From positions 1 through 64,000 of the forward strand of contig JAJONO010000012.1 of the NCBI GenBank assembly GCA_021323535.1: a stretch of 64,000 nt of DNA. The letters run 5' to 3'. Positions 1 through 64,000 of this stretch are shown here, piece by piece. The notes below the pieces were generated by a model. The model saw only the letters and a list, made by a program, of their open reading frames with translations, had not been told where the DNA came from and did not search any database. The position numbers and the translations under genes were made by a program. Source of the stretch: Bacteroidota bacterium (GTDB lineage: Bacteria > Bacteroidota > Bacteroidia > B-17B0 > Aurantibacillaceae). The first letter of the stretch is position 1, and each line of letters begins with the position of its first letter.

Positions 1-387
1 AGCGGAAATCCTGTTGCGATGAGCGCAGGAATTGCGCAATTATCTCAATGTCTCGCTAAAGATTTTTACAAGGATCTTGAGGAAAAAACAAATTATCTTG
101 TTGACGGAATCAATCAGGTAAATAGATTCAAATTGTTTAAATTGTTTAAACTGGGATCGATATTCTGGATTGCGTTTACAGAAAAAGACGCCATCACATC
201 TGCCGAAGATATTGATCCGAACTCGATGTCGTATTTCAAAACATTGTATCATTCCTTGCTTGAGCAGGGAGTGTATCTTGGCCCGAGTGGATACGAAGTA
301 GGTTTTATGAGCAGTGCGCATACGAAGGAAGATTTGGATAAGACGATTGCAGCGTTTGGGAAATCAATTGAACTTTTAAAGGCGTGA
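1..387 (+). CDS. hemL: Glutamate-1-semialdehyde 2,1-aminomutase, C-terminal part (5' end outside window)
   Basis: The reading frame is open from base 1 and begins SGNPVAMSAG, the conserved stretch just after the PLP-lysine region of HemL, so the start lies upstream of the window. It continues to the C-terminal landmarks GSIFWIAF, GVYLGPSGYE and SSAHTKEDLDKT, which match the family. The enzyme converts glutamate-1-semialdehyde to 5-aminolevulinate in the cytoplasm, the C5 route to haem. The lysine that carries PLP is not in the window. A run KLFKLFKL (about bases 130-153), encoded by a tandem 9-bp repeat, precedes the GSIF motif and looks like a local expansion. The stop overlaps the GTG start of the next gene. 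Confidence 0.9.
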   Translation, partial: SGNPVAMSAGIAQLSQCLAKDFYKDLEEKTNYLVDGINQVNRFKLFKLFKLGSIFWIAFTEKDAITSAEDIDPNSMSYFKTLYHSLLEQGVYLGPSGYEVGFMSSAHTKEDLDKTIAAFGKSIELLKA

Positions 388-791
388 AAAGAATAGTTTT
401 TCTATGTCTGTTAGTTGTGCTTATAACGTCATGTAAAAAAAGACCTTTAAATTACCGGAATAAATATCTGGGTGACTGGGAATTTTCAATCACAGAAAAG
501 AATTCTTCGGGAAATACTATAAAAAGTTACACTGAAAAAGGTTCTATAGTGTATGGAAAAGAAGAGTATACAATAAAAATTATTATGCCAACAGCGTATT
601 TATCTCACGACTACCAGCTAATCAAGCACTCAAAAAAAATATCGGATGGCCCGCGACAGCCCGGTGCTACAACTAAATACGACACTGAGGGATCGTTTAG
701 CAGTAAGTCTTCATTAAGTTTTCAATCGCAGGTTAGTTATCCCGGAGGTTATGTTAATTATGAAGTTACCGGAATTAAAACAAGTAAATGA
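384..791 (+). CDS. Small putative lipoprotein of unknown function
   Basis: A 135-residue protein starting at GTG that overlaps the hemL stop (GTGA), so it is probably translationally coupled. The N-terminus is a lipoprotein signal, with a hydrophobic core and LITSC lipobox at Cys17 followed by KK. The rest includes GDWEFSI and a polar, beta-rich looking body. GDWEFSI-type openings are common in lipocalin-like Bacteroidota lipoproteins, but I cannot assign a family. The likely location is the inner or outer membrane, facing the periplasm. It ends 24 bases before the convergent glycosyltransferase stop. Confidence 0.65.
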   Translation: MKRIVFLCLLVVLITSCKKRPLNYRNKYLGDWEFSITEKNSSGNTIKSYTEKGSIVYGKEEYTIKIIMPTAYLSHDYQLIKHSKKISDGPRQPGATTKYDTEGSFSSKSSLSFQSQVSYPGGYVNYEVTGIKTSK

Positions 792-815
792 TTTGGTTGA
801 GATGCCCACTAAGGA

Positions 816-2123
816 TTAAAGCCCACTCATTAAATGAGCCAACTCCTTCGTCAAACTCTTCCTGCTATACTTTTCAACCGCTTCTTCATTGCGATGGATT
901 TGTTCGTTTTTGAAAAGACTTAAAATATTTTTTTCAAGAGTTGATTCATCGCCAAAATTACTGATGAGCCCAACATTGGTTTCGTTAAGCTGAGAGGCAA
1001 GATCGCCGTCAGTTGGACCAATTGCTAGCACCGGAACTTTTGCAGCCATGTATTCGTAGAACTTCCCTGTAAGAATTCCTTTCGCGTTTTTGGTGTTGTT
1101 TACCAGTAACAAAAGTACTTTCGATTTTTGTTGTTCAATGATGACTTCGCTATGTGGAAGATACTCTATCTTATTGACATATTTCGTAAGGCCGGCTTTT
1201 TCAATTTCTTCTTTTACAAAAATATCGATCTTACCAACGAGTTTTATTTCAAGTTGTTTTTCGAATTCAGCATTTTCGCCGATCATTTTCTTAAGAACTT
1301 TCCATAACACACCTGGATTCCTGTCTTTTACCAGTGTTCCTATATGAGCGATACTGAATTTTTTATCTTTTTCTACAGGAGTTTTTGAAACATCGTCGCT
1401 ATCGTATCCATTCGGAATGACTTTGAATTTGCCAATGTTCTTTCCCCCGGCACTTGTGTAAATGTCGCGAAACTCGTCACACATTGTCTTTCCAATACTT
1501 ATGACTTCATTAGCTTCGTTTAAAACTTTGAGTTCAAGCTCGTGATGCTTTTTATCAGCGCTTTTACTTAACATCAGTTTTTCATAAAAATCAATATTGG
1601 TCCATGGGTCCCTGAAATCGGCAATCCATTTCAGCTCCGGATGTTTTTTCTTAAGGCCAAGAGCTATCATGTGCATACTGTGAGGCGGCCCGCTGCTGAT
1701 CACATATCTGATATTGTATTTATTTATGTAATCGTTGAGGTATTTTATACTGGGCCTGATCCAATATTTTCTTGCATCAGGAATAAAAAAGTTTCCACGT
1801 ATCCACACACTGATCTTTTCTGTGAGCCCTGTTTTTTTATTTTCACTTAAAAAAGAAGCGTTGATCTTATCTTCTTTTTTCCGTCCAATAAATTTTTTGT
1901 AGATATTATAAGGTTCCCAGATCTCGGTTTTTAAAACTGTAAGATCTTTTGGGACATCTTTCTCAAGACTTTTGTCAATCACAGGCATTTCGCCATTAAG
2001 AGCCGTATAAACAACAGGCTCCCATCCGAACTCGCGAAGGTATTTTACAAACTTAAGACAACGTTGCACGCCTGCACCGCCTGCAGGGGGCCAGTAATAG
2101 GTTAGTATGAGTACTTTTTTCAA
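816..2123 (-). CDS. GT4-type glycosyltransferase
   Basis: A 435-residue cytoplasmic glycosyltransferase of the GT-B fold. The N-terminal domain opens with KKVLILTYYWPPAGGAGVQR, the typical acceptor-binding start with a glycine-rich loop. WIADFRDPW near residue 170 and the C-terminal donor domain (KFYEYMAAKVPVLAIG, followed by GDL) match Bacteroidota GT4-like enzymes, which usually build cell-surface polysaccharide. Sugar and acceptor cannot be read from the sequence. The start is TTG, because the Rossmann strand begins at once and no ATG is available. It follows lon by 10 bases and is the last gene of the leftward mazG-to-GT4 run. Confidence 0.85.
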   Translation of the reverse strand: MKKVLILTYYWPPAGGAGVQRCLKFVKYLREFGWEPVVYTALNGEMPVIDKSLEKDVPKDLTVLKTEIWEPYNIYKKFIGRKKEDKINASFLSENKKTGLTEKISVWIRGNFFIPDARKYWIRPSIKYLNDYINKYNIRYVISSGPPHSMHMIALGLKKKHPELKWIADFRDPWTNIDFYEKLMLSKSADKKHHELELKVLNEANEVISIGKTMCDEFRDIYTSAGGKNIGKFKVIPNGYDSDDVSKTPVEKDKKFSIAHIGTLVKDRNPGVLWKVLKKMIGENAEFEKQLEIKLVGKIDIFVKEEIEKAGLTKYVNKIEYLPHSEVIIEQQKSKVLLLLVNNTKNAKGILTGKFYEYMAAKVPVLAIGPTDGDLASQLNETNVGLISNFGDESTLEKNILSLFKNEQIHRNEEAVEKYSRKSLTKELAHLMSGL

Positions 2124-2133
2124 ATAATGGGGA

Positions 2134-4563
2134 TTATTCTTTTGCCTTCTCTTTCAGCAGCGCTAATTTAAGAACTTCTTCCATTTGTGTTACATAATGA
2201 AAACTTAAACCTTTTAAATAATCGGCCTTGATGTATTCAACGTCCTTGCGATTGTCTTCACAAAGAATGATCTCCTTAATGCCAGCACGCTTCGCCGCGA
2301 GTATTTTTTCTTTGATACCGCCAACTGGAAGAACTTTTCCGCGTAAGGTAATTTCTCCTGTCATAGCCAGCGCTCGCCTTACTTTACGTTTTGTGAACGC
2401 GCTCGCGATGGATGTCAGCATGGTAACACCCGCACTTGGTCCGTCTTTCGGAGTTGCTCCTTCAGGAATATGAATGTGAATGTTGTAATCTTCAAAAACT
2501 TCGGGTTTTAGATCCAGTAACTGAGGATGCGCCTTTAAGTATTCCAATGCAAGAACAGCGCTTTCTTTCATCACTTCTCCAAGATTGCCGGTAAGTGTTA
2601 ACTTGCCCGCTTTGCTTTTGCTAAGGCTGGTTTCAATAAATAAAATATCGCCGCCTACTTGCGTCCAGGCTAAACCTGTTACAACACCGGCTATTTCATT
2701 GCCCTGGTATTTATCTTTTAAGTGCGAAGGGCCAAGAATTTTTGTGATCTGCTCCTCGGTAAGTTTTGGAATATCTTCGTCTTTCGCAATATGCACCGCA
2801 GCATGACGAGCGATCTTGGAAATTCGTTTTTCAAGATTTCTTACGCCGCTTTCTGCCGTGTAATTCTCAATTAAAAATTCAAGTGATTTATCTGTGATCT
2901 TTAACTGTGTTTTTTTCAAGCCGCTTTCTTCAACCTGTTTAGGAATAAGATGACGTTTGGCGATTTCCAGTTTTTCCTCAACAGTATACCCGTTTACTTC
3001 AATGATCTCCATCCGGTCGCGCAAAGCAGGTTGTATGCTTGACAGATTGTTACAAGTAGCTATGAACATGACTTTACTGAGATCGTAATCCATTTCAAGA
3101 AAATTATCATAGAATGTCGCGTTCTGTTCCGGATCCAGTACTTCAAGAAGAGCCGACGAAGGATCGCCATGATAATCGTTTCCTACTTTATCAATTTCAT
3201 CAAGGATAAAAACAGGGTTTGATGATTGAATTTTTTTAAGATTCTGCAAAATCCGTCCAGGCATGGCTCCGATATAGGTTTTACGATGACCACGTATCTC
3301 ACTTTCATCTTTTAATCCACCAAGACTCATTCTCACGTACTTTCTGTTGAGCGCTTTTGCAATGCTTTTTCCTAACGATGTTTTACCAACACCCGGAGGA
3401 CCATAAAGACAAATGATAGGTGATTTCAGATTTCCTTTCAGTTTAAGAACTGCAAGGTGTTCTATGATTCTTTCTTTTACTTTTTCTAATCCGAAGTGAT
3501 CTTCATCCAGGATCTGTTCAGCATTACTGAGATCGAAATTGTCCTGAGTAGTTTCATTCCACGGAAGTTCAAGAAGAAGTTCTATATAATTAGTTTGAAT
3601 ACCGTATTCAGCGGCGTTAGGATTCATGCGCTGAAGTTTTGCGAGCTGTTTTTCAAAAGTTTCTTTTACAACGGCGCTCCACTTTTTACTTTGCGCTTTT
3701 TCTTTGTAGCCGCTTATTTCCTGCTCAAAATTATTTCCACCTAATTCTTCCTGAATGGTTTTGATCTGCTGGTTGAGGAAATATTCACGTTGTTGTTTAT
3801 CGAGATCCATTTTAGTTTTATTCTGGATCTGACTTCTGAGTTCGAGCATCTGAAATTCTTTGTTCAGATATTCAAGCACAAGCAAACTACGTTCTTTTAA
3901 ATGCGCCACTTCAAGCATTTTTTGTTTTTCTTCGGTCTTAGCGCTCATGTTCGAAGAAATGAAATTCACCAGAAAGGTTGGGCTATCAATATTGTTGATC
4001 GCGAATCCAGCGTCGCTTGGAATGTTAGGAGAAAGTTTTACGATTTGCACCGAGGTTTCTTTCAGGTTCGAAATAATGGCCTGAAATTCCTGGTCTGTTT
4101 TTGGCGGTTTATCTTCATCAAATGCACTCACTTTTGCTTTATGGTAAGGCTCCGTCTGAACAAACTTATCAATTTTAAAACGACGTTTTCCCTGAATGAT
4201 AATGGTGGTATTTCCATCGGGCATTCTAAGCATTTTTATGATGAAGGCAACGGTTCCTACTTTGTAAAGATCGTCGGCAGTTGGTTCCTCAATCGAATCG
4301 CTTTTCTGCGCTACAACACCAATGGTTTTATCTCCTTTATTGTAATCTTTTATTAGTTGTATCGATTTATCCCTCCCAACAGTGATTGGTATAACCACAC
4401 CTGGAAAAAGAACAGTGTTACGAAGCGGTAATATTGGCAGAATGTCGGGGATCTTTTCATTCTGCATGTTATCCTCGTCCTCGCTGCTTAACAGTGGAAT
4501 AAAATCAGCATCGTCGTCAATGCTTGTCTTTATCCCTAAATCATCTAAGTCTCCAAAAGTCAT
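2134..4563 (-). CDS. lon: ATP-dependent protease Lon
   Basis: An 809-residue cytoplasmic AAA+ serine protease that degrades misfolded and regulatory proteins. The order is the N-terminal LON substrate domain ([15 protein letters not shown]), a long helical region, the AAA module with Walker [14 protein letters not shown] near residue 390 and Walker [10 protein letters not shown], then the protease domain. The catalytic dyad is visible: Ser710 in PKDGPSAG and Lys753 in GGIKEK, 43 residues apart as in E. coli (S679/K722). Length is normal for Bacteroidota Lon, with a short acidic N-terminal extension. ATG start. It lies between GT39 (54 bases upstream) and GT4. Confidence 0.97.
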
Positions 4564-4617
4564 TGTAATTCCATTTTTATAGTGTTGTACATATTCTATG
4601 CCACAGCCTAAACCAGA

Positions 4618-6351
4618 CTATCTGGCAGTTCCTTCTGGCATGCGCACAAAGAAGGAATATCCGTTTTCATCATATAATTTCCTCAATTCCGGATAAATTT
4701 CAAGTTCTTTTTCGTCTTTTGTTTTGGAAATAATGAAAGCGGGTTTATCAATTTTTCCCGTTTTAAGCCATGCACCGTAAGCAAGAGGGAAGGATGTAAA
4801 TCGCGAATGCCCATCAGCTTCCATCTGATCAAGTTTTTCCTTTACTGATTTCTTTTGCTCATGGTTGGCGTAATGGGAAGGCTTGCGTTCCGAATAAAAT
4901 AAATACGCATAGCTCTTAAAACCGTGGGTCTCTACATAACAATCATGACGGCTGCAGGCTTTGTAAAACTCAATAGCGGCGTGCTGTGTATATTGCTCCA
5001 CTTTAGGTACAATAATATTAATTGAAAAATAAATGAAAGCCAGGTTGGCAACAAAACCGTAGTAGACTAACGTTAATTTCTTTTTATTGATTCCTATAAA
5101 AATCAGCATGGAAGCCGCGAGGAAAATAATACCCAGAAAGGATTCAAAGCCGCTCCAGTGAACGTTTGCTTCAAGATTACCACGTGCAAATTCATCGTCA
5201 ACAAGCGTACCGTTAATTAAAGCAGATTTAAACGAATCAATGAATCCGATGAGAATTACAAGAACACTTACAATAATTGCAATCATCCAGTAGAACCATT
5301 TGATGGTGAAGCCGAATTTTATTTTTTCGAAAAAATGAACAAGCGCTAACGTAGCGATGAATGTAAGTGGAAAATAACAGAGGGAAGAGTAATGCACAAT
5401 TTTTGTTTTAACAACAGAGAAAAGAATGAGTACCACCCAGAATAAACACAGCATGAACCTTCTGCATAAAAGTTGAAACGGCGTGAGCTCTTCTTTTTTC
5501 CGGTAACCGGCAATGAACAAAAATGACGCAGGAAAACATCCGAGTAACAAAACAACCATGTGGTAAAAAAAGGGCCCATCGTGACCCGAGTCACCGGTTT
5601 CAAAAAGACGAACCTGATACGTGATGAATTCTTCAATTACTTTTCCGTTCCCTCTCATTAATTCAAACAGGAACCATGAAAGGGAAACGAACAGGGTTGT
5701 TGCCGCAAAAACCATAAACGGTTTTGAAAGAAACTGTTTAAGGTTTCTGGATAGAATAGCTACCGCCAGAACAGTAAGAGCTACAATTACCAAAGCAGCC
5801 GGACCTTTTGTGAGAACCGCGAGCCCCAGAAAAAAACCTGCCAGTAATGCGTTAAGAACTTCTTTTTTGCCCGAAGAATTATTCACGAAGAGAATAATAT
5901 TGTAAATGGAGATGAAAATTAAAAGATTGAACCATGGATCGATGATCCCTGAACGAAAAAATAAATGCGGTAGAATAGTGGAGACGTAGATCAAACACCA
6001 AAGCAGCCCGAATTTATTGGAGTGGATCTTCCGGCCTATGTGAAACAAGGTGATAAGGGAAACAATGCTGCAGAGGGCATTTGGAAGACGTGCCGCAAAT
6101 TCATTTATGCCAAAAATATTCATGGATGCAGCCTGCAGCCAGATGAAAACAGGTGGTTTTTCCCAGAAAGGAAGATAGTTGAGCTGAACCTGGGAGTAAT
6201 TTCCCGATACGATCATTTCCCTTGCGCATTCGGCAAAATTGATCTCGTCCCAATCAAAAAGCGGACAATTACCAATGAACGGAATAAAAATTATTCCTGC
6301 AATTAATGCAATGAGCGTTGTAAGCGCTGCGTTATTTTTAAGTATTGGCAA
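4618..6351 (-). CDS. ArnT/PMT-like GT39 membrane glycosyltransferase
   Basis: A 577-residue polytopic inner-membrane protein of the GT-C fold. The first periplasmic loop has DWDEINFAECAREM, the DxDE-type motif of GT39/ArnT enzymes, followed by YLPFWEKPPVFIWLQ, also typical. About 11-12 hydrophobic segments follow, then a periplasmic tail. Such enzymes transfer a sugar from a polyprenyl phosphate to lipid A or protein; donor and acceptor are unknown here. The start is TTG, since the next Met falls after the DWDE motif. It overlaps the upstream PAP2 gene by 14 bases, which supports a shared lipid-linked sugar role. Confidence 0.85.
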   Translation of the reverse strand: MPILKNNAALTTLIALIAGIIFIPFIGNCPLFDWDEINFAECAREMIVSGNYSQVQLNYLPFWEKPPVFIWLQAASMNIFGINEFAARLPNALCSIVSLITLFHIGRKIHSNKFGLLWCLIYVSTILPHLFFRSGIIDPWFNLLIFISIYNIILFVNNSSGKKEVLNALLAGFFLGLAVLTKGPAALVIVALTVLAVAILSRNLKQFLSKPFMVFAATTLFVSLSWFLFELMRGNGKVIEEFITYQVRLFETGDSGHDGPFFYHMVVLLLGCFPASFLFIAGYRKKEELTPFQLLCRRFMLCLFWVVLILFSVVKTKIVHYSSLCYFPLTFIATLALVHFFEKIKFGFTIKWFYWMIAIIVSVLVILIGFIDSFKSALINGTLVDDEFARGNLEANVHWSGFESFLGIIFLAASMLIFIGINKKKLTLVYYGFVANLAFIYFSINIIVPKVEQYTQHAAIEFYKACSRHDCYVETHGFKSYAYLFYSERKPSHYANHEQKKSVKEKLDQMEADGHSRFTSFPLAYGAWLKTGKIDKPAFIISKTKDEKELEIYPELRKLYDENGYSFFVRMPEGTAR

Positions 6352-7009
6352 CGTTCTTTTTTAATTTTAAAAGAGGTTTATTAATCCTCGTGAACCTGTC
6401 TCTTCCAATGAACACATAATAATAAATAAGGCTGCTTCCGGTTCCTATTAAACTTCCCGCGGTAATGTCAATTAGCCAGTGTTGTGAAAGATAAACCCGG
6501 CTAAAACCAGAAATAAGAGCGAGAAGAAAGAAAAGAATTTTATAAGACTGTTTTGTACTTGTAAAAATAAGGCACATAAAAATTGCAAATACCTGGGTGG
6601 AATGTCCGCTTGGAAAACTGTTATGAATATGAAGATCGGTTCCTTCAACATAGTGAAGTGGTTTATGAATGGTCCAGTCGAATACGTGACTTGGCCGATC
6701 CACATCATCATAGAATTTATATTTAAGAATACTTGTAATAATCGTTGCCGTAAAAAAAGAAATCGTAGCGTAAATCCCGGTTCTCAGATTGTAAAACAGG
6801 ATACCAAGAAAAAGAAAAGGTAAAACTAAGCCATCGCCAAGGTAGGTCATGTAAAAAAAGAAGGTATCCCAGAACGGATTTCCTACATAGTTGTTGATGT
6901 AAGAATGTACTGCTACTTTTCCATAAGTACCCGCGTAATACAGTGCAACAGATACAAGTGCAAGGTAAAGTGTTAATACGGGAAAATTATTTTTCAGGAA
7001 ACTTTTCAA
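6338..7009 (-). CDS. PAP2-family membrane phosphatase
   Basis: A 223-residue integral membrane phosphatase with all three PAP2 signatures: KFYDDVDRP (Kx6RP), PSGHS, and SRVYLSQHWLID (SRx5Hx3D). Around six membrane spans are visible. Family members dephosphorylate undecaprenyl pyrophosphate, phosphatidylglycerol phosphate or lipid A (LpxE/LpxF). The substrate cannot be told from these motifs. It is coupled to an ArnT-like transferase (14-base overlap) and follows mazG by 3 bases, which suggests recycling of a polyprenyl carrier or lipid A phosphate trimming. The start is TTG; the next Met would delete the first membrane span. Confidence 0.88.
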   Translation of the reverse strand: MKSFLKNNFPVLTLYLALVSVALYYAGTYGKVAVHSYINNYVGNPFWDTFFFYMTYLGDGLVLPFLFLGILFYNLRTGIYATISFFTATIITSILKYKFYDDVDRPSHVFDWTIHKPLHYVEGTDLHIHNSFPSGHSTQVFAIFMCLIFTSTKQSYKILFFLLALISGFSRVYLSQHWLIDITAGSLIGTGSSLIYYYVFIGRDRFTRINKPLLKLKKNVANT

Positions 7010-7012
7010 GTT

Positions 7013-7783
7013 TTACAATGATTTTGCTTCGTTCCAGTATTTATCGAGTTCATCGAGTTTGCAATCCGAAATTTGTTTTCCCTGGGCTTTCACTTTAGTT
7101 TCCATATAGGAAAAACGTTTAATGAATTTCTGGTTAGTATGTTCAAGAGAATCCTCAGGATTGATATTTAAAAATCTCGCGTAATTTATCAGAGAGAAAA
7201 GAAGGTCGCCGAATTCATGTTCTGCTTTTTTCATATCGCCTTTTTTTACTTCTTCTCTGAACTCTTCCAGTTCTTCCTCAACTTTTTCAAACACCTGTTC
7301 GGGTTTATCCCAATCAAACCCAACAGCGCGTGCTTTCTCTTGAATGCGATATGCTTTCAGAAGAGCCGGCATGCTGTTTGGAACGCCGGAAAGAACAGAT
7401 GTGTTTCCGTTTTTTTCTTTTTGTTTGAGTTGCTCCCAATTCTGTTTTACCTGTTCCTCGGTTTCAGCTTTTACATTGCTGTAAATGTGAGGGTGACGGA
7501 AAATCAGTTTTTCACAAAGAGCGTCTATCACATCTTTGATGTCAAAGGTTTTTGTTTCGCTGGCAATACGCGAATAAAAAACAATGTGAAGTAAAATATC
7601 GCCAAGTTCTTTTTTTATTTCGTTGAGATCATTTTTCAGAATAGCATCACTGAGCTCATATGTTTCTTCAATGGTAAGATATCTGATACTTTCAATGGTT
7701 TGTTTTTTGTCCCAAGGACATTGCTCCCGCAATTCGTCCATGATTTTTAAAAGGCGTAAAAATGATTCCGCGCGTTGATCCAT
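7013..7783 (-). CDS. mazG: Nucleoside triphosphate pyrophosphohydrolase MazG
   Basis: A 256-residue cytoplasmic enzyme with two MazG repeats. The first carries EETYELSDAI with downstream KKELGDILLH (the ExxE...ExxD magnesium-binding pattern). The second carries VEEELEEFREEV and EHEFGDLLF. PWDKKQT near residue 20 is the classic N-terminal motif. It hydrolyses (d)NTPs to NMP and pyrophosphate, cleaning damaged nucleotides and influencing ppGpp responses in species studied. It heads the leftward mazG-PAP2-GT39-lon-GT4 run. A TAAATTTG box lies just upstream on the minus strand. Confidence 0.95.
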   Translation of the reverse strand: MDQRAESFLRLLKIMDELREQCPWDKKQTIESIRYLTIEETYELSDAILKNDLNEIKKELGDILLHIVFYSRIASETKTFDIKDVIDALCEKLIFRHPHIYSNVKAETEEQVKQNWEQLKQKEKNGNTSVLSGVPNSMPALLKAYRIQEKARAVGFDWDKPEQVFEKVEEELEEFREEVKKGDMKKAEHEFGDLLFSLINYARFLNINPEDSLEHTNQKFIKRFSYMETKVKAQGKQISDCKLDELDKYWNEAKSL

Positions 7784-7789
7784 ATCCTA

Positions 7790-7797
7790 CAAATTTA
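7790..7797 (-). promoter_or_regulatory. Candidate -7 box for mazG operon
   Basis: The minus strand reads TAAATTTG, an exact match to the Bacteroidota -7 consensus TAnnTTTG, a few bases before the mazG ATG. I see no TTG at the expected 19-21 bp upstream, so this is only half a promoter and would give a very short or nearly leaderless transcript. Confidence 0.3.
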
Positions 7798-7873
7798 ACA
7801 AATAAATAAGCTTTTGTTTTTAACATGGAAAATATGTTAACTTATTTTAATTATTTTAGCGAACCCCTTTGCA

Positions 7874-8974
7874 ATGCGCAGGCTACACTTAATATTTCAG
7901 ATACTTTTTTATGCCATTTCTTTTTCCCAAAACGGAATTACATGCCATCCCGATTGGCAAATTAAGCCTTCGGTAAATCAGGGTTTTATTCTTGAGCATC
8001 GGAGTACTATCGGACATCTTGTAAAGGGATACCCGACTATTTACGAGCTTAATGTCAGTAAACCGACTTTAGGAAATAAATTATGGCATCACGAGAATAA
8101 CATGCCTGATGTAGGTATGTCTTTTTCTGTTCTCGATTTTAAAAATCCTGATCAATTAGGTTACGCATTTTCAGTAGCTCCTTATGCCGAAATTCCTTTG
8201 AACAAGGATAAAAGATCCAGGATGATCTTGCGTTTATGTTGGGGTGTTAGCTATCTGGATAAGTGTTTTGATGTTAAGAAAAACCCAAAAAATATAGCTA
8301 TTGGAAGTCATATTAATTCATTTGTGCAATTTAAATGGTTCTGGCAGATCCCACTTTCAGAAAAAATACGATTTGAACCAGGATTCTCTTTTAGCCATGC
8401 GAGCAATGCCCGTGCTAAAGTTCCTAATTTGGGATTGAATGTTGTTGGATTAAACGCGGCTTTTAATTTCCTGATTCCAGGAAAAGCATGCTCGCCTCTT
8501 TCATCTATTGATTCGTCAGCTAAAGTAAGGTCAAAAAATGAATTGCTTACGTACGCGTCGTTTGGTTACAATCAGCGCGAAGTTGCTACGGAACCTCTGT
8601 ATAATTTGCATGTTACCGCTACTTATCACAGGAATGTAAGGAACACACATAAATGGGGTATAGGCACCGATATTTTTATTGATCAGAATTATCTTATAGA
8701 TTACAAACAGGAATTTAAAAAAAGCGCTTCAGGTATTGATAATACCCGAATAGCCATTAAGTTCTGTTACTCTTACAATTTAGGCAGAATAAGTTTTCCG
8801 ATAGATATTGGTTATTATGTTTTTCAGAAAGTAAAACCCGATGGACCAGTTGTGAGCAGGATAGGGGTACGTTATTATAGCAAGTGCGGAGTAATAGCGG
8901 CTATAGGGCTAAGAACACATTTTGCAGTTGCTTACGATTTTGAATATGGATTAGGTTATCGTTTCTTTTTATAA
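7874..8974 (+). CDS. PagL-like lipid A 3-O-deacylase / acyloxyacyl hydrolase
   Basis: A 366-residue secreted outer-membrane protein. A signal peptide ends near AISFSQ. The body alternates aromatic and polar residues as in an outer-membrane beta-barrel and carries FSHASNAR with His175 and Ser177, the HxSNA active-site motif of PagL. The third acidic triad member could not be placed with certainty. PagL removes the 3-O acyl chain of lipid A in the outer leaflet. It is longer than the roughly 170-residue proteobacterial PagL; Bacteroidota homologues annotated as acyloxyacyl hydrolase are commonly of this length. It is followed after 4 bases by a GIN lipoprotein and is divergent from mazG. Confidence 0.8.
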   Translation: MRRLHLIFQILFYAISFSQNGITCHPDWQIKPSVNQGFILEHRSTIGHLVKGYPTIYELNVSKPTLGNKLWHHENNMPDVGMSFSVLDFKNPDQLGYAFSVAPYAEIPLNKDKRSRMILRLCWGVSYLDKCFDVKKNPKNIAIGSHINSFVQFKWFWQIPLSEKIRFEPGFSFSHASNARAKVPNLGLNVVGLNAAFNFLIPGKACSPLSSIDSSAKVRSKNELLTYASFGYNQREVATEPLYNLHVTATYHRNVRNTHKWGIGTDIFIDQNYLIDYKQEFKKSASGIDNTRIAIKFCYSYNLGRISFPIDIGYYVFQKVKPDGPVVSRIGVRYYSKCGVIAAIGLRTHFAVAYDFEYGLGYRFFL

Positions 8975-8978
8975 CAGT

Positions 8979-9719
8979 TTGACAAAACACATTACATATT
9001 TTTTTATAGCTCTCGTTTTCTTTTCGTGTAAAAAAGAGAATTCAACAGATTGTCTTAAGTCCAACGGAAGCGAAATTACGGTGGAGAGAAATCTGGATGC
9101 TTTTAAAACTGTTATTGTTAACGATAAAATTGATCTTAATATTATAAGAGGTACCAGTTACAAAGTGGAAGTCACTGCCGGAAAAAATATTATTGGAAAT
9201 ATTTCTACAATTACTTCAGACCACGTGCTTGAGATCAGCAATAACAACAAATGTAATTTTGTTCGGGGGTATAAAAAGCGTGTAGTCGTTACCATCACAG
9301 TGCCCGTTATCAGAAAAATAGTGAACAATGGAGTAGGCACTGTGAAATGCACCAACGATCTTATTCAGGATTCCATTTTTGTTCGCGCCGAAAATTCAGG
9401 AGACATTCACGTCAGCGGACAATTTAAATTACTGCAGACTAGTTCTCATGGAAACGGAGATATTTATCTTAATGGAGTTTGCGATAAATTGTACGTTTAC
9501 ATGTTCGGTACCAACTTTCTAAAGGGAGAGAATTTAAAAGTAAATAATTATACATTCATAGAAACCATAAGTCTCGGAGATTGCACCATTAAAGCGCCGC
9601 AGGGCGGCATACTCGATTATAATCTGTGGAGAAGCGGTAATATTTATTATAGCGGAGATCCTGCCATCATCAATGATTTGAGTGATGGTTCAGGAAAAGG
9701 AAAACTAATCAAACAATAA
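8979..9719 (+). CDS. GIN-domain (DUF2807) lipoprotein
   Basis: A 246-residue protein with a lipobox VFFSC (Cys17, then KK), so likely membrane-anchored outside the cytoplasm. The pattern starting LDAFKTVIVNDKIDLNI, with repeated short beta-strand units (VRAENSGDIHVSG, GNGDIYLNG), is the head-GIN/DUF2807 beta-helix fold common in Bacteroidota. Biochemical function is unknown. The start is TTG, 4 bases after the PagL-like stop, so both are probably one transcript. Its TAA directly abuts the stop of the convergent M48 gene, leaving no room for a terminator. Confidence 0.75.
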   Translation: MTKHITYFFIALVFFSCKKENSTDCLKSNGSEITVERNLDAFKTVIVNDKIDLNIIRGTSYKVEVTAGKNIIGNISTITSDHVLEISNNNKCNFVRGYKKRVVVTITVPVIRKIVNNGVGTVKCTNDLIQDSIFVRAENSGDIHVSGQFKLLQTSSHGNGDIYLNGVCDKLYVYMFGTNFLKGENLKVNNYTFIETISLGDCTIKAPQGGILDYNLWRSGNIYYSGDPAIINDLSDGSGKGKLIKQ

Positions 9720-10514
9720 TTACTGGGGCTTGTAGTATTTTTTTGCTTCCGGCATAAAAGCCTGAAGATCTTTAATACGTCTCTCATCACTCGGGTGTGT
9801 GCTCAGAATTTCAGGTGGTTTTTGTCCGCCACCTTGTGCCATACGTTGCCAGAAAGCAACCGCTGCTTCAGGATTATAGCCCCCCATAGCGGCAAATATC
9901 AAGCCCATTTTATCGGCCTCTGTTTCGTGTTTTCTGCTGTAGCTAAGAACTCCTAGTGTTGATGAGATACCATAAGCCTGCTGAAACAGCTCTTGTGTTA
10001 CCTGTGGTTTTTGTGACAGTGCCACCGAAAGTGCAACGCCACCAAGTTGCACAAGTAATCCCTGGCTCATACGCTGGTTACCATGCCTGGCAATCGCATG
10101 TGCAATTTCATGACCCATTACAACGGCGAGACTTTGTTCGTCCTGCGTAACGGGGAGTAATCCTGTATAAACTACCACTTTTCCACCTGGCATACACCAT
10201 GCGTTTACGGTATTATCGTCGACCACATTAAATTCCCAGGCAAAACCTTCGAGTTCTTTCGACAGTTTTTTCTGAGCGTAATAAGATTCAACAGCTTTTT
10301 GTATTCTTAGTCCACAACGTTTTACCATTTTAACACGGTCATCCGACTCAGGTAAAGGAGGATTGGCTGCCAAAAACTCTTTGTATTGACCATAGCTCAT
10401 GGCCATCATTTCGTTTTCCGGAATAAGCGTAAGTGAACGGCTTCCGGTAATGGCATTTTTATGACATGCCATAATAACTGCAAGGAGACATGCAGCAATG
10501 ATTGATTTTTTCAT
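9720..10514 (-). CDS. M48-family zinc metalloprotease, lipoprotein
   Basis: A 264-residue periplasmic or outer-membrane lipoprotein (lipobox IMAC, Cys17). The zinc site is HEIAH (His135, Glu136, His139), with the third ligand in HETEAD (Glu197, Asp201), giving the HExxH...ExxxD pattern of M48. It resembles BepA/LoiP-type proteases that remove misfolded outer-membrane proteins. The TPR tail of BepA is absent. It sits 4 bases downstream of clpS on the same strand and is probably co-transcribed with it. Confidence 0.9.
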   Translation of the reverse strand: MKKSIIAACLLAVIMACHKNAITGSRSLTLIPENEMMAMSYGQYKEFLAANPPLPESDDRVKMVKRCGLRIQKAVESYYAQKKLSKELEGFAWEFNVVDDNTVNAWCMPGGKVVVYTGLLPVTQDEQSLAVVMGHEIAHAIARHGNQRMSQGLLVQLGGVALSVALSQKPQVTQELFQQAYGISSTLGVLSYSRKHETEADKMGLIFAAMGGYNPEAAVAFWQRMAQGGGQKPPEILSTHPSDERRIKDLQAFMPEAKKYYKPQ

Positions 10515-10518
10515 AAGA

Positions 10519-10809
10519 TTAATCTTCTATTCTGGCAGTAAGACCGCGTTCCAGTAAACTTTCGCAAAAAGGTTTTAATTTTTTGAAAGTTCCGTTTTTC
10601 ACAACGCATTTGCCTTTAAAATGAACTAAATGGGTACACTGTTCAGCCTGTAAAGGGTCATGTTTGCAGACTTTGATGAGGCATTCAATCACATGTTCAA
10701 ATGTGTTAAAATCATCATTGTAAAGAACAAGCGCTTTTGTAGCTTCTTCTTTCAGTACGACTTCTATTATTTCCTGTTCAAGGAGATCAGGAGACTCTAA
10801 AATACCCAT
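10519..10809 (-). CDS. clpS: ATP-dependent Clp protease adaptor ClpS
   Basis: A cytoplasmic adaptor that delivers N-degron substrates to a Clp ATPase. The core ALVLYNDDFNTFEHVIECL matches the ClpS signature (the NDD motif of the substrate pocket). I place the start at the ATG at 10809 (MGILESP, 96 residues), the usual family length. An upstream in-frame ATG at 10854 would add 15 residues that look like chance coding. Its possible partner ClpC is encoded about 12 kb away. Confidence 0.88.
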   Translation of the reverse strand: MGILESPDLLEQEIIEVVLKEEATKALVLYNDDFNTFEHVIECLIKVCKHDPLQAEQCTHLVHFKGKCVVKNGTFKKLKPFCESLLERGLTARIED

Positions 10810-11042
10810 AGTTGTTAAAGGAACAAAAGTAGCAAAAATTGTTGTCTTTTTCAAGTCAGGCCATGCCTGCCATTATGATCAAAAATGTTAAAAAAACGTG
10901 CCAGTTTTTAAAATGATTTAGGTATATGTTAAAAACAAATGCATTTGTTCATAACCCGAAAGTAGCAGTAAAATAAGAGAAGGGACTTAGTAAAGTAGTG
11001 GTTTAAATGAGTGAAAAAACCAACCATTTGTAATCGGTTTAT

Positions 11043-11050
11043 TAAATTTG
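11043..11050 (+). promoter_or_regulatory. Candidate -7 box for first T9SS surface protein
   Basis: TAAATTTG is an exact Bacteroidota -7 match 19 bases before the ATG. A TTTG at 11027-11030 is only 12 bases upstream, shorter than the usual 19-21 spacing, so the -33 half is not supported. Confidence 0.35.
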
Positions 11051-11069
11051 ATTAAATAAAAATTCACCC

Positions 11070-14000
11070 ATGAATAAAAAGTTAAATTTTATTGTATTCG
11101 CACTTAGTTTTCTAGTAACCGGAATGTTTGCGCAAACCGGTAAAAATTCTTACGATGAGGCCACCAACAATGTCATATCTAAGGAGAAAAGTAACTTCGT
11201 AGAAAACCAGCAATACCTGAAGTCATCAACATCGTTTAAGAACTACGTGCAGTTTTATGCCGATTCTTTAAGTGGCTTTGATGAGATCGCACCATCTCAA
11301 CAGTTGATGGCGAGCCACTTCGTAGGAAGTGAATTCACGTATGTGATGAATCAGTTGAAGAGGCAATTCATCAATTCTAAATATAAAATCGGAGAATTTT
11401 CGCCGTCGGCTAACATGCCTGCAGGTAGTAATAACAAACCCATTGGTGGCGGCGGGGGTGGAAATACTACGTTTGCGGCCCCATGTGTGAACGAAGATTT
11501 TGAATCAACTCCTGTAGGAACATATAATACAGCTTTAGCGGTTACCGGGTGGACAATTGGAAGCAGTAACAATCCATGGGGTGGTGGTACAGGAGGTGGA
11601 GCCTGTGTAACACCTGCAAACGTTTCTAACGGAAGTCCTGAGTTTTCAATTGTGGCTACACCATACGCCGGGGTACCTTACCTGGGAACTTTACCAAATT
11701 CACCCCTCGGTGGAACAAGAGTTGCACGATTAAACAATACGAGTCCCGGAGTTTTGATTACTCAAATGAGACAAACATTTCCGGTTACTGCAGCTAATAC
11801 ATTATTCCAGTTTGCGTATGCAGGTTCATGGGATGGATCAGGACACGCTTGCTGCGACCAGCCTTTCTTTAAAGTAGATTTATATAACTGTGCAGGTGTG
11901 CCTCTTCCTTGCTCTTCAATCAGTTTAACACCGTCTGGTGCGGCTTGTGTTAGTGGTGTTCCGGGTTATTCAGTAACAAATGGTATTTCATGGACCAACT
12001 GGGTTGTTAAATATATTGACCTTACTCCTTATATCGGAAGTTGTGTAACCATTAAAGTAACCAATGGTGACTGTAACGGTGGCGCTCACCACGGATCTGC
12101 TTATTTCGATGCCAAATGCGGTGGTAACTTAGTTGGTAGCGGTTTGGGTGGAAACGCTGGTAACATTCAGGGTCCTGTAAGTTTCTGTGCAGGTTCTAAT
12201 GCAGCTAGTATTGTTGCTCCTTTAGGATATGCAGTGTACTCATGGGCAGGTCCTCCGGGTGTAACTTATACACCAAATCCTCCAACAGCGCCTCAGATCA
12301 CCGTTCAGCCGGTAACTGTCGGACAGGTGTTTACTGTAACCATGGTTTCGGCTTCAGGTTGTACGTTTACAGCAAAGGATACAATCAAATATTCAAGTGT
12401 TTACATTAGTCAGATAAATACGGCATCTACCTGTCCTAACGGAGCGAGTGGTTCAGCCACGGTGTTCGCATCAGGAAGTAGTAGTCCTATCTCTTTTACA
12501 TATCAATCATTATCTAATCCAACATTAAATTTATCAGCAAATACCACTTCGGTAATCAATAGTTTACCACCTGGAACTTATACCGTAATTGCAGCCGGAG
12601 GTGGGGGAGCCTGCGGTACAGCGTCTTATTCTTTCGCGATCACAACCTCACCACCTAACTATTTCCAATATGCGGCCCCTTATTGTGGTAACACCGCTGT
12701 ATTATCGAATCAGGGTGGATCAAACTTCCAGTGGTATAATAACCTTACGCCTATACCTGCACCTGCTGGTACAGCGGCTGGTTACACAATTACTCCTGCC
12801 TCTGCGGGAGCAGTGTATTATTTATCCTATACAACTTTACAGGGTTGTAAGGATTCTATAAAATATACATTGCAGGCTGCTATACCTGGCGGGGTATCGG
12901 TTCCATCTGTAGGATTGATATGTACCGGGGCAACCAACGGCACGGCGGCAGTTGTCGTTGTTCCTGCAGCAAACACTCCTACGGGATTGGCCCAGTTCAA
13001 TGTGTTTTCTACGGGAACCACAACACCTTATTCGTCAACTCTGGCGCCTTCGCCTTCTAACACATTTATTACAAGTGGGCTAAGCGGCGGAACGTATAGT
13101 GTGTCCGTTTACGACGGCGCATGTAAGTATGGAACAACATTTACGGTCTCGCCTTATGTATTTGATTATACGGTCACGCCAACTACCGGAACCATATGCC
13201 AGGGCGCTTCGCTTACACCATCCATCAACTTTGGATTAAATATAATCGGTACCCCTTGTTCTACGAACGGGGTGGGTCCAGCTTGTTCTACACCAGCGGT
13301 TTACCAGATGGGAGCTACATCAAGCGGGCAGAACGCTAATACTACATGGCCGGCACCTTATGGAAACTGGTACAGAAACGCGCGCCACCAGATGTTATTC
13401 ACTGCTGCTGAATTAACAGCTATGGGAGTGGGACAAGGCTATTTAACCAGTCTGGCATTCAGCGTTACCACAATCAACGGTACAACCAATTATCCTGGTT
13501 ACACCATAAGAATTAAGTGTACAAATGTTACATCTTTATCAGGAGGGTTTGATAACGCGGGCTTGTTCCAGGTATTTAGCTCTAATATTGCAATTGCAAC
13601 AGGATGGAATACCCATACATTTGCTACTCCATATTATTGGGACGGTGTATCCAATATTCTTGTTGATATTTGTTATAACCTTACGCCTGGATATACAACC
13701 AATAGTATTTCTCCATACATGAATCCTGGATTTGCTTCCTGCCGGATATGGTATAGCGATGTAACGGTAGCTTGTATGACTACGGCGGCACCTTTGCAAA
13801 CAACAAATAACAGACCAATCTGCAGGTTCGGAAATTGCAGTGCACCAAATCCTAATGCGTTTACTTACACATGGACGCCAGCGACTTTCCTTGCTCCTAC
13901 AAACCAGCCGACAACAGTTATTACTCCAACAACGGCTCCGGGAACAATGACTTCATATAATTATTCGGTAACACTTACACCAACGATGGTTAACTGTCCT

Positions 14001-16247
14001 GTTACAAAAACCTTCACTGCAACTGTGGTAAATCCTGTTACTCCAACTATTACACCTATTACTAACTTATGTAACACTTTTGCACCTTATACTATTACTG
14101 TAACTCCTACAGGTGGTACATTCAGTACTGGTGTTGCGGGTAACCCGATCGGTGCTGCAAGCGGTATTATTACACCGGCTTTAGCAGCCATTGGAACCAA
14201 TACATTTATGTATTCGGTTGGCGTGGGATCTTGTGTAGCTTCGAACACAGCAAGCTTCCAGGTATCTCAGTATAACACTGCCGCCTTAACAAGTTCAATT
14301 GCGCCAATGTGTGTAACCAGTCCAGTTGTTAACCTTAACGGTATTGTTCAAAGTACTACAGCCGGTGTATGGAGCGGAACCAGTGTAAGCGGAAATTATA
14401 ATTTTACGCCAACTGGTCTTGCAACAAACACATACGCGCTAGTTTATAATACAACTTCAACACCAAACGCTACTGTTTGTCCTGATGCAAGCACAATAGT
14501 GGTATCTGTATTAAATCCACCAACTCCAACAATTACTGCGATCGGGCCATTCTGTAACACCATGGCTAACCAACAAATGGTGGTTATACCGAATACGGGA
14601 ACCTGGACGCCGGTATCATTCCAGACTCCAACGGGTATTTTCAGTCCTTCGCAGGCTGCTATAGGAAGCAATACGGTTCAGTATGTGATCGGAACATTTA
14701 CTTGTAATACACAGGCCACTTCAACCATTAATATTGAAGCATTTGTTCCTGCAGTAATTACAGGAAGTATTTCTGATAAATGTAATACTGGTTCCCAGGT
14801 GAACTTAAATCCTCTTACAACCAATAACCTTGGTTCGTGGACAGGTTCTGGTATTACCGGATTTGTTTTTGATCCTGGTACATCAGGTACCGGTAACATT
14901 GTTCTTTCATATAACACTAACTCATCTCCTATAGGATTATGTCCTGATCAGGCAACACTAGCGGTTAATGTTTACTCATTGGCAATCCCTGCGGTAACAC
15001 AGATAGGACCTTTCTGTAACATGCATGGAGCGGCAATGATACCTGTAACTCCATTAGGAGGTATCTTCAGCGGACCAGCAAATACCGGAATGGTAAATCA
15101 GGCCGGTTTATTTACACCTGCTAATGCTGCCATCGGACCAAACGTAATTAATTACAGCGTATCTTCTGGGCCTTGTGTGGCTTTTGCTCAAACAACCATT
15201 AACGTTGAAGCATTTGTTTCTGCCGATTTCCATAAGTATGCAGGACCATACTGTAAAAACGATCCGCCTATTAACCTGAACAGTATTGTGCAGACGCCTG
15301 GTGGAACATGGTCGGGACCTTCGCAGATAAATGGTTTATTTACTCCTGCTAATGCAAACATTGGTAACAACAATATTGTTGTTTACTACACTAACTCTTC
15401 ACCAACAGCAAGTTTGTGTCCTGATAGTTCGGCGCTTCGCATCCAGGTGAACGATATCCCAAATGTGAACATTGTAAGCAATCTTGAAAAAGGTTGTGTG
15501 CCGGTTGAAGTTCAGTTTAACACCCCAAGTGCTAACTCCGGTAGCGGAACATGGAACTTTGGTGATGGATCAGCTACGCAAAGCGGATTAAATGTTACGC
15601 ACACGTTTAATAATCCTGGTTCTTATACTGTAACATTAAATTACCAGGATGAAATAGGTTGTTCAACGCAAGCTATATTACCTTACGCAATTAACGCCTT
15701 CCCGGTTCCTCATGCTAACTTTAACTACAGCCCTGATGATATTACATTGATTGATCCTACGGTACAATTCAACAACTTAAGTACAATACTTGGTAACAAT
15801 ACTTACAAGTGGCAGATTGCCGATATGTACCAGTTGAATGATGTAAATCCTAAAGTGAAATTTGAGATTGCAGGAGAATATATGATTACCCTTACAGCAA
15901 CAACACCTGAAGGATGTAAAGATGTAGTAAGCCAGGTAATCAGTGTAAGAAATGATTATGGTGTTTATATTCCAAACTCATTCACTCCAAACTTCGATGG
16001 TGTAAACGATATCTTTATCCCGGTGTTCTCGCCTTTCGGATTAGATCTTAAAGTTTATGATTTAGAAATTTTCGATCGTTGGGGTCTGTCTTTATTCAGA
16101 ACAAAAGACGCTACTGTAGGTTGGAATGGATTTGCAAAAGGAACAGAAGATCCACTTAAGCAGGATGTATATGTTTACAAGATCAGATTTAAAGACGCGG
16201 AAGGTAAGATCCACAATAAAACCGGACATGTAAGCTTACTCCGATAA
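11070..16247 (+). CDS. Giant T9SS-exported surface protein (gliding-motility type B sorting domain)
   Basis: A 1725-residue secreted protein, Cys-, Thr-, Asn- and Gly-rich. In order: signal peptide ending GMFAQ; a basic/polar linker; a Gly run (GGGGG) near residue 130; a MAM/jelly-roll-like domain (CVNEDFESTPVGTY to GSAYFDAKC); Ig-like segments; a module with WPAPYGNWYRNARHQML and YYWDGVSNILVDICYN; three A-B Ig-like repeat pairs (DNA 14041-15460); a PKD domain (WNFGDGSATQ); and the type B C-terminal domain (VYIPNSFTPNFDGVNDIF, then DRWG and GHVSLLR). Type B domains direct export by T9SS and surface attachment. The likely role is adhesion or matrix; no catalytic motif was seen. A close paralogue follows. 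Confidence 0.85.
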   Translation: MNKKLNFIVFALSFLVTGMFAQTGKNSYDEATNNVISKEKSNFVENQQYLKSSTSFKNYVQFYADSLSGFDEIAPSQQLMASHFVGSEFTYVMNQLKRQFINSKYKIGEFSPSANMPAGSNNKPIGGGGGGNTTFAAPCVNEDFESTPVGTYNTALAVTGWTIGSSNNPWGGGTGGGACVTPANVSNGSPEFSIVATPYAGVPYLGTLPNSPLGGTRVARLNNTSPGVLITQMRQTFPVTAANTLFQFAYAGSWDGSGHACCDQPFFKVDLYNCAGVPLPCSSISLTPSGAACVSGVPGYSVTNGISWTNWVVKYIDLTPYIGSCVTIKVTNGDCNGGAHHGSAYFDAKCGGNLVGSGLGGNAGNIQGPVSFCAGSNAASIVAPLGYAVYSWAGPPGVTYTPNPPTAPQITVQPVTVGQVFTVTMVSASGCTFTAKDTIKYSSVYISQINTASTCPNGASGSATVFASGSSSPISFTYQSLSNPTLNLSANTTSVINSLPPGTYTVIAAGGGGACGTASYSFAITTSPPNYFQYAAPYCGNTAVLSNQGGSNFQWYNNLTPIPAPAGTAAGYTITPASAGAVYYLSYTTLQGCKDSIKYTLQAAIPGGVSVPSVGLICTGATNGTAAVVVVPAANTPTGLAQFNVFSTGTTTPYSSTLAPSPSNTFITSGLSGGTYSVSVYDGACKYGTTFTVSPYVFDYTVTPTTGTICQGASLTPSINFGLNIIGTPCSTNGVGPACSTPAVYQMGATSSGQNANTTWPAPYGNWYRNARHQMLFTAAELTAMGVGQGYLTSLAFSVTTINGTTNYPGYTIRIKCTNVTSLSGGFDNAGLFQVFSSNIAIATGWNTHTFATPYYWDGVSNILVDICYNLTPGYTTNSISPYMNPGFASCRIWYSDVTVACMTTAAPLQTTNNRPICRFGNCSAPNPNAFTYTWTPATFLAPTNQPTTVITPTTAPGTMTSYNYSVTLTPTMVNCPVTKTFTATVVNPVTPTITPITNLCNTFAPYTITVTPTGGTFSTGVAGNPIGAASGIITPALAAIGTNTFMYSVGVGSCVASNTASFQVSQYNTAALTSSIAPMCVTSPVVNLNGIVQSTTAGVWSGTSVSGNYNFTPTGLATNTYALVYNTTSTPNATVCPDASTIVVSVLNPPTPTITAIGPFCNTMANQQMVVIPNTGTWTPVSFQTPTGIFSPSQAAIGSNTVQYVIGTFTCNTQATSTINIEAFVPAVITGSISDKCNTGSQVNLNPLTTNNLGSWTGSGITGFVFDPGTSGTGNIVLSYNTNSSPIGLCPDQATLAVNVYSLAIPAVTQIGPFCNMHGAAMIPVTPLGGIFSGPANTGMVNQAGLFTPANAAIGPNVINYSVSSGPCVAFAQTTINVEAFVSADFHKYAGPYCKNDPPINLNSIVQTPGGTWSGPSQINGLFTPANANIGNNNIVVYYTNSSPTASLCPDSSALRIQVNDIPNVNIVSNLEKGCVPVEVQFNTPSANSGSGTWNFGDGSATQSGLNVTHTFNNPGSYTVTLNYQDEIGCSTQAILPYAINAFPVPHANFNYSPDDITLIDPTVQFNNLSTILGNNTYKWQIADMYQLNDVNPKVKFEIAGEYMITLTATTPEGCKDVVSQVISVRNDYGVYIPNSFTPNFDGVNDIFIPVFSPFGLDLKVYDLEIFDRWGLSLFRTKDATVGWNGFAKGTEDPLKQDVYVYKIRFKDAEGKIHNKTGHVSLLR
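13235..13860 (+). repeat. Domain module shared with downstream paralogue
   Basis: This block codes for the Cys-rich GVGPAC...RFGNC module. Its counterpart in the next gene lies at about 17336-17935, in the same order relative to the later repeats. Key shared strings are WPAPYGNWY, RHQMLFTAAEL and YYWDGVSN. Protein identity is high and DNA identity visibly lower, which points to an older gene duplication. Confidence 0.7.
14041..15460 (+). repeat. Three tandem ~475-bp repeats (A-B Ig-like pairs)
   Basis: Unit A starts at about 14041, 14521 and 14995 (PTIT/VTQIGPFCN..., GIF/LF, PA.AAIG.N). Unit B starts at about 14292, 14762 and 15230 (Cys, VNLN, WSG, TNSSP, CPD). The period is 474-480 bp. Each unit carries paired cysteines at fixed places, as expected for disulfide-stapled Ig-like domains. 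Confidence 0.75.
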
Positions 16248-16265
16248 ACCAAAATGATAATACTT

Positions 16266-16296
16266 AAAAGAGCTGTCAGAAATGACGGCTCTTTTT
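16266..16296 (+). terminator. Intrinsic terminator after first surface protein
   Basis: AGAGCTGTCA, loop GAAA, TGACGGCTCT (one G-T pair) followed by five or more T, 18 bases after the stop codon. This is a GNRA-type tetraloop hairpin with a U-tract. Confidence 0.8.
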
Positions 16297-16378
16297 GTTT
16301 TTTCACTCAATTAATGTTAAAACACCGATTTTAGACTAATTACTAAAAATAAAAGGTGACTGACTTCTTTGAGTGTAC

Positions 16379-16409
16379 AAGCGCCGGAAAAAAGGCGGTT
16401 TAGGCGCTT
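16379..16409 (+). promoter_or_regulatory. Nested hairpin upstream of second surface protein
   Basis: AAGCGCC pairs perfectly with GGCGCTT 17 bases on, and the inner CGCC can alternatively pair with GGCG at 16394-16397. The two stems are mutually exclusive. The outer stem is followed by four T. It lies between the upstream terminator and the start of the paralogous gene, so it may act in an mRNA leader. Confidence 0.35.
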
Positions 16410-16501
16410 TTACAGAAAAATAAAATCGTGTGAAACGTTGTAACTTAGTATAGTGGCTCAAAGCAGCCGTTTTTACTAAATAAAATCAATTGTACTGTTC
16501 A

Positions 16502-19500
16502 ATGAATTTTTTTGTTACCAAAGTTAAACTGATCGCTTTTTTCAGTTTATTATCAGCAGGATTTTTTAGTCAGACCAACAACACCTGTGCTAATGCAACT
16601 CCTTTCTGTACCGGAAACACTATGCAATTTCCTGCCGGTGTAAATGCAGGTAGTGCACAAGGCGGACCGAGTTATGGCTGTCTGGGGTCACAACCTAATC
16701 CCGCATGGTTTTACATGCAGATTGCCAATGGTGGACCAATTTCAATTGTAATGTCGGCCAACAACGATATCGATTTTATCTGCTGGGGACCATTTCCGAA
16801 TCTTGCATCGTCTTGTGGAAATTTAACCGGGGGAAATATTCAGTCGTGCAGTTATTCAGGAGCAGCTACTGAAACATGCACCATCGCAAACGCAATTCCT
16901 GGACAATTTTACGTTTTACTAATCACCAATTTTTCTAATTCAAACCAGCAGATCACTTTTAACCAGAACAACGCAACAACACCAGGCGCTGGTAGCACCA
17001 ACTGCGGATTGATCTGTACAATTACAGCTACTAACAGTGGCATGGTTTGTTCCGGACAAAATGCTACACTATCGGCAACAACAGGCACCGCGGTTTCATC
17101 CTTTACGTGGACAGGTCCCGGAGGCTTTACATCAAACGTGCTAAATCCTGTGGTGACGAATATAACCGCAGTTTCTGTTTACACAATTAAAGGAGCAACA
17201 AGTTCCAGTACCTGCCAGGCTACAACAACCATTAATGTTACACAACCGCCTGTATACACGGTTACCCCACTTACATCAACCGTTTGCCAGGGAGGAGTAT
17301 TTACACCTTCTGTAACTTTCGGACAAGGCTTTAGCGGAACTCCATGCTCCAATACAGGCGTGGGTCCGGCGTGCGCATCTCCAGCCATTACACAGGTCGG
17401 AAACCCGCAAACAGGACAAAACGGAACAACTACATGGCCAGCCCCTTATGGTAACTGGTATAAGAATGCGCGACACCAGATGTTATTCACAGCCGCGGAA
17501 TTAAACGCTGCAGGAATAGGAATGGGATACATCACAAATCTCGCATTCAATGTTATTACGGTAAACGGAACAATAAATTACCCGGGATATACGATCAGAC
17601 TAAAATGTACTAACGTAACTGCATTAAGCGGAGGATTTGATAATACAGGATGGTTCACGGTTTTCAGCTCCAATGTTGCAGTGGCGGCAGGATGGAACAC
17701 GCATAACTTTACGGCCCCGTATTACTGGGACGGAGTTTCAAATCTGCTTGTTGATATATGTTATAACATAACACCTAATTATACATCGAACTGTATTTCA
17801 CCTTACCGTGCAACTGCATTTAATTCCTGCAGGGTTTGGTACAGCGATGTGGCTACGGCTTGTATGACCGGGGCAAATCCTTTGATCACAACAGTGAATA
17901 GACCATTGATCCGCTTTGGAAATTGTACAACTCCAAATCCGAGCGCGTTTTCTTATAGCTGGAGCCCAGGGCCCGGAATTGCGGCGCCTACAGCTTCAAG
18001 CACCGCAATTACAACTCAACCAATAACAGGAACACTTTCCACGGCTATTTACAGCGTAGTGGTTTCGCCCACAAATATCAGTTGTCCGGCAATGCAAACT
18101 CTTACTGTTACAATTGCAAATCCACTTACGCCAACATTAACAATCCCGGGCCCGTTATGTAACACGGCAAACACGGTTAATCTTAATGCTGTACCTGGAG
18201 GGGGAACATGGACCAATAATGGAGGTGTGAGTGCCGGCGGAATATTAACTCCGGCATTGGCGCCTATCGGAACAAGCTCTGTTCTTTATTCAACAGTTGT
18301 GGGCTCATGTATTGCTACAAGTACCGCGGCCATTAATGTTTCACAATTTAATACAGCTGCGTTTACAACCTCTATTGCGCCTATGTGTGTAACAAGCCCA
18401 ATCGTAAACTTAAACAGCATTGTACAAAGTACCGTAAATGGAACATGGAGCGGAGTTAACGTTAATAATAATTCATTTAACCCATCGGGGCTATCAACAA
18501 ATATTTATACTTTAACTTATAACACAACATCATCGCCAAACGCAACACTTTGTCCGGATGTAAATAGTATTGCCATATCAGTTCTTAACCCTCCTACACC
18601 TACGATCTCAGCAATTGGCCCGTATTGTAATACTGCTGGAAATATACAGATGATAGTGAGTCCGAATAGTGGCACGTGGACGCCGGTAGTTTATCAGACA
18701 CCAACAGGAATTTTTAGCCCTTCGCAGGCCGCCATCGGAAGTAACACAGTGCAATACGTTATAGGAACATTTACCTGTAACACACAAGCTACTTCTACCA
18801 TTAATGTTGAAGCATTTGTTCCTGCGGTGATCACGGGAAGTATTTCTGATAAATGTAATACCGCATCGCAGGTAAATTTAACGCCTCTTGTAGTAAACAA
18901 TACCGGAACATGGAGCGGGCCAGGTGTAACTGGTTCTGTGTTTGATCCTTCAGCTTCAGGAACAGGAAATTTAACGCTTACTTACAATACAAATTCATCC
19001 CCGGTAGGTTTATGTCCTGACCAGGCAACACTTGCGGTAAATGTATTTTCGCTTGCAACTCCGGTTATAACACAGATTGGGCCATTCTGTAATATGCACG
19101 GTGCTGTTATGATACCGGTAACTCCATTGGGAGGATATTTCAGCAGTTCAGGAAATGGCGCTGTCAATAACCAGGGATTGTTTGTCCCTCCAAATGCATC
19201 GATAGGACAAAATATAATTAACTATAGTGTTTCGGCCGGACCATGTGTAGCAACTGCTCAGACAACGATTAATATAGAAGCATTTGTGTCGGCCGACTTT
19301 ACCAAATACGCCGGACCATTCTGTAAAAACGATCCACCAATAAATCTTAACAGTATTGTTCAGAATCAGGGCGGAACATGGTCGGGACCAACGCAGGTAA
19401 ACGGTTTATTTACTCCTGCTAACGCTAACATAGGAAACAACAATATTGTTATCTATTATACGAATTCATCACCAACGCCAAGTCTTTGTCCCGATAGTTC

Positions 19501-20317
19501 TGCCATGCGTATCCAGGTGAGTGATATTCCCCAGGTAAATGTTGTAAGTAATGTTGAAAAAGGCTGCAGGCCAGTTGAGGTTACATTTAATACGCCAAGC
19601 GCAAATTCAGGAATAGGAACCTGGAACTTTGGAGATGGTTCTTCCACGCAGAATGGATTAACAGCAAATCATACATTCGATGCTCCGGGGTCTTATACAA
19701 TTTCTTTTACCTATATAAATGATATGGGATGTGGTACGCAAGCGGTACTTCCATATGCAATAAAAGTTTTTGATGTGCCTCACGCCGCGTTTAGTTTCAG
19801 TCCGGAAGAAGTTAGTATGATCGATCCGAAAATTCAGTTTACCAATCTTAGTACCATACTTGGAAACAATACTTACCAATGGCAGATTGCCGATAAGTAT
19901 CAGCTTAACGATGTAAATCCCCAGGTGATCTTTGACAAAGCGGGAGATTACATGATAACTCTTACCGCTAAAACGCCTGAAGGCTGTAAGGATATTACAA
20001 GCCAGCGTGTAACAATAAGAAATGATTACGGAGTATATGTTCCTAATTCATTTACGCCAAACTATGATGGAGTGAATGATATCTTTATCCCGGTTTTCTC
20101 ACCTTATGGATTGGATCTTAATGTTTATGATCTCGAAATTTTTGATAGATGGGGCGCTTCTTTATTCCATACAAAAGATTATACGGTTGGCTGGGATGGT
20201 TTAGCGAAGGGAACTTCAGACCCGGTTAAACAGGATGTATATGTTTACAGGATAAAATACAAAGACGCTGAAGGAAAGATCTATCACAAGACAGGACATG
20301 TAAGTTTACTAAAGTAG
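16502..20317 (+). CDS. Giant T9SS-exported surface protein, paralogue of the upstream gene
   Basis: A 1271-residue secreted protein. I use the ATG at 16502 (MNFFVTKVK); an in-frame TTG 12 bases upstream is less likely. In order: signal peptide ending GFFSQ; an N-terminal Bacteroidota surface domain (NTCANATPFCTGN, PNPAWFYMQI, DFICWGPF, YVLLITNFSN) that replaces the MAM-like domain of its neighbour; one Ig-like domain; the GVGPAC/WPAPYGNWY module; three A-B repeat pairs (DNA 18128-19535); a PKD domain (WNFGDGSSTQ); and a type B T9SS sorting domain ending GHVSLLK. The likely role is surface adhesion. From the shared module onward it parallels the upstream protein domain for domain. Confidence 0.85.
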   Translation: MNFFVTKVKLIAFFSLLSAGFFSQTNNTCANATPFCTGNTMQFPAGVNAGSAQGGPSYGCLGSQPNPAWFYMQIANGGPISIVMSANNDIDFICWGPFPNLASSCGNLTGGNIQSCSYSGAATETCTIANAIPGQFYVLLITNFSNSNQQITFNQNNATTPGAGSTNCGLICTITATNSGMVCSGQNATLSATTGTAVSSFTWTGPGGFTSNVLNPVVTNITAVSVYTIKGATSSSTCQATTTINVTQPPVYTVTPLTSTVCQGGVFTPSVTFGQGFSGTPCSNTGVGPACASPAITQVGNPQTGQNGTTTWPAPYGNWYKNARHQMLFTAAELNAAGIGMGYITNLAFNVITVNGTINYPGYTIRLKCTNVTALSGGFDNTGWFTVFSSNVAVAAGWNTHNFTAPYYWDGVSNLLVDICYNITPNYTSNCISPYRATAFNSCRVWYSDVATACMTGANPLITTVNRPLIRFGNCTTPNPSAFSYSWSPGPGIAAPTASSTAITTQPITGTLSTAIYSVVVSPTNISCPAMQTLTVTIANPLTPTLTIPGPLCNTANTVNLNAVPGGGTWTNNGGVSAGGILTPALAPIGTSSVLYSTVVGSCIATSTAAINVSQFNTAAFTTSIAPMCVTSPIVNLNSIVQSTVNGTWSGVNVNNNSFNPSGLSTNIYTLTYNTTSSPNATLCPDVNSIAISVLNPPTPTISAIGPYCNTAGNIQMIVSPNSGTWTPVVYQTPTGIFSPSQAAIGSNTVQYVIGTFTCNTQATSTINVEAFVPAVITGSISDKCNTASQVNLTPLVVNNTGTWSGPGVTGSVFDPSASGTGNLTLTYNTNSSPVGLCPDQATLAVNVFSLATPVITQIGPFCNMHGAVMIPVTPLGGYFSSSGNGAVNNQGLFVPPNASIGQNIINYSVSAGPCVATAQTTINIEAFVSADFTKYAGPFCKNDPPINLNSIVQNQGGTWSGPTQVNGLFTPANANIGNNNIVIYYTNSSPTPSLCPDSSAMRIQVSDIPQVNVVSNVEKGCRPVEVTFNTPSANSGIGTWNFGDGSSTQNGLTANHTFDAPGSYTISFTYINDMGCGTQAVLPYAIKVFDVPHAAFSFSPEEVSMIDPKIQFTNLSTILGNNTYQWQIADKYQLNDVNPQVIFDKAGDYMITLTAKTPEGCKDITSQRVTIRNDYGVYVPNSFTPNYDGVNDIFIPVFSPYGLDLNVYDLEIFDRWGASLFHTKDYTVGWDGLAKGTSDPVKQDVYVYRIKYKDAEGKIYHKTGHVSLLK
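18128..19535 (+). repeat. Three tandem ~471-bp repeats (A-B Ig-like pairs)
   Basis: A units start at about 18128, 18599 and 19070, giving a period of 471 bp. They correspond one to one with the repeats of the upstream gene, including almost identical strings such as EAFVPAVITGSISDKCNT. Unit n here resembles unit n of the neighbour more than its own other units, so the triplication predates the gene duplication. Confidence 0.7.
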
Positions 20318-20348
20318 ACGATAGTTTATAGCCAACAGTTTATAGAGA

Positions 20349-20378
20349 AGGAGCTTTCAGAAATGATGGCTCTTTTTT
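20349..20378 (+). terminator. Weak intrinsic terminator after second surface protein
   Basis: GAGCTTTCA, loop GAAA, TGATGGCTC then six T. It aligns with the strong terminator after the first paralogue but has one T-T mismatch and one wobble pair, so it may be a decayed copy. Two AGTTTATAG repeats (20323-20331 and 20337-20345) lie just upstream. Confidence 0.5.
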
Positions 20379-20396
20379 GATTCTAGAAGAAAGAAC

Positions 20397-20493
20397 TGAG
20401 GAAGCGAAGTATGCAGAGAATAATGAAGTAATAATATTTTAAGAAAAAATCTTCTGAGAACTCAGCTTACTGCGCGTTTGTCTGCGAGAACTA
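20397..20493 (-). repeat. Intergenic repeat element, copy A (abuts stop codon of PP2C gene)
   Basis: Read on the minus strand it begins TAGTTCTCGCAGA, whose TAG is the stop codon of the PP2C gene, and ends CTCTGCATACTTCGCTTCC. The same 13-mer, also at a stop codon, and a closely similar far end occur at 34648-34795. Its inside is rich in inverted CGCAG/CTGAG words. Confidence 0.5.
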
Positions 20494-22686
20494 AACCTTA
20501 AACCCAATTACCAGCACGTCGTCAATTTGTTTCTGGTTACCTTTCCAGGTATTGAATGTATTTTCAATTTCGCTGAGCTGTTCGTTTGCAGAGAGATTGT
20601 GCACTTTGAGAAGAAGATCCTCGAAACGTGTGCTCAGGAATTTCTTTTTGGTTAATTCACCCATCTGGTCAGCAAAACCATCGGTAGTGAGATAAACGGC
20701 TGTGATATCGGAGAGATCTACACCAATGGAATACAATTGATCATTAGTACGTAAGTCGAATACACCGTTGATAGAATTGATCTGAGATTCTGTCTTTTCT
20801 ACTTTTCCGTTTCCAACAAGGTATAGCGTTTGATTGGCGCCTGCGAACATCAATCTCTTTTTCTCAGAATCGATTTTACAAATAGAAATATCCATTCCGT
20901 CGGGATTGATCTCTTCTTTTTGTTTTGATACAAGGGTAGAGGAGAGGCCGGAACACAAAGCTTTTAAAATTTCTGCGGGATCGGTGATGTTTTTATGTGT
21001 TACAATTTCATTAAGTAAAGTGCTTCCTACCATGCTGAGAAAAGCACCCGGAACGCCATGTCCGGTACAATCTGCAACGGCAAGGATCATTTCTTTGCTA
21101 TCCGGAAGTGAACAGAACCAGTAAAAATCACCGCTTACAATGTCTTTCGGACGGTAAAGGATAAAACTTTCAGTGAAAACTTTTTTAAGAATGGTGTCGT
21201 TCGGAAGAATGGAACTTTGAATCCGCTTAGCGTAGTTAATACTGTCAATGATCTGTTTCTGGTTTCTTTCCACGAGTGATTTTTGCTCTTCAACTTCCAG
21301 TTTTTGTTTCGAAATAACACTGTTCACCTGTTTTTTCTGCCTGTAGCTTATGAAAATGAAAATGGCGAGAAGCAACATGAAACCAAACGCTACGATGAAT
21401 AAATTCCGGATGGTTTTTTGTTTTTCATTTTCTTCTTTTGCAATCGTCTCCTTTTTTTCCTGTTCAAGATTTGAGGCGCTTTCTTTTTTCTCGAATTCGT
21501 AATTCATTTCAATGCGAATGCTTTTCGATGTATTTTCGGCATTGGTAACGCTATCCTTATATTGAATGTACTTTTTATAATTCTGGAAGGCATCTTCCAT
21601 CTTGCCCGTGTTAGTATTGAATTCAGAAATGGCTTTGTAACATTCACCAATATAGGTTGGCAATCCTAATCTTTGATAAGTTTCGAGGGCCTTGTTCAGA
21701 TACGAACTGGCTTCCTGGATGTTTTTTTGCCTGTTTCCAATTCCTTTTTTGATCATGGAAGTGTAAATGGTGCCCGTGTTGAGGTAAACCAGTCCCAGAT
21801 ACTGATACTGGCGGTTAGATTGCTGCTCTAACATATCGCGCGCTTTCAATGAGTATTCCAAAGCTTTTTCATGTTCGTTCATGGACTCATAGGTGCTTCC
21901 AATATTTACATAAGCAAGAGCTATCTCAAGAACATTGTCGGTTTTTTCAACAAGCTTAAGATATTTCATGAAATACTCCAGTGCTTTCGGATGTTCGCCT
22001 TTTTCACCGTATACGGCGCCAATATTTGTAACGGCCATACTGGTAACGTCCTTGTCTTTTATTAATTCTCCGATGGCCTGTTCTTTTTTGTAGTATTCCA
22101 GCGCTTTATCATATTCGTTCTGGTTTGTAAAACAAACACCGAGACTATTATACACTGTGGCAATTTCGTTCTTGTTATTGGTTTCTTCCATTAGCTTAAG
22201 CGCTTTGAAAAAAAACTCCATTGCAACAGGGTTATTTTCCTGTACCAGGTAATTTGTTCCAATGTAATTATAACACATGGCCAAATCTTTAGGGTCGCCC
22301 AATTCCTGGCGAATCTTCAGTTCCCTTTTGTATTCACGTGTGGAGTTAGGAATATCTTCATAGGTGTAATAGGCATACCCAAGACTGCTAATGGCATCTG
22401 CGAGACATTTTTTGCCTTCTTTGCTAAAACCCTCTTCAATTAATTTATTGGAAATGTTCTCAGCAATACGCGCGTGTTTAATAGCGGTTGAATGATCGCC
22501 TCTGAAACTACATTTACGGCTAAGAGAAACGAGTACATTAACACGTGATGTATCTTTAAGTGAAGGATCGCCGGCTTTGGCATTAAGCGTTTTAAGAATC
22601 CTGAGAAGAGAATCAATCGATCTGTCCCTTTGTGAAAAAAGGTTTAAGCACAGTACAAAACATATCAGGGAAATAAAATATCTCAC
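20491..22686 (-). CDS. TPR sensor with membrane anchor and PP2C/SpoIIE phosphatase domain
   Basis: A 731-residue protein. In order: signal peptide (ending NLFSQ); a periplasmic array of about seven TPRs (for example NLGVCFTNQNEYDKALEYY-type units) to residue 390; a coiled coil; a membrane span (LFIVAFGFMLLLAIFIFISY); a second coiled coil; and a cytoplasmic SpoIIE-type PP2C domain (ILPNDTILKKVF, YRPKDIVSGDFYW, VADCTGHGVPGAF). The GDFY and DCTGHG aspartates fit metal binding. It likely dephosphorylates an anti-sigma-factor antagonist or similar partner, but none is encoded nearby. The start is GTG. It stands alone, separated from clpC by a terminator. Confidence 0.88.
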   Translation of the reverse strand: MRYFISLICFVLCLNLFSQRDRSIDSLLRILKTLNAKAGDPSLKDTSRVNVLVSLSRKCSFRGDHSTAIKHARIAENISNKLIEEGFSKEGKKCLADAISSLGYAYYTYEDIPNSTREYKRELKIRQELGDPKDLAMCYNYIGTNYLVQENNPVAMEFFFKALKLMEETNNKNEIATVYNSLGVCFTNQNEYDKALEYYKKEQAIGELIKDKDVTSMAVTNIGAVYGEKGEHPKALEYFMKYLKLVEKTDNVLEIALAYVNIGSTYESMNEHEKALEYSLKARDMLEQQSNRQYQYLGLVYLNTGTIYTSMIKKGIGNRQKNIQEASSYLNKALETYQRLGLPTYIGECYKAISEFNTNTGKMEDAFQNYKKYIQYKDSVTNAENTSKSIRIEMNYEFEKKESASNLEQEKKETIAKEENEKQKTIRNLFIVAFGFMLLLAIFIFISYRQKKQVNSVISKQKLEVEEQKSLVERNQKQIIDSINYAKRIQSSILPNDTILKKVFTESFILYRPKDIVSGDFYWFCSLPDSKEMILAVADCTGHGVPGAFLSMVGSTLLNEIVTHKNITDPAEILKALCSGLSSTLVSKQKEEINPDGMDISICKIDSEKKRLMFAGANQTLYLVGNGKVEKTESQINSINGVFDLRTNDQLYSIGVDLSDITAVYLTTDGFADQMGELTKKKFLSTRFEDLLLKVHNLSANEQLSEIENTFNTWKGNQKQIDDVLVIGFKV

Positions 22687-22756
22687 GAATCCGGGATTAA
22701 TCCGGAAATAAAGATATCAATAAATTAATTCTTACCTAAAAAACACCTAAAAAAAG

Positions 22757-22784
22757 AAAGACCCGGAGAGTTTCCGGGTCTTTT
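22757..22784 (-). terminator. Intrinsic terminator after clpC
   Basis: AAGACCCGGA and its complement TCCGGGTCTT form a GC-rich stem with a 5-base loop. On the minus strand the stem is followed by CTTTCTTTTTT, a good U-tract, directly after the clpC stop. Confidence 0.8.
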
Positions 22785-22786
22785 CA

Positions 22787-25336
22787 TTATGCTTTATCTT
22801 CTTTTTTACTTCGTTTTCCTTTTGGTTTGTGAGTAGAAACAACGATCTCATCTTTTTCCTTGTTGTAATCCACTTCCAGTTCGTCACCTTCACTTAAATT
22901 ACTTTTGATGATCTCTTCGGCCATAGGATCTTCGAGATATTTCTGAATGGCACGTTTTAAAGGCCTTGCGCCATAATTCGGATCATATCCTTTTTCAACA
23001 ATGTAATCTTTAGCCGCATCAGTAATTTTGATAGTATATCCTAATCCTGTTACGCGTCCGAATAAATGTCCAAGTTCAATATCAATGATCTTGTGAATAT
23101 CTTCACGGGTAAGAGAGTTAAACATGATCACATCATCGATACGGTTAAGAAATTCAGGAGCGAATGCTTTCTTGAGCGCATTCTGAATTACACCTTGACT
23201 GGCTTCTTCCTCGCCTTCTTTTCTTGAACTTGTTCCGAATCCAACACCTGTTCCGAAATCTTTTAACTGGCGTGCACCAATGTTAGACGTCATTATGATA
23301 ATGGTATTTTTGAAGTCGATTTTTCTTCCCAGACTATCAGTTAACTGACCATCGTCGAGAACCTGTAACAACATGTTGAATACATCCGGATGCGCTTTTT
23401 CGATCTCATCGAGTAACACAACCGCATAAGGACGACGACGAACCTTTTCGGTTAATTGTCCGCCTTCTTCATAACCTACATATCCCGGAGGAGCTCCGAT
23501 GAGGCGGGTTACAGCGAATTTTTCCATGTACTCACTCATGTCGATACGGATCAACGCATCATCATTATCAAATAAATGTTTCGCTAAAATTTTCGCTAAT
23601 TGTGTTTTACCAACACCTGTAGGTCCAAGGAAAATAAATGAACCGATCGGTTTGTTCGGATCTTTTAATCCGGCGCGGTTACGCTGAATGGCTTTCACCA
23701 CTTTTGCAAGCGCGGCATCCTGGCCAATTACTTTTCCTTTGAGAAGTTCGTTCATCTTCACGAGTTTTTCTCCCTCGTTCTGGTTGACGCGTTGAACAGG
23801 AACGCCGCTCATCATACTCACTACTTCTGCTACATTTTCTTCCGTAACGGTTACGCGGTTCTGTTTGGTTTCTTCTTCCCAGGCTTTTTTAGCTGTTTCG
23901 AGCTGTGTCTGTAATTGCTTCTCAGTATCACGTAAGCGGGCAGCTTCTTCGTATTTCTGACTGCGTACGACCTGGTTTTTTAATTCTTTTATCTCTTCAA
24001 TTTTCGCTTCGATGTCGAGAATATTTTGCGGCACATTGATGTTAGTGATGTGAACACGGCTTCCCGCTTCATCCAACGCGTCAATGGCTTTATCTGGTAA
24101 GTGCCTGTCGGTAATATATCTTGCAGTTAAAGAAACACAAGCTTTAATTGCTTCGTCTGTATAAGTAACATTGTGATGATCTTCATATTTTGATTTGATA
24201 TTGTGAAGGATCTGTAAAGATTCATCCTGTGTTGCAGGCTCAACAATTACTTTCTGGAAACGGCGCTCTAAAGCTCCGTCTTTCTCAATATACTGACGGT
24301 ATTCATCAAGTGTGGTTGCACCGATACATTGAATTTCGCCACGCGCTAAAGCGGGCTTGAACATGTTGCTGGCGTCTAAACTTCCGCTTGCGCCACCTGC
24401 GCCAATGATGGTGTGAATTTCGTCAATGAATAAAATTACGTCAGGGCTTTTCTCAAGCTCGTTCATAACAGCCTTCATACGCTCTTCAAATTGTCCACGG
24501 TATTTAGTTCCGGCAACGAGAGAAGCAAGATCTAAAGTAACAACACGTTTGTTAAACAGAACGCGGCTCACTTTTCTTTGTACAATTCTTAAAGCGAGCC
24601 CTTCAGCAATACTTGATTTACCAACACCGGGTTCTCCAATGAGAATAGGGTTGTTCTTCTTACGACGTGAAAGAATCTGCGAAACGCGTTCGATCTCTTT
24701 CTCGCGTCCCACAACAGGATCAAGTTTTCCGTCCTCTGCCATTTTGGTAAGATCCCTGCCAAAATTGTCGAGAACCGGCGTTTTTGACTTGCTATCTCCT
24801 TGTTTCTTCTGGCTGCCAGGATTGTTGCTGGCGCCAAAGTTTGAATCATCTGCGTCCTCATCGTCGTTTCCGGCGGCTGAGTTTTCGATTTTTCCAGGGT
24901 TATCAAGGAACCCTTCGAGTTCTGCGCGTGTGGCATCATAATCCACTCCGCTTTTTAATAAAGTCTTTGTAACGATATTGTCATTATCTTTCAATATACA
25001 CAACAAAAGATGTTCGGTGCCTATTTGTACCGACTTAAAGGTTTTCGCCTCTAAATACGTCAGTTTAAGCGTTTTTTCGGCCTGTTTTACAAGGGGAATG
25101 TTGGCCAGGTTGTTTGTTTTACGAATTCCAGGAGTTAAATTCTGTTCGATCGTACGGCGTAACTCTTGCGAATCAACGCCTAAATTTTTCAATAAACGCA
25201 TTCCAACACCATCGCCGTCACGAATCATTCCTAACATAAGGTGTTCAATTCCGATAAAATCGTGTCCCAAACGAAGTGCCTCTTCACGGCTGTAGGTAAT
25301 CACATCTTTTACCCGGGGAGAAAATTTTGCTTCCAT
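22787..25336 (-). CDS. clpC: ATP-dependent Clp protease ATP-binding subunit ClpC
   Basis: An 849-residue cytoplasmic Hsp100. In order: a Clp N domain with two repeats (FSPRVKDVITYSREEALRLG, then GTEHLLLCIL); a linker rich in acidic residues, Ser and Asn; AAA-1 (Walker A GEPGVGKSSIAEG near residue 225); a UVR-type middle region (QKYEEAARLRDTEKQLQ); AAA-2 (Walker A GPTGVGKTQLAK); and a C-terminal D2-small domain with a basic tail. It unfolds substrates for ClpP, with ClpS (encoded at 10.5 kb) a possible adaptor. The UVR motif separates it from ClpB and ClpA. The ATG start has a weak -7 box about 47 bases upstream. Confidence 0.96.
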   Translation of the reverse strand: MEAKFSPRVKDVITYSREEALRLGHDFIGIEHLMLGMIRDGDGVGMRLLKNLGVDSQELRRTIEQNLTPGIRKTNNLANIPLVKQAEKTLKLTYLEAKTFKSVQIGTEHLLLCILKDNDNIVTKTLLKSGVDYDATRAELEGFLDNPGKIENSAAGNDDEDADDSNFGASNNPGSQKKQGDSKSKTPVLDNFGRDLTKMAEDGKLDPVVGREKEIERVSQILSRRKKNNPILIGEPGVGKSSIAEGLALRIVQRKVSRVLFNKRVVTLDLASLVAGTKYRGQFEERMKAVMNELEKSPDVILFIDEIHTIIGAGGASGSLDASNMFKPALARGEIQCIGATTLDEYRQYIEKDGALERRFQKVIVEPATQDESLQILHNIKSKYEDHHNVTYTDEAIKACVSLTARYITDRHLPDKAIDALDEAGSRVHITNINVPQNILDIEAKIEEIKELKNQVVRSQKYEEAARLRDTEKQLQTQLETAKKAWEEETKQNRVTVTEENVAEVVSMMSGVPVQRVNQNEGEKLVKMNELLKGKVIGQDAALAKVVKAIQRNRAGLKDPNKPIGSFIFLGPTGVGKTQLAKILAKHLFDNDDALIRIDMSEYMEKFAVTRLIGAPPGYVGYEEGGQLTEKVRRRPYAVVLLDEIEKAHPDVFNMLLQVLDDGQLTDSLGRKIDFKNTIIIMTSNIGARQLKDFGTGVGFGTSSRKEGEEEASQGVIQNALKKAFAPEFLNRIDDVIMFNSLTREDIHKIIDIELGHLFGRVTGLGYTIKITDAAKDYIVEKGYDPNYGARPLKRAIQKYLEDPMAEEIIKSNLSEGDELEVDYNKEKDEIVVSTHKPKGKRSKKEDKA

Positions 25337-25382
25337 AAAAATATCCTTTCTAATGGTTAAGTTACATATATAATGCCAATCT

Positions 25383-25390
25383 CAAAAATA
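25383..25390 (-). promoter_or_regulatory. Candidate -7 box for clpC
   Basis: The minus strand reads TATTTTTG, fitting TAnnTTTG. No convincing -33 TTG is seen at the proper distance. The rest of the 255-base clpC/gyrA divergent region shows no clear gyrA promoter. Confidence 0.25.
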
Positions 25391-25591
25391 GGTTATAATA
25401 AGTGGAAAGTTAAATTTTATAACCGGTTTTTTTAACAAAATTTTTGTTGATAAGTTTTGGCTGTAATCGCTGATTTTTCGCTACTTTCATGGGTTCTTAA
25501 AGGATTTTTTTCAGCCTTTTTTTCGACGTACAAAAGTTAAAAATGAGGCATGACAAAAGTTCATAAAACTTAACAAAAGAAACTAAATAGT

Positions 25592-28156
25592 ATGGCACAC
25601 GAAGGAGAAAAAATTATTCCGATTAACATTGAAGATGAAATGAAAACGGCTTACATCGATTATTCGATGTCGGTTATCGTTTCAAGGGCATTACCTGACG
25701 TGCGTGACGGCTTAAAACCGGTTCACCGCCGCGTATTGTACGGAATGCTTGATTTAGGAGTTTTACATAACCGCCCTTATAAAAAATCAGCGCGTATTGT
25801 TGGGGAAGTATTGGGTAAATATCACCCCCATGGCGATGCCAGCGTTTATGACACTATGGTGCGTATGGCGCAGGATTGGAGCCTGCGTTACATGCTGGTT
25901 GACGGACAGGGAAATTTTGGAAGTATGGATGGTGATCCTCCTGCGGCAATGCGTTATACAGAAGTTCGTTTCAGAAAGATCACTGAAGAAATGCTCGCGG
26001 ATATTGAAAAAGAAACTGTTGATTTTCGTCCTAACTTCGATGATAGTTTAACTGAACCAACTGTTCTTCCTACAAAAATACCTAACCTCCTGGTAAACGG
26101 AGCATCAGGAATTGCTGTAGGTATGGCCACGAACATGGCACCGCATAATTTAAGTGAGGTAATTGATGCTACTATGGCTTACATCGACAACCGCGATATT
26201 GATGTTGTTGGTTTAATGAAATTTGTCAAAGCGCCTGATTTTCCAACAGGTGGAATCATTTATGGTTATGAAGGTGTGAAAGAAGCTTTTGCTACTGGCC
26301 GTGGCCGCGTAGTAATGCGCGCGAAAGCTGTTATTGAACAGGTTGGTGACCGTGAGAGAATTATTGTTACAGAAGTTCCTTACCAGATCAATAAAGCAGA
26401 GATGATCAAACGTCAGTGGGAACTTTGCAATGAGAAAAAGATTGAAGGTATCAGCGAGATCCGTGATGAAAGTAACCGCGAAGGAATTCGTGTAGTGTAC
26501 GAATTAAGAAGAGATGCTATCAGCAATGTTGTATTAAATAATTTATACAAGTTTACCGCGTTACAGACTTCATTCTCAATTAATAATGTTGTTCTCGTAA
26601 ATGGTCGTCCCGAAATACTTAACCTGAAACAACAAATTCATTATTTTGTTGAGCACCGTCACGATGTGGTTGTGCGTCGTACCAAATATGAATTAGCGCA
26701 AGCCGAAAAGCGCGCACATATTTTACAGGGATTATTAGTTGCTCTCGATAACCTCGACGATGTAATTAAAATTATCCGCGAAAGCGAAACTCCTGATGTA
26801 GCGCGCGATGAATTAATGTCAAAATTTAGCTTATCGGAAGTTCAGTCACGCGCGATCCTCGACATGCGTTTAAGAACTCTTACAGGACTGGAACGTGATA
26901 AATTAAAAGCAGAATTTGATGAGCTCATGAAAACAATTGCTCATCTCAACGATATTTTAAATAACGAACCATTGCGTTACAATATTATTAAGGACGAATT
27001 ACTGGAAGTAAAACAGAAGTTCGGTGATGAGCGCCGCAGTGAAATTGTTTATGTGGGCGATGATCTTAAAATTGAAGACATGATCGCCGATGAAGATGTG
27101 GTAATTACTATTTCTCATATGGGATATATGAAACGCACCAATCTTGATGAGTATCGCGCGCAAGGCCGCGGTGGAAAAGGAAGTAAAGGGTCGAGCACAC
27201 GCGATGAAGATTTCATTGAGCACATGTTCATAGCTTCAACGCACAATTATTTATTATTATTTACAGAAAAAGGACAATGTTACTGGATACGTGCTTACGA
27301 AGTTCCGGAAGGAAATAAACAAAGTAAGGGCCGTGCAATTCAGAACTTAATCAGTATTGCACCTGATGATAAAGTAAAAGCCTTCATAAATGTAACAAGT
27401 CTTGATAAAGAAGAATATATCAATAACAACTTTATCATTCTTTGCACAAGAGATGGAATTATCAAGAAAACTTCTTTAGAAGCCTATTCACGTCCACGTG
27501 CTAATGGTATTAATGCTATTACTATTCGCGAAGGAGATGTGCTTTTAGAAGCAGCATTAACAAACGGAACGAGCGAGATCATGCTTGCTACTAAACTTGG
27601 TAAAGTGTGCCGCTTCAATGAAGAGAAAGTAAGACCGATGGGACGTAATGCCAGCGGAGTTATCGGTATTGATCTGAACGACGAAGAAGGAGGAAAAAAT
27701 GAAGTGATCGGAATGATCTGTATAGACAATCCTCAAACCAATGTTCTCGTAGTTTCAGAAAAAGGATATGGCAAGCGTAGCGATATTGAAGAATACCGTG
27801 TAACCAACCGTGGTGGAAAAGGTGTGAAGACCATTAACATTACAGACAAAACCGGGAACCTTGTTGGGATTAAATCAGTAACTGACGCAGACGATCTGAT
27901 GATCATCACTAAAAACGGAATCACTATTCGTTTAAATGTAAGTTCTCTCCGTGTTATGGGTAGAGCCACGCAAGGTGTTAGATTGATCAATATTTCAGAG
28001 TCGGATGAAATTGCTGCTGTAACAAAAGTGGATCATGAAGAAGAAGTGGCCGATGAAAATTCGGTCATAACTCCTGAAAATGCTTCATCTGAAGAAACAG
28101 GAACTGCGCCTGAAGAGAATGGGGATAATAACAGCGACGAAACACCAAAAGATTAG
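25592..28156 (+). CDS. gyrA: DNA gyrase subunit A
   Basis: An 854-residue cytoplasmic type II topoisomerase subunit. The winged-helix/tower domain carries the catalytic Tyr122 in AAMRYTE and the quinolone pocket [10 protein letters not shown], with Ala83 and Asp87 in E. coli numbering (numbering is identical here). The C-terminal six-bladed pinwheel has the GyrA box QGRGGKG and repeated TNRGGKG, which argues for GyrA over ParC. The last about 35 residues are acidic, Glu/Asn-rich and probably disordered. With GyrB it introduces negative supercoils. Ala at position 83 instead of Ser/Thr is notable. A TPR protein gene follows. Confidence 0.97.
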
Positions 28157-28218
28157 ATTCAAGAACTAAGAATCAAGATTCAAGACTTGTCTCTTGAATC
28201 TTGTCTCTTGATTCTTAT
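28157..28218. repeat. Intergenic imperfect palindrome after gyrA
   Basis: Left arm AAGAATCAAGATTCAAGAC (28168-28186); right arm 28189-28216 contains its complement with a GTCTCTTG duplication. The words AATCAAG/TTCAAGA are repeated in both arms. It starts right after the gyrA stop and may act as a terminator or mRNA 3' stabiliser, although it lacks a U-tract. Confidence 0.55.
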
Positions 28219-28313
28219 ATAAATATTTCTTCGCCCATAAAGAATGTTAAATCCGCAAAAGCGGTATGTAAATTGGAAATAAAAACGTCTGAATAAAAAG
28301 ACATATTACGCAT

Positions 28314-29666
28314 ATGAAAAAAATCGGAATACTGAGTTTAGCCTTACTGCCTGTATTTGGCTTCTCACAAAAAGCAAAAGTACAAACAGCATGGAGAGCA
28401 CTAAACGATTATGAAGCCACTGTAAAAGATGGTAAACCTGATCTGGTTTATCTGACTAAAGCAAAAGACGCTATTGATGTGGCTTTGACTCATGAGGATA
28501 CTAAAAATCAGGGTAAAACACACGCTTACAAAGCGCGTATCAGCTACGCGTTTTATCAGAACGCACTTAATGCAGAATTAAAAAAACTGGAGCCAACCGT
28601 TCAGGATAAAAATGAAAGAGCCATGCTGGCATATGGTAATACTCCTCTCGCAGATTTTGAAACAGCAAACGAGGAGATCAACAAAATCCAGGAAGTTGAT
28701 CCTAAATTCATGGAAACTATAAAGGATGGTCTAACAAAAGGAACCTCCATGTTAGGTGAAGAGGATATTAAAATTGCCATGGTTACCCAGCAGATCAAAA
28801 TGGAATCGGCCAATATTGCACAAGGAAAATACAAGGCAAAAAAATACGACGAAGCAGCTGACTATTTTTACAAAACAGCATTCCTCAATACTTTACTTTA
28901 TAAAGTGAAGGATACAGCTAACTTCTACAATGCCTGCATCTCAGCCGGAAAAGCTAAAAATCCAACCAAGATCATTGACTACAACAAAAAAATGATTGAC
29001 AGTAAAATTGCTACTCCCTATAATTACGAATCCATGTACAACGCTCAAATGTCTAAACTGGATACAACCGCTGCAATGGAGATCCTGAAAAAAGGAAGAG
29101 TGGCTTTCCCTGGCGATTTAAGTTTAATGAACAAGGAAACAGATTACTATTTAGCTAAAGGAAAACAGGAAGAGGCTCTCAATAACTTAAAAGTGTCGAT
29201 CGAAAAAGATCCTAAAAATCCGGTGTTCTATCTTATATCGGGCCAGATCTACGATGGTATGGCCAATCCAAAAGAAAAGGGTACCATGAAGGAGCTTCCA
29301 AAACCGGCTAACTATGAGGAATGTATTAAAAATGCTGAAACGTATTATCAGAAGGGTATTGACCTGAATTCTCCTAACAAAGAATACCAGTATAATCTGA
29401 TCTTTAACCTTGGCGCTCTTTACAATAACTATGGCGGATATTATCAGAACCGTCAGCCTGCTACTATTACCGAAATGGCTAAGACACAAAAAGAAAACGA
29501 AGCCAAATCACAGGAAGCATTTAAAAAAGCAATCCCGCTTCTTGAACAGGCCCTTGCTATCAAACCTGATGATCGTCCTACTATGATCGCTTTAAGAAAG
29601 CTTTACATGTTCACAAAACAGGACGATAAAGCGAAAGACATGAACGAAAGATTGAAAAAACAATAA
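28314..29666 (+). CDS. Secreted TPR protein downstream of gyrA
   Basis: A 450-residue protein with a signal peptide (MKKIGILSLALLPVFGFSQ), so periplasmic or outer-membrane associated. It contains several TPR-like helical pairs, for example YDEAADYFYKTAFLN, GKQEEALNNLKVSIEKDPKNP and AIPLLEQALAIKPDD. A TPR protein directly after gyrA is a common Bacteroidota arrangement. No catalytic motif was seen; scaffold or surface-assembly roles are guesses. The terminator at 29669 follows. Confidence 0.8.
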   Translation: MKKIGILSLALLPVFGFSQKAKVQTAWRALNDYEATVKDGKPDLVYLTKAKDAIDVALTHEDTKNQGKTHAYKARISYAFYQNALNAELKKLEPTVQDKNERAMLAYGNTPLADFETANEEINKIQEVDPKFMETIKDGLTKGTSMLGEEDIKIAMVTQQIKMESANIAQGKYKAKKYDEAADYFYKTAFLNTLLYKVKDTANFYNACISAGKAKNPTKIIDYNKKMIDSKIATPYNYESMYNAQMSKLDTTAAMEILKKGRVAFPGDLSLMNKETDYYLAKGKQEEALNNLKVSIEKDPKNPVFYLISGQIYDGMANPKEKGTMKELPKPANYEECIKNAETYYQKGIDLNSPNKEYQYNLIFNLGALYNNYGGYYQNRQPATITEMAKTQKENEAKSQEAFKKAIPLLEQALAIKPDDRPTMIALRKLYMFTKQDDKAKDMNERLKKQ

Positions 29667-29668
29667 AT

Positions 29669-29698
29669 AAAATCCCCGGAAATTCGCCGGGGATTTTT
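29669..29698 (+). terminator. Strong intrinsic terminator between two TPR genes
   Basis: AAAATCCCCGG, loop of about 7, CCGGGGATTTTT: a GC-rich 7-bp core extended by A-T pairs, with a T-tract. Its end is only 12 bases before the ATG of the next gene. Confidence 0.85.
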
Positions 29699-29709
29699 AA
29701 TTTTATACA

Positions 29710-31152
29710 ATGATTAAACAGCTATTTTTTACCGCCTGTATTTTATGCCTTGGAGCTTTAAAACTTGTTTCACAAACCGAAGATGAAAAAACACTTGCGC
29801 TTTTCAAATCGGCTTACGAAAAACAAGAAAACAAAAAGTACAAAGAAGCTTACGAAGATTATACGGCCTATCTTCATAAGCGCCCAACTGATAGCACAGC
29901 GTTATATAACCGTGGACTTTGCAGTTACGACAATCGTGATTATAAATCAGCCATTTGGGATTTAAGGCATAGTATCGCGCGTGGAAGAAAAGGATCGGAT
30001 GTGTATTATCTTATTTCTGTGAGCGAATACATGCTTAAGAATTATAAGGAAGCTGTAAGGGTTATGGATTCATCCCTGGTGTATGATCCGGATTATGGAC
30101 TGGCACTTTGTTACAAAGGAGCAAGTCTTGTTTATCTCGAAAAATATGACGATGCTTTAAAAGTACTTAACCAGGCCGAAGCAGTAGAAAAGAATTACGA
30201 AAGAATTCATCATTTCAGATGTATAGCAAAATATTACCTCAAGGATTACAAAGGAAGCCTGGAGGACTGCAACAAAGCCCTTTCGCTGAAGAACGATTAT
30301 GAAACTCATTTCTGGAAAGGATTGAACCTGATCTATCTTAAAAAATACAAGGAAGGAATAACGGAGTATGATACAGTTATTGCCCACGATAAAAAATACG
30401 CGAAAGCGCATTATAACCGGGCGGTGGCTTACCTGGACCTGGAACAATATACAAAAGCGCTCGAAGACAATAAAAAATGCCTTGAAATAGATCCAACTTA
30501 CAGAGATGCTTATTACAATAAAGGACTTTGCCTTTTTTATCTTGAAAGATATAATGAAGCTGAAGTAGATTTTAATTCAGCTATAGATCTTGGATCCACC
30601 GATTATAAAACTTATTGTTACCGCGGCGCTACGCTTTATTATCTCGAAAAGGATGACCTGGCGATGAAGGATCTGAACAAATCCATTGAATTAAAGAACG
30701 ATTATTATACAAGCTACTATTACCGCGCGCCACTTAAATATGATCTTAACGATGCTAAAGGTTGTATTGAAGATTGTGATAAAGCTCTTGCCCTAAAAAA
30801 GGATTATTATCTCTTTTACATGCGGGGCAATGGTAAATTCAAACAAAAAAATTACGAAGCTGCGTTGGAAGATTATAATGAAAGTATAAAACTGAAAAAC
30901 GATTATAAGCCAGCCATTATGGAGCGTGGTGTTATTAATTATACCCTTTATAAAGATGTGCCGGCTATGAATGATCTGGACCTTGCAATTAAATTGGATC
31001 CAAAAAGCGGAAGAGCATTTTATTACCGCGGCCTTCTTAAAAAATATAATCTTAAAAACAACCCTAACAGTTGCTCCGATCTTTTAATGGCGCAGAAGCT
31101 TGGTTATGCCGATGCTTCGGAAGAGCTGGCTAAGGGAGGATGTAAACAATAA
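29710..31152 (+). CDS. Secreted TPR-repeat protein
   Basis: A 480-residue protein with signal peptide (ending LVSQ) and about 12 consecutive TPR units spanning almost the whole length (typical units: YNRGLCSYDNRDYKSAIWDL, AHYNRAVAYLDLEQYTKALE, AYYNKGLCLFYLERYNEAE). It is likely a periplasmic or outer-membrane protein-interaction scaffold. No enzymatic domain. The terminator just upstream implies its own promoter or leaky read-through; I see no promoter in the 12-base gap. Confidence 0.8.
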   Translation: MIKQLFFTACILCLGALKLVSQTEDEKTLALFKSAYEKQENKKYKEAYEDYTAYLHKRPTDSTALYNRGLCSYDNRDYKSAIWDLRHSIARGRKGSDVYYLISVSEYMLKNYKEAVRVMDSSLVYDPDYGLALCYKGASLVYLEKYDDALKVLNQAEAVEKNYERIHHFRCIAKYYLKDYKGSLEDCNKALSLKNDYETHFWKGLNLIYLKKYKEGITEYDTVIAHDKKYAKAHYNRAVAYLDLEQYTKALEDNKKCLEIDPTYRDAYYNKGLCLFYLERYNEAEVDFNSAIDLGSTDYKTYCYRGATLYYLEKDDLAMKDLNKSIELKNDYYTSYYYRAPLKYDLNDAKGCIEDCDKALALKKDYYLFYMRGNGKFKQKNYEAALEDYNESIKLKNDYKPAIMERGVINYTLYKDVPAMNDLDLAIKLDPKSGRAFYYRGLLKKYNLKNNPNSCSDLLMAQKLGYADASEELAKGGCKQ

Positions 31153-31223
31153 AGTCAAAAGTTAAAAGTCAAAAGAGAGTCTCTTCAATGTGTTTTTCTT
31201 TTGACTTAGTTTCCTTTTGACTT
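31151..31223. repeat. Long imperfect palindrome between convergent genes
   Basis: The left arm repeats AAAGTCAAAAG twice (31151-31175). The right arm carries the complement CTTTTGACTT twice (31197-31223). A small inner GAGAGTCTC palindrome sits at the tip. It fills the whole space between the TPR stop and the LolD-like stop and probably serves as a bidirectional terminator. Confidence 0.55.
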
Positions 31224-31875
31224 ATAATTGAATTCTCCCATCTTTCATCACTAATGTTCTGTCGGCCATTTTAGCGAGTTCTGAGTTATGAGTCACAATT
31301 ACAAAAGTCTGTTTCAGGTTATCACGTAAACGGAAGAACAACTGGTGAAGTTCTTCGGCGTTTTTACTGTCGAGATTACCACTTGGTTCATCTGCAAAAA
31401 TAACTCCGGGATTATTCATTAACGCTCTTGCCACAGCCACGCGCTGCTGTTCACCGCCACTGAGTTCGGAAGGCTTATGATCGATGCGGTCTTTTAAATT
31501 GAAAAGTTCGAGTAATTCGATGGCTCTTTTTTCGCTTTCCTTTTTATTTTTTTTTGCAATGAGTGCAGGAATACACACATTTTCCATGGCTGTAAATTCG
31601 GGAAGAAGCTGGTGGAACTGAAAAACGAAACCAATGTTGAGGTTTCTGAAAGCCGCAAGTTTAAAATCGGGAAGAGAAAACACATCCTGGTTATTAATGT
31701 AAACTTCGCCGCTATTTGGTCGGTCGAGTGTCCCTAAAATAGTAAGCAAAGTAGTTTTACCGGCACCTGAGGAACCAACAATGGATACTACTTCGCCCTG
31801 CTTGATTTCAAGATCAACTCCTTTGAGAATATCCAGCTCGCCGTACTTTTTTCTGATGTTTTTAACGATGATCAT
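31222..31875 (-). CDS. LolD/MacB-type ABC transporter ATPase
   Basis: A 217-residue cytoplasmic ATPase: Walker [13 protein letters not shown]-loop [14 protein letters not shown], signature [15 protein letters not shown], Walker [13 protein letters not shown] and H-loop VTHN. The EPSGNLD and ATPase-only architecture are typical of LolD (lipoprotein release from the inner membrane) and MacB-like exporters. No LolC/LolE/FtsX-like permease is encoded beside it, so the partner must lie elsewhere. It follows the DASS transporter by 3 bases and is likely co-transcribed. Confidence 0.88.
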
Positions 31876-31878
31876 TTT

Positions 31879-33336
31879 CTACGACAAATATAAGTAACAC
31901 ATTAGAGTAATGATCAAAATTCCGAGAATATCCAATACAATTCCCACTTTGAACATATCTTTTATATCGATTTGTTTGGTGCCAAACACAATGGTATTGG
32001 CGGCTGTGGCCACCGGAAGCATGAAGCCCAGCGAGGAAGCAAATGTAGCGGGCATCATGAGCAACAGCGGATCAAGGTCCAGTTCTTTCTGAAGCGCCAT
32101 CATCACCGGAATGGCCAGCTGTATACTTGCAATGTTGGAAGCAAATTCGCTGATGAGTGTAACAATTAAGCAAATGCCAAGAATGATAAGCACCGGCGAA
32201 ACACCTTTGAGCACACATAAACTGCTGGCGAGCCATTTACTTAATCCTGTTACTTCAAAGCCATAGGCCAGAGCGAAACCTGAACCAAACATGAGAATAA
32301 TATCATAGCGTAATTTTTTCGCGTCTTCCCAGATAAGAAGCGCCTCTCCTTTGTTTGTTTTTGAAGGAATAAGAAATAATGCGAGGGCGGCTATCAATGC
32401 AACAAGAGCATCTTCAATGTATTTTGGTGTAACAAATAAGTTACTCCAGCCTTTGAATTTAAAGTTCCCGAAATCTATATCGGCCTTTGTGAACCATCCT
32501 AGAATGCAAAAGATAAAAATGACAAACACCCATTTTTCTTCGTAAGAAAATTTTCCTAATGAACCATAGGTTTGTTTGAAATAGGATTGCTCGATCTTAA
32601 GCTCGACTTTATTCCTGAGAAAGTAAAAATGAAGGACAAAAAAAGTGACCAATAAAAACGTTAGCGAAATAGGATAACCGATCATGCTCCATTTTAAAAA
32701 GTTGAGCGCGTGGTCCTGGGGAAAAGCCTCCTTGAAAGCCTTAAAAAAATACATGTTAGGAGGCGTTCCAACAGGTGTGGCCATTCCGCCTATAGTTGCG
32801 GAAAAAGCCAGTCCGAGTAAAACAGCCGCGGCAAATTTTTCATAATTTCTGGTGATGTAATTTTTTGTTTCACCAATCAAAGCAAACACCGCGCCGAATA
32901 ACATCATAGTGGTGGCTGTATTACTTATCCAGTTACTAATTAAGTAGGTCGAAATCATGACGCCGAACAAAATTGTTGCGGGAGTTTTTCCAACTACGGA
33001 AAGTATTTTTAGTGCTACACGCTTATGAAAGTTCCATTTTTCGATAGCGAAAGCGAGCATGAATCCCCCAATGAATAAAAAGATGATGCTGTCGGAATAT
33101 TGCTGCGCTACAGTTTTGGTATCGCTTATACCAAGTACAGGAAGCATGAGTACAGGAACCAGAGCGGTAACAGCGAGACTCACCGCTTCGCTGAACCACC
33201 AGATCACCATCCAGATGGCGACCCCGGCCATAAGAGTAACTTTATAATTGTTAGGGTCGAGGTTTACAAAAAGGCAGAACAGCGTTGCAACAAGAGGCCC
33301 AAGTATCTGGAAAATATGATTGCGGGAGAGACGCAT
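31879..33336 (-). CDS. SLC13/DASS-family anion symporter
   Basis: A 485-residue inner-membrane transporter with about 12 spans. The two halves carry family landmarks: SNTATTMMLFG (the SNT motif) near residue 135, TPVGTPPNMYF in the first half, and SEFASNIASIQL and PVATAANTIVFG in the second. These belong to the sodium-coupled dicarboxylate/sulfate (DASS) family, which takes up C4-dicarboxylates, citrate or sulfate; the exact substrate is not readable. The start overlaps the NUDIX stop by one base (TAATG). Confidence 0.88.
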   Translation of the reverse strand: MRLSRNHIFQILGPLVATLFCLFVNLDPNNYKVTLMAGVAIWMVIWWFSEAVSLAVTALVPVLMLPVLGISDTKTVAQQYSDSIIFLFIGGFMLAFAIEKWNFHKRVALKILSVVGKTPATILFGVMISTYLISNWISNTATTMMLFGAVFALIGETKNYITRNYEKFAAAVLLGLAFSATIGGMATPVGTPPNMYFFKAFKEAFPQDHALNFLKWSMIGYPISLTFLLVTFFVLHFYFLRNKVELKIEQSYFKQTYGSLGKFSYEEKWVFVIFIFCILGWFTKADIDFGNFKFKGWSNLFVTPKYIEDALVALIAALALFLIPSKTNKGEALLIWEDAKKLRYDIILMFGSGFALAYGFEVTGLSKWLASSLCVLKGVSPVLIILGICLIVTLISEFASNIASIQLAIPVMMALQKELDLDPLLLMMPATFASSLGFMLPVATAANTIVFGTKQIDIKDMFKVGIVLDILGILIITLMCYLYLS

Positions 33337-33782
33337 TACTTTCTGAATTTTTTCTGAAGCATTTCGCCTACTTTTTTGTCAATGATCAGAGTAAGATCAT
33401 TGTCGCTTATTTTTTTCAGATCTATCCATCGCATAGATTGCGCGCCTTCTTTTTTTACGTAATCATGCACTTTTTCTGTAACGTTAAATGTGATAGGTTG
33501 TTTTGTGTCAACCATATAATAAATGCTAATAACCTGGCTGTTGGTATCGAAAGCAGAATGAACAAAAAAATCAGTGGTGTAGAAATGTTTCACCACAAAT
33601 ACATCCAGGTTCAGTTCTTCTTTAAATTCCCTGACGATGCAATCTTTGCTTCCTTCGCCGAACTCTAATCCGCCACCCGGGAATTTTGTGATCTGATGAC
33701 CCTTAATGTACTCATCGGACACAAGAACTTTCTTATCCTTGATAAGAATTCCGTACACTCTTACGTTGAATCTCTTTGCCAC
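33336..33782 (-). CDS. NUDIX hydrolase
   Basis: A 148-residue cytoplasmic protein with a Nudix box at residues 37-59 (GGLEFGE...REFKEELNL). The catalytic REF-KEE acids are intact, but the usual Gly of the final XGU is Asn58. These enzymes hydrolyse nucleoside diphosphates linked to another group; the substrate is unknown. The start appears to be GTG with no nearby ATG. First gene of the NUDIX-DASS-LolD-like run. Confidence 0.85.
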   Translation of the reverse strand: MAKRFNVRVYGILIKDKKVLVSDEYIKGHQITKFPGGGLEFGEGSKDCIVREFKEELNLDVFVVKHFYTTDFFVHSAFDTNSQVISIYYMVDTKQPITFNVTEKVHDYVKKEGAQSMRWIDLKKISDNDLTLIIDKKVGEMLQKKFRK

Positions 33783-33914
33783 AAAGTAAAAATATAGAAA
33801 TAATGCGCAGAAAAAAACAATCCTTTAAATGTTTCATAAAAAAGACTAAAAGTGCAATAATATGATAAAAACTACGCTATTAGGATCGATCCATAATTGT
33901 TATATTCGCTGCTC

Positions 33915-34625
33915 ATGGGAAAAAACCTTGTCATAATTCCTACCTATAACGAGATAGAGAACATCGAGAAGATGGTGCGCAGGGTTTTTAGCCTCCCCAC
34001 AGAATTTCATTTACTTATTGTTGACGATGGATCACCTGATGGTACCGCAGTGAAGGTGAAAGAACTTCAGAAAGAATTTGCAGGACTTCACATCGAGGAA
34101 CGTAAGGGCAAGCTGGGCCTTGGTACCGCATATATTCATGGTTTCAGATGGGGATTGGCACGTGATTACGATTATATTTTCGAAATGGATTGTGATTTCA
34201 GTCATAATCCCGATGATCTGGAACGTTTGCTTGCTGCTTGTAAAAATGGAGCGGATGTAGCCGTTGGATCCAGATATGTGAAAGGTGGAAATGTGAGCAA
34301 CTGGGATATGAAACGTATCCTGCTTTCTTATTTCGCGTCGCTTTACGTGCGTCTTGTTCTTTGGTTCAATGTAAAAGATACTACGGCAGGATTTAAATGC
34401 TATAAACGAAAAGTTCTGGAAACGATCAACCTCGACAGGATCAAATTCATGGGATATGCTTTCCAGATAGAAATGAAATACAGCGCCTACAAAAAAGGAT
34501 TCAAAATCGTTGAAGTTCCTATCACATTTGTGGACAGGGTAGAAGGCGTTAGTAAAATGAGCACCAAAATTTTCAAAGAGGCTTTCTGGGGTGTTTTGCA
34601 GATGCGGTTTGCGAAGAGGGATTAA
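33915..34625 (+). CDS. Polyprenol monophosphomannose synthase-like GT2
   Basis: A 236-residue cytoplasmic GT2 enzyme. VIPTYNEIENIEKM, IVDDGSPDGT and the EMDCDFSHNP metal site are those of Dpm1/Ppm1-like transferases, which make polyprenyl-phosphate sugars. There is no C-terminal membrane domain, so it is the soluble type. Its product could feed GT39/GT-C enzymes such as those at 4.6 and 47.4 kb (inference). I choose ATG 33915 (MGKNLVIIP) over an in-frame TTG at 33897. Confidence 0.88.
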   Translation: MGKNLVIIPTYNEIENIEKMVRRVFSLPTEFHLLIVDDGSPDGTAVKVKELQKEFAGLHIEERKGKLGLGTAYIHGFRWGLARDYDYIFEMDCDFSHNPDDLERLLAACKNGADVAVGSRYVKGGNVSNWDMKRILLSYFASLYVRLVLWFNVKDTTAGFKCYKRKVLETINLDRIKFMGYAFQIEMKYSAYKKGFKIVEVPITFVDRVEGVSKMSTKIFKEAFWGVLQMRFAKRD

Positions 34626-34647
34626 TTCTGGTTCTTGCAGAGTGAGT

Positions 34648-34795
34648 TGAGGAAGCGATGTTCGCAGATTATTCAACAACCCTTACATAAAAATTTCCTA
34701 CGAATGGCCAAAAGCGTTTTGCCTGCTTTTTCGCGCGAAAAGTAGGAGAAGAAAAAATTGATTAATTTAAAGAAACGATAGTTCTGCGAGAACTA
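34648..34795 (-). repeat. Intergenic repeat element, copy B (abuts stop codon of tolC-like gene)
   Basis: On the minus strand it begins TAGTTCTCGCAGA, where TAG is the stop codon of the TolC-like gene, and ends TCTGCGAACATCGCTTCC. The 13-base start is identical to copy A at 20397-20493, and the far end differs by about three bases in 21. It is about 50 bases longer because of an internal hairpin-forming insert. Confidence 0.5.
34722..34746. terminator. Hairpin between convergent GT2 and efflux operon
   Basis: CCTGCTTTT / AAAAGTAGG flanking TCGCGCG forms a 9-bp stem with one G-T pair and a self-complementary CGCG tip. It lies between convergent stops, so it may end transcription in either direction, although the flanking U-tract is poor. 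Confidence 0.4.
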
Positions 34796-36097
34796 TTTCA
34801 CTAAGGTTCCATTCGCTCTCAGCAATTCCGTTTCAGCTTTCTTCACATTGTAAAGTGCATTGATGTAACGCGTCTGAGCGTCCTCGAGATTTTTTTGTGT
34901 TTCGATGGTTTCAAGGAGATTCGTTTTTCCGATCTTATATCTCTCCAGCGAAACATCAAGCACTTCTTTTGAATCGGCAAGATTCTGTTTTTCGAGTTCA
35001 AGTATTTTTTTGTTGGTAAGGAAACCCTGATAAGTGATGTACACCATAGCGTCCAGGCTTTGTTTGGTTTGCTCGGTAATGTATTTCTGATTGAGGAGAT
35101 TGATCTGTCTTTCTTTTACCAGTTTATTATTTCTGTTGCCGTTAAAGAGTAACCAGCTTGCTGTTATCCCTCCATTTAAACCCTGTTGCTGGTTCAGGAA
35201 AATAATACCTGCCTGGCTTTGCGCACGTGTAAAATTATAAGCGCCGTTCAGCTGTACAAAAGGAAGATTTGCCGAACGGGCCTCTGTAATGGTTTGATTG
35301 ATGATGAGTTCGTTTTGTTTCGAGATCATCATGAGCGAATTACTTTTCTCCGCTGTTTTTTTGAGGTCTTCCAATACAGGATTATAATTCGCTATAATGG
35401 AATCACCCGTTTTAAATTCAGTGTCCACGCTCCTTACAAGCAAATTATTGAGTGAAGCTTTTGCTGTTACTAATTCCAATTGGAGTTGTAGAATGGCGCT
35501 CTTAGCTTTATTCTCGTCGGATTGCGTGAGAAGAAGATCCACTTTTGAATCGGAGCCGATTTCCATTTTTACTTTCGCGAGTTTTTTTCTCTCGGCGTAA
35601 ATTTCAAGGTTCTGGTTGGCCGCTTTGATAAGTTCGTTGATCCTAACAATATTGTAATAAGCAAGAATGATTTCCTGAATAGTAATTTCCATCTGTTCTT
35701 TTAACTGAATGGAACTTAATTGTTCTGTCTGAGTCAGTCTTTTCTTTACAGCAAACATTCGTAAGCCGTCGAAGATAGTCCAGCTTACATTCAGCGAGGC
35801 TCCGAGGTTGCTGGAAGCCGCCCCCGTTCTGTCCTGCACGGTTCCTGTATTAAATTCCTGATGCGAGTTAACGTTGGCCATATTAAGGTTTCCATTCAAA
35901 CTTACCTGAGGCGACATGCCCGCGTTGCCTAAATTATTTTGAGCTTTACTTATTTCAATATTGTTTTTTGAAATGAGAACGTCATAATTTTTTTCGAGCC
36001 CCAGTTTAATTGCATTGTCAATGGTAAGCACTTCCTGTGCAGAAATATTCAGAACACAAAAAATACCAATAAGTATGTTAGCGGATTTTTTTAGCAT
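34793..36097 (-). CDS. TolC-family outer-membrane efflux channel
   Basis: A protein of about 434 residues with a signal peptide (MLKKSANILIGIFCVLNISAQ) and two OEP repeats of long helices (IDNAIKLGLEKNYDVLISKN; YKIGKTNLLETIETQKNLEDAQTRYINALY). It would form the trimeric channel that completes the tripartite RND pump encoded upstream. I take ATG 36097, overlapping the RND gene end by 20 bases; an earlier ATG at 36130 would add 11 residues before the signal. The stop codon lies within repeat copy B. Confidence 0.9.
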   Translation of the reverse strand: MLKKSANILIGIFCVLNISAQEVLTIDNAIKLGLEKNYDVLISKNNIEISKAQNNLGNAGMSPQVSLNGNLNMANVNSHQEFNTGTVQDRTGAASSNLGASLNVSWTIFDGLRMFAVKKRLTQTEQLSSIQLKEQMEITIQEIILAYYNIVRINELIKAANQNLEIYAERKKLAKVKMEIGSDSKVDLLLTQSDENKAKSAILQLQLELVTAKASLNNLLVRSVDTEFKTGDSIIANYNPVLEDLKKTAEKSNSLMMISKQNELIINQTITEARSANLPFVQLNGAYNFTRAQSQAGIIFLNQQQGLNGGITASWLLFNGNRNNKLVKERQINLLNQKYITEQTKQSLDAMVYITYQGFLTNKKILELEKQNLADSKEVLDVSLERYKIGKTNLLETIETQKNLEDAQTRYINALYNVKKAETELLRANGTLVK

Positions 36098-39000
36098 TCC
36101 TTTTTCGTTTGATGATGAATGAATAAACAAGTGATGTGAGGGCAGGTATCACATATAAAGTTAAGATCATTGAGAATAAAAGCCCGCCAATAACTACAAT
36201 CCCCATTCCCATACGGCTTTTTGCGCCTGCGCCTAACGCAAGAGCAATTGGCAAAGCTCCAAGTATGGTTGCCAGGCTTGTCATCAGAATTGGTCTTAAA
36301 CGTGCTGTAGAGGCGTTAATGAGAGATTTTCTCAATGTCATGCCCTTCTTTCTTAACTGGTTGGTGAACTCAATGATCAGGATCCCATTCTTGGTTACTA
36401 AGCCAATCAACATGATCATTCCAATCTGGCTGAAAATGTTAAGCGTTTGATTAAAATACCATAATGAAAATACTGCTCCCGCCAATGCCGTAGGAACCGT
36501 CATTAAAATAATGAAAGGCTCAAGAAAACTTTCGAATTGAGCTGCTAATAATAAATAAATGAGAACCAGAGCAAGAACAAACGCGAATAAAATATTGGAA
36601 GAACTCTCGGCATAATCCCTGGATGATCCGGTTAAGGCTGTAGAAAAACTTTCATCAAGAATTTCTTTTGCGATCATTTCCATTTCTTTAATACCATCAC
36701 CAATAGTTTTCCCGGGGGCCAATCCTGCAGAAACCGTAGCGGATTGATAACGGTTGTAATGGTACAATTGAGGAGGACTGCTTTTTTCCGAAATTTTTGT
36801 GATATTGTCCAACTGGATCATTTCACCTTTATTATTCCTTACAAAAAGATCGCTTAAGTCACGCGGGTCATTTCTGTTGCTTCTGTCCACCTGGCCAATT
36901 ACCTGATATTGCTTGTCGCCCTTCGTGTAATAACTGAAACGTTGTCCGCTCATGGCTAACTGAATGGTCTGTGCGATATCAGCAATAGAAACGCCAAGTG
37001 TTTTAGCTTTATCTCTGAGAATTTCAACAGTTAGTTCCGGCTTACTGAATTTAAGGTTGGCGTCAAACCCCTGGAACGTTGGATTTTTACTTACCGCTTC
37101 CAGAAACAGAGGAAGTTTTTCCTGAAGTTTTTTGAAGTCATTGTTTTGCAGTACAAACTGAACTGGCAGATTTCCTTTTGGTCCACCGCCTGATGAAATA
37201 GATTGTTCCTGTATCACGAACACTTTTCCTTCAGGGAAACGACTCACGTATTTATTGATGTAATCCGCGATTTCCTGTTGCGTACGTGTTCTGTCCTGTG
37301 CCTGTGTTAACGCGAGTCTCACAAAACCTGTGTTTACCGCGCCCGATCCTGCAAAACCCGGAGCAGTAACGGTAAGAAGAACATTTTTTTCGGGAACAGA
37401 ATCATCGATAAATGTAGATACTTTTTCCATCAGCGCGTCTGTGGATTCAAAGCTGGAACCTTCAGGGCCGGTATATGTTAATCGTAACCAGTTCCTGTCC
37501 TCGAGGGGAGATAGTTCTGATTGAAGCGTTGATCCGAAATAAAAAATGGAAGCAATTGAAACAACAAGAATTATAATGGCGGGATGCAGGATCTCTCCCC
37601 ATATACCTTTCCATTTTTTTCTTAAGAAATTAGTAATTGAATTTCTGAACCAGTTATCAAGTCCGGCAAAAAACGGTTCCGACCATACGTAAAATCTGCT
37701 GCGTTTGTGATAGTCTTTTCTTACCAGTTTTGCATTCAGAGTAGGGGTGAGGGTAAGCGAGACAAAAGCGGAGATCAGAACAGCTCCTGCAAGTACCACT
37801 CCAAATTCGCGGAATAATCGTCCTACAAATCCTTCAAGAAAAATAACGGGCATAAAAACTGCGGCGAGTGTCAATGATGTAGAAATAACTGCCATGTAAA
37901 TTTCACGGGTTCCTTCAATCGCGGCTTGTTCGGGCTTCATGCCTTTTTCAAGTTTCTTGAAAATATTTTCCGTTACCACAATACCGTCATCAACAACAAG
38001 TCCTGTTGCAAGAACAATGGCGAGAAGTGTTAGTACATTGATAGAATAATCCATCACATACATAATAAAGAAAGCTCCGATAAGAGATACGGGAATATCA
38101 ATTAAAGGACGAAACGCGATGAGCCAGTCGCGGAAGAACAGGTATACAATTAAAATTACGAGAAGAATAGCGATGATGAGAGTTTCTTCAACTTCAATGA
38201 TCGATTTTTTAATGAAGCGTGTATTGTCAAGTGCAATATTGATTTTATAATCTTTAGGAAGATCTTTTTTCAGTTGCTCGTAACGTTTGTAGAATTCATT
38301 GGAGATGTCGATATAATTTGCGCCGGGTTGAGGAACAATTCCCAATCCGATCATTGGCGTTCCCGATTCTTTCAGAATGGTTTCTTCGTTTTCGGGACCC
38401 AGTTCAATTTTCGCGATATCTCCTAACCGTACAATATTTTCTCCATCCTGTTTTACGATCAGACTTTCAAATTCGCTTTCTGTTGTTACACGGCCTATTG
38501 TGTTTACAGTGAGCTCGGTCATGTTACCAACAATTTTACCTGAAGGAAGATCGACATTCTCACGGTCCAATGCAGTTTTTACGTCAAGTGGAGTAAGATT
38601 ATAAGCTGCCAGTTTTTTAGGCTCAATGCGAATTCGCATTGAATATCGTCTTTGTCCCCAAATCTGAATGCTACTAACACCAGGAATGGTCTGAAGATTT
38701 TGAGCAATCACATTTTCAGCGTAATCACTCACTTCAAGTAACGAACGTTTGTCGCTCACGAAAGTCATCGACAGGATTGCATCGCTGTTGGCATCGGCTT
38801 TAGTAACTACAGGGGGCGCATCAATATCCTGCGGTAACTGACGAAGAGCCTGCGACACTTTATCGCGTACATCGTTAGCCGCCGATTCAAGATTTGAACT
38901 GAGATTAAATTCAACAGTGATAATGCTGGATCCCTGGTTTGAAGCGCCTGTTATTGTTTTAATACCATCAATTCCGTTGATTGCTTTTTCGAGCGGCTCT

Positions 39001-39191
39001 GTAATTTGTGATTGAATAACTTCTGCATTGGCGCCGGTATAACTTGTTCGCACAGTAATAACAGGAGGATCAACGGAAGGATACTCCCTTACGCCAAGGA
39101 ATTTATAACCAATGGCCCCGAACAGCACAATGATGATCGACATAACTGCCGAAAGCACTGGTTTTTTTACACTTAAAGAAGCTAAGTCCAT
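36078..39191 (-). CDS. RND multidrug efflux permease (AcrB/MexF type)
   Basis: A 1037-residue inner-membrane proton antiporter with 12 spans and two large periplasmic loops. It starts MDLASLSVKKPVLSAVMSI, has the paired TM4 aspartates in GLVVDDGIVVTENIFK, and the second-half counterpart GLVTKNGILIIEF. These are hydrophobe/amphiphile efflux-1 signatures. It exports drugs or lipophilic compounds with the adaptor and TolC encoded beside it; substrates are not readable. The gap to the adaptor gene is 1 base. Confidence 0.95.
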   Translation of the reverse strand: MDLASLSVKKPVLSAVMSIIIVLFGAIGYKFLGVREYPSVDPPVITVRTSYTGANAEVIQSQITEPLEKAINGIDGIKTITGASNQGSSIITVEFNLSSNLESAANDVRDKVSQALRQLPQDIDAPPVVTKADANSDAILSMTFVSDKRSLLEVSDYAENVIAQNLQTIPGVSSIQIWGQRRYSMRIRIEPKKLAAYNLTPLDVKTALDRENVDLPSGKIVGNMTELTVNTIGRVTTESEFESLIVKQDGENIVRLGDIAKIELGPENEETILKESGTPMIGLGIVPQPGANYIDISNEFYKRYEQLKKDLPKDYKINIALDNTRFIKKSIIEVEETLIIAILLVILIVYLFFRDWLIAFRPLIDIPVSLIGAFFIMYVMDYSINVLTLLAIVLATGLVVDDGIVVTENIFKKLEKGMKPEQAAIEGTREIYMAVISTSLTLAAVFMPVIFLEGFVGRLFREFGVVLAGAVLISAFVSLTLTPTLNAKLVRKDYHKRSRFYVWSEPFFAGLDNWFRNSITNFLRKKWKGIWGEILHPAIIILVVSIASIFYFGSTLQSELSPLEDRNWLRLTYTGPEGSSFESTDALMEKVSTFIDDSVPEKNVLLTVTAPGFAGSGAVNTGFVRLALTQAQDRTRTQQEIADYINKYVSRFPEGKVFVIQEQSISSGGGPKGNLPVQFVLQNNDFKKLQEKLPLFLEAVSKNPTFQGFDANLKFSKPELTVEILRDKAKTLGVSIADIAQTIQLAMSGQRFSYYTKGDKQYQVIGQVDRSNRNDPRDLSDLFVRNNKGEMIQLDNITKISEKSSPPQLYHYNRYQSATVSAGLAPGKTIGDGIKEMEMIAKEILDESFSTALTGSSRDYAESSSNILFAFVLALVLIYLLLAAQFESFLEPFIILMTVPTALAGAVFSLWYFNQTLNIFSQIGMIMLIGLVTKNGILIIEFTNQLRKKGMTLRKSLINASTARLRPILMTSLATILGALPIALALGAGAKSRMGMGIVVIGGLLFSMILTLYVIPALTSLVYSFIIKRKRNAKKIR

Positions 39192-39192
39192 T

Positions 39193-40257
39193 TTATTTTC
39201 CTGTTCGTATCAGTTTTAATTTAGAATCTTTTTTTACAGACATCAATCCGGTAGTAAGAACTGTGTCGCCAACATTTAAGCCTTCCAGGATCTGTATTTT
39301 ATCTTCGGTTCTTATTCCGGTAATAACTTTTATCTCCCGGGCAATTCCGTTTTTACTGATCCATACTTTTTGCCCTTTTAAAACAGGGATCACACTTTGA
39401 GTTGGAATCATAATGGTAGATGTTTCTTTTCCGAGATCGATGAAAACTTTCACAAAACTTCCGGGATAAAAATTCTCATTGCCTGAATAGAGCGCTCTTC
39501 CTTTCAGGGTACGCGTTGCTTCGTCAATTCTTGGTTCCAGCGCGTAAATTTCGGCTGAGTAGGTTTTAGCGCTTTCGCCTGAAGCGAAGTTTACTCTTAA
39601 TCCCTTCTTAATAACAGAACTGTATTTTTCAGGAACAGAGAATTCAATATATAAAGGTTTTAACTGAATGAGAGAAGCTATGACCTGGGTGGGACTGACA
39701 TAAGCTCCTTCGCTGATATTTTTTAAACCAATAACGCCCGGGAACGGAGCCGTAATATTTGTTTTGGCGAGCTGAGCTGTAATGAAGGACTGATCGGCTT
39801 TCAAGGATTCAAGTTCGTTGTTCTGAATGTCGTATTCTTCCTGTGAAATTCCTTTTACATCCAGAAGTTTTTTTAAACGCGCGAGTTTTTCTTCCGACAA
39901 TTTTACCTGTATTTTATTTTTCTGAAGTTGTGCCTGAAGATCGGCGTCATTGATCTTAATGATCGGGGCCCCTTTGTTCACACTTTCACCTTCTTTAAAA
40001 TAAATGGCGGTTACTTTTCCCGAGACTTCAGGTTTGATCTCAATATCATTGAGGGCGCCTGTCTTTCCTGTAGTGTAAACGTTATTGGTAAATTCAGATG
40101 TTTCTGCAACAATATAGTTTACAGAAATAGGTCCTTGCTGTTTTCCTTTATTTCCTGCGGCAAGGCCCTGTTCTTTTTTAGGAAAGAAAATGAATTTTAT
40201 TCCAATCAGAATGGCGATAATAAGAATGACAATGGTCCAGGCAGGGATCTTTTTCAT
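39193..40257 (-). CDS. RND periplasmic adaptor (membrane fusion protein)
   Basis: A 354-residue protein with one N-terminal membrane anchor (WTIVILIIAILIGIKFIF), a lipoyl/barrel-sandwich half-motif (VSGKVTAIYFKEGESVNKG), a coiled-coil hairpin (about residues 105-150), the second lipoyl half (ITAPFPGVIGLKNISEGAYV) and beta-barrel domains. It bridges the RND pump and the TolC channel. Its ATG overlaps the MarR stop (ATGA), indicating translational coupling. Confidence 0.93.
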   Translation of the reverse strand: MKKIPAWTIVILIIAILIGIKFIFFPKKEQGLAAGNKGKQQGPISVNYIVAETSEFTNNVYTTGKTGALNDIEIKPEVSGKVTAIYFKEGESVNKGAPIIKINDADLQAQLQKNKIQVKLSEEKLARLKKLLDVKGISQEEYDIQNNELESLKADQSFITAQLAKTNITAPFPGVIGLKNISEGAYVSPTQVIASLIQLKPLYIEFSVPEKYSSVIKKGLRVNFASGESAKTYSAEIYALEPRIDEATRTLKGRALYSGNENFYPGSFVKVFIDLGKETSTIMIPTQSVIPVLKGQKVWISKNGIAREIKVITGIRTEDKIQILEGLNVGDTVLTTGLMSVKKDSKLKLIRTGK

Positions 40258-40733
40258 TTTGACTGTTTTGTTTTTTTGTAGTTAAAAAAGAGGTCGTTTT
40301 TAGGGATTTCTTCAAGGTTGGCTACCAGTTTTTCCAGAATAGAGTTAAACGTGTTCCTGTCTTTTTCTGAAATATTATTGAAGAGTTGTTTATCCACTGT
40401 TGTAAATGTTCTGGCAATTTCCTTCGATTGTTTTTCTCCTTTTTTAGACAGGGAAATGAAATGTTCGCGCCTGTCTCTAGGATTTACTTTACGTTCGATG
40501 AGACCTGCTTTTGAAAGTGAGTCGAGGATCTTTACCATGGCTGTTTTATCTATATACAGATTGTCGCAGATCTCCTGCTGACAACAGCAGCCGTTACGAT
40601 TACTGATATAATAGAGAATGGAATAATATCTTTCGGTATCAAGCTGCTCGAGTTTTTTTGATAAAACCCCGTAGTATAATTTGGACAAAATGAGGGTTTT
40701 TGTTCCCAACGGCACTTCTAGTTCCTTCTTCAT
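40254..40733 (-). CDS. MarR-family transcriptional regulator
   Basis: A 159-residue winged-helix protein. The DNA-binding core is LCDNLYIDKTAMVKILDSLSKAG-like (recognition helix) followed by the wing IERKVNPRDRREHFISLSKKG (D-x-R-R/D motif). First gene of the efflux operon, so it is a plausible local repressor released by pump substrates. A CCC-type cysteine run (NGCCCQQE) in the N-terminal third is unusual and could sense metals or oxidants (inference). Confidence 0.9.
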   Translation of the reverse strand: MKKELEVPLGTKTLILSKLYYGVLSKKLEQLDTERYYSILYYISNRNGCCCQQEICDNLYIDKTAMVKILDSLSKAGLIERKVNPRDRREHFISLSKKGEKQSKEIARTFTTVDKQLFNNISEKDRNTFNSILEKLVANLEEIPKNDLFFNYKKTKQSK

Positions 40734-40744
40734 CTTAAGCCGAT

Positions 40745-40775
40745 TAGTTGTAAAATAAAATAGTTGACAAATATA
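40745..40775 (-). promoter_or_regulatory. Candidate marR promoter with overlapping operator-like direct repeats
   Basis: The minus strand has TATATTTG (40768-40775), an exact -7 match. TAGTTGTAAAATA (40745-40757) and TAGTTGACAAATA (40761-40773) are direct repeats 16 bp apart with two differences; the second overlaps the -7 box. This would suit autoregulation. No -33 element is evident. Confidence 0.4.
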
Positions 40776-40876
40776 ACCATTTTAATTCTGACCTGGGTTT
40801 TTTGGCTATTTTTAAGATTAGTGTTAAACTTTTAATTTGGCCCGAATTATATTAATTTAGGCGGCGTTTAACTATC

Positions 40877-41914
40877 ATGAAAAAAACCTTTTTCGTATTC
40901 GCTTTTGTTCTTACAGGAACCTGTATTTTTTCCCAGGAAAAACATCTTAAGAATCTTACCCAGCTTACTTATGGCGGAGATAATGCCGAAGCTTATTTCA
41001 GCCCCAACGGAAAATTTGTTTCGTTCCAGAGTAATAATAAAAGCTGGGGGCTTCAATGCGATCAGATCTTCAGGCTGGATATTAAGGGCGCGTCAAAGGA
41101 TACAAGTTATAAACCAAAAAGAGTCAGTACCGGTAAGGGCCGCACTACCTGTAGTTATGTAATGCCTAACGGAAAAGATATTCTTTACGCAAGTACTCAT
41201 CTGGGTGGAGATAGTTGTCCGCCCGCTCCCGAAATAAAAGGAAAATACTTATGGGCAGTGTATAAGAGCTTCGACATTTTTGTAGCTGATGCTAAAGGAA
41301 AAATTACAAAGCAGTTAACAAATTCTGCGGGCTACGATGCCGAAGCAACCATCTCTCCTAAAGGTGATAAGATTGTTTTTACCAGTGACAGAAGTGGTGA
41401 TCTTGAATTGTGGACCATGGATATTGACGGAAAAAATCAAAAACAGATCACCACAGGATTGGGTTACGATGGTGGCGCGTTCTTCTCACCTGATGGAAAG
41501 AAGTTAGTGTTCCGTTCTTCACGCCCAACAAGTGAAGAAGAAATAAAGGAGTATAAAGAATTGTTATCACAGGGACTTGTGGCGCCAACCAACATGGAGC
41601 TTTATACCTGTAATGTTGACGGGAGCGATCTAAAACAAGTTACTAAACTGGGTAAGGCCAACTGGGCCCCGTTCTATCATCCTTCTGGAAAGAAGATTGT
41701 TTTTTCGAGCAATCATCATAGTAACAAAGGATACGATTTTCAGTTGTATATGATCAATGAAGACGGAACAGGATTGGAACAAATTACCAATGAAAGTATT
41801 TTCAATGCATTTCCAATGTTTAGTCCAGACGGAAAAAAACTAATTTTCTCTTCTAACAGAAAAAATCACGGTACGCGTGATACCAATTTGTTTATTGCAG
41901 ATTGGGTGGACTAA
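40877..41914 (+). CDS. Secreted TolB-like beta-propeller (PD40/WD40-like) protein
   Basis: A 345-residue protein with a signal peptide (ending CIFSQ) followed by about five PD40 repeats with the FSPDGKK / SSNR pattern (for example FFSPDGKKLVFRSSRPTSEEE, FSPDGKKLIFSSNRKN). A WxxxDIDGKNQKQIT-like segment is typical of TolB-type propellers. Function is unknown; a periplasmic binding scaffold is likely. Its TAA overlaps the TAG of the convergent NHL gene (bases 41911-41914). Confidence 0.85.
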   Translation: MKKTFFVFAFVLTGTCIFSQEKHLKNLTQLTYGGDNAEAYFSPNGKFVSFQSNNKSWGLQCDQIFRLDIKGASKDTSYKPKRVSTGKGRTTCSYVMPNGKDILYASTHLGGDSCPPAPEIKGKYLWAVYKSFDIFVADAKGKITKQLTNSAGYDAEATISPKGDKIVFTSDRSGDLELWTMDIDGKNQKQITTGLGYDGGAFFSPDGKKLVFRSSRPTSEEEIKEYKELLSQGLVAPTNMELYTCNVDGSDLKQVTKLGKANWAPFYHPSGKKIVFSSNHHSNKGYDFQLYMINEDGTGLEQITNESIFNAFPMFSPDGKKLIFSSNRKNHGTRDTNLFIADWVD

Positions 41915-43248
41915 CGTGCAACAACAATTCTTTTTGTCATTGAAGTTCCATTTGAGGTCACCGTTATAAAATACACCCCCGGTGAAATATCGTTGAGCTG
42001 AAGTGTAAGATCAGTGCTCATTGTTTTAGAAATTACCGTTTCACCGAGAATATTGCATACGTTTACCTCTTTTTGTTTTTCGGATACTGTAATCACATTC
42101 AGAAAAGAGCTTGCAGGATTTGGGAATAAAATAAAGCTGGAAGGATCAGGTTCTTTTTCATTTATCTTATCAGGCGCTACTGTAATTTTTCTTACGATAC
42201 AATTAAAATTTTCTGCAACGTACATCATGCCGGCGGGGTCAAATGTAATATCGTTAGGCGCATACATTTGGGCGCTGGTTGGCGGTCCTCCATCTCCGCT
42301 ATATCCAATGGTCCCGTTTCCTGCAACAGTTGTCATAATTCCAGAGCTGTTAACCTTTCTTATTTTCATTGCAGCGTAATCGCAGAAGTAAAGATTCCCA
42401 TAAACATCGAATGCCATCCCATGTATGGCACCTAACGATGGAGTTGTAGCAGCCATTCCTTCTACGGGGGAAACAGTTCCTCCTCCCACGATTGTTGTTA
42501 TATTTCCTGACGAAGTTACCTTTCTGATTCGGGACCCGGGTGTAATCCCGCTATATCCATGATCGGCAATATAAATATTTCCCGCTCCGTCAAAAGCAAC
42601 TCCCATAGGATAACCAGTCTCTGCGTTTATCGCTAAACCGCCATCGCCAGAGGTACCGGCGGTTCCTATTCCTGCAAACGTAGTGATGATCCCAGAAGTA
42701 TTAATTTTACGTACACGGTGATTATAAGTGTCACTGATAAAAATGTTCCCTGACGGATCAATGTCAATAGCGTGAGGTTTATTAATCTCAGCGTTGATGG
42801 CCGGACCTCCGTCGCCTGAAAAACCAAAGTTTCCATTTCCCGCAATTGTAGTTATAATACCCGATGTGTTTATTTTTCGTATTTTATTGTCTTGTCCTTC
42901 TGGAAAATAAATATTTCCGGCGGCATCAATTTCTACATCATAAATCCAGCCTAAGCTCGCAGAGGTGGCAGGGATCCCATCTCCGGTAGAGATGCCACCG
43001 CCAGCAAAAGTTGAAATAATTCCCGATGTATTAACTTTTCTTATCCGAGCGTTTACGCGGTCCGCAATATAAATGTTCCCTAAAGCGTCTATAGCTACTC
43101 CCATTGCTCCATATAACTGGGCAGCTGTTGCAGGTCCTCCATCTCCGCTGAAACCTGGAGAAGTTCCAATGCCAGCAAAAGTGCCGATTGTTTGTGATTG
43201 TAAGGAATAAAACAGAAGCGTTCCCAAAAAGAATAAAAATACCTTCAT
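41911..43248 (-). CDS. NHL-repeat protein with T9SS type A sorting domain
   Basis: A 445-residue secreted protein. A signal peptide (ending SLQSQ) is followed by six to seven NHL repeats of the FSGDGGPATAAQ...GVAIDALGNIYIADRVNARIRKV type, forming a beta-propeller to about residue 355. The C-terminal 80 residues (FPNPASSFLNVI, GVYFITVTSNG, KRIVVAR) are a T9SS type A sorting domain. The role is unknown, with surface or released binding plausible. Confidence 0.88.
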   Translation of the reverse strand: MKVFLFFLGTLLFYSLQSQTIGTFAGIGTSPGFSGDGGPATAAQLYGAMGVAIDALGNIYIADRVNARIRKVNTSGIISTFAGGGISTGDGIPATSASLGWIYDVEIDAAGNIYFPEGQDNKIRKINTSGIITTIAGNGNFGFSGDGGPAINAEINKPHAIDIDPSGNIFISDTYNHRVRKINTSGIITTFAGIGTAGTSGDGGLAINAETGYPMGVAFDGAGNIYIADHGYSGITPGSRIRKVTSSGNITTIVGGGTVSPVEGMAATTPSLGAIHGMAFDVYGNLYFCDYAAMKIRKVNSSGIMTTVAGNGTIGYSGDGGPPTSAQMYAPNDITFDPAGMMYVAENFNCIVRKITVAPDKINEKEPDPSSFILFPNPASSFLNVITVSEKQKEVNVCNILGETVISKTMSTDLTLQLNDISPGVYFITVTSNGTSMTKRIVVAR

Positions 43249-43318
43249 GATAATTTATTTTAAAAATAATTTATTTAAAACGGATAACGCAGTGAGCCGC
43301 TATTTATTATACGCACGT

Positions 43319-43792
43319 TTAATGATAATTAAACGTCACCACCAGGTCACGATGACCAGGTTGATTATGACAACTGGTGCAGATGGCAGCGTTCTTTTGA
43401 GTATAAAGAAAATTACCGTCTTTCTTTACTTCTCCCCATAACCAACTCCCGCTTCGTTTATACATGTATGCATAAAGCTCGAGTTCGCCATTGAGAAGAA
43501 CATCTTTTACAAGAAAAGAACCATCCGGAAATGTTCCGTTCACGGGAAGTTTGCCATTATCGTTCATGGCTTTAAACGCGATTGAATTTGCGCGTAGTTT
43601 AAAACTTCCGTGCGGACTGTTTCCCGCGGCGTTCAGAACTATAGCAGGATCGTTTTTATAATAGGTGTGATAAGAAGCTTTTGCAGTATCAAGAAGTGCA
43701 AGATCGGAATAAGCAAGTTCAGGGTTCTTTCCTACCTGTTTTGTACAGGAAGCTAAAACTACTGAAATAAAAATAATAATTCCTGGTTTCAT
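43319..43792 (-). CDS. Cytochrome P460-like haem lipoprotein
   Basis: A 157-residue lipoprotein (lipobox VLASC, Cys16) with a c-type haem motif CTSCH (Cys138-x-x-Cys141-His142) close to the C-terminus. The body, with GTFPDGSFLVKDV and WLWGEV, matches the cytochrome P460 / beta-barrel cytochrome family. Such proteins oxidise hydroxylamine or bind NO in nitrifiers and methanotrophs; in Bacteroidota the role is unknown. The lysine crosslink of true P460 cannot be confirmed. It is 9 bases downstream of a GT4 gene. Confidence 0.75.
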   Translation of the reverse strand: MKPGIIIFISVVLASCTKQVGKNPELAYSDLALLDTAKASYHTYYKNDPAIVLNAAGNSPHGSFKLRANSIAFKAMNDNGKLPVNGTFPDGSFLVKDVLLNGELELYAYMYKRSGSWLWGEVKKDGNFLYTQKNAAICTSCHNQPGHRDLVVTFNYH

Positions 43793-43801
43793 TACAATCC
43801 T

Positions 43802-44935
43802 TTAATCTATTATACGACGAAGTTCTTCAATTAGTTTTTCCCAATTGAATCTTTCTTTCATAATTGTTAGCGAGGACACTTTTTTTGAATCTATTTCTGA
43901 AGGAGGTGTTTTCAGGATTTTTTCTAAAGTAGTTTTAATGGTTTCCGGATCGGAGCTATTAATGAGCCACCCGGTTTTATCATTCACCAGAACGTTTGTA
44001 GCGCCAACATCGGTAGCAAGAACAGCTACACCATTGGCCATGGCTTCCAGGATAACGTTTGGCATACCTTCGCTCCAGCTAGGACAAACAAGCACATCAC
44101 AACTTCTCATGAGACCCATTAACTGATTTTTATCCCTTATTTCTCCATGATACTTTATGTTTTTACCTGCGATCTTCTTATCGTCAGGGATAGGCCCGAT
44201 AAAATTGAATTGAAAATTATTACCACTCAGGCTTTGCAAGGCTTTATTCAATTCTTCAATTCCTTTTCGTCTTTCATAACGTCCAAGAAATAAAAATGAA
44301 ATCTGATCACCGGTAGGACGTATGTTATCGATTATGGTTTGGATTTCTACACCACTTGGTATCACAGCAATTTTTGATGCATCAACTCCAATAGAACGGA
44401 TAATATCGGTGATCTTACCACCGTAAGAAAAAACAACATCGGCGTGTCGCGAGATCCATTTCACAGGTTTACGAAGTAATAAAATGTGCTGGAGTTTTGT
44501 TTTAGTGTCCGGCGATTTCTGGAACATTTCGTAACCGTGAAATTTGACACCGATCTTCGCGCAGTTTATTTTCCCGGCTTTTTTTTGTTCAATCAGGTAC
44601 CAGCCTGTAAAACCTTTTGTATAAATAAAATCATAGGTACTTAAGTTGCCCTTTATTTTTTCGAAGATGAGTCGCGAATGCTCATAAGAATTACGGATGT
44701 AATGTCCGGGTAACTTTGAGCTTTTTGGGAAATCTACAATAATGGAATTGATGTACTTTTTTTCTTCTGAGCTGAAGAATTCAAGTTTTGAAATATCGTA
44801 AGTACTTGCGTTGAAATGAACGAGATCGATGTGAATTTTATTTTTCGCGAGATATTTACACAGATAGAAGGAATGTTTTTGCATACCTCCCAAAACATAC
44901 GGCCAGATGCCGTCGGTTATCATAGCCACTTTCAT
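43802..44935 (-). CDS. GT4-family glycosyltransferase
   Basis: A 377-residue cytoplasmic GT-B enzyme. The N-terminus MKVAMITDGIWPYVLGGMQKH has the glycine-rich loop and starts at ATG. The C-terminal donor domain carries FLGRYERRKGIEEL and the family signature PSWSEGMPNVILEAMANG (E-x7-E). It likely builds surface polysaccharide or glycoprotein glycans with an unknown sugar. Probably transcribed with the P460-like gene. Confidence 0.9.
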   Translation of the reverse strand: MKVAMITDGIWPYVLGGMQKHSFYLCKYLAKNKIHIDLVHFNASTYDISKLEFFSSEEKKYINSIIVDFPKSSKLPGHYIRNSYEHSRLIFEKIKGNLSTYDFIYTKGFTGWYLIEQKKAGKINCAKIGVKFHGYEMFQKSPDTKTKLQHILLLRKPVKWISRHADVVFSYGGKITDIIRSIGVDASKIAVIPSGVEIQTIIDNIRPTGDQISFLFLGRYERRKGIEELNKALQSLSGNNFQFNFIGPIPDDKKIAGKNIKYHGEIRDKNQLMGLMRSCDVLVCPSWSEGMPNVILEAMANGVAVLATDVGATNVLVNDKTGWLINSSDPETIKTTLEKILKTPPSEIDSKKVSSLTIMKERFNWEKLIEELRRIID

Positions 44936-44982
44936 GAATGAAGTTTTCCTGTTGTTGGCATGATAGAATTTTATTGAAGCGC

Positions 44983-45966
44983 TTAGTTTTTTACATACAT
45001 GACTTCTTTCACTGCTTTAATTGTTCTTGACACATTTGGCAAGCTGGCCTCAATTAAAGTTGGCGCGTAAGGAAGCGGAGTATCAGCGGTAGTAATGGCT
45101 TTGATAGGGGCATCGAGGTAATCGAATGCATCTTTCTGGATCTTATAAGCGATCTCACGACTAAGGCTGGCTAATGGCCATGCTTCTTCAACAATCACTA
45201 AACGATTAGTTTTTTTAACCGAGTTGATCACTGTGTCGTAATCGATCGGACGAACAGTACGAAGATCGATCACTTCGCATGAAATTCCTTCATTCTCTAA
45301 TTCTTTCGCTGCAGCCATAGCCACTTTGAGAATTTTTCCGAATGAAACAATGGTAACATCTGTTCCTTGTTTTTTAATATCGGCAACGCCAAGCGGAATA
45401 ATATATTCTTCTTCAGGAACTTCACCTTTGTCGCCATACATCTGTTCACTTTCCATGAAAATAACAGGATCGTTATCACGAATAGCACTTTTTAAAAGTC
45501 CTTTTGCATCGTAAGGATTACTAGGTACAACCACTTTGAGACCCGGGCAGTTTGCATACCAGTTCTCGAAAGCCTGAGAGTGTTGAGAACTTAACATTCC
45601 TGCACTGGCCGTTGGCCCACGGAAAACAATAGGAACGTTATACTGACCGCCACTCATGCTGTACATTTTAGCGGCGCTGTTAATTATCTGGTCAATGGCA
45701 ACGAGACTGAAATTAAAGGTCATGAATTCGATGATAGGACGCAAACCATTAGAAGCTGCACCTACGCCTATACCAGCAAAACCAAGTTCAGCAATAGGAG
45801 TATCGATAATACGTTTTTCGCCAAACTCAGCAAGCATTCCTTTGCTCACTTTGTAGGCACCGTTGTATTCGGCTACTTCCTCACCCATTAAAAAGATCTT
45901 TTCGTCTTTGCGCATTTCTTCGCTCATTGCTTCGCGCAGGGCCTCTCTGAATTCAATAACTCTCAT
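44983..45966 (-). CDS. pdhB: Pyruvate dehydrogenase E1 component, beta subunit
   Basis: A 327-residue cytoplasmic subunit of the E1 heterotetramer. Landmarks: REALREAMSEEMRKD at the start, MGEEVAEYNGAYKVSKGM, the VVPSNPYDAKGLL stretch and EEAWPLASLSREI near the end. It pairs with an E1-alpha not in the window and decarboxylates pyruvate with thiamine diphosphate. Branched-chain E1-beta is the main alternative, but the GAYKVSKG stretch favours PdhB. Monocistronic here, preceded by a reasonable promoter. Confidence 0.93.
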   Translation of the reverse strand: MRVIEFREALREAMSEEMRKDEKIFLMGEEVAEYNGAYKVSKGMLAEFGEKRIIDTPIAELGFAGIGVGAASNGLRPIIEFMTFNFSLVAIDQIINSAAKMYSMSGGQYNVPIVFRGPTASAGMLSSQHSQAFENWYANCPGLKVVVPSNPYDAKGLLKSAIRDNDPVIFMESEQMYGDKGEVPEEEYIIPLGVADIKKQGTDVTIVSFGKILKVAMAAAKELENEGISCEVIDLRTVRPIDYDTVINSVKKTNRLVIVEEAWPLASLSREIAYKIQKDAFDYLDAPIKAITTADTPLPYAPTLIEASLPNVSRTIKAVKEVMYVKN

Positions 45967-45989
45967 AAAAATTTTAAAAAGAATAAGTC

Positions 45990-46021
45990 CAAAAATAAGA
46001 AAAAAAACGAAGGGAAAACAA
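45990..46021 (-). promoter_or_regulatory. Candidate Bacteroidota promoter for pdhB
   Basis: The minus strand carries TTG (46019-46021), 21 bases, then TATTTTTG (45990-45997), fitting the TTG-N19-21-TAnnTTTG layout. Transcription would start about 15-20 bases before the ATG. Confidence 0.4.
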
Positions 46022-46040
46022 TGAACGACGACTTATTTTT

Positions 46041-46125
46041 TACCACAGAGACACGGAGAAACAGAGGAGTTTTTTATAGATATTACGATTAATTTTATCT
46101 CCGCGTTCTCTGTTTCTTTGCGGTA
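46041..46125. repeat. Intergenic imperfect palindrome of the ACCACAGAGACAC type
   Basis: The left arm starts TACCACAGAGACACGGAG (46041-46069); the right arm CTCCGCGTTCTCTGTTTC ends TTTGCGGTA (46099-46125) and is largely complementary. Similar CACAGAGACAC hairpins recur between genes in many bacterial genomes. It lies between the M16 gene stop and the pdhB promoter. Confidence 0.55.
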
Positions 46126-46151
46126 ATTTCTTTAGCATTTGTAAAAGAAAC

Positions 46152-47444
46152 TTAAGTGGTTTTTTTACCGGATACACATTGTATCAGATCTTTTTCCTGA
46201 AGGTATTTGTTGGCCATGTTGCGGATATCTTCCGGGGTCACAGTTTTTACGGCGTTAAAGTAACGGTCAAAATACGAGTAATCGAGCCCAAACTCCCATA
46301 TAGCCTTGAATTTATCGGCGAGTGCAAAAGGTCCATCTACACTGCGGAGGATCTGCCCTAAAATGTAATTTCTTACCGTTTCAAGTTCAGAATCGCTTAC
46401 TAATTCTTCTCTCAGGATTTTAATTTCCTTGTAAGTTTCATCCAGTGCCTGTTGTGTAACATCGGAGCCGACTTCAGTTGAGATGAAAAAATATCCCGTG
46501 TCTACGAGCGACATTAAACCGCTTCCAATGCCATAAGTAAAACCTTTATCCTCGCGGATATTGGCCATTAAACGCGATCCAAAATATCCACCCAGAATGG
46601 TGTTCATTACCTGGAAATGATAATAATCAGGATGTGTTTTGTTGAACATGATCCTTCCCACACGAATAGCGCTTTGAATAGCGTCGGTTTTTTCAAAATG
46701 GTGGATGCGTTCCGTAGTTGTTTGAAGGGGTACAGCTGTTCTTGTAATACTCTGAACGTTTACTCCCCAATCTTTGTTTCCAAAAAAAGTTTCCAGAGTA
46801 TCGTTCAGGTTGTTTGGAAGATTTCCGGAGGCAATGATGGTACAATTTTTTGACTGGTAGAATTTGCTGTAAAATTCCCTGATCTCATTGATATTAACGC
46901 GTTCAAAATCCGAATCCTGAACATCGATACCGTAAGGATGTTTAACACCGAAGAGCAACTCACTGAATTTTCTTCTTGCAATAACGTTTACCTTTTGAGA
47001 ATTGATAAGGTGTTTTTGTTTTTTATTAGCGATATGAATGCGGAACTCTTCTTCTGAAAAAACAGGACACTTCACAATTTCCTCAATGAAACGCAGGCTT
47101 TCGGTAAGATATTTGTTCAGGGAAAACAAGGTGATGCAGGCATAATCCTGTCCAACTCCCAGTTCAATGAAAGAACCGTAAAAATCAATTCCGTCGCTGA
47201 TCTGATTGGCGTTAAACGATTTTGTTCCTGTTTCAAGTAACGAATTTGTGGTTGACGCAATTAGGGCCGCAGGTTGATAAAACATTCCTGCTTTAAAAAT
47301 AAATTCGAGTTTTATAATTTCCTGGCTGCCCGCGTTGATGGAATGCACGTCAATTCCATTGCTGAGTTTACCTGAAACAGCTTTAATAACATCTACCTTA
47401 CTAATGGTTTTGAATTCCGGCGCTAATGTTCTGTCTATCGTCAT
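46152..47444 (-). CDS. M16-family peptidase partner subunit (no zinc motif)
   Basis: A 430-residue protein with the two-domain M16 fold. Where HxxEH should be it has QPAALIASTTNSLLETGTK, so it cannot bind zinc. It does keep the GGYFGSRLMANIREDKGFTYG stretch, the Arg/Tyr motif that the non-catalytic subunit contributes in heterodimeric M16B peptidases. It probably pairs with the zinc-bearing subunit encoded at 50.3-51.5 kb in the same operon. No signal peptide is apparent. The start overlaps the GT-C stop by one base (TAATG). Confidence 0.88.
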   Translation of the reverse strand: MTIDRTLAPEFKTISKVDVIKAVSGKLSNGIDVHSINAGSQEIIKLEFIFKAGMFYQPAALIASTTNSLLETGTKSFNANQISDGIDFYGSFIELGVGQDYACITLFSLNKYLTESLRFIEEIVKCPVFSEEEFRIHIANKKQKHLINSQKVNVIARRKFSELLFGVKHPYGIDVQDSDFERVNINEIREFYSKFYQSKNCTIIASGNLPNNLNDTLETFFGNKDWGVNVQSITRTAVPLQTTTERIHHFEKTDAIQSAIRVGRIMFNKTHPDYYHFQVMNTILGGYFGSRLMANIREDKGFTYGIGSGLMSLVDTGYFFISTEVGSDVTQQALDETYKEIKILREELVSDSELETVRNYILGQILRSVDGPFALADKFKAIWEFGLDYSYFDRYFNAVKTVTPEDIRNMANKYLQEKDLIQCVSGKKTT

Positions 47445-49300
47445 TATAAAAGAGGTTTTTTGGTTATTTGATAATTCATTAAATAAAATTCAGTGGGAAC
47501 GCGGTAATTAACACCTTTCCCCGAGAGCTGGTATAACTTAACATCATTGATCGAAATATGTATGTTTTGTTTTTCAATGTTCCAGATATAAGCAATAAGG
47601 GTTGTTTTTGGAGGCAGACTTTGACCGGTAAGTTTTAAATGTTTTTCCTGTCCGTTAAGATCGCTGCCCAGCCAGTTCAAAGGTACTCTTTTATACCAAA
47701 CATCTTCATGTTTTTCGTTCTGTACCTGCAAAGTTAAAAACGCGTTAAAAGGCCTGGGAACCGAACTGAACTTTATTGAAACATACATTTCGACCGGATT
47801 TTTAAAGGCGAAACTTGTATCGTTAAAACGAATAAATTCATGAAATTCTCCTTCGCCTTTCAGTTCTTTGTTGTAGGCCTCAAAGAACGTGTGATGTGTT
47901 ATTTTTTCTTTGCGTTTTAAGAGCACACGCTCCCATTTTTCGTCGTAGCCAATCTCATCGTAAAACTCTTTGTAGAAAGGTTGTTCACGTTTCATCGCGA
48001 AATAATAATCGCAGTTCATCTGCATTTCTTCCGAATTGTCCATGGGGTTAAGAACAGATTGTCCCCTGTAATTCAAAAAAGTATAATTCATTTCACGTAC
48101 GCGGTGGCCGCCAATGGTAAATACCTGTTTTTCCTTTTCAAATTCACTTTTTAATTGTTCGTAAAGGGCTTTTGGCATTGTGTGGTAAAAGAATGAAGAA
48201 AAATTCTGCAGGTTAAACGAGATAATAAAAAACAGTAGTGTTGATACTGTTATCACCGGAGAAATAAATCGCGATAACATCCTGAAATCGTCAAGGAAAA
48301 AAGAAAAGCTCAAAGCAAAGAGGACAAAAAAGAAAAGTCCTGTTCTGTCTTCGGGATAATTTACGTCGAGTATCTTTTTCTGGAGGTAAAAAGCGGCCAC
48401 AAGAATGGCCAGAAAAAAAGCATAAAAATTCTTTGTCTGAAACAATTTATCAAGGGAGAAAACCCTGAATGAAGAATAAACAGCGAACAGAATAATTATA
48501 CAGAAAGAAATAAGAACAAGAAGCTGTAGCCATAAAGTTTCGGTTCCATAAATCATTTGCATCAACGATTTAAAAGTAACCTCCCAGTAATTATCACCAG
48601 CGCCGGCATCCAGCGAGCCGTGTTCTTTATAGAAAAATGAAAATTTTATCCAGAAAACAAGGATTGAAATATTAACCAACTGAAGGAGAATGTTTCCAAT
48701 ATTGAAAAATATTTTTCTGCTGAATTGAAAAATGTAAATGTAAAACAAAAGTACGGTTACAATCACCACAAAAATCAGATTTGCGGCAAGAGCCAGTTGA
48801 ATGAAAAACGAAAACAGGATCAGTTGTTTGAATTTTTTTTCGCTTAAATAATCGTGTAAATAAGAAAGACCAAGAACCATGAAACCCATTGATAATCCGT
48901 AGCCACGGCATAGTTCAAAAAAATCGAGGAAATTGAACGTAAGAATTAAAAAAGCTGTAAGAAGTATTTTGGAAGAATAGTTTTTGAGGTATTTAAAATG
49001 ACGGAATGTGCCTATACACAGAAAAATAAAAGAAAGAATATTAGGTAACCGAAGAACAAAACGGTTGGAACCCGCAATATGATAACACACATTGGTAAGA
49101 GCGCTGTTTAAAACGTGATTGTTGGTGTAAATGTGGGCTTTGTAAGGCAGATAATTATCACTTTGCACGTAAAAGAAAAAGGTGGCGGTTTCATCATGAC
49201 TGAATGGAATACAGAATGCTCTTAAACAAATGACAATAAAAGAGGCGAAGCAGGTGAGCCAGAAAATTTTATTGAAATATTTGTCCAGAAAGACGACCAC
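47444..49300 (-). CDS. GT-C-like integral membrane protein, putative glycosyltransferase
   Basis: A 618-residue inner-membrane protein with 10 or more hydrophobic spans in the first 370 residues, followed by a soluble, beta-rich periplasmic domain (about 380-618). The first loop has CIPFSHDETATFFF with DE-type acids and HIYTNNHVLNSALTN, a GT-C arrangement reminiscent of PMT-like proteins. Donor and acceptor are unknown. The GTG start overlaps the upstream HD-CoaD stop (TAGTG). Its position inside an M16/CoaD operon is unexpected. Confidence 0.7.
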   Translation of the reverse strand: MVVFLDKYFNKIFWLTCFASFIVICLRAFCIPFSHDETATFFFYVQSDNYLPYKAHIYTNNHVLNSALTNVCYHIAGSNRFVLRLPNILSFIFLCIGTFRHFKYLKNYSSKILLTAFLILTFNFLDFFELCRGYGLSMGFMVLGLSYLHDYLSEKKFKQLILFSFFIQLALAANLIFVVIVTVLLFYIYIFQFSRKIFFNIGNILLQLVNISILVFWIKFSFFYKEHGSLDAGAGDNYWEVTFKSLMQMIYGTETLWLQLLVLISFCIIILFAVYSSFRVFSLDKLFQTKNFYAFFLAILVAAFYLQKKILDVNYPEDRTGLFFFVLFALSFSFFLDDFRMLSRFISPVITVSTLLFFIISFNLQNFSSFFYHTMPKALYEQLKSEFEKEKQVFTIGGHRVREMNYTFLNYRGQSVLNPMDNSEEMQMNCDYYFAMKREQPFYKEFYDEIGYDEKWERVLLKRKEKITHHTFFEAYNKELKGEGEFHEFIRFNDTSFAFKNPVEMYVSIKFSSVPRPFNAFLTLQVQNEKHEDVWYKRVPLNWLGSDLNGQEKHLKLTGQSLPPKTTLIAYIWNIEKQNIHISINDVKLYQLSGKGVNYRVPTEFYLMNYQITKKPLL

Positions 49301-50253
49301 TAATCCAGTAAGTAAACCTTGTGTTTATCGTATTTTTCAAGAGTGCGGATGCCCGAAGAAGAAATATGTTCGAATTCCTTATCGCAGAAAATATTAATGA
49401 TCTTGATGTTTGGCATTAATTCCTGGATATAACGATACTGGTTCTGTTCATACTGAAAATCTGTAGAGTTTCTCAGGCCCCTTACAACAATTACATCATA
49501 ACCGAGCGAGCTCACAAAATCGGTGAGAAGCCCGGTGTATTCTTCCATCTGGTGATACTGAATTATTTTTGGGATCGGCCAGGTTCTGTCATTTTTATCA
49601 GGATTTTTCCCGAAGGCAACAATGACTTTATCAAAGATACGTTCCGCTTTTTCAAGAACGTTATAATGTCCTTTATGAAACGGATTAAAACTTCCACAGA
49701 ATACGCCGATCAATGGTTTACGTTGTTTCACATATTCAATTAACATATCCAGTTTGCCGTTCTTATTTAATTTCTGAAGAATCTCAATTCTTTTTGGAAG
49801 ATAAATTCTATGGTCCACAAACTGAAACTCCCTGAAGATCTGATGCTCGTATTCCACCAGTTTTTCGAAAGGTTGTTCAAGTATACTCAGATCGGCAGTA
49901 ATGAGTAATTGGGATTTATCGGAAGAAGCTTTATGCGTCTTCGTATCCATGATCAACTGATAAATGTTTTTTTTCTGCGCGTCATTTAGCCCCGAACCAT
50001 TGGCATGCTGCATGAATAAATTTGCCGATTGCTCTTCATTATCTCCCGCTTTAGGATCATAAACAGCATCGTGATAAACGGCTGCCAGAAATAATTCATC
50101 ATCAAAATTGTTTTGCTTTGCTAATCGCGATATTACATCCAGCAAATGATCAATGGTGTGATAAAAACGATGGGATTCATTGTAACGGGCCAGAACTTCA
50201 ATCGGGAATTTAAGATCCGTTAAACGTTTCGAGATGTAATTAATATCACTCAT
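49300..50253 (-). CDS. coaD: HD-domain phosphohydrolase fused to phosphopantetheine adenylyltransferase (CoaD)
   Basis: A 317-residue cytoplasmic two-domain protein. Residues 1-175 are an HD-type metal-dependent phosphohydrolase: YHTIDH (His32, His36), the HD pair His61-Asp62 in AVYHDAVYDP, and Asp121 in ITADLSIL. Residues 180-317 are a nucleotidyltransferase with CoaD landmarks: GSFNPFHKGH (183-196), Lys220, RGLRNSTDFQYE (258-269) and ISSSGIR. CoaD joins AMP to 4'-phosphopantetheine, the fourth step of CoA synthesis. The CoaD half is divergent (SFNP rather than SFDP, shortened C-terminus), so the substrate could differ. Single ATG start, no internal restart needed. Confidence 0.85.
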   Translation of the reverse strand: MSDINYISKRLTDLKFPIEVLARYNESHRFYHTIDHLLDVISRLAKQNNFDDELFLAAVYHDAVYDPKAGDNEEQSANLFMQHANGSGLNDAQKKNIYQLIMDTKTHKASSDKSQLLITADLSILEQPFEKLVEYEHQIFREFQFVDHRIYLPKRIEILQKLNKNGKLDMLIEYVKQRKPLIGVFCGSFNPFHKGHYNVLEKAERIFDKVIVAFGKNPDKNDRTWPIPKIIQYHQMEEYTGLLTDFVSSLGYDVIVVRGLRNSTDFQYEQNQYRYIQELMPNIKIINIFCDKEFEHISSSGIRTLEKYDKHKVYLLD

Positions 50254-50266
50254 GATATATTATGTT

Positions 50267-51514
50267 TTATGAAGAAGCCTTTTTGGCGAGATAGTACAAT
50301 GTACTGCAATTGCTTTCGTTAAGAATAAGGTTGGCCTGTTCTTTTATTTTCTGAGACGTGACTTCAGAATATCTTTCTATTTCCTGGTTAATAAGATCGG
50401 CATCGCCAAGCAATTCTGAAATGGCAAGATTAGTGGCTTTAGTAAGAACATCTGTTTCACTGAAAGTAAGTGTTGATTCTACTTTGTTTTTACATTTCTG
50501 TAATTCGGTTTCATCAACCAGTTCATTTTTTATTTTTGCCAGTTCGCCGTTAATAGCGATTTCAGCTTGTTCCATAGTAACGCCTTCGGCCGTTTTTCCG
50601 CTTATCACAAAAAGACCTTTATCAAGATCGCCCATAACATAGGCGTTAATCTCATTGAAAACCTGTTTTTCTTTTACCAAAGTTTTATAGAGACGTGAAG
50701 AATTTCCACGACTGAGAATGTCTGATAAAATATCTACGGTGTGATATTCCTTATCGGTGCGGGCGCACATTTTGTAAGTTTTGTAAATGGCGTCGGCCGG
50801 AACATCGCGTTCAACAGTTAATTTTCTTGCTTCGGTTTGTTTAGGTTCAACAGGAAGATTTCGTTCAGGTTTTTTTCCGGATGGAATAGGGGCGAACCAT
50901 TTTTCTGAAAGTGTTTTAACCTGTGCCAGATCAACATCTCCGGCCACTACCATAATTGCGTTAGAAGGATTGTAATGTGTTTTGAAAAAAGATTTCACAT
51001 CGTCCATGGTAGCATCTTCGATATGAGAAATTTCTTTTCCGATGGTGGCCCATTTGTATGGATGCGTGGTGTAGGCAAGTGGACGAAGTAATAACCAAAC
51101 ATCGCCGTAAGGCTGGTTTAAATAACGTTGTTTAAATTCTTCGATCACCACGCTGCGTTGTACCTCAAGACTCTTGTCGGTGAAAGCGAGGCTTAACATG
51201 CGGTCGCTTTCGAGCCAGAAAGCCGTTTCAAGATTTTCGGCGGGAACGGTGCAGTAATAATTGGTAATATCATTCGTGGTAAAAGCGTTGTTTTCGCCAC
51301 CTACCAATTGTAAAGGTTCATCGTAGTTTGGAACATTAATACTTCCTCCAAACATAAGATGTTCGAAAAGATGCGCGAAACCGGTTTTGTTTTCACTTTC
51401 ATCGCGCGCGCCAACATCATAAAGAATATTAATGCAGGCCATTGGAGTGCTTTTATCCTGATGAACAATGACTGTGAGTCCGTTCGCTAATTTGAATTTT
51501 TCGTAATGGATCAT
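50267..51514 (-). CDS. M16-family zinc peptidase, catalytic subunit
   Basis: A 415-residue peptidase with the inverted zinc motif HLFEH (His48, Glu51, His52) and the downstream ETAFWLESDRM acid. No signal peptide is evident, so it is probably cytoplasmic. In M16B heterodimers the zinc subunit pairs with a zinc-less one, here supplied by the gene at 46.2-47.4 kb. First gene of the four-gene leftward operon. The HD-CoaD fusion follows after 13 bases. Confidence 0.92.
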   Translation of the reverse strand: MIHYEKFKLANGLTVIVHQDKSTPMACINILYDVGARDESENKTGFAHLFEHLMFGGSINVPNYDEPLQLVGGENNAFTTNDITNYYCTVPAENLETAFWLESDRMLSLAFTDKSLEVQRSVVIEEFKQRYLNQPYGDVWLLLRPLAYTTHPYKWATIGKEISHIEDATMDDVKSFFKTHYNPSNAIMVVAGDVDLAQVKTLSEKWFAPIPSGKKPERNLPVEPKQTEARKLTVERDVPADAIYKTYKMCARTDKEYHTVDILSDILSRGNSSRLYKTLVKEKQVFNEINAYVMGDLDKGLFVISGKTAEGVTMEQAEIAINGELAKIKNELVDETELQKCKNKVESTLTFSETDVLTKATNLAISELLGDADLINQEIERYSEVTSQKIKEQANLILNESNCSTLYYLAKKASS

Positions 51515-51571
51515 TTAAGGGAAATAGATAACTACATCAAAATTCAGAAATAAATTTCACAAAAGCACCGC

Positions 51572-52522
51572 TTAGCTACTTAATTTTTGAAGTGCTTGTA
51601 TAGTAAGTTTAAAATCGTTATATATCTCGTTAACTACTTCGGCGGCGGGTTTAATTTCTTTAATGGCGCTGCTAATTTGTCCTATTTCCAATTCGCCTTC
51701 ATTTAAATCGCCTTCAAACATTCCTTTTTTCGCGCGTGCCCGTCCGAGTAATTGAGTGAGTTCTTCAACCGTGGCGCCTTTTTTTTCGGCTGCATCCACT
51801 TCGCTAAAAAATTTATTTTTTATAAGACGAACAGGCGTCAGTTGCTTTAGTGTAAGTTGTGTGTCACCTTCTTTAGTATTGATCACGGCATCTTTAAAGT
51901 TTTGATGCGCGCTGCTTTCAGGAGTGGCCACAAAACGGCTCCCTACCTGTACGGCGTCGGCCCCAAGAGCAAAAGCCGCGGCCATCTGAGAACCGGTTCC
52001 TATTCCGCCGGCGGCTATGAGCGGAAGAGCAACCGCTTTTCTAACCTGTGGAATAAGTACCAGCGTAGTGGTTTCTTCGCGTCCGTTATGTCCCCCGGCT
52101 TCAAACCCTTCGGCCACAATGGCATCAACACCTGCTTCCTGGCATTTAACGGCAAATTTTACACCACTTACAACATGAACCACAGTAATTCCGTGTTGTT
52201 TGAGATGGGCGGTCCAGGTTTTTGGATTTCCGGCGCTGGTAAAAACGATCTTAACACCTTCTTCAATAATGATTTTGATATGTTCTTCAATATTGGGATA
52301 AAGGAGGGGGACATTTACCCCAAAAGGCTTGCTGGTGGCTTGTTTACACTTTTGAATGTGGGTTCGTAAAACGTCGGGATACATACTGCCGGAGCCAATA
52401 AGACCAAGTCCGCCGGCATTACTAACGGCACTGGCCAGTTCCCAGCCGCTGCACCAGATCATACCTGCCTGGATGATGGGTTTCTGAATGTTAAAAAGCT
52501 GGCAGATGCGGTTATTTTCCAT
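51572..52522 (-). CDS. Nitronate monooxygenase / NPD-like FMN enzyme
   Basis: A 316-residue TIM-barrel flavoenzyme: PIIQAGMIWCSGWELASAVS at the N-terminus, VVAEG..AGGHNGRE-type loop (AEGFEAGGHNG), and the phosphate-binding region GGIGTGSQMAAAFALGADAV then VGSRFVATPES. It fits the nitropropane-dioxygenase/enoyl-reductase-II (FabK) superfamily; the exact substrate is unclear. I choose ATG 52522 (MENNRICQ) over an ATG 93 bases upstream because the extra residues do not look coding. Confidence 0.85.
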   Translation of the reverse strand: MENNRICQLFNIQKPIIQAGMIWCSGWELASAVSNAGGLGLIGSGSMYPDVLRTHIQKCKQATSKPFGVNVPLLYPNIEEHIKIIIEEGVKIVFTSAGNPKTWTAHLKQHGITVVHVVSGVKFAVKCQEAGVDAIVAEGFEAGGHNGREETTTLVLIPQVRKAVALPLIAAGGIGTGSQMAAAFALGADAVQVGSRFVATPESSAHQNFKDAVINTKEGDTQLTLKQLTPVRLIKNKFFSEVDAAEKKGATVEELTQLLGRARAKKGMFEGDLNEGELEIGQISSAIKEIKPAAEVVNEIYNDFKLTIQALQKLSS

Positions 52523-52599
52523 GAAAAAGTGTTGTATAAAACGCCTGAAAATTAAGTATTTATTCCTGAAAGTGGGCTTAAATTTTATACAAAACAAAT

Positions 52600-52631
52600 T
52601 TTGGTCAAACCACATGAAATTATTACATTTG
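52600..52631 (+). promoter_or_regulatory. Well-formed Bacteroidota promoter for PorG-like gene
   Basis: TTTG (52600-52603), 20 bases, TACATTTG (52624-52631): both boxes and the spacing match the Bacteroidota primary-sigma consensus. Transcription would start about 20 bases before the ATG at 52657. Confidence 0.65.
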
Positions 52632-52656
52632 GAAGACTTTTATAGTATTTATTTAC

Positions 52657-53574
52657 ATGAAAAAACTATTTACCTTACTTTTATTCGTAACAATCGGCTT
52701 TGGTCTTAAGGCTCAATGGCTGTGGGACTATGGATTCAGGCTGGGTGCAAGCAATTACCTGGGAGACATTGGGGGTAAAGAAAAGACCCGTCGTGATTTT
52801 GTGGCTGATATGAAACTGGCTAAAACCCGCTGGGATGGCGGTGTTTTTGTACGTTATAAATGGAGACCAAAACTTTCTTTTAAAGCAGCATTTGATTACA
52901 TCAGGGTAGAAGGCGATGACAAATTATCGTCAAATCCTGGAAGGATGTACCGCAACTTTAACTTCAAAAACGACATGTTCGATGTTGCTGCAACAGGCGA
53001 ATTTTTCTTTTTCGAAGATCCGGATCTTGGAAACACGTACCGTTACAGAAACAGTTTCCGTGCTTATGTTTTTGGTGGAGTAGGAGGTTTTTATACCAAC
53101 CCAAAATCTTTATATCAGGGTGAGTGGGTAAAACTAAGAGATTACGCAAACGAAGGTGTTGAGTACAAAAGTATTGTGCTAAACATTCCTATGGGAATGG
53201 GTTTTTACTTTACGTTTGATAAGAAACACCGCTTTGGTTTTGAAATGAACTATCGCAAAACATTTACTGATTATATCGATGATATCAGCGGTAATTATCC
53301 TGAAACAGCTCCTGGAGATGCCTATTCTCAGGGTCTTGTTCTTAGAACCACTGAGCTTGAGCCTACAGTTATCAGCGATAATCCCGGTGCTTATAAATCT
53401 CACACATGGGGCAACAAACGTGGTGATAAAACCCATAAGGATGCTTATATGACTGTTAGCTTAAGCTACAGTTATGTGATTCGTGGAAAAAGTAGTTTCT
53501 ACAGAGCCAGAAACAATGGTTTCTTCAGCCGTAAAGGGAAACGAAAAATGCGTAAAATACGCGCGAAATTCTAA
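52657..53574 (+). CDS. DUF6089/PorG-like outer-membrane protein
   Basis: A 305-residue protein with signal peptide (ending GLKAQ) and a beta-barrel pattern; WDYGFRLGASNYLGDIGG at the mature start is typical of the DUF6089 family, to which the T9SS component PorG belongs. The C-terminus is very basic (RKGKRKMRKIRAKF). PorG is thought to act with the PorKN ring of T9SS. Whether this copy is the T9SS component or a paralogue cannot be decided here. It has its own promoter and terminator, so it is monocistronic. Confidence 0.8.
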   Translation: MKKLFTLLLFVTIGFGLKAQWLWDYGFRLGASNYLGDIGGKEKTRRDFVADMKLAKTRWDGGVFVRYKWRPKLSFKAAFDYIRVEGDDKLSSNPGRMYRNFNFKNDMFDVAATGEFFFFEDPDLGNTYRYRNSFRAYVFGGVGGFYTNPKSLYQGEWVKLRDYANEGVEYKSIVLNIPMGMGFYFTFDKKHRFGFEMNYRKTFTDYIDDISGNYPETAPGDAYSQGLVLRTTELEPTVISDNPGAYKSHTWGNKRGDKTHKDAYMTVSLSYSYVIRGKSSFYRARNNGFFSRKGKRKMRKIRAKF

Positions 53575-53590
53575 ACAGAAATTCAAAATA

Positions 53591-53619
53591 AAAAAATCCC
53601 ATACATTTGGGATTTTTTT
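53591..53619 (+). terminator. Intrinsic terminator after PorG-like gene
   Basis: AAAAAATCCCA, loop TACATT, TGGGATTTTTTT: 5 GC-containing pairs extended by A-T pairs, with a long T-tract, 17 bases after the stop. Confidence 0.8.
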
Positions 53620-53643
53620 ATTTTTAAACCTTGCCAAACTCAT

Positions 53644-53651
53644 TATCTTTG
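53644..53651 (+). promoter_or_regulatory. Candidate -7 box for DUF1573-yajC-coaE run
   Basis: TATCTTTG matches TAnnTTTG exactly, just downstream of the terminator and about 88 bases before the first GTG. No -33 TTG is seen at standard spacing. Confidence 0.4.
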
Positions 53652-53738
53652 TGCCGCCTATCATAAAATAGATCAAAGATCACTTTATGACAGCCAGGTA
53701 GATTAATAAATCTCTTCACCAAAAATAAAAAACAAAAC

Positions 53739-54194
53739 GTGAAAAAAATTCTTATACCAGCTTTTGTAATTCTTCTCGCTTCTTGCGCAGAAAAAAAAGA
53801 CGACGGCAAGGTTGACAGTAATGATATTAAGAATTCTGCCAGTGCCGACGGAAAAGTAACATCCGATCTTCCTGAAATGAAATTTGAAGAAGAAACGTAT
53901 GACTTTGGAAAAATGACACAAGGTGAAAAGGTGAGTCACGCTTTCATCTTTAAAAACACCGGAAGCGAAAGTCTTATCATTAGCGGCGCCAGTGGAAGCT
54001 GTGGTTGTACTGTTCCTGAATGGCCAAAAGAACCCATCAGACCGGGCGGAGAAGGAAAGATAAATGTAGTGTTTAACAGTGAAGGAAAAAGCGGGGCCAT
54101 GGAAAAAACAGTGACGGTAATTACCAACTGTGAACCAGCCACTAAAATTTTAAGAATCAAAGCGGAAATTATTGTTCCGGAAGTAGCCAGATAA
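53739..54194 (+). CDS. DUF1573-domain lipoprotein
   Basis: A 151-residue lipoprotein (lipobox LLASC, Cys16) with a GTG start. The DUF1573 fold is clear: FEEETYDFGKMTQGEKVSH, FKNTGSESLIISGASGSCGC and GEGKINVVFNSEGKSG. This is an ASPM/Ig-like domain found secreted in Bacteroidota, function unknown. It is the first gene of the run leading to coaE, a conserved order in the phylum. Confidence 0.9.
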   Translation: MKKILIPAFVILLASCAEKKDDGKVDSNDIKNSASADGKVTSDLPEMKFEEETYDFGKMTQGEKVSHAFIFKNTGSESLIISGASGSCGCTVPEWPKEPIRPGGEGKINVVFNSEGKSGAMEKTVTVITNCEPATKILRIKAEIIVPEVAR

Positions 54195-54262
54195 ATTTAA
54201 TTAAAAATGAAGCGTGAAAACGTTTCTTGATATAAACAAAATAAAACAAATAAACAGAACAA

Positions 54263-54586
54263 ATGATCGGACAAATTATCTTAATGGGCCAGCCTCAACA
54301 GGGCCAGAATTCACTGATGTCGTTTTTACCTTTAGTGGCAATCGTAGTAGTATTTTATTTCTTTATGATCAGGCCGCAAATGAAGAAAGCGAAAGAGCAG
54401 AAAAAATACATCGAGGCTCTTAAAAAAGGAGACAAGATCCTTACCATCGGTGGTATCTACGGAAAAATTGTAGATGTACGTGAAGACGGTTCCATTCTAA
54501 TGGAGGTTGAAGACGGTTCAAAAATGAGAATCTCTAAAAACGCTGTATCAAACGACGCTACTGCAATTAATCAAACCAACAGTTAA
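54263..54586 (+). CDS. yajC: Preprotein translocase subunit YajC
   Basis: A 107-residue protein with one N-terminal membrane span (MSFLPLVAIVVVFYFFMIRP) and the cytoplasmic MKKAKEQKKYIEALKKGDKILTIGGIYG core, which is diagnostic of YajC. It belongs to the SecDF-YajC accessory complex of the Sec translocon. ATG start. It follows the DUF1573 gene by 68 bases. Confidence 0.95.
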   Translation: MIGQIILMGQPQQGQNSLMSFLPLVAIVVVFYFFMIRPQMKKAKEQKKYIEALKKGDKILTIGGIYGKIVDVREDGSILMEVEDGSKMRISKNAVSNDATAINQTNS

Positions 54587-54590
54587 TTTT

Positions 54591-55556
54591 TTGCAAGGGT
54601 TAAACCTTAAATATTCAAATACTAAAAAAAAGCCGGCTAAAACTACGGCTTTTTTTGTTTGCCTTCTTTTAGCCGGAATGCTTTGGGGAATAAAAATACT
54701 TAATACAGTATATGATCATCAGCGTTTCAGGATTCCGGTGATGTTCCGCAACATTCCGCAAAATAAAAAACCAACACAAGCGTTGCCCGATCATCTTACT
54801 ATTGATGTAAAAGCAAGCGGATTAAAATTGCTGCTTATTTACATGAAGCAACCATTTAAAACTCTGGAAGTAGATTTCAATGATCTTAAATCGGTAAACA
54901 AACAACAGAACTATCTTCTTTCGCCTGCTACCATACGTTTTAAAAATAGTCTCAAGTTTGAAGCTGATATTGTTCAGGTAAGTCCCGATGTGCTTTATTT
55001 TACAGAGAAAAGCGGTTACCAGAAAAATGTTCCGGTTAAAGTTCCGTTGTACGTAAAATGCGTTCAGGGTTATGGTTACCGCACCCCTGAACTTACACCG
55101 GCGTTTGCCACAATTGTTGGCGACAGCAACGCTATTAAAGCAGTTGACACAATTTATACGCAGGCTCTGTCGTTAAACAATCTGTCGCAGAACACTGAAA
55201 AGAAAATGGCGGTAATAAGACCCAATGAAAATGTGTATTGTAATGTTCATGAAGTGGATGTGAAAATAGAAGTGGATAAACTCATTGAACACATTGTGTA
55301 TATTCCTGTGGAAGTAGGAACCAACGATCTGAATGTAAAAAGTATTAATGTATTTCCTTCGAGAGTGAAAGTAAAGTTTACTGCTTTACAGAATAATTTC
55401 AACCCCGCTGATACGGCTTCATTCAATGCTACTGCAAATAGTTCAGCCATTTCAAAATCAGGCAGAACACCGGTGTTCATTAGTACACAGCCCGGAAATA
55501 TTAATGTGCTTTCAATAGAACCCAAAGAAGTTGAACTTTTAATAATAAAGAAATGA
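54591..55556 (+). CDS. YbbR/CdaR-like domain protein
   Basis: A 321-residue protein with one N-terminal membrane span (FFVCLLLAGMLWGIKIL) and two to three YbbR repeats outside (for example HLTIDVKASGLKLLLIY, RVKVKFTALQ). CdaR in Firmicutes controls a c-di-AMP cyclase; in Bacteroidota the role is open. The start is TTG, 4 bases after yajC, as the next Met falls inside the membrane span. Its stop overlaps coaE (ATGA). Confidence 0.82.
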   Translation: MQGLNLKYSNTKKKPAKTTAFFVCLLLAGMLWGIKILNTVYDHQRFRIPVMFRNIPQNKKPTQALPDHLTIDVKASGLKLLLIYMKQPFKTLEVDFNDLKSVNKQQNYLLSPATIRFKNSLKFEADIVQVSPDVLYFTEKSGYQKNVPVKVPLYVKCVQGYGYRTPELTPAFATIVGDSNAIKAVDTIYTQALSLNNLSQNTEKKMAVIRPNENVYCNVHEVDVKIEVDKLIEHIVYIPVEVGTNDLNVKSINVFPSRVKVKFTALQNNFNPADTASFNATANSSAISKSGRTPVFISTQPGNINVLSIEPKEVELLIIKK

Positions 55557-56134
55557 TTGTTGGTTTAACCGGTGGAATAGGGAGCGGTAAAAGTATTGTA
55601 GCAAAAATATTCGGAATGCTGGGCTGCGCATTGTTTAACAGCGATGAGGCCGCGAAAGAAATTTATTTTGATGAAGTCATCAGGGAAAAAGTAATTGCTT
55701 TGCTTGGAAAAGAGGCTTACCTGAGCGACACCGAAATCAACAAAACATTCATTGGATCAAAGATCTTCAGCGACACTGTTTTATTACATCAGTTAAACGG
55801 AATCATTCATCCGGCTGTAAAAGAGGAATTCAAAAAATTTGTAGTAACCAACCCGGGAAAACTTATTATAAAGGAAACCGCCTTGTTATTTGAAGCAAAA
55901 ATTGATGGCGACGTGGATAAGATCATTCTTGTTGCAGCAAACGATGAACTCCGCATTAAGCGTGTGATGAGAAGGGACGGATTAAATGAACAGGATGTGA
56001 TCAGGAAAATAAAGAGCCAGTTACCACAAGAGGAGAAAATTAAACGTTCGCATTTTGTGATTTATAATAATGAGCAAGAGTTTCTCATCACCCAGGTATT
56101 GGATGTTTATAATAAATTAAAAGGGAATGTATAG
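55553..56134 (+). CDS. coaE: Dephospho-CoA kinase
   Basis: A 193-residue cytoplasmic P-loop kinase: GLTGGIGSGKS (residues 4-14), FNSDEAAKEIYFD and IIHPAVKEEF are CoaE signatures. It phosphorylates dephospho-CoA at the 3' position, the last step of CoA synthesis, directly after the CoaD reaction. Coupled to ybbR (4-base overlap) and overlapping the next gene by 8 bases. Confidence 0.95.
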   Translation: MIVGLTGGIGSGKSIVAKIFGMLGCALFNSDEAAKEIYFDEVIREKVIALLGKEAYLSDTEINKTFIGSKIFSDTVLLHQLNGIIHPAVKEEFKKFVVTNPGKLIIKETALLFEAKIDGDVDKIILVAANDELRIKRVMRRDGLNEQDVIRKIKSQLPQEEKIKRSHFVIYNNEQEFLITQVLDVYNKLKGNV

Positions 56135-56537
56135 AAAAGATCTTCTTGTAAGACAATTTGAAGAATTCGGAAAAGTACTCGCGCTTATTCTTGGTTTTAA
56201 AAAAATGAAGGACTGGGAGAAATTTGAAAAGGAAGTTGCCGACGCTGCCCGTAATTTTACATTGTACGAGATCAGCGATGTTGAAGGGATGTCAAAAGAG
56301 GACTTTGAACGCATGGTTTTGAATAATGAGGCCATGACTCCTGATAAGACTAAGATTTTAGCCACTTTGCTGTTCGAAAAAATGTGTTATTACGAAGAGC
56401 AGAATTATCCGTTGGCATCAACCGATCTCAAAAATAAATGTACCTTGTTATACCAAAAGTATAAAGATGATTTAATGGAAAACGAGTATGATCTCGATGT
56501 ACATTATAAACTTGAATTTTTAAAAAACAAAGCATAA
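56127..56537 (+). CDS. Uncharacterised small helical protein
   Basis: A 136-residue cytoplasmic protein without signal or membrane span, predicted almost all helical from its heptad-rich sequence (WEKFEKEVADAARN, YEEQNYPLASTDLKNKCTLL). I do not recognise the family. The ATG overlaps the coaE stop by 8 bases and it runs 1 base before the next gene, so it is translated with coaE. Codon use looks like its neighbours. Confidence 0.75.
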   Translation: MYRKDLLVRQFEEFGKVLALILGFKKMKDWEKFEKEVADAARNFTLYEISDVEGMSKEDFERMVLNNEAMTPDKTKILATLLFEKMCYYEEQNYPLASTDLKNKCTLLYQKYKDDLMENEYDLDVHYKLEFLKNKA

Positions 56538-56538
56538 A

Positions 56539-58416
56539 ATGAAAATGAGAATCCCCACCGTTATTCTGAGTATATTATTTGCTGCCGGCGTTGGCGCGCA
56601 AACGACATACCATTACGAAAAATTAAAATCGGGCGAAGGCAAAATGAAAAAGGGCCAGAAAGAAGGCGCCTGGAAACACTGGAACTATATGGGTTTTCCG
56701 AGTGTTGAAGCCAATTACAAGGAAGGTAAGCTCAACGGAAAAGCTACATATTACCATTCCGATTACTGGGATTCTGAAGCTGGTACGCTTGAAGCCATGG
56801 TAAAGGATAAAGAGATTTACAACCTTCGCGTTAAACGCCAGAAAGCTTTCGAAGAATTTAAAGATGACTGGAACCTTTTACTGGAGAAGAAATTCTTTTA
56901 CATAGATAAGGTCATTCACTACACCAATAATAAAGCTGATACAGTGAATGTATACAAAAAAGGCAAATTCAAAGAGCAATGGGTTTATCCCACAAGTGAT
57001 ACTACAACTTACATTCAGAGAACTTTTCAGAACGCGAGCTATAAGGATACTATTAACCAGATCATAGAAGAACAAACCTATAAAAATAACAAGAAAAGCG
57101 GTGCGTATAGAAAATATAACACTAAGTATGTGGATGTTGTTATGTCTTCGGGCTTTTATCTCGACGGCCGCAGGGATAGTATCTGGATCTATGAATCTTC
57201 TTATGACAATACAAAAACCATTAGCCGTTACCGCGATGGTAAATACCATGGACTTTATTTGCGTACAAAAGGTGAAACCATTCTGGATTCGATGCTTTAC
57301 CTGAACGATAAAAAAGAAGGTTTATGTAAGAGCTATAAGAAAAACTATAGCTACAGTTATAAGAATAAAGACAAGAGCAAAGACACAACCTGGACATACG
57401 CCACTTATGAAAGAGGTAAGCTGAACGGAATGCAGGTGAGTTATGTGAGCGGCGTTCCTACGAGCAGTTGTAATTATATTAATGGTAAAAAAGATGGCAG
57501 GGAAGTTATTTACAAGGACGGAGCACTGAGCGAATCAACAAACTATGTAATGGATAAAAGAGTAGGAGAGCAATTGTTGTATCATGAAAACGGGGATCTG
57601 AAATCGAAAGGTTATTTTAAAAATGACAAAAGAGATAGTCTCTGGCAAAAATGGAACTCAGAGAAAAAACTAAGATCCTCGTCGCTATACCGCGATGGAA
57701 GAATTGCAAAGGAAGACGAGTATTACGAAGATGGAAAACTCCGTTACCATTACGAAACCAAAGGAGAGAATTCAACCACGGTTTATTATTATCCGACAGG
57801 AAAAAAGAGAAAGGAAACGATCATTACTCCTGACAGAGAAACTGTGACCCGTTGGGATGAAGACGGTAAAAAAGAAGTAGATGTAAAAGAGAAGAAAAGA
57901 CCGAAAAAATATTATGACGAGGATGAAGAAACGGTTTCTGAATATAAAAGCAAGTATAAGTCGAAAAAGACCTATGACACCGATGGCGATTACGATGAAG
58001 AACTTGAACCGCCTGTAATGATAGAAGAAAAAAGCAACGGAACATCAGATAGGTATGATAAATACAGCAAGTACGATAAATATCGCAAAAAGGATAAAGA
58101 AGAAGACGAGGATTATGATAAAGCGGCATTTGTTGGGGGTGAGAAAAAACAAACAGAGTATCTTAACCTTATGACCCGGAACGATCGTAGAGAATTTACC
58201 GGTGGTTTCCCGATACAGGCAGTAGTAACCATAAGTGATAAGGGAGAAATTACTTATATAAAAGTTGAAAACAAAGGCGCCAAGAAAGTGAAGAAAAAAT
58301 ATTTAAAGGAAGCTGAGCGCATTGTGTTGATGATGCCAAAGTGGGAACCAGCTAAAAAGAACTATAAACGAGTGAGTGAAAATACAGGCTTCAATGTCTG
58401 GTTTTCTGAAAAATAA
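56539..58416 (+). CDS. MORN-repeat protein with TonB-C-like terminal domain
   Basis: A 625-residue secreted protein. A signal peptide (ending GVGAQ) is followed by roughly twelve MORN/YwqK-type repeats (for example NYKEGKLNGKATYYH, YINGKKDGREVIYKDG, YHENGDLKSKGYFKNDKRD), then a highly charged Lys/Asp/Glu/Tyr region (about 440-540), and a last about 90-residue domain (FPIQAVVTISDKGEITYIKV...KWEPAKKN) resembling the TonB C-terminal domain. It is likely periplasmic or surface-linked. Function unknown; the terminal domain may contact an envelope partner. Confidence 0.78.
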   Translation: MKMRIPTVILSILFAAGVGAQTTYHYEKLKSGEGKMKKGQKEGAWKHWNYMGFPSVEANYKEGKLNGKATYYHSDYWDSEAGTLEAMVKDKEIYNLRVKRQKAFEEFKDDWNLLLEKKFFYIDKVIHYTNNKADTVNVYKKGKFKEQWVYPTSDTTTYIQRTFQNASYKDTINQIIEEQTYKNNKKSGAYRKYNTKYVDVVMSSGFYLDGRRDSIWIYESSYDNTKTISRYRDGKYHGLYLRTKGETILDSMLYLNDKKEGLCKSYKKNYSYSYKNKDKSKDTTWTYATYERGKLNGMQVSYVSGVPTSSCNYINGKKDGREVIYKDGALSESTNYVMDKRVGEQLLYHENGDLKSKGYFKNDKRDSLWQKWNSEKKLRSSSLYRDGRIAKEDEYYEDGKLRYHYETKGENSTTVYYYPTGKKRKETIITPDRETVTRWDEDGKKEVDVKEKKRPKKYYDEDEETVSEYKSKYKSKKTYDTDGDYDEELEPPVMIEEKSNGTSDRYDKYSKYDKYRKKDKEEDEDYDKAAFVGGEKKQTEYLNLMTRNDRREFTGGFPIQAVVTISDKGEITYIKVENKGAKKVKKKYLKEAERIVLMMPKWEPAKKNYKRVSENTGFNVWFSEK

Positions 58417-58420
58417 AAAT

Positions 58421-58452
58421 AAAAAAAGGGAAGTGAGAGCTTCCCTTTTTTT
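58421..58452. terminator. Bidirectional intrinsic terminator
   Basis: AAAAAAAGGGAAG, loop TGAGAG, CTTCCCTTTTTTT. A perfect 6-bp core plus seven A-T pairs, with a U-tract on either strand. It serves the MORN gene and possibly the convergent protease gene. Confidence 0.85.
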
Positions 58453-58517
58453 ATTCTGTTAAAGAAAAACTTGTAGTAGGTTTTCCTTTTTTGTTTTGAA
58501 AGGCTGCTTAAAACAGA

Positions 58518-61091
58518 TTACTGGAGTACAACTTTTTTTGTAACCGGCTTTTGTTTGTCTCCTGAAACTGTAATAAAATAAATCCCACGTTTAAGATCGT
58601 TCATTTGTATTTCGGTCTCGTATCTTTTCTGTCCGCCTGTTTCAACAGTGTATTCATTTACAATATTGCCTACCACGTTTGTTATGCAGATCTTAAGGCT
58701 TTGCATGATATCAGAAGACTCCAGTACAAGTGTTGTGTTTCCGTTTGTAGGATTCGGGAAAATGGAGGATTCGAAATAATTTTTTCCAACATCCTTTTTC
58801 GGAAATAGATCAGACTGTTTGATCACCATCACACCATTATCAAGTTTCTTTACTTTTGAACTGTCGATACCTGAAATTTTCCTCGCATTATAATTATTGA
58901 TAGACGAACAGTTCTCATCACTAATGAAATACCTGCCTGCCTGAAGCTGAGAATTGGCCTGTATCGAAACTTTATTTTCTGCAGTGGCTTTAAATGTGGT
59001 ATAAGTAAAAGGAACTGTAGAATTAATTATGGTGAGATCATTCTGTGCAAGCTGGTTATGATTGATCGGCGACTCGTTTTGTACCGTTAAATTACCCGCG
59101 ATGGTTTTTACGTATCCCGAATGTTCGTACCAGGAAGGATATTTGTCGTACTGATGAGTGGCCACTTTGATCCGGTAATATTTTCCGTCCTGCAATTGGT
59201 ATCCTTGCGGTACAAAATAGCCATTAACGTTAAATGCCTTAAAATTACCTCTTTCTTGTTCAACAGTTAAGTCACCATCATAAATGAAATACCAGTCTGA
59301 ATATTCCGGACCGATGGTATTAAGATACCTGTCGCATTCCTGGACGCTGATAAATAGTTGTAAAAAGTAACAATGACACCATGTTCCGAATGCCTTAAGG
59401 TCTGTTCTTGTAGATGCCCATTGGTGTGCAATCTGTCCGCACCATCTGTTCTGTTCCGATGCTTTGAAATTCCATTCAGAACCACTTCCGCATGAACCCG
59501 AAGAAGGATATAACCAGATATCGCTTTTACAAACATTAATGAGCTTGTTTGTTGCCTGGTTGTTAATAGTAAAATTAACCGTTCTGCATCCATCATTATT
59601 GGCGGAATTAGGATCCGGAGTAGTGGATGGAGGAGGACAAAATGCATTAACGGTTGAAGCGCCTGAATTGATAGGATCAAGCCAGAAACCTAAGCCGCCA
59701 TCGGTCCATGCTTTTGAAAATTTTGATATTCTCACCCAATCATTATTATACGTCCCACCTACACAATCTCCGGGACCACCATTAAGAGAACCAATCACCC
59801 TGTGATAATAATCAAAGATTGGCGCTCCTGAAGATCCGGGCTCTTGAGCCCCTACGGCCCATTTGGTTCGATAAAAACCCATAGAAGAATTGGGGAACGG
59901 ATCGGTGACATATTGAATGGACTCAAGATCCTGATTTAAAGACACACTGATTGATTTTTCCAGGGCGTCAGGATGATGTATCATGGTGTAAGGTTTCTGT
60001 AAGATGGTGAGCGACGATGACTTGTTCCAGCCTGCATAACAAACCCCAAATTTGCGAAGAGTTTCTTTCGATGTATTCATTTTAAGAAGAGCATAATCAA
60101 AATCGGAAATATCATATTTTGAAGCCATGTCACTACTTCCGTAAACGGATTGGATCATGTTCATCTGCGTTACACCCTGTTGCGTATTACAGATACTTGT
60201 TTCGTAGTTGAACAGAAAAAATATAGTACTCGGATCATATTCTGCTTTATACTGGTTGTTACTGTTTTTGATAACGTGCCCGGCTGTGAGCACATAAGGC
60301 CCTTCGGAATTGGAAGTTGTATTCATCAGATTTCCGGTCCCAACACCAAACAGTCCATACGTTCCTGAATGGTAAAGAATCAAAACAACCGATTTTTTTT
60401 CATTATCCCATCCGTAACCTTCAGGGCATTTGATATTAATTTCACAAGCTCCTGTAACGCCACTCGTTTTTGATACAAGCGGGCTGTCATTAAAAACATG
60501 TATGATGGAATGTATTTCCAACTGTGGAATTCCGGGATCGGAAACGCGTTGGTTGTATTCAAGAACGACTTTATTGCCTTTGAAAGGTGCGATCCCGAAT
60601 TTGATAGGGCCGGTAAAAGAAGAATCGGGATTATTTTCCCAGGTAAAAGCGCCTGTAAGATTGGTTCTGTCCTCGCTGTACAAAAACAGTTCCCCGGTCA
60701 GAGGCAGATTGAATTTTGAAAAGTAAAGCTGAATAGCTTCTGCTGTTGTGGATTCAATAACATATCTCCAGACTTTTACGCTGTCGATAACCTCATAGGT
60801 ACCATTGGCAATAATATCAATGGTTTGTTTCATTTCTTTTCCATACAATTTGGATGTGCAGGTTGAACAGGCAACTGCAAGCGAATCTGCCTGGGTTCTT
60901 AATGCTGTGGAGTTTAAAGCGCTTGTTGCAAAGTTATTCAAACTGGTTCCCACCGTCCTGTAGTTTGGCAGCGAAGGTATCGTACTGTTTATCCTGAAAG
61001 TATATGGAAGCCCGCCGCTATTGTATTGCGCATTCAACAGATGCATTTGTCCCAGTATAAAAATGACGACAATTATTATTTTGTGTTTCAT
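58518..61091 (-). CDS. Secreted trypsin-like serine protease with T9SS type A sorting domain
   Basis: An 857-residue protein. In order: signal peptide (ending LLNAQ); a propeptide to about residue 205; a chymotrypsin-fold protease with triad His272 (TAGHV), Asp332 (DFDYALL) and Ser421 (GSSGAP); an accessory beta-rich region with paired cysteines (about 500-760); and a T9SS type A sorting domain (IFPNPTNGNTTLVL to TKKVVLQ). The triad residues are intact, so it should be active. The layout resembles lysyl endopeptidases (S1), but the specificity pocket cannot be read. Exported through T9SS to the surface or medium. Confidence 0.9.
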   Translation of the reverse strand: MKHKIIIVVIFILGQMHLLNAQYNSGGLPYTFRINSTIPSLPNYRTVGTSLNNFATSALNSTALRTQADSLAVACSTCTSKLYGKEMKQTIDIIANGTYEVIDSVKVWRYVIESTTAEAIQLYFSKFNLPLTGELFLYSEDRTNLTGAFTWENNPDSSFTGPIKFGIAPFKGNKVVLEYNQRVSDPGIPQLEIHSIIHVFNDSPLVSKTSGVTGACEINIKCPEGYGWDNEKKSVVLILYHSGTYGLFGVGTGNLMNTTSNSEGPYVLTAGHVIKNSNNQYKAEYDPSTIFFLFNYETSICNTQQGVTQMNMIQSVYGSSDMASKYDISDFDYALLKMNTSKETLRKFGVCYAGWNKSSSLTILQKPYTMIHHPDALEKSISVSLNQDLESIQYVTDPFPNSSMGFYRTKWAVGAQEPGSSGAPIFDYYHRVIGSLNGGPGDCVGGTYNNDWVRISKFSKAWTDGGLGFWLDPINSGASTVNAFCPPPSTTPDPNSANNDGCRTVNFTINNQATNKLINVCKSDIWLYPSSGSCGSGSEWNFKASEQNRWCGQIAHQWASTRTDLKAFGTWCHCYFLQLFISVQECDRYLNTIGPEYSDWYFIYDGDLTVEQERGNFKAFNVNGYFVPQGYQLQDGKYYRIKVATHQYDKYPSWYEHSGYVKTIAGNLTVQNESPINHNQLAQNDLTIINSTVPFTYTTFKATAENKVSIQANSQLQAGRYFISDENCSSINNYNARKISGIDSSKVKKLDNGVMVIKQSDLFPKKDVGKNYFESSIFPNPTNGNTTLVLESSDIMQSLKICITNVVGNIVNEYTVETGGQKRYETEIQMNDLKRGIYFITVSGDKQKPVTKKVVLQ

Positions 61092-61144
61092 TGTTTAGTA
61101 TTTATGGTTTGAATAATTAGATTAAGTTCTCTGAGAAACAATTA

Positions 61145-62770
61145 TTATTTGTTTTTCTCAAGTGATTTAATCCTTTTCTCTAACTCAATGATGTATAGCG
61201 TAAGCTCTTCTATTTTTTCCATTTGTTTTACCTGCAACTCTGCTAAGTTCATTCCGTTCTCCTCAACTTCTTTAGCGCTTGGGATATTTGGTAAATGCTG
61301 GTTGTCTTTAATATAACTTTCCAGTTCAGCAAGAGTTTTTAGTTTATACTCCTTTGAGAAAACGTAATCTGGGAAAGTTAGGGTGCTGGCCCATACGTTC
61401 ACTTCTCTAGCGTAAACAAACCCGCTGGTCTTTACTTTAAAATTTACTTTACCTGCCACGGCATCCTTCACTTCAAACGCATCGGCCGAAACAGATGGAT
61501 TGATGCTGAGTGCTATTTTTCCACTGCCAAACAATGACATAACAGGAGCGCTGGTGTAAAAAGGACCAGGATTCGGGCCGGTGAATAAAGCAAGGCCTAT
61601 TGCATTTGGATTAGACATGGATATGATCGTATTTGCATAACCGGTTGCTTCACCGCTTGATTCAAAAATAGCAGCAGTTTGTCCTGTAGAAGCGCTTCCT
61701 CTTACATTAAATCTCGTGCTTGGCCAGATGTAATCACTTTGTGCAGAATTACCAACAACCACCTGTCCATTTTTAAAAAACATAGCATCGTTTCCGTCGG
61801 TCGCTAAACGCGCCTGGCCTGATTTTTCCTGGATGAGTTCCACAGATCCCCACATGTTGGCCGCGCCAACAGTGCTTTTGTATGGCTTACTTGTTCCGTC
61901 TAAACCCTGTGCTGTTACCATTAACTTTGATGTAGCACTATTCTGATTAAACATGAAATCTTCATCAAGAGGAATGTAACCCGGATGATCTCCGCCAATG
62001 ATTTTTCCGCTTCTGTCAAGGAACATACGCGAAAGATTATTGGTGCGCATTTCAAAATCATCATTAGTAGTTGTTCCGATAATCTGCGATGAACTGCCTC
62101 CAAACGAGTTGCCTCCGATGTCCCATGCAACAGATGTTATAACAGGATTACCCGGAATTAATTTTCCTGTAGGATCGGCATACACAAAACGGTTTCCTGT
62201 TCCGGATAACTGAGTGGAAAAAAGATCGGAGTTGAACTGGGTGCTTCCAAGAACGTTTACATCACCGCCAACCGTTAGATCGGTAGCTACTTTAGCATCG
62301 CCATTCACATCAAGCGCGGCATTAGGAGCAGACGTGCCAATTCCTATTCGCCCATTGGTACCACTAATAAATAAGCGGTTAGCTGAACCTGTTACATCTT
62401 TAATAATAAAATGTCCCGCGCCTTCAGCATTGCCAGGCCCGGTAGACCATATACCCCAGTTTTTTCCGGGAGTGGTTGAATTGGTGTTCCATAAATTGAT
62501 ACCACTTTGTCCGTTTCCTAATTGATTAATAAGTAACCCGTAACCCGCCGAACTGGTTGTTTGAATGTGCAGAGGGTTAGTAGGAGTAGTTGTACCAAGA
62601 CCAACATTTATACCATTCTGATAAAGCATTGAACCTGTAATGTTGTTTGCTCCGTTGAAGCGTGGTATTGGCCCTCCTACACCACTGCCTGTTCCTGATC
62701 CTGTAATGGGTTGCGCAACACTGATTGTAGTCAAACATGTGAGTGCTGCGATTTTAAATAATAATTTCAT
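61145..62770 (-). CDS. Secreted repeat protein with C-terminal coiled coil
   Basis: A 541-residue protein with signal peptide (ending ISVAQ). The middle is Gly/Asn/Thr-rich with tail-fibre-like short beta repeats (GRIGIGTSAPNAALDVNGDAK, VGGDVNVLG). The C-terminus has the phylum-typical FPDYVFSKEYKLKTLAELESYI and HLPNIPSAKEVEENG segment and then a Glu/Lys heptad coiled coil. Such proteins are often labelled tail-fibre-like or endosialidase-chaperone-like in Bacteroidota, but no phage context is present. A TAGCTTTG -7 box lies about 20 bases upstream. Probably a trimeric surface fibre. Confidence 0.7.
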   Translation of the reverse strand: MKLLFKIAALTCLTTISVAQPITGSGTGSGVGGPIPRFNGANNITGSMLYQNGINVGLGTTTPTNPLHIQTTSSAGYGLLINQLGNGQSGINLWNTNSTTPGKNWGIWSTGPGNAEGAGHFIIKDVTGSANRLFISGTNGRIGIGTSAPNAALDVNGDAKVATDLTVGGDVNVLGSTQFNSDLFSTQLSGTGNRFVYADPTGKLIPGNPVITSVAWDIGGNSFGGSSSQIIGTTTNDDFEMRTNNLSRMFLDRSGKIIGGDHPGYIPLDEDFMFNQNSATSKLMVTAQGLDGTSKPYKSTVGAANMWGSVELIQEKSGQARLATDGNDAMFFKNGQVVVGNSAQSDYIWPSTRFNVRGSASTGQTAAIFESSGEATGYANTIISMSNPNAIGLALFTGPNPGPFYTSAPVMSLFGSGKIALSINPSVSADAFEVKDAVAGKVNFKVKTSGFVYAREVNVWASTLTFPDYVFSKEYKLKTLAELESYIKDNQHLPNIPSAKEVEENGMNLAELQVKQMEKIEELTLYIIELEKRIKSLEKNK

Positions 62771-62790
62771 AGTGTAGTTGTTTTTATTCT

Positions 62791-62798
62791 CAAAGCTA
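62791..62798 (-). promoter_or_regulatory. Candidate -7 box for coiled-coil surface protein
   Basis: The minus strand reads TAGCTTTG, exactly TAnnTTTG, 20 bases before the ATG at 62770. No TTG is seen 19-21 bases further upstream. Confidence 0.35.
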
Positions 62799-62951
62799 CT
62801 TTCAACTCAAAAAATAAAATCGGCTATCTATTATTCACCACAAAAAAATCTATATCTGGTGAGTTCTGTTGAGAATTCAGAAAATGGTTTTGAAACTAAA
62901 TGGATAAAGAAATGGAATTTCTGATTTTTGAATTCAGATTTTTTTCAGACT

Positions 62952-63006
62952 GAAACTTTTAAATCCCGAACCGGAACTTTTAATTTTTTGATTTTGGAAA
63001 CTTTTG
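62952..63006 (-). promoter_or_regulatory. Three spaced AAAAGTT repeats beside the LytTR regulator
   Basis: On the minus strand the core AAAAGTT(T/C)C occurs three times, with its GTT at 62999-63001, 62975-62977 and 62954-62956, i.e. 24 and 21 bp apart. LytTR domains bind direct repeats of about 9 bp spaced 21-22 bp. The cluster starts within the end of the LytTR gene intergene and lies about 160-210 bp before the surface-protein promoter. Confidence 0.35.
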
Positions 63007-63011
63007 CCTTG

Positions 63012-63764
63012 TCATCTCATCCCCAGCCACTTCAGGAATTCTTCTTTCTTGTTTTTTGAAAGAGGTACCTGGCAATTGTCTTTGGTGATAATGGTGCCAC
63101 CATTGTCTTTGGTGAAGCGCGTTACGTGATTGAGATTGATGATGTGCGACTGATGAACGCGCATAAAACTATTTTCCTTATTGCAAAGTAATGTTTCGTA
63201 ATCACCTATTGTTTTTGAGATCATGAGCTTGCTTCCGCTCGTGGTATAAACATTTGTGTAGTTGGAATCCGACTCTAAACGAACGATATCACTTTTGTTA
63301 AGATATTCTACTTTTTCCTTTGTGTGAAAAGGAATTTTTCCCTGCGATTGCGCGGTAAGATCGGTAAACAATTTTTCTATATCGGGGAGTTCCTGTTTTT
63401 TCGCAATTCTTTCTCTTACTTTCTGCACAGCTTTTTCAAGATCCTCATGATCAACAGGCTTGAGAAGATAGTCGAGCGCGTTATTTTTTATGGCTTTGAT
63501 TGCGTACTCCTCATGAGCTGTTGTGAATATGAGACTAAAGCCGCGGTATTTTAATCGCTGTAGAAGCTCGAACCCGTTCAGATGCGGCATGTTGATATCG
63601 AGAAAAACAATTTCGGGTTTATAGTTTTCAATAAGGTCTATTCCTTTTTCAGCATCGGTTGATTCAGCAACAATTTTTACATCGTTTATGAATTTTTCCA
63701 AAAGAAGTTTAATGCTGTTGATTCCTTTTTGTTCGTCGTCAATAATAATTGCTCTTAGATTCAT
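63012..63764 (-). CDS. LytTR-family response regulator
   Basis: A 250-residue cytoplasmic regulator. A receiver domain with acidic pocket Asp9-Asp10-Glu11, phosphoacceptor Asp56 (FLDINMP) and Lys102 (LLKPV) is joined to a LytTR DNA-binding domain (about residues 150-250; IVRLESDSNYTNVYTTSG, FMRVHQSHIINLNHVTRF, VPLSKNKKEEFLKWLG). It works with the sensor kinase whose gene overlaps it by 26 bases. Targets are unknown. Confidence 0.93.
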   Translation of the reverse strand: MNLRAIIIDDEQKGINSIKLLLEKFINDVKIVAESTDAEKGIDLIENYKPEIVFLDINMPHLNGFELLQRLKYRGFSLIFTTAHEEYAIKAIKNNALDYLLKPVDHEDLEKAVQKVRERIAKKQELPDIEKLFTDLTAQSQGKIPFHTKEKVEYLNKSDIVRLESDSNYTNVYTTSGSKLMISKTIGDYETLLCNKENSFMRVHQSHIINLNHVTRFTKDNGGTIITKDNCQVPLSKNKKEEFLKWLGMR

Positions 63765-64000
63765 TGGGTGTAAGAATGGGTATGGTAATCGTTACTTTTG
63801 TTCCGGTACTGTTTCCTTGCTCATCTTTTTTATCAATAAATTCAAATCCACAGTTTATGTTCTTTGTTTTCTGTAAAAGTTCGAGCCGCTGTTTTATAAA
63901 TTCTATGGCCAGCGATTGTTTTGTTTTTAAAATGATAACATCTGGTTTTTTAAAGTTGCGTCCAACGCCATTATCTTCTACCACACAATTTAAACATTTT
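63739..64000 (-). CDS. LytS-type sensor histidine kinase, C-terminal end (5' part outside window)
   Basis: The reading frame is open to the window edge and carries VVEDNGVGRN, the G1-type box of the ATP-binding domain of LytS/YehU-like kinases, then LAIEFIKQRLELLQ and GTKVTITIPI at the end. The start, sensor and His box lie beyond base 64000. It overlaps the start of the LytTR gene by 26 bases, which indicates a coupled two-component pair. Confidence 0.85.
   Translation of the reverse strand, partial: KCLNCVVEDNGVGRNFKKPDVIILKTKQSLAIEFIKQRLELLQKTKNINCGFEFIDKKDEQGNSTGTKVTITIPILTPNESKSNYY

Follow-up and report, generated by a model that had tools for sequence, protein, structure and literature searches.

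The minus strand of the 64-kb window (the whole stretch of DNA analysed here) carries a single intact, ATG-started reading frame of 317 residues, in which an HD domain is joined to a divergent CoaD, or phosphopantetheine adenylyltransferase (PPAT). An earlier note on this DNA had described this frame at 49300-50253 together with an HD motif set and a complete CoaD-like set; the frame lies exactly there, on a strand that the note omitted, and every motif was recovered (Table 1). The HD-CoaD gene starts 13 bases past the M16 peptidase a gene (M16a), and its TAG stop codon shares one base with the GTG start of a gene for a 618-residue membrane protein, for which a Pfam search returned no match. 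Because M16a, HD-CoaD, the membrane protein gene and the M16 peptidase b gene (M16b) all lie on the same strand, they look like one operon. As had been noted, coaE is found nearby yet belongs to a different operon.

Table 1. Positions of the HD-CoaD gene, its motifs and its neighbours in the 64-kb window
Feature	Position	Strand	Remarks
Whole HD-CoaD fusion gene	49300..50253	-	317 aa; stop codon 49300-49302
HD catalytic core, residues 1-126, COG4339-like	49876..50253	-	profile E 1e-32; missing in short relatives
His32-x3-His36, first metal-site histidines	50146..50160	-	42/42 fused homologues
His61-Asp62 (HD motif)	50068..50073	-	42/42 fused homologues
Asp121, last metal ligand	49891..49893	-	42/42 fused homologues
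Residues 127-180, last HD-region helices and linker	49714..49875	-	conserved remnant in short bacterial forms
CoaD (PPAT) domain, residues 181-317	49303..49713	-	TIGR01510, 88 bits; E. coli PPAT fold
GSFNPFHKGH nucleotide-binding motif, residues 187-196	49666..49695	-	1b6t alignment
Lys220	49594..49596	-	aligns with E. coli PPAT Lys42
RGLR, residues 258-261	49471..49482	-	aligns with E. coli Arg88-Arg91
ISSSGIR, residues 297-303	49345..49365	-	aligns with E. coli ISSS 127-130
M16 peptidase a, upstream operon neighbour	50267..51514	-	constant partner of the CoaD gene in the order
618-aa multi-pass membrane protein, downstream neighbour	47444..49300	-	GTG start
M16 peptidase b	46152..47444	-	after the membrane gene in the window
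coaE	55553..56134	+	other transcription unit; PF01121, E 3.5e-40

A frameshift or an assembly error that joined two genes, the possibility that the earlier note had named against itself, is refuted. The same full-length architecture, free of stops, recurs in almost every genome of the order with the fusion, as well as in members of two other families and on contigs of phages, so that we give an artefact practically no weight. Nothing was found in its favour.

Sequence and structure of the two halves

The best NCBIfam match of the CoaD half was TIGR01510 (E 9e-25, 87.5 bits), as the domain check suggested in the earlier note had anticipated, yet the score stayed under the curated cut-off of 103.3 bits, as did those of all members of the divergent clade that were tested (80-100 bits). 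The Pfam model CTP_transf_like matched above its cut-off, and the PDB matches of note were PPATs throughout. By contrast, the NadD model TIGR00482 reached 28.6 bits against a cut-off of 112.45. In the alignment with E. coli PPAT (1b6t), His196, Ser188 and Lys220 occupied the positions of His18, Thr10 and Lys42, Arg258 and Arg261 those of Arg88 and Arg91, and Ser298-300 those of Ser128-130; the active-site residues were identical or nearly so among 42 aligned fused homologues. The AlphaFold model of the fusion (mean pLDDT 90.9, pTM 0.85) matched E. coli PPAT (1h1t/5jbn) with a Z score of 17.8 and an rmsd of 1.9 Å over 137 residues, and the top 48 matching chains were all PPATs. Compared with the E. 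coli enzyme, the stretch from Lys220 to RGLR is about 10 residues shorter, and the last C-terminal helix of canonical PPATs is absent. The SFNP change in the nucleotide-binding motif is common to the entire phage-type clade described below. The fusion of an HD domain to a CoaD is thus real, with a CoaD half that shows the PPAT fold and a complete set of active-site residues.

The HD half matched no model in Pfam and NCBIfam searches, and was recognized through its similarity to stand-alone HD proteins of other Bacteroidota (profile E 1e-32 over 147 residues). To our knowledge, this COG4339-like family is functionally uncharacterised. Its stand-alone relatives on plasmids are labelled 'metal-dependent hydrolase' or 'NMDAR2C subunit', labels that we take to be those of COG4339 proteins. 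The five residues His32, His36, His61, Asp62 and Asp121 were identical in all 42 fused homologues, and Arg29, three residues ahead of His32, was present in 39 of them. HD phosphohydrolases follow the ligand rule H...HD...D with an arginine three residues before the first histidine (PMC8177086), a pattern that Arg29, His32, His61, Asp62 and Asp121 reproduce. The fusion does not have the two extra di-iron histidines of the YqeK type: the only histidine conserved between HD and the last aspartate in bacterial forms is His107, which is not conserved in phage forms. When residues 1-180 were compared with PDE2, a protein of HD-type fold, a Z score of 13.3 and an rmsd of 3.7 were obtained, values near the chance level for helical bundles; the structure matches were dominated by CoaD, and the absence of a higher-ranked HD match is therefore no evidence.

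Distribution of CoaD forms and loss of the HD core

For almost all bacteria CoaD is an essential enzyme, and it is a drug target. A canonical coaD elsewhere in the genome was the finding that the earlier note had set against its own proposal; when a second CoaD was looked for in the source genome (97.5% complete), none was found. Weak TIGR01510 matches elsewhere in this genome proved to be NadD or shorter fragments, and a separate NadD scored 171.8 bits against TIGR00482. A relative assembled in one contig (G001) likewise had the fusion and no other CoaD. We then compared 87 genomes of the source order, where, as in the wider comparisons, most genomes were MAGs. A CoaD match was present in 79 of them, 70 with the divergent form (34 fused, 36 short, of about 201 residues) and nine, in genera g25, g29 and g32, with the canonical form alone. 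Neither form was found in the remaining eight, in one of which (G008) the contig breaks off inside an M16 gene. Canonical and divergent types were almost mutually exclusive in the order. Both occurred in one genome (G010), its canonical domain being part of a CoaD-CoaE fusion on a 10-kb contig that is possibly contamination; the HD-CoaD copy of this genome has an internal TAA, and nearly all fused copies of the 34 genomes were free of stops. Paralogy of fused and short forms was considered on account of two genomes with both (JAQZBQ/G101) and was rejected, since these represent two syntenic orthologous loci of two species in one MAG.

In most genomes carrying the divergent form, its gene directly follows M16a, genus g26 being an exception, where it precedes M16b only. 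In the canonical genera, the two M16 genes are adjacent or split by the membrane gene only, with no CoaD between them (L110, L111, L112, L114, L115), and the canonical coaD of g32 adjoins rsmD and fmt at the canonical locus read there (L093).

Short forms begin at the equivalent of fusion residues 113-128, approximately, and retain a conserved remnant of the HD region, its last ~55 residues, including E136, F140, Q144, Y151, R155, L159 and P180 of the fusion. Their N-terminal ~60 residues matched the profile of the fused proteins (E 1e-19 and 2e-9) and were modelled as ordered helices (pLDDT 90-97 in one short form). The direct match of this stretch to stand-alone HD proteins was weak (E 0.09 and 0.16), and the identification of the remnant therefore rests on its similarity to the fused proteins. 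The short forms would be explained most simply by an ancestor with the fusion from which the HD core was later deleted. In a tree of M16a and CoaD from which the tail columns had been left out, fused and short proteins interleaved, with five changes, or eight losses if the HD core cannot be regained; the AU test rejected one clade of all short forms (p 0.001). Three changes were counted when the tail columns were included, and eight, with weak support, in a tree of M16 only. That the HD core was lost more than once is well supported by these trees, the number varying with the tree; recombination between alleles may explain their disagreement. An accessory role of the HD domain would agree with its repeated loss in bacteria. 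In closely related fused pairs, the CoaD half had dN/dS values of 0.003-0.04, and the HD core values of 0.06-0.15; both halves are kept by selection, the CoaD half far more strictly.

Among other bacteria, one genome of another family, f39 (G163), had a fused homologue of 52% identity, plus a canonical coaD elsewhere in the genome. In family f89, which belongs to a different order, four genomes had the fused form (g229, g277), six the short form (g287) and two the canonical form (g284), with canonical and divergent forms never together in one genome; the short forms of f89 matched the N-terminus of those described above (E 5e-13). Two samples, one drawn from the class and one from the phylum, with about 395 genomes in each, gave no further fused case, and plasmids gave separate HD or CoaD matches only, with no fusion.

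Phage relatives and the direction of transfer

Relatives of the CoaD half, with identities of up to 62%, were found on IMG/VR contigs, at least 12 of them fused and more than 20 unfused. The viral identity of most of these contigs rests on IMG/VR; of 24 contigs examined, five had terminase genes, and the fusion is present on four of these five (344, 517, 223 and 154 kb). The nearest fused phage relative (L176, 48% identity) lies on a contig that also encodes a head-closure family protein and an NAD synthetase. Among GenBank records of huge phages, LR756502 contains the HD half alone, LR756501 a degenerate fusion and LR745206 the CoaD half. Unfused phage members have no HD tail at all. Those closest to the bacterial proteins lie in NAD-salvage cassettes (Prs, NAMPT, NMNAT-Nudix, Sir2, Macro), and in one fused phage member NAMPT lies 1.2 kb off, with NMNAT-Nudix at a greater distance. 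CoaE accompanies the gene in two phages: HD-CoaD overlaps with coaE (PF01121, E 3.7e-23) on the 344-kb contig, and on another contig the reading frame of CoaD continues directly into a CoaE-like domain.

The CoaD tree, rooted on canonical CoaD, comprised 152 columns and had long viral branches and an unsettled bootstrap. The divergent clade was separate from canonical CoaD (100/100), its outermost branches were viral (95/82), and the clade of the window's protein grouped with the fused phage protein L176 and nine unfused viral sequences (98/95), the bacterial proteins lying within the viral set. AU tests rejected a single bacterial clade (p 0.012 when all rows were included, 0.021 once the longest branches had been removed) as well as a single viral clade (p 0.0097). 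In the tree of HD domains, all fused domains stood apart from the stand-alone ones (99/100), and one bacterial clade was not rejected (p 0.36). We infer from these topologies a transfer from phage to bacterium at least twice, a direction that is favoured, not proved.

A probable phage-type PPAT and its known counterparts

All in all, we consider it probable (about 0.6 for this reading as a whole) that a phage-type HD-PPAT displaced the canonical coaD, probably twice, and that the fusion is the organism's only CoaD, a working PPAT with an accessory HD hydrolase. The fold match, the conserved catalytic residues, the lack of another CoaD and the presence of a separate NadD all point to HD-CoaD as the PPAT. 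The protein would join 4'-phosphopantetheine and ATP to give dephospho-CoA, from which CoaE would then complete the pathway. This enzyme, an HD hydrolase joined to a divergent PPAT, would be of phage type and not the ancestral bacterial CoaD; its gene would have entered the M16-peptidase operon of this Bacteroidota lineage, which would afterwards have lost its canonical coaD from the rsmD locus, and the same kind of enzyme would have made a second, separate replacement in another Bacteroidota order. The HD domain may remove wrong PPAT products or reverse the PPAT reaction, as YqeK does for NadD, and would be useful yet dispensable, having been deleted several times in bacteria with its last helices left as a conserved cap. 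Both enzyme activities and the substrate of the HD domain are what we infer from the computed features of the protein.

The alternatives concern the reaction catalysed, the task of the HD domain and the source of the gene. The earlier note had left room for a different nucleotidyl transfer, and one form of this idea would be an NAD synthesis enzyme, that is, an NMN or NaMN adenylyltransferase. The GSFNPFH motif is NadD-like, and many phage homologues keep the company of NAD-salvage genes or NAD synthetase and not of CoA genes, which also counts against our reading. Nevertheless, the TIGR00482 score is far under its cut-off, the bacterial genome and the phage cassettes each have their own NadD or NMNAT, and canonical coaD is what disappears in genomes with the divergent form. 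Since an NMNAT is already supplied by the cassettes themselves and CoaE is joined to the gene in two phages, by overlap or in one frame, a PPAT role is the better reading, a different transfer is judged less likely, and an NAD synthesis enzyme seems quite improbable.

An HD domain that takes no part in CoA-related hydrolysis, and acts as a nucleotide sensor regulating the PPAT or as a structural cap only, would agree with the persistence of its last helices after core loss, and some HD proteins are regulatory. Invariant metal ligands in all 42 fused proteins, with Arg29 in 39, argue against a sensor or cap, and the unfused phage members that wholly lack the tail indicate that a cap is inessential for the fold; we regard this possibility as unlikely. 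Equally doubtful to us is the opposite direction of transfer, in which the sole PPAT would still carry an HD domain and an old bacterial HD-CoaD would have been captured several times by large phages, the present bacterial clades being survivors. Host metabolic genes are frequent in large phages, bacteria commonly encode stand-alone COG4339-like HD proteins, and the HD tree is compatible with one bacterial clade. Against this stand the outermost viral branches of the canonical-rooted tree, its rejection of both a single bacterial and a single viral clade, and the canonical coaD of neighbouring genera.

If displacement by a phage-type PPAT is true, the replacement of coaD in two Bacteroidota lineages unrelated to each other would be a clear example of core metabolism taken over by viral genes, and the series of canonical, fused, and fused-then-trimmed forms in one family would make the cost and use of the HD domain directly testable. 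The position of phage CoaD next to coaE or to NAD-salvage genes suggests that CoA, like NAD, may be managed by phages, which bears on how phages repair cofactors and possibly on the capping of RNA with dephospho-CoA or NAD. We tentatively extend this to large phages that use a self-proofreading CoaD to rebuild NAD and CoA during infection, the enzyme being captured at least twice by bacteria that then lost their own coaD, in which case an essential step of their central metabolism would now depend on a gene of phage origin. For the COG4339-like HD family, the fusion offers the first functional lead found here. A literature search of partial coverage found no paper on an HD-CoaD fusion or on COG4339, which is weak evidence of novelty.

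Canonical CoaD (TIGR01510, E. coli PPAT) resembles the fusion in its fold and in the HxGH, Lys, RGLR and SSS motifs, and the two complement each other in presence and absence. In contrast to canonical CoaD, the fusion scores below the cut-off, has a shorter middle region and C-terminus, lies in a different operon and belongs to a clade with an N-terminal HD domain or its remnant. The stand-alone COG4339-like HD proteins have in common with it the motifs R-x-YHT..H, HD, NEE-SA, ADL and R-EY...GR; at the position of the fusion's linker to CoaD, they have an extra C-terminal helix (AR-NL-EL). Among jumbo phages, the isolated Caulobacter phage C1 likewise has an annotated PPAT near NAMPT, at a distance of ~4 kb; unlike the phage-type clade, this PPAT has the canonical GSFDPITLGH motif and no HD domain. 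NadV, NadM and NadR are covered in a survey of viral systems related to NAD, which makes no mention of CoaD or pantetheine (PMC9503650).

A precedent is the NadD-YqeK protein of mycoplasmas (PRK07152; PMC9426524), in which an HD phosphohydrolase is likewise fused to a cofactor adenylyltransferase of the HIGH superfamily. There, the YqeK domain proofreads NAD synthesis, since mycoplasma NadD accepts wrong nucleotides (PMC9426524). The earlier note had suggested that the HD half may hydrolyse a nucleotide or CoA-pathway intermediate or regulate CoaD; by analogy, this precedent favours hydrolysis of wrong products by the HD half of HD-CoaD, which is probably an accessory metal-dependent hydrolase acting in quality control as YqeK does for NadD. 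The two proteins differ in that YqeK occupies the C-terminus and belongs to another HD family (COG1713, a di-iron type that has two extra histidines), and in that its partner is NadD and not CoaD, the domain order being opposite to that of HD-CoaD. It is conceivable, at somewhat less than even odds, that HD-CoaD represents a convergent solution, in which the HD domain would remove products made with the wrong nucleotide or limit the pool.

Short and fused alleles in bacteria

In combined trees of M16a peptidase and CoaD for the f1 loci, the topologies obtained with the tail columns (short-form residues 113-180, the last HD-region helices and linker) conflicted with those obtained without them, a conflict that may reflect recombination between short and fused alleles. 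Related copies of a 131-aa ORF were found at the M16a/CoaD junction of one short and one fused genome (loci L105 and L126).

Association of CoaD with CoaE and NAD salvage

On a 375-kb viral contig (L214), one phage frame runs from an HD tail through a divergent CoaD into a P-loop domain resembling CoaE, whose CoaE match (E 1.2e-5) falls under the Pfam cut-off. The overlapping coaE and HD-coaD genes of a second phage contig (L242), which also carries a terminase, possibly represent a phage CoA operon. The final two steps of CoA synthesis are combined in a single protein in G010, a genome of the window's order, although this fusion may come from a contaminating genome. Divergent CoaD was also observed on viral contigs G899 and G900 (L244, L245), in cassettes with NAMPT, Prs, NMNAT-Nudix, Macro and Sir2; do these cassettes combine NAD and CoA supply?

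Coordinates of features at individual loci
Feature	Location	Details
131-aa ORF, related copies	L105:2803-3198; L126:2521-2916	inserted between M16a and CoaD
coaE and HD-coaD genes, overlapping	L242:7966-8622; 8594-9628	344-kb viral contig
CoaD-CoaE fusion, 394 aa	L090:4038-5222	G010, contig C67; PF01467 + PF01121
TROVE/Ro60-type protein	L241:4425-5741	118-kb viral contig; near NAMPT and HD-CoaD

A stand-alone HD protein in a phage

In the 642-kb phage LR756502 (L253), the HD protein stands alone: it is 187 aa long and terminates at the linker where CoaD would start, as if the fusion had lost its CoaD half, which would be the opposite of the bacterial short forms.
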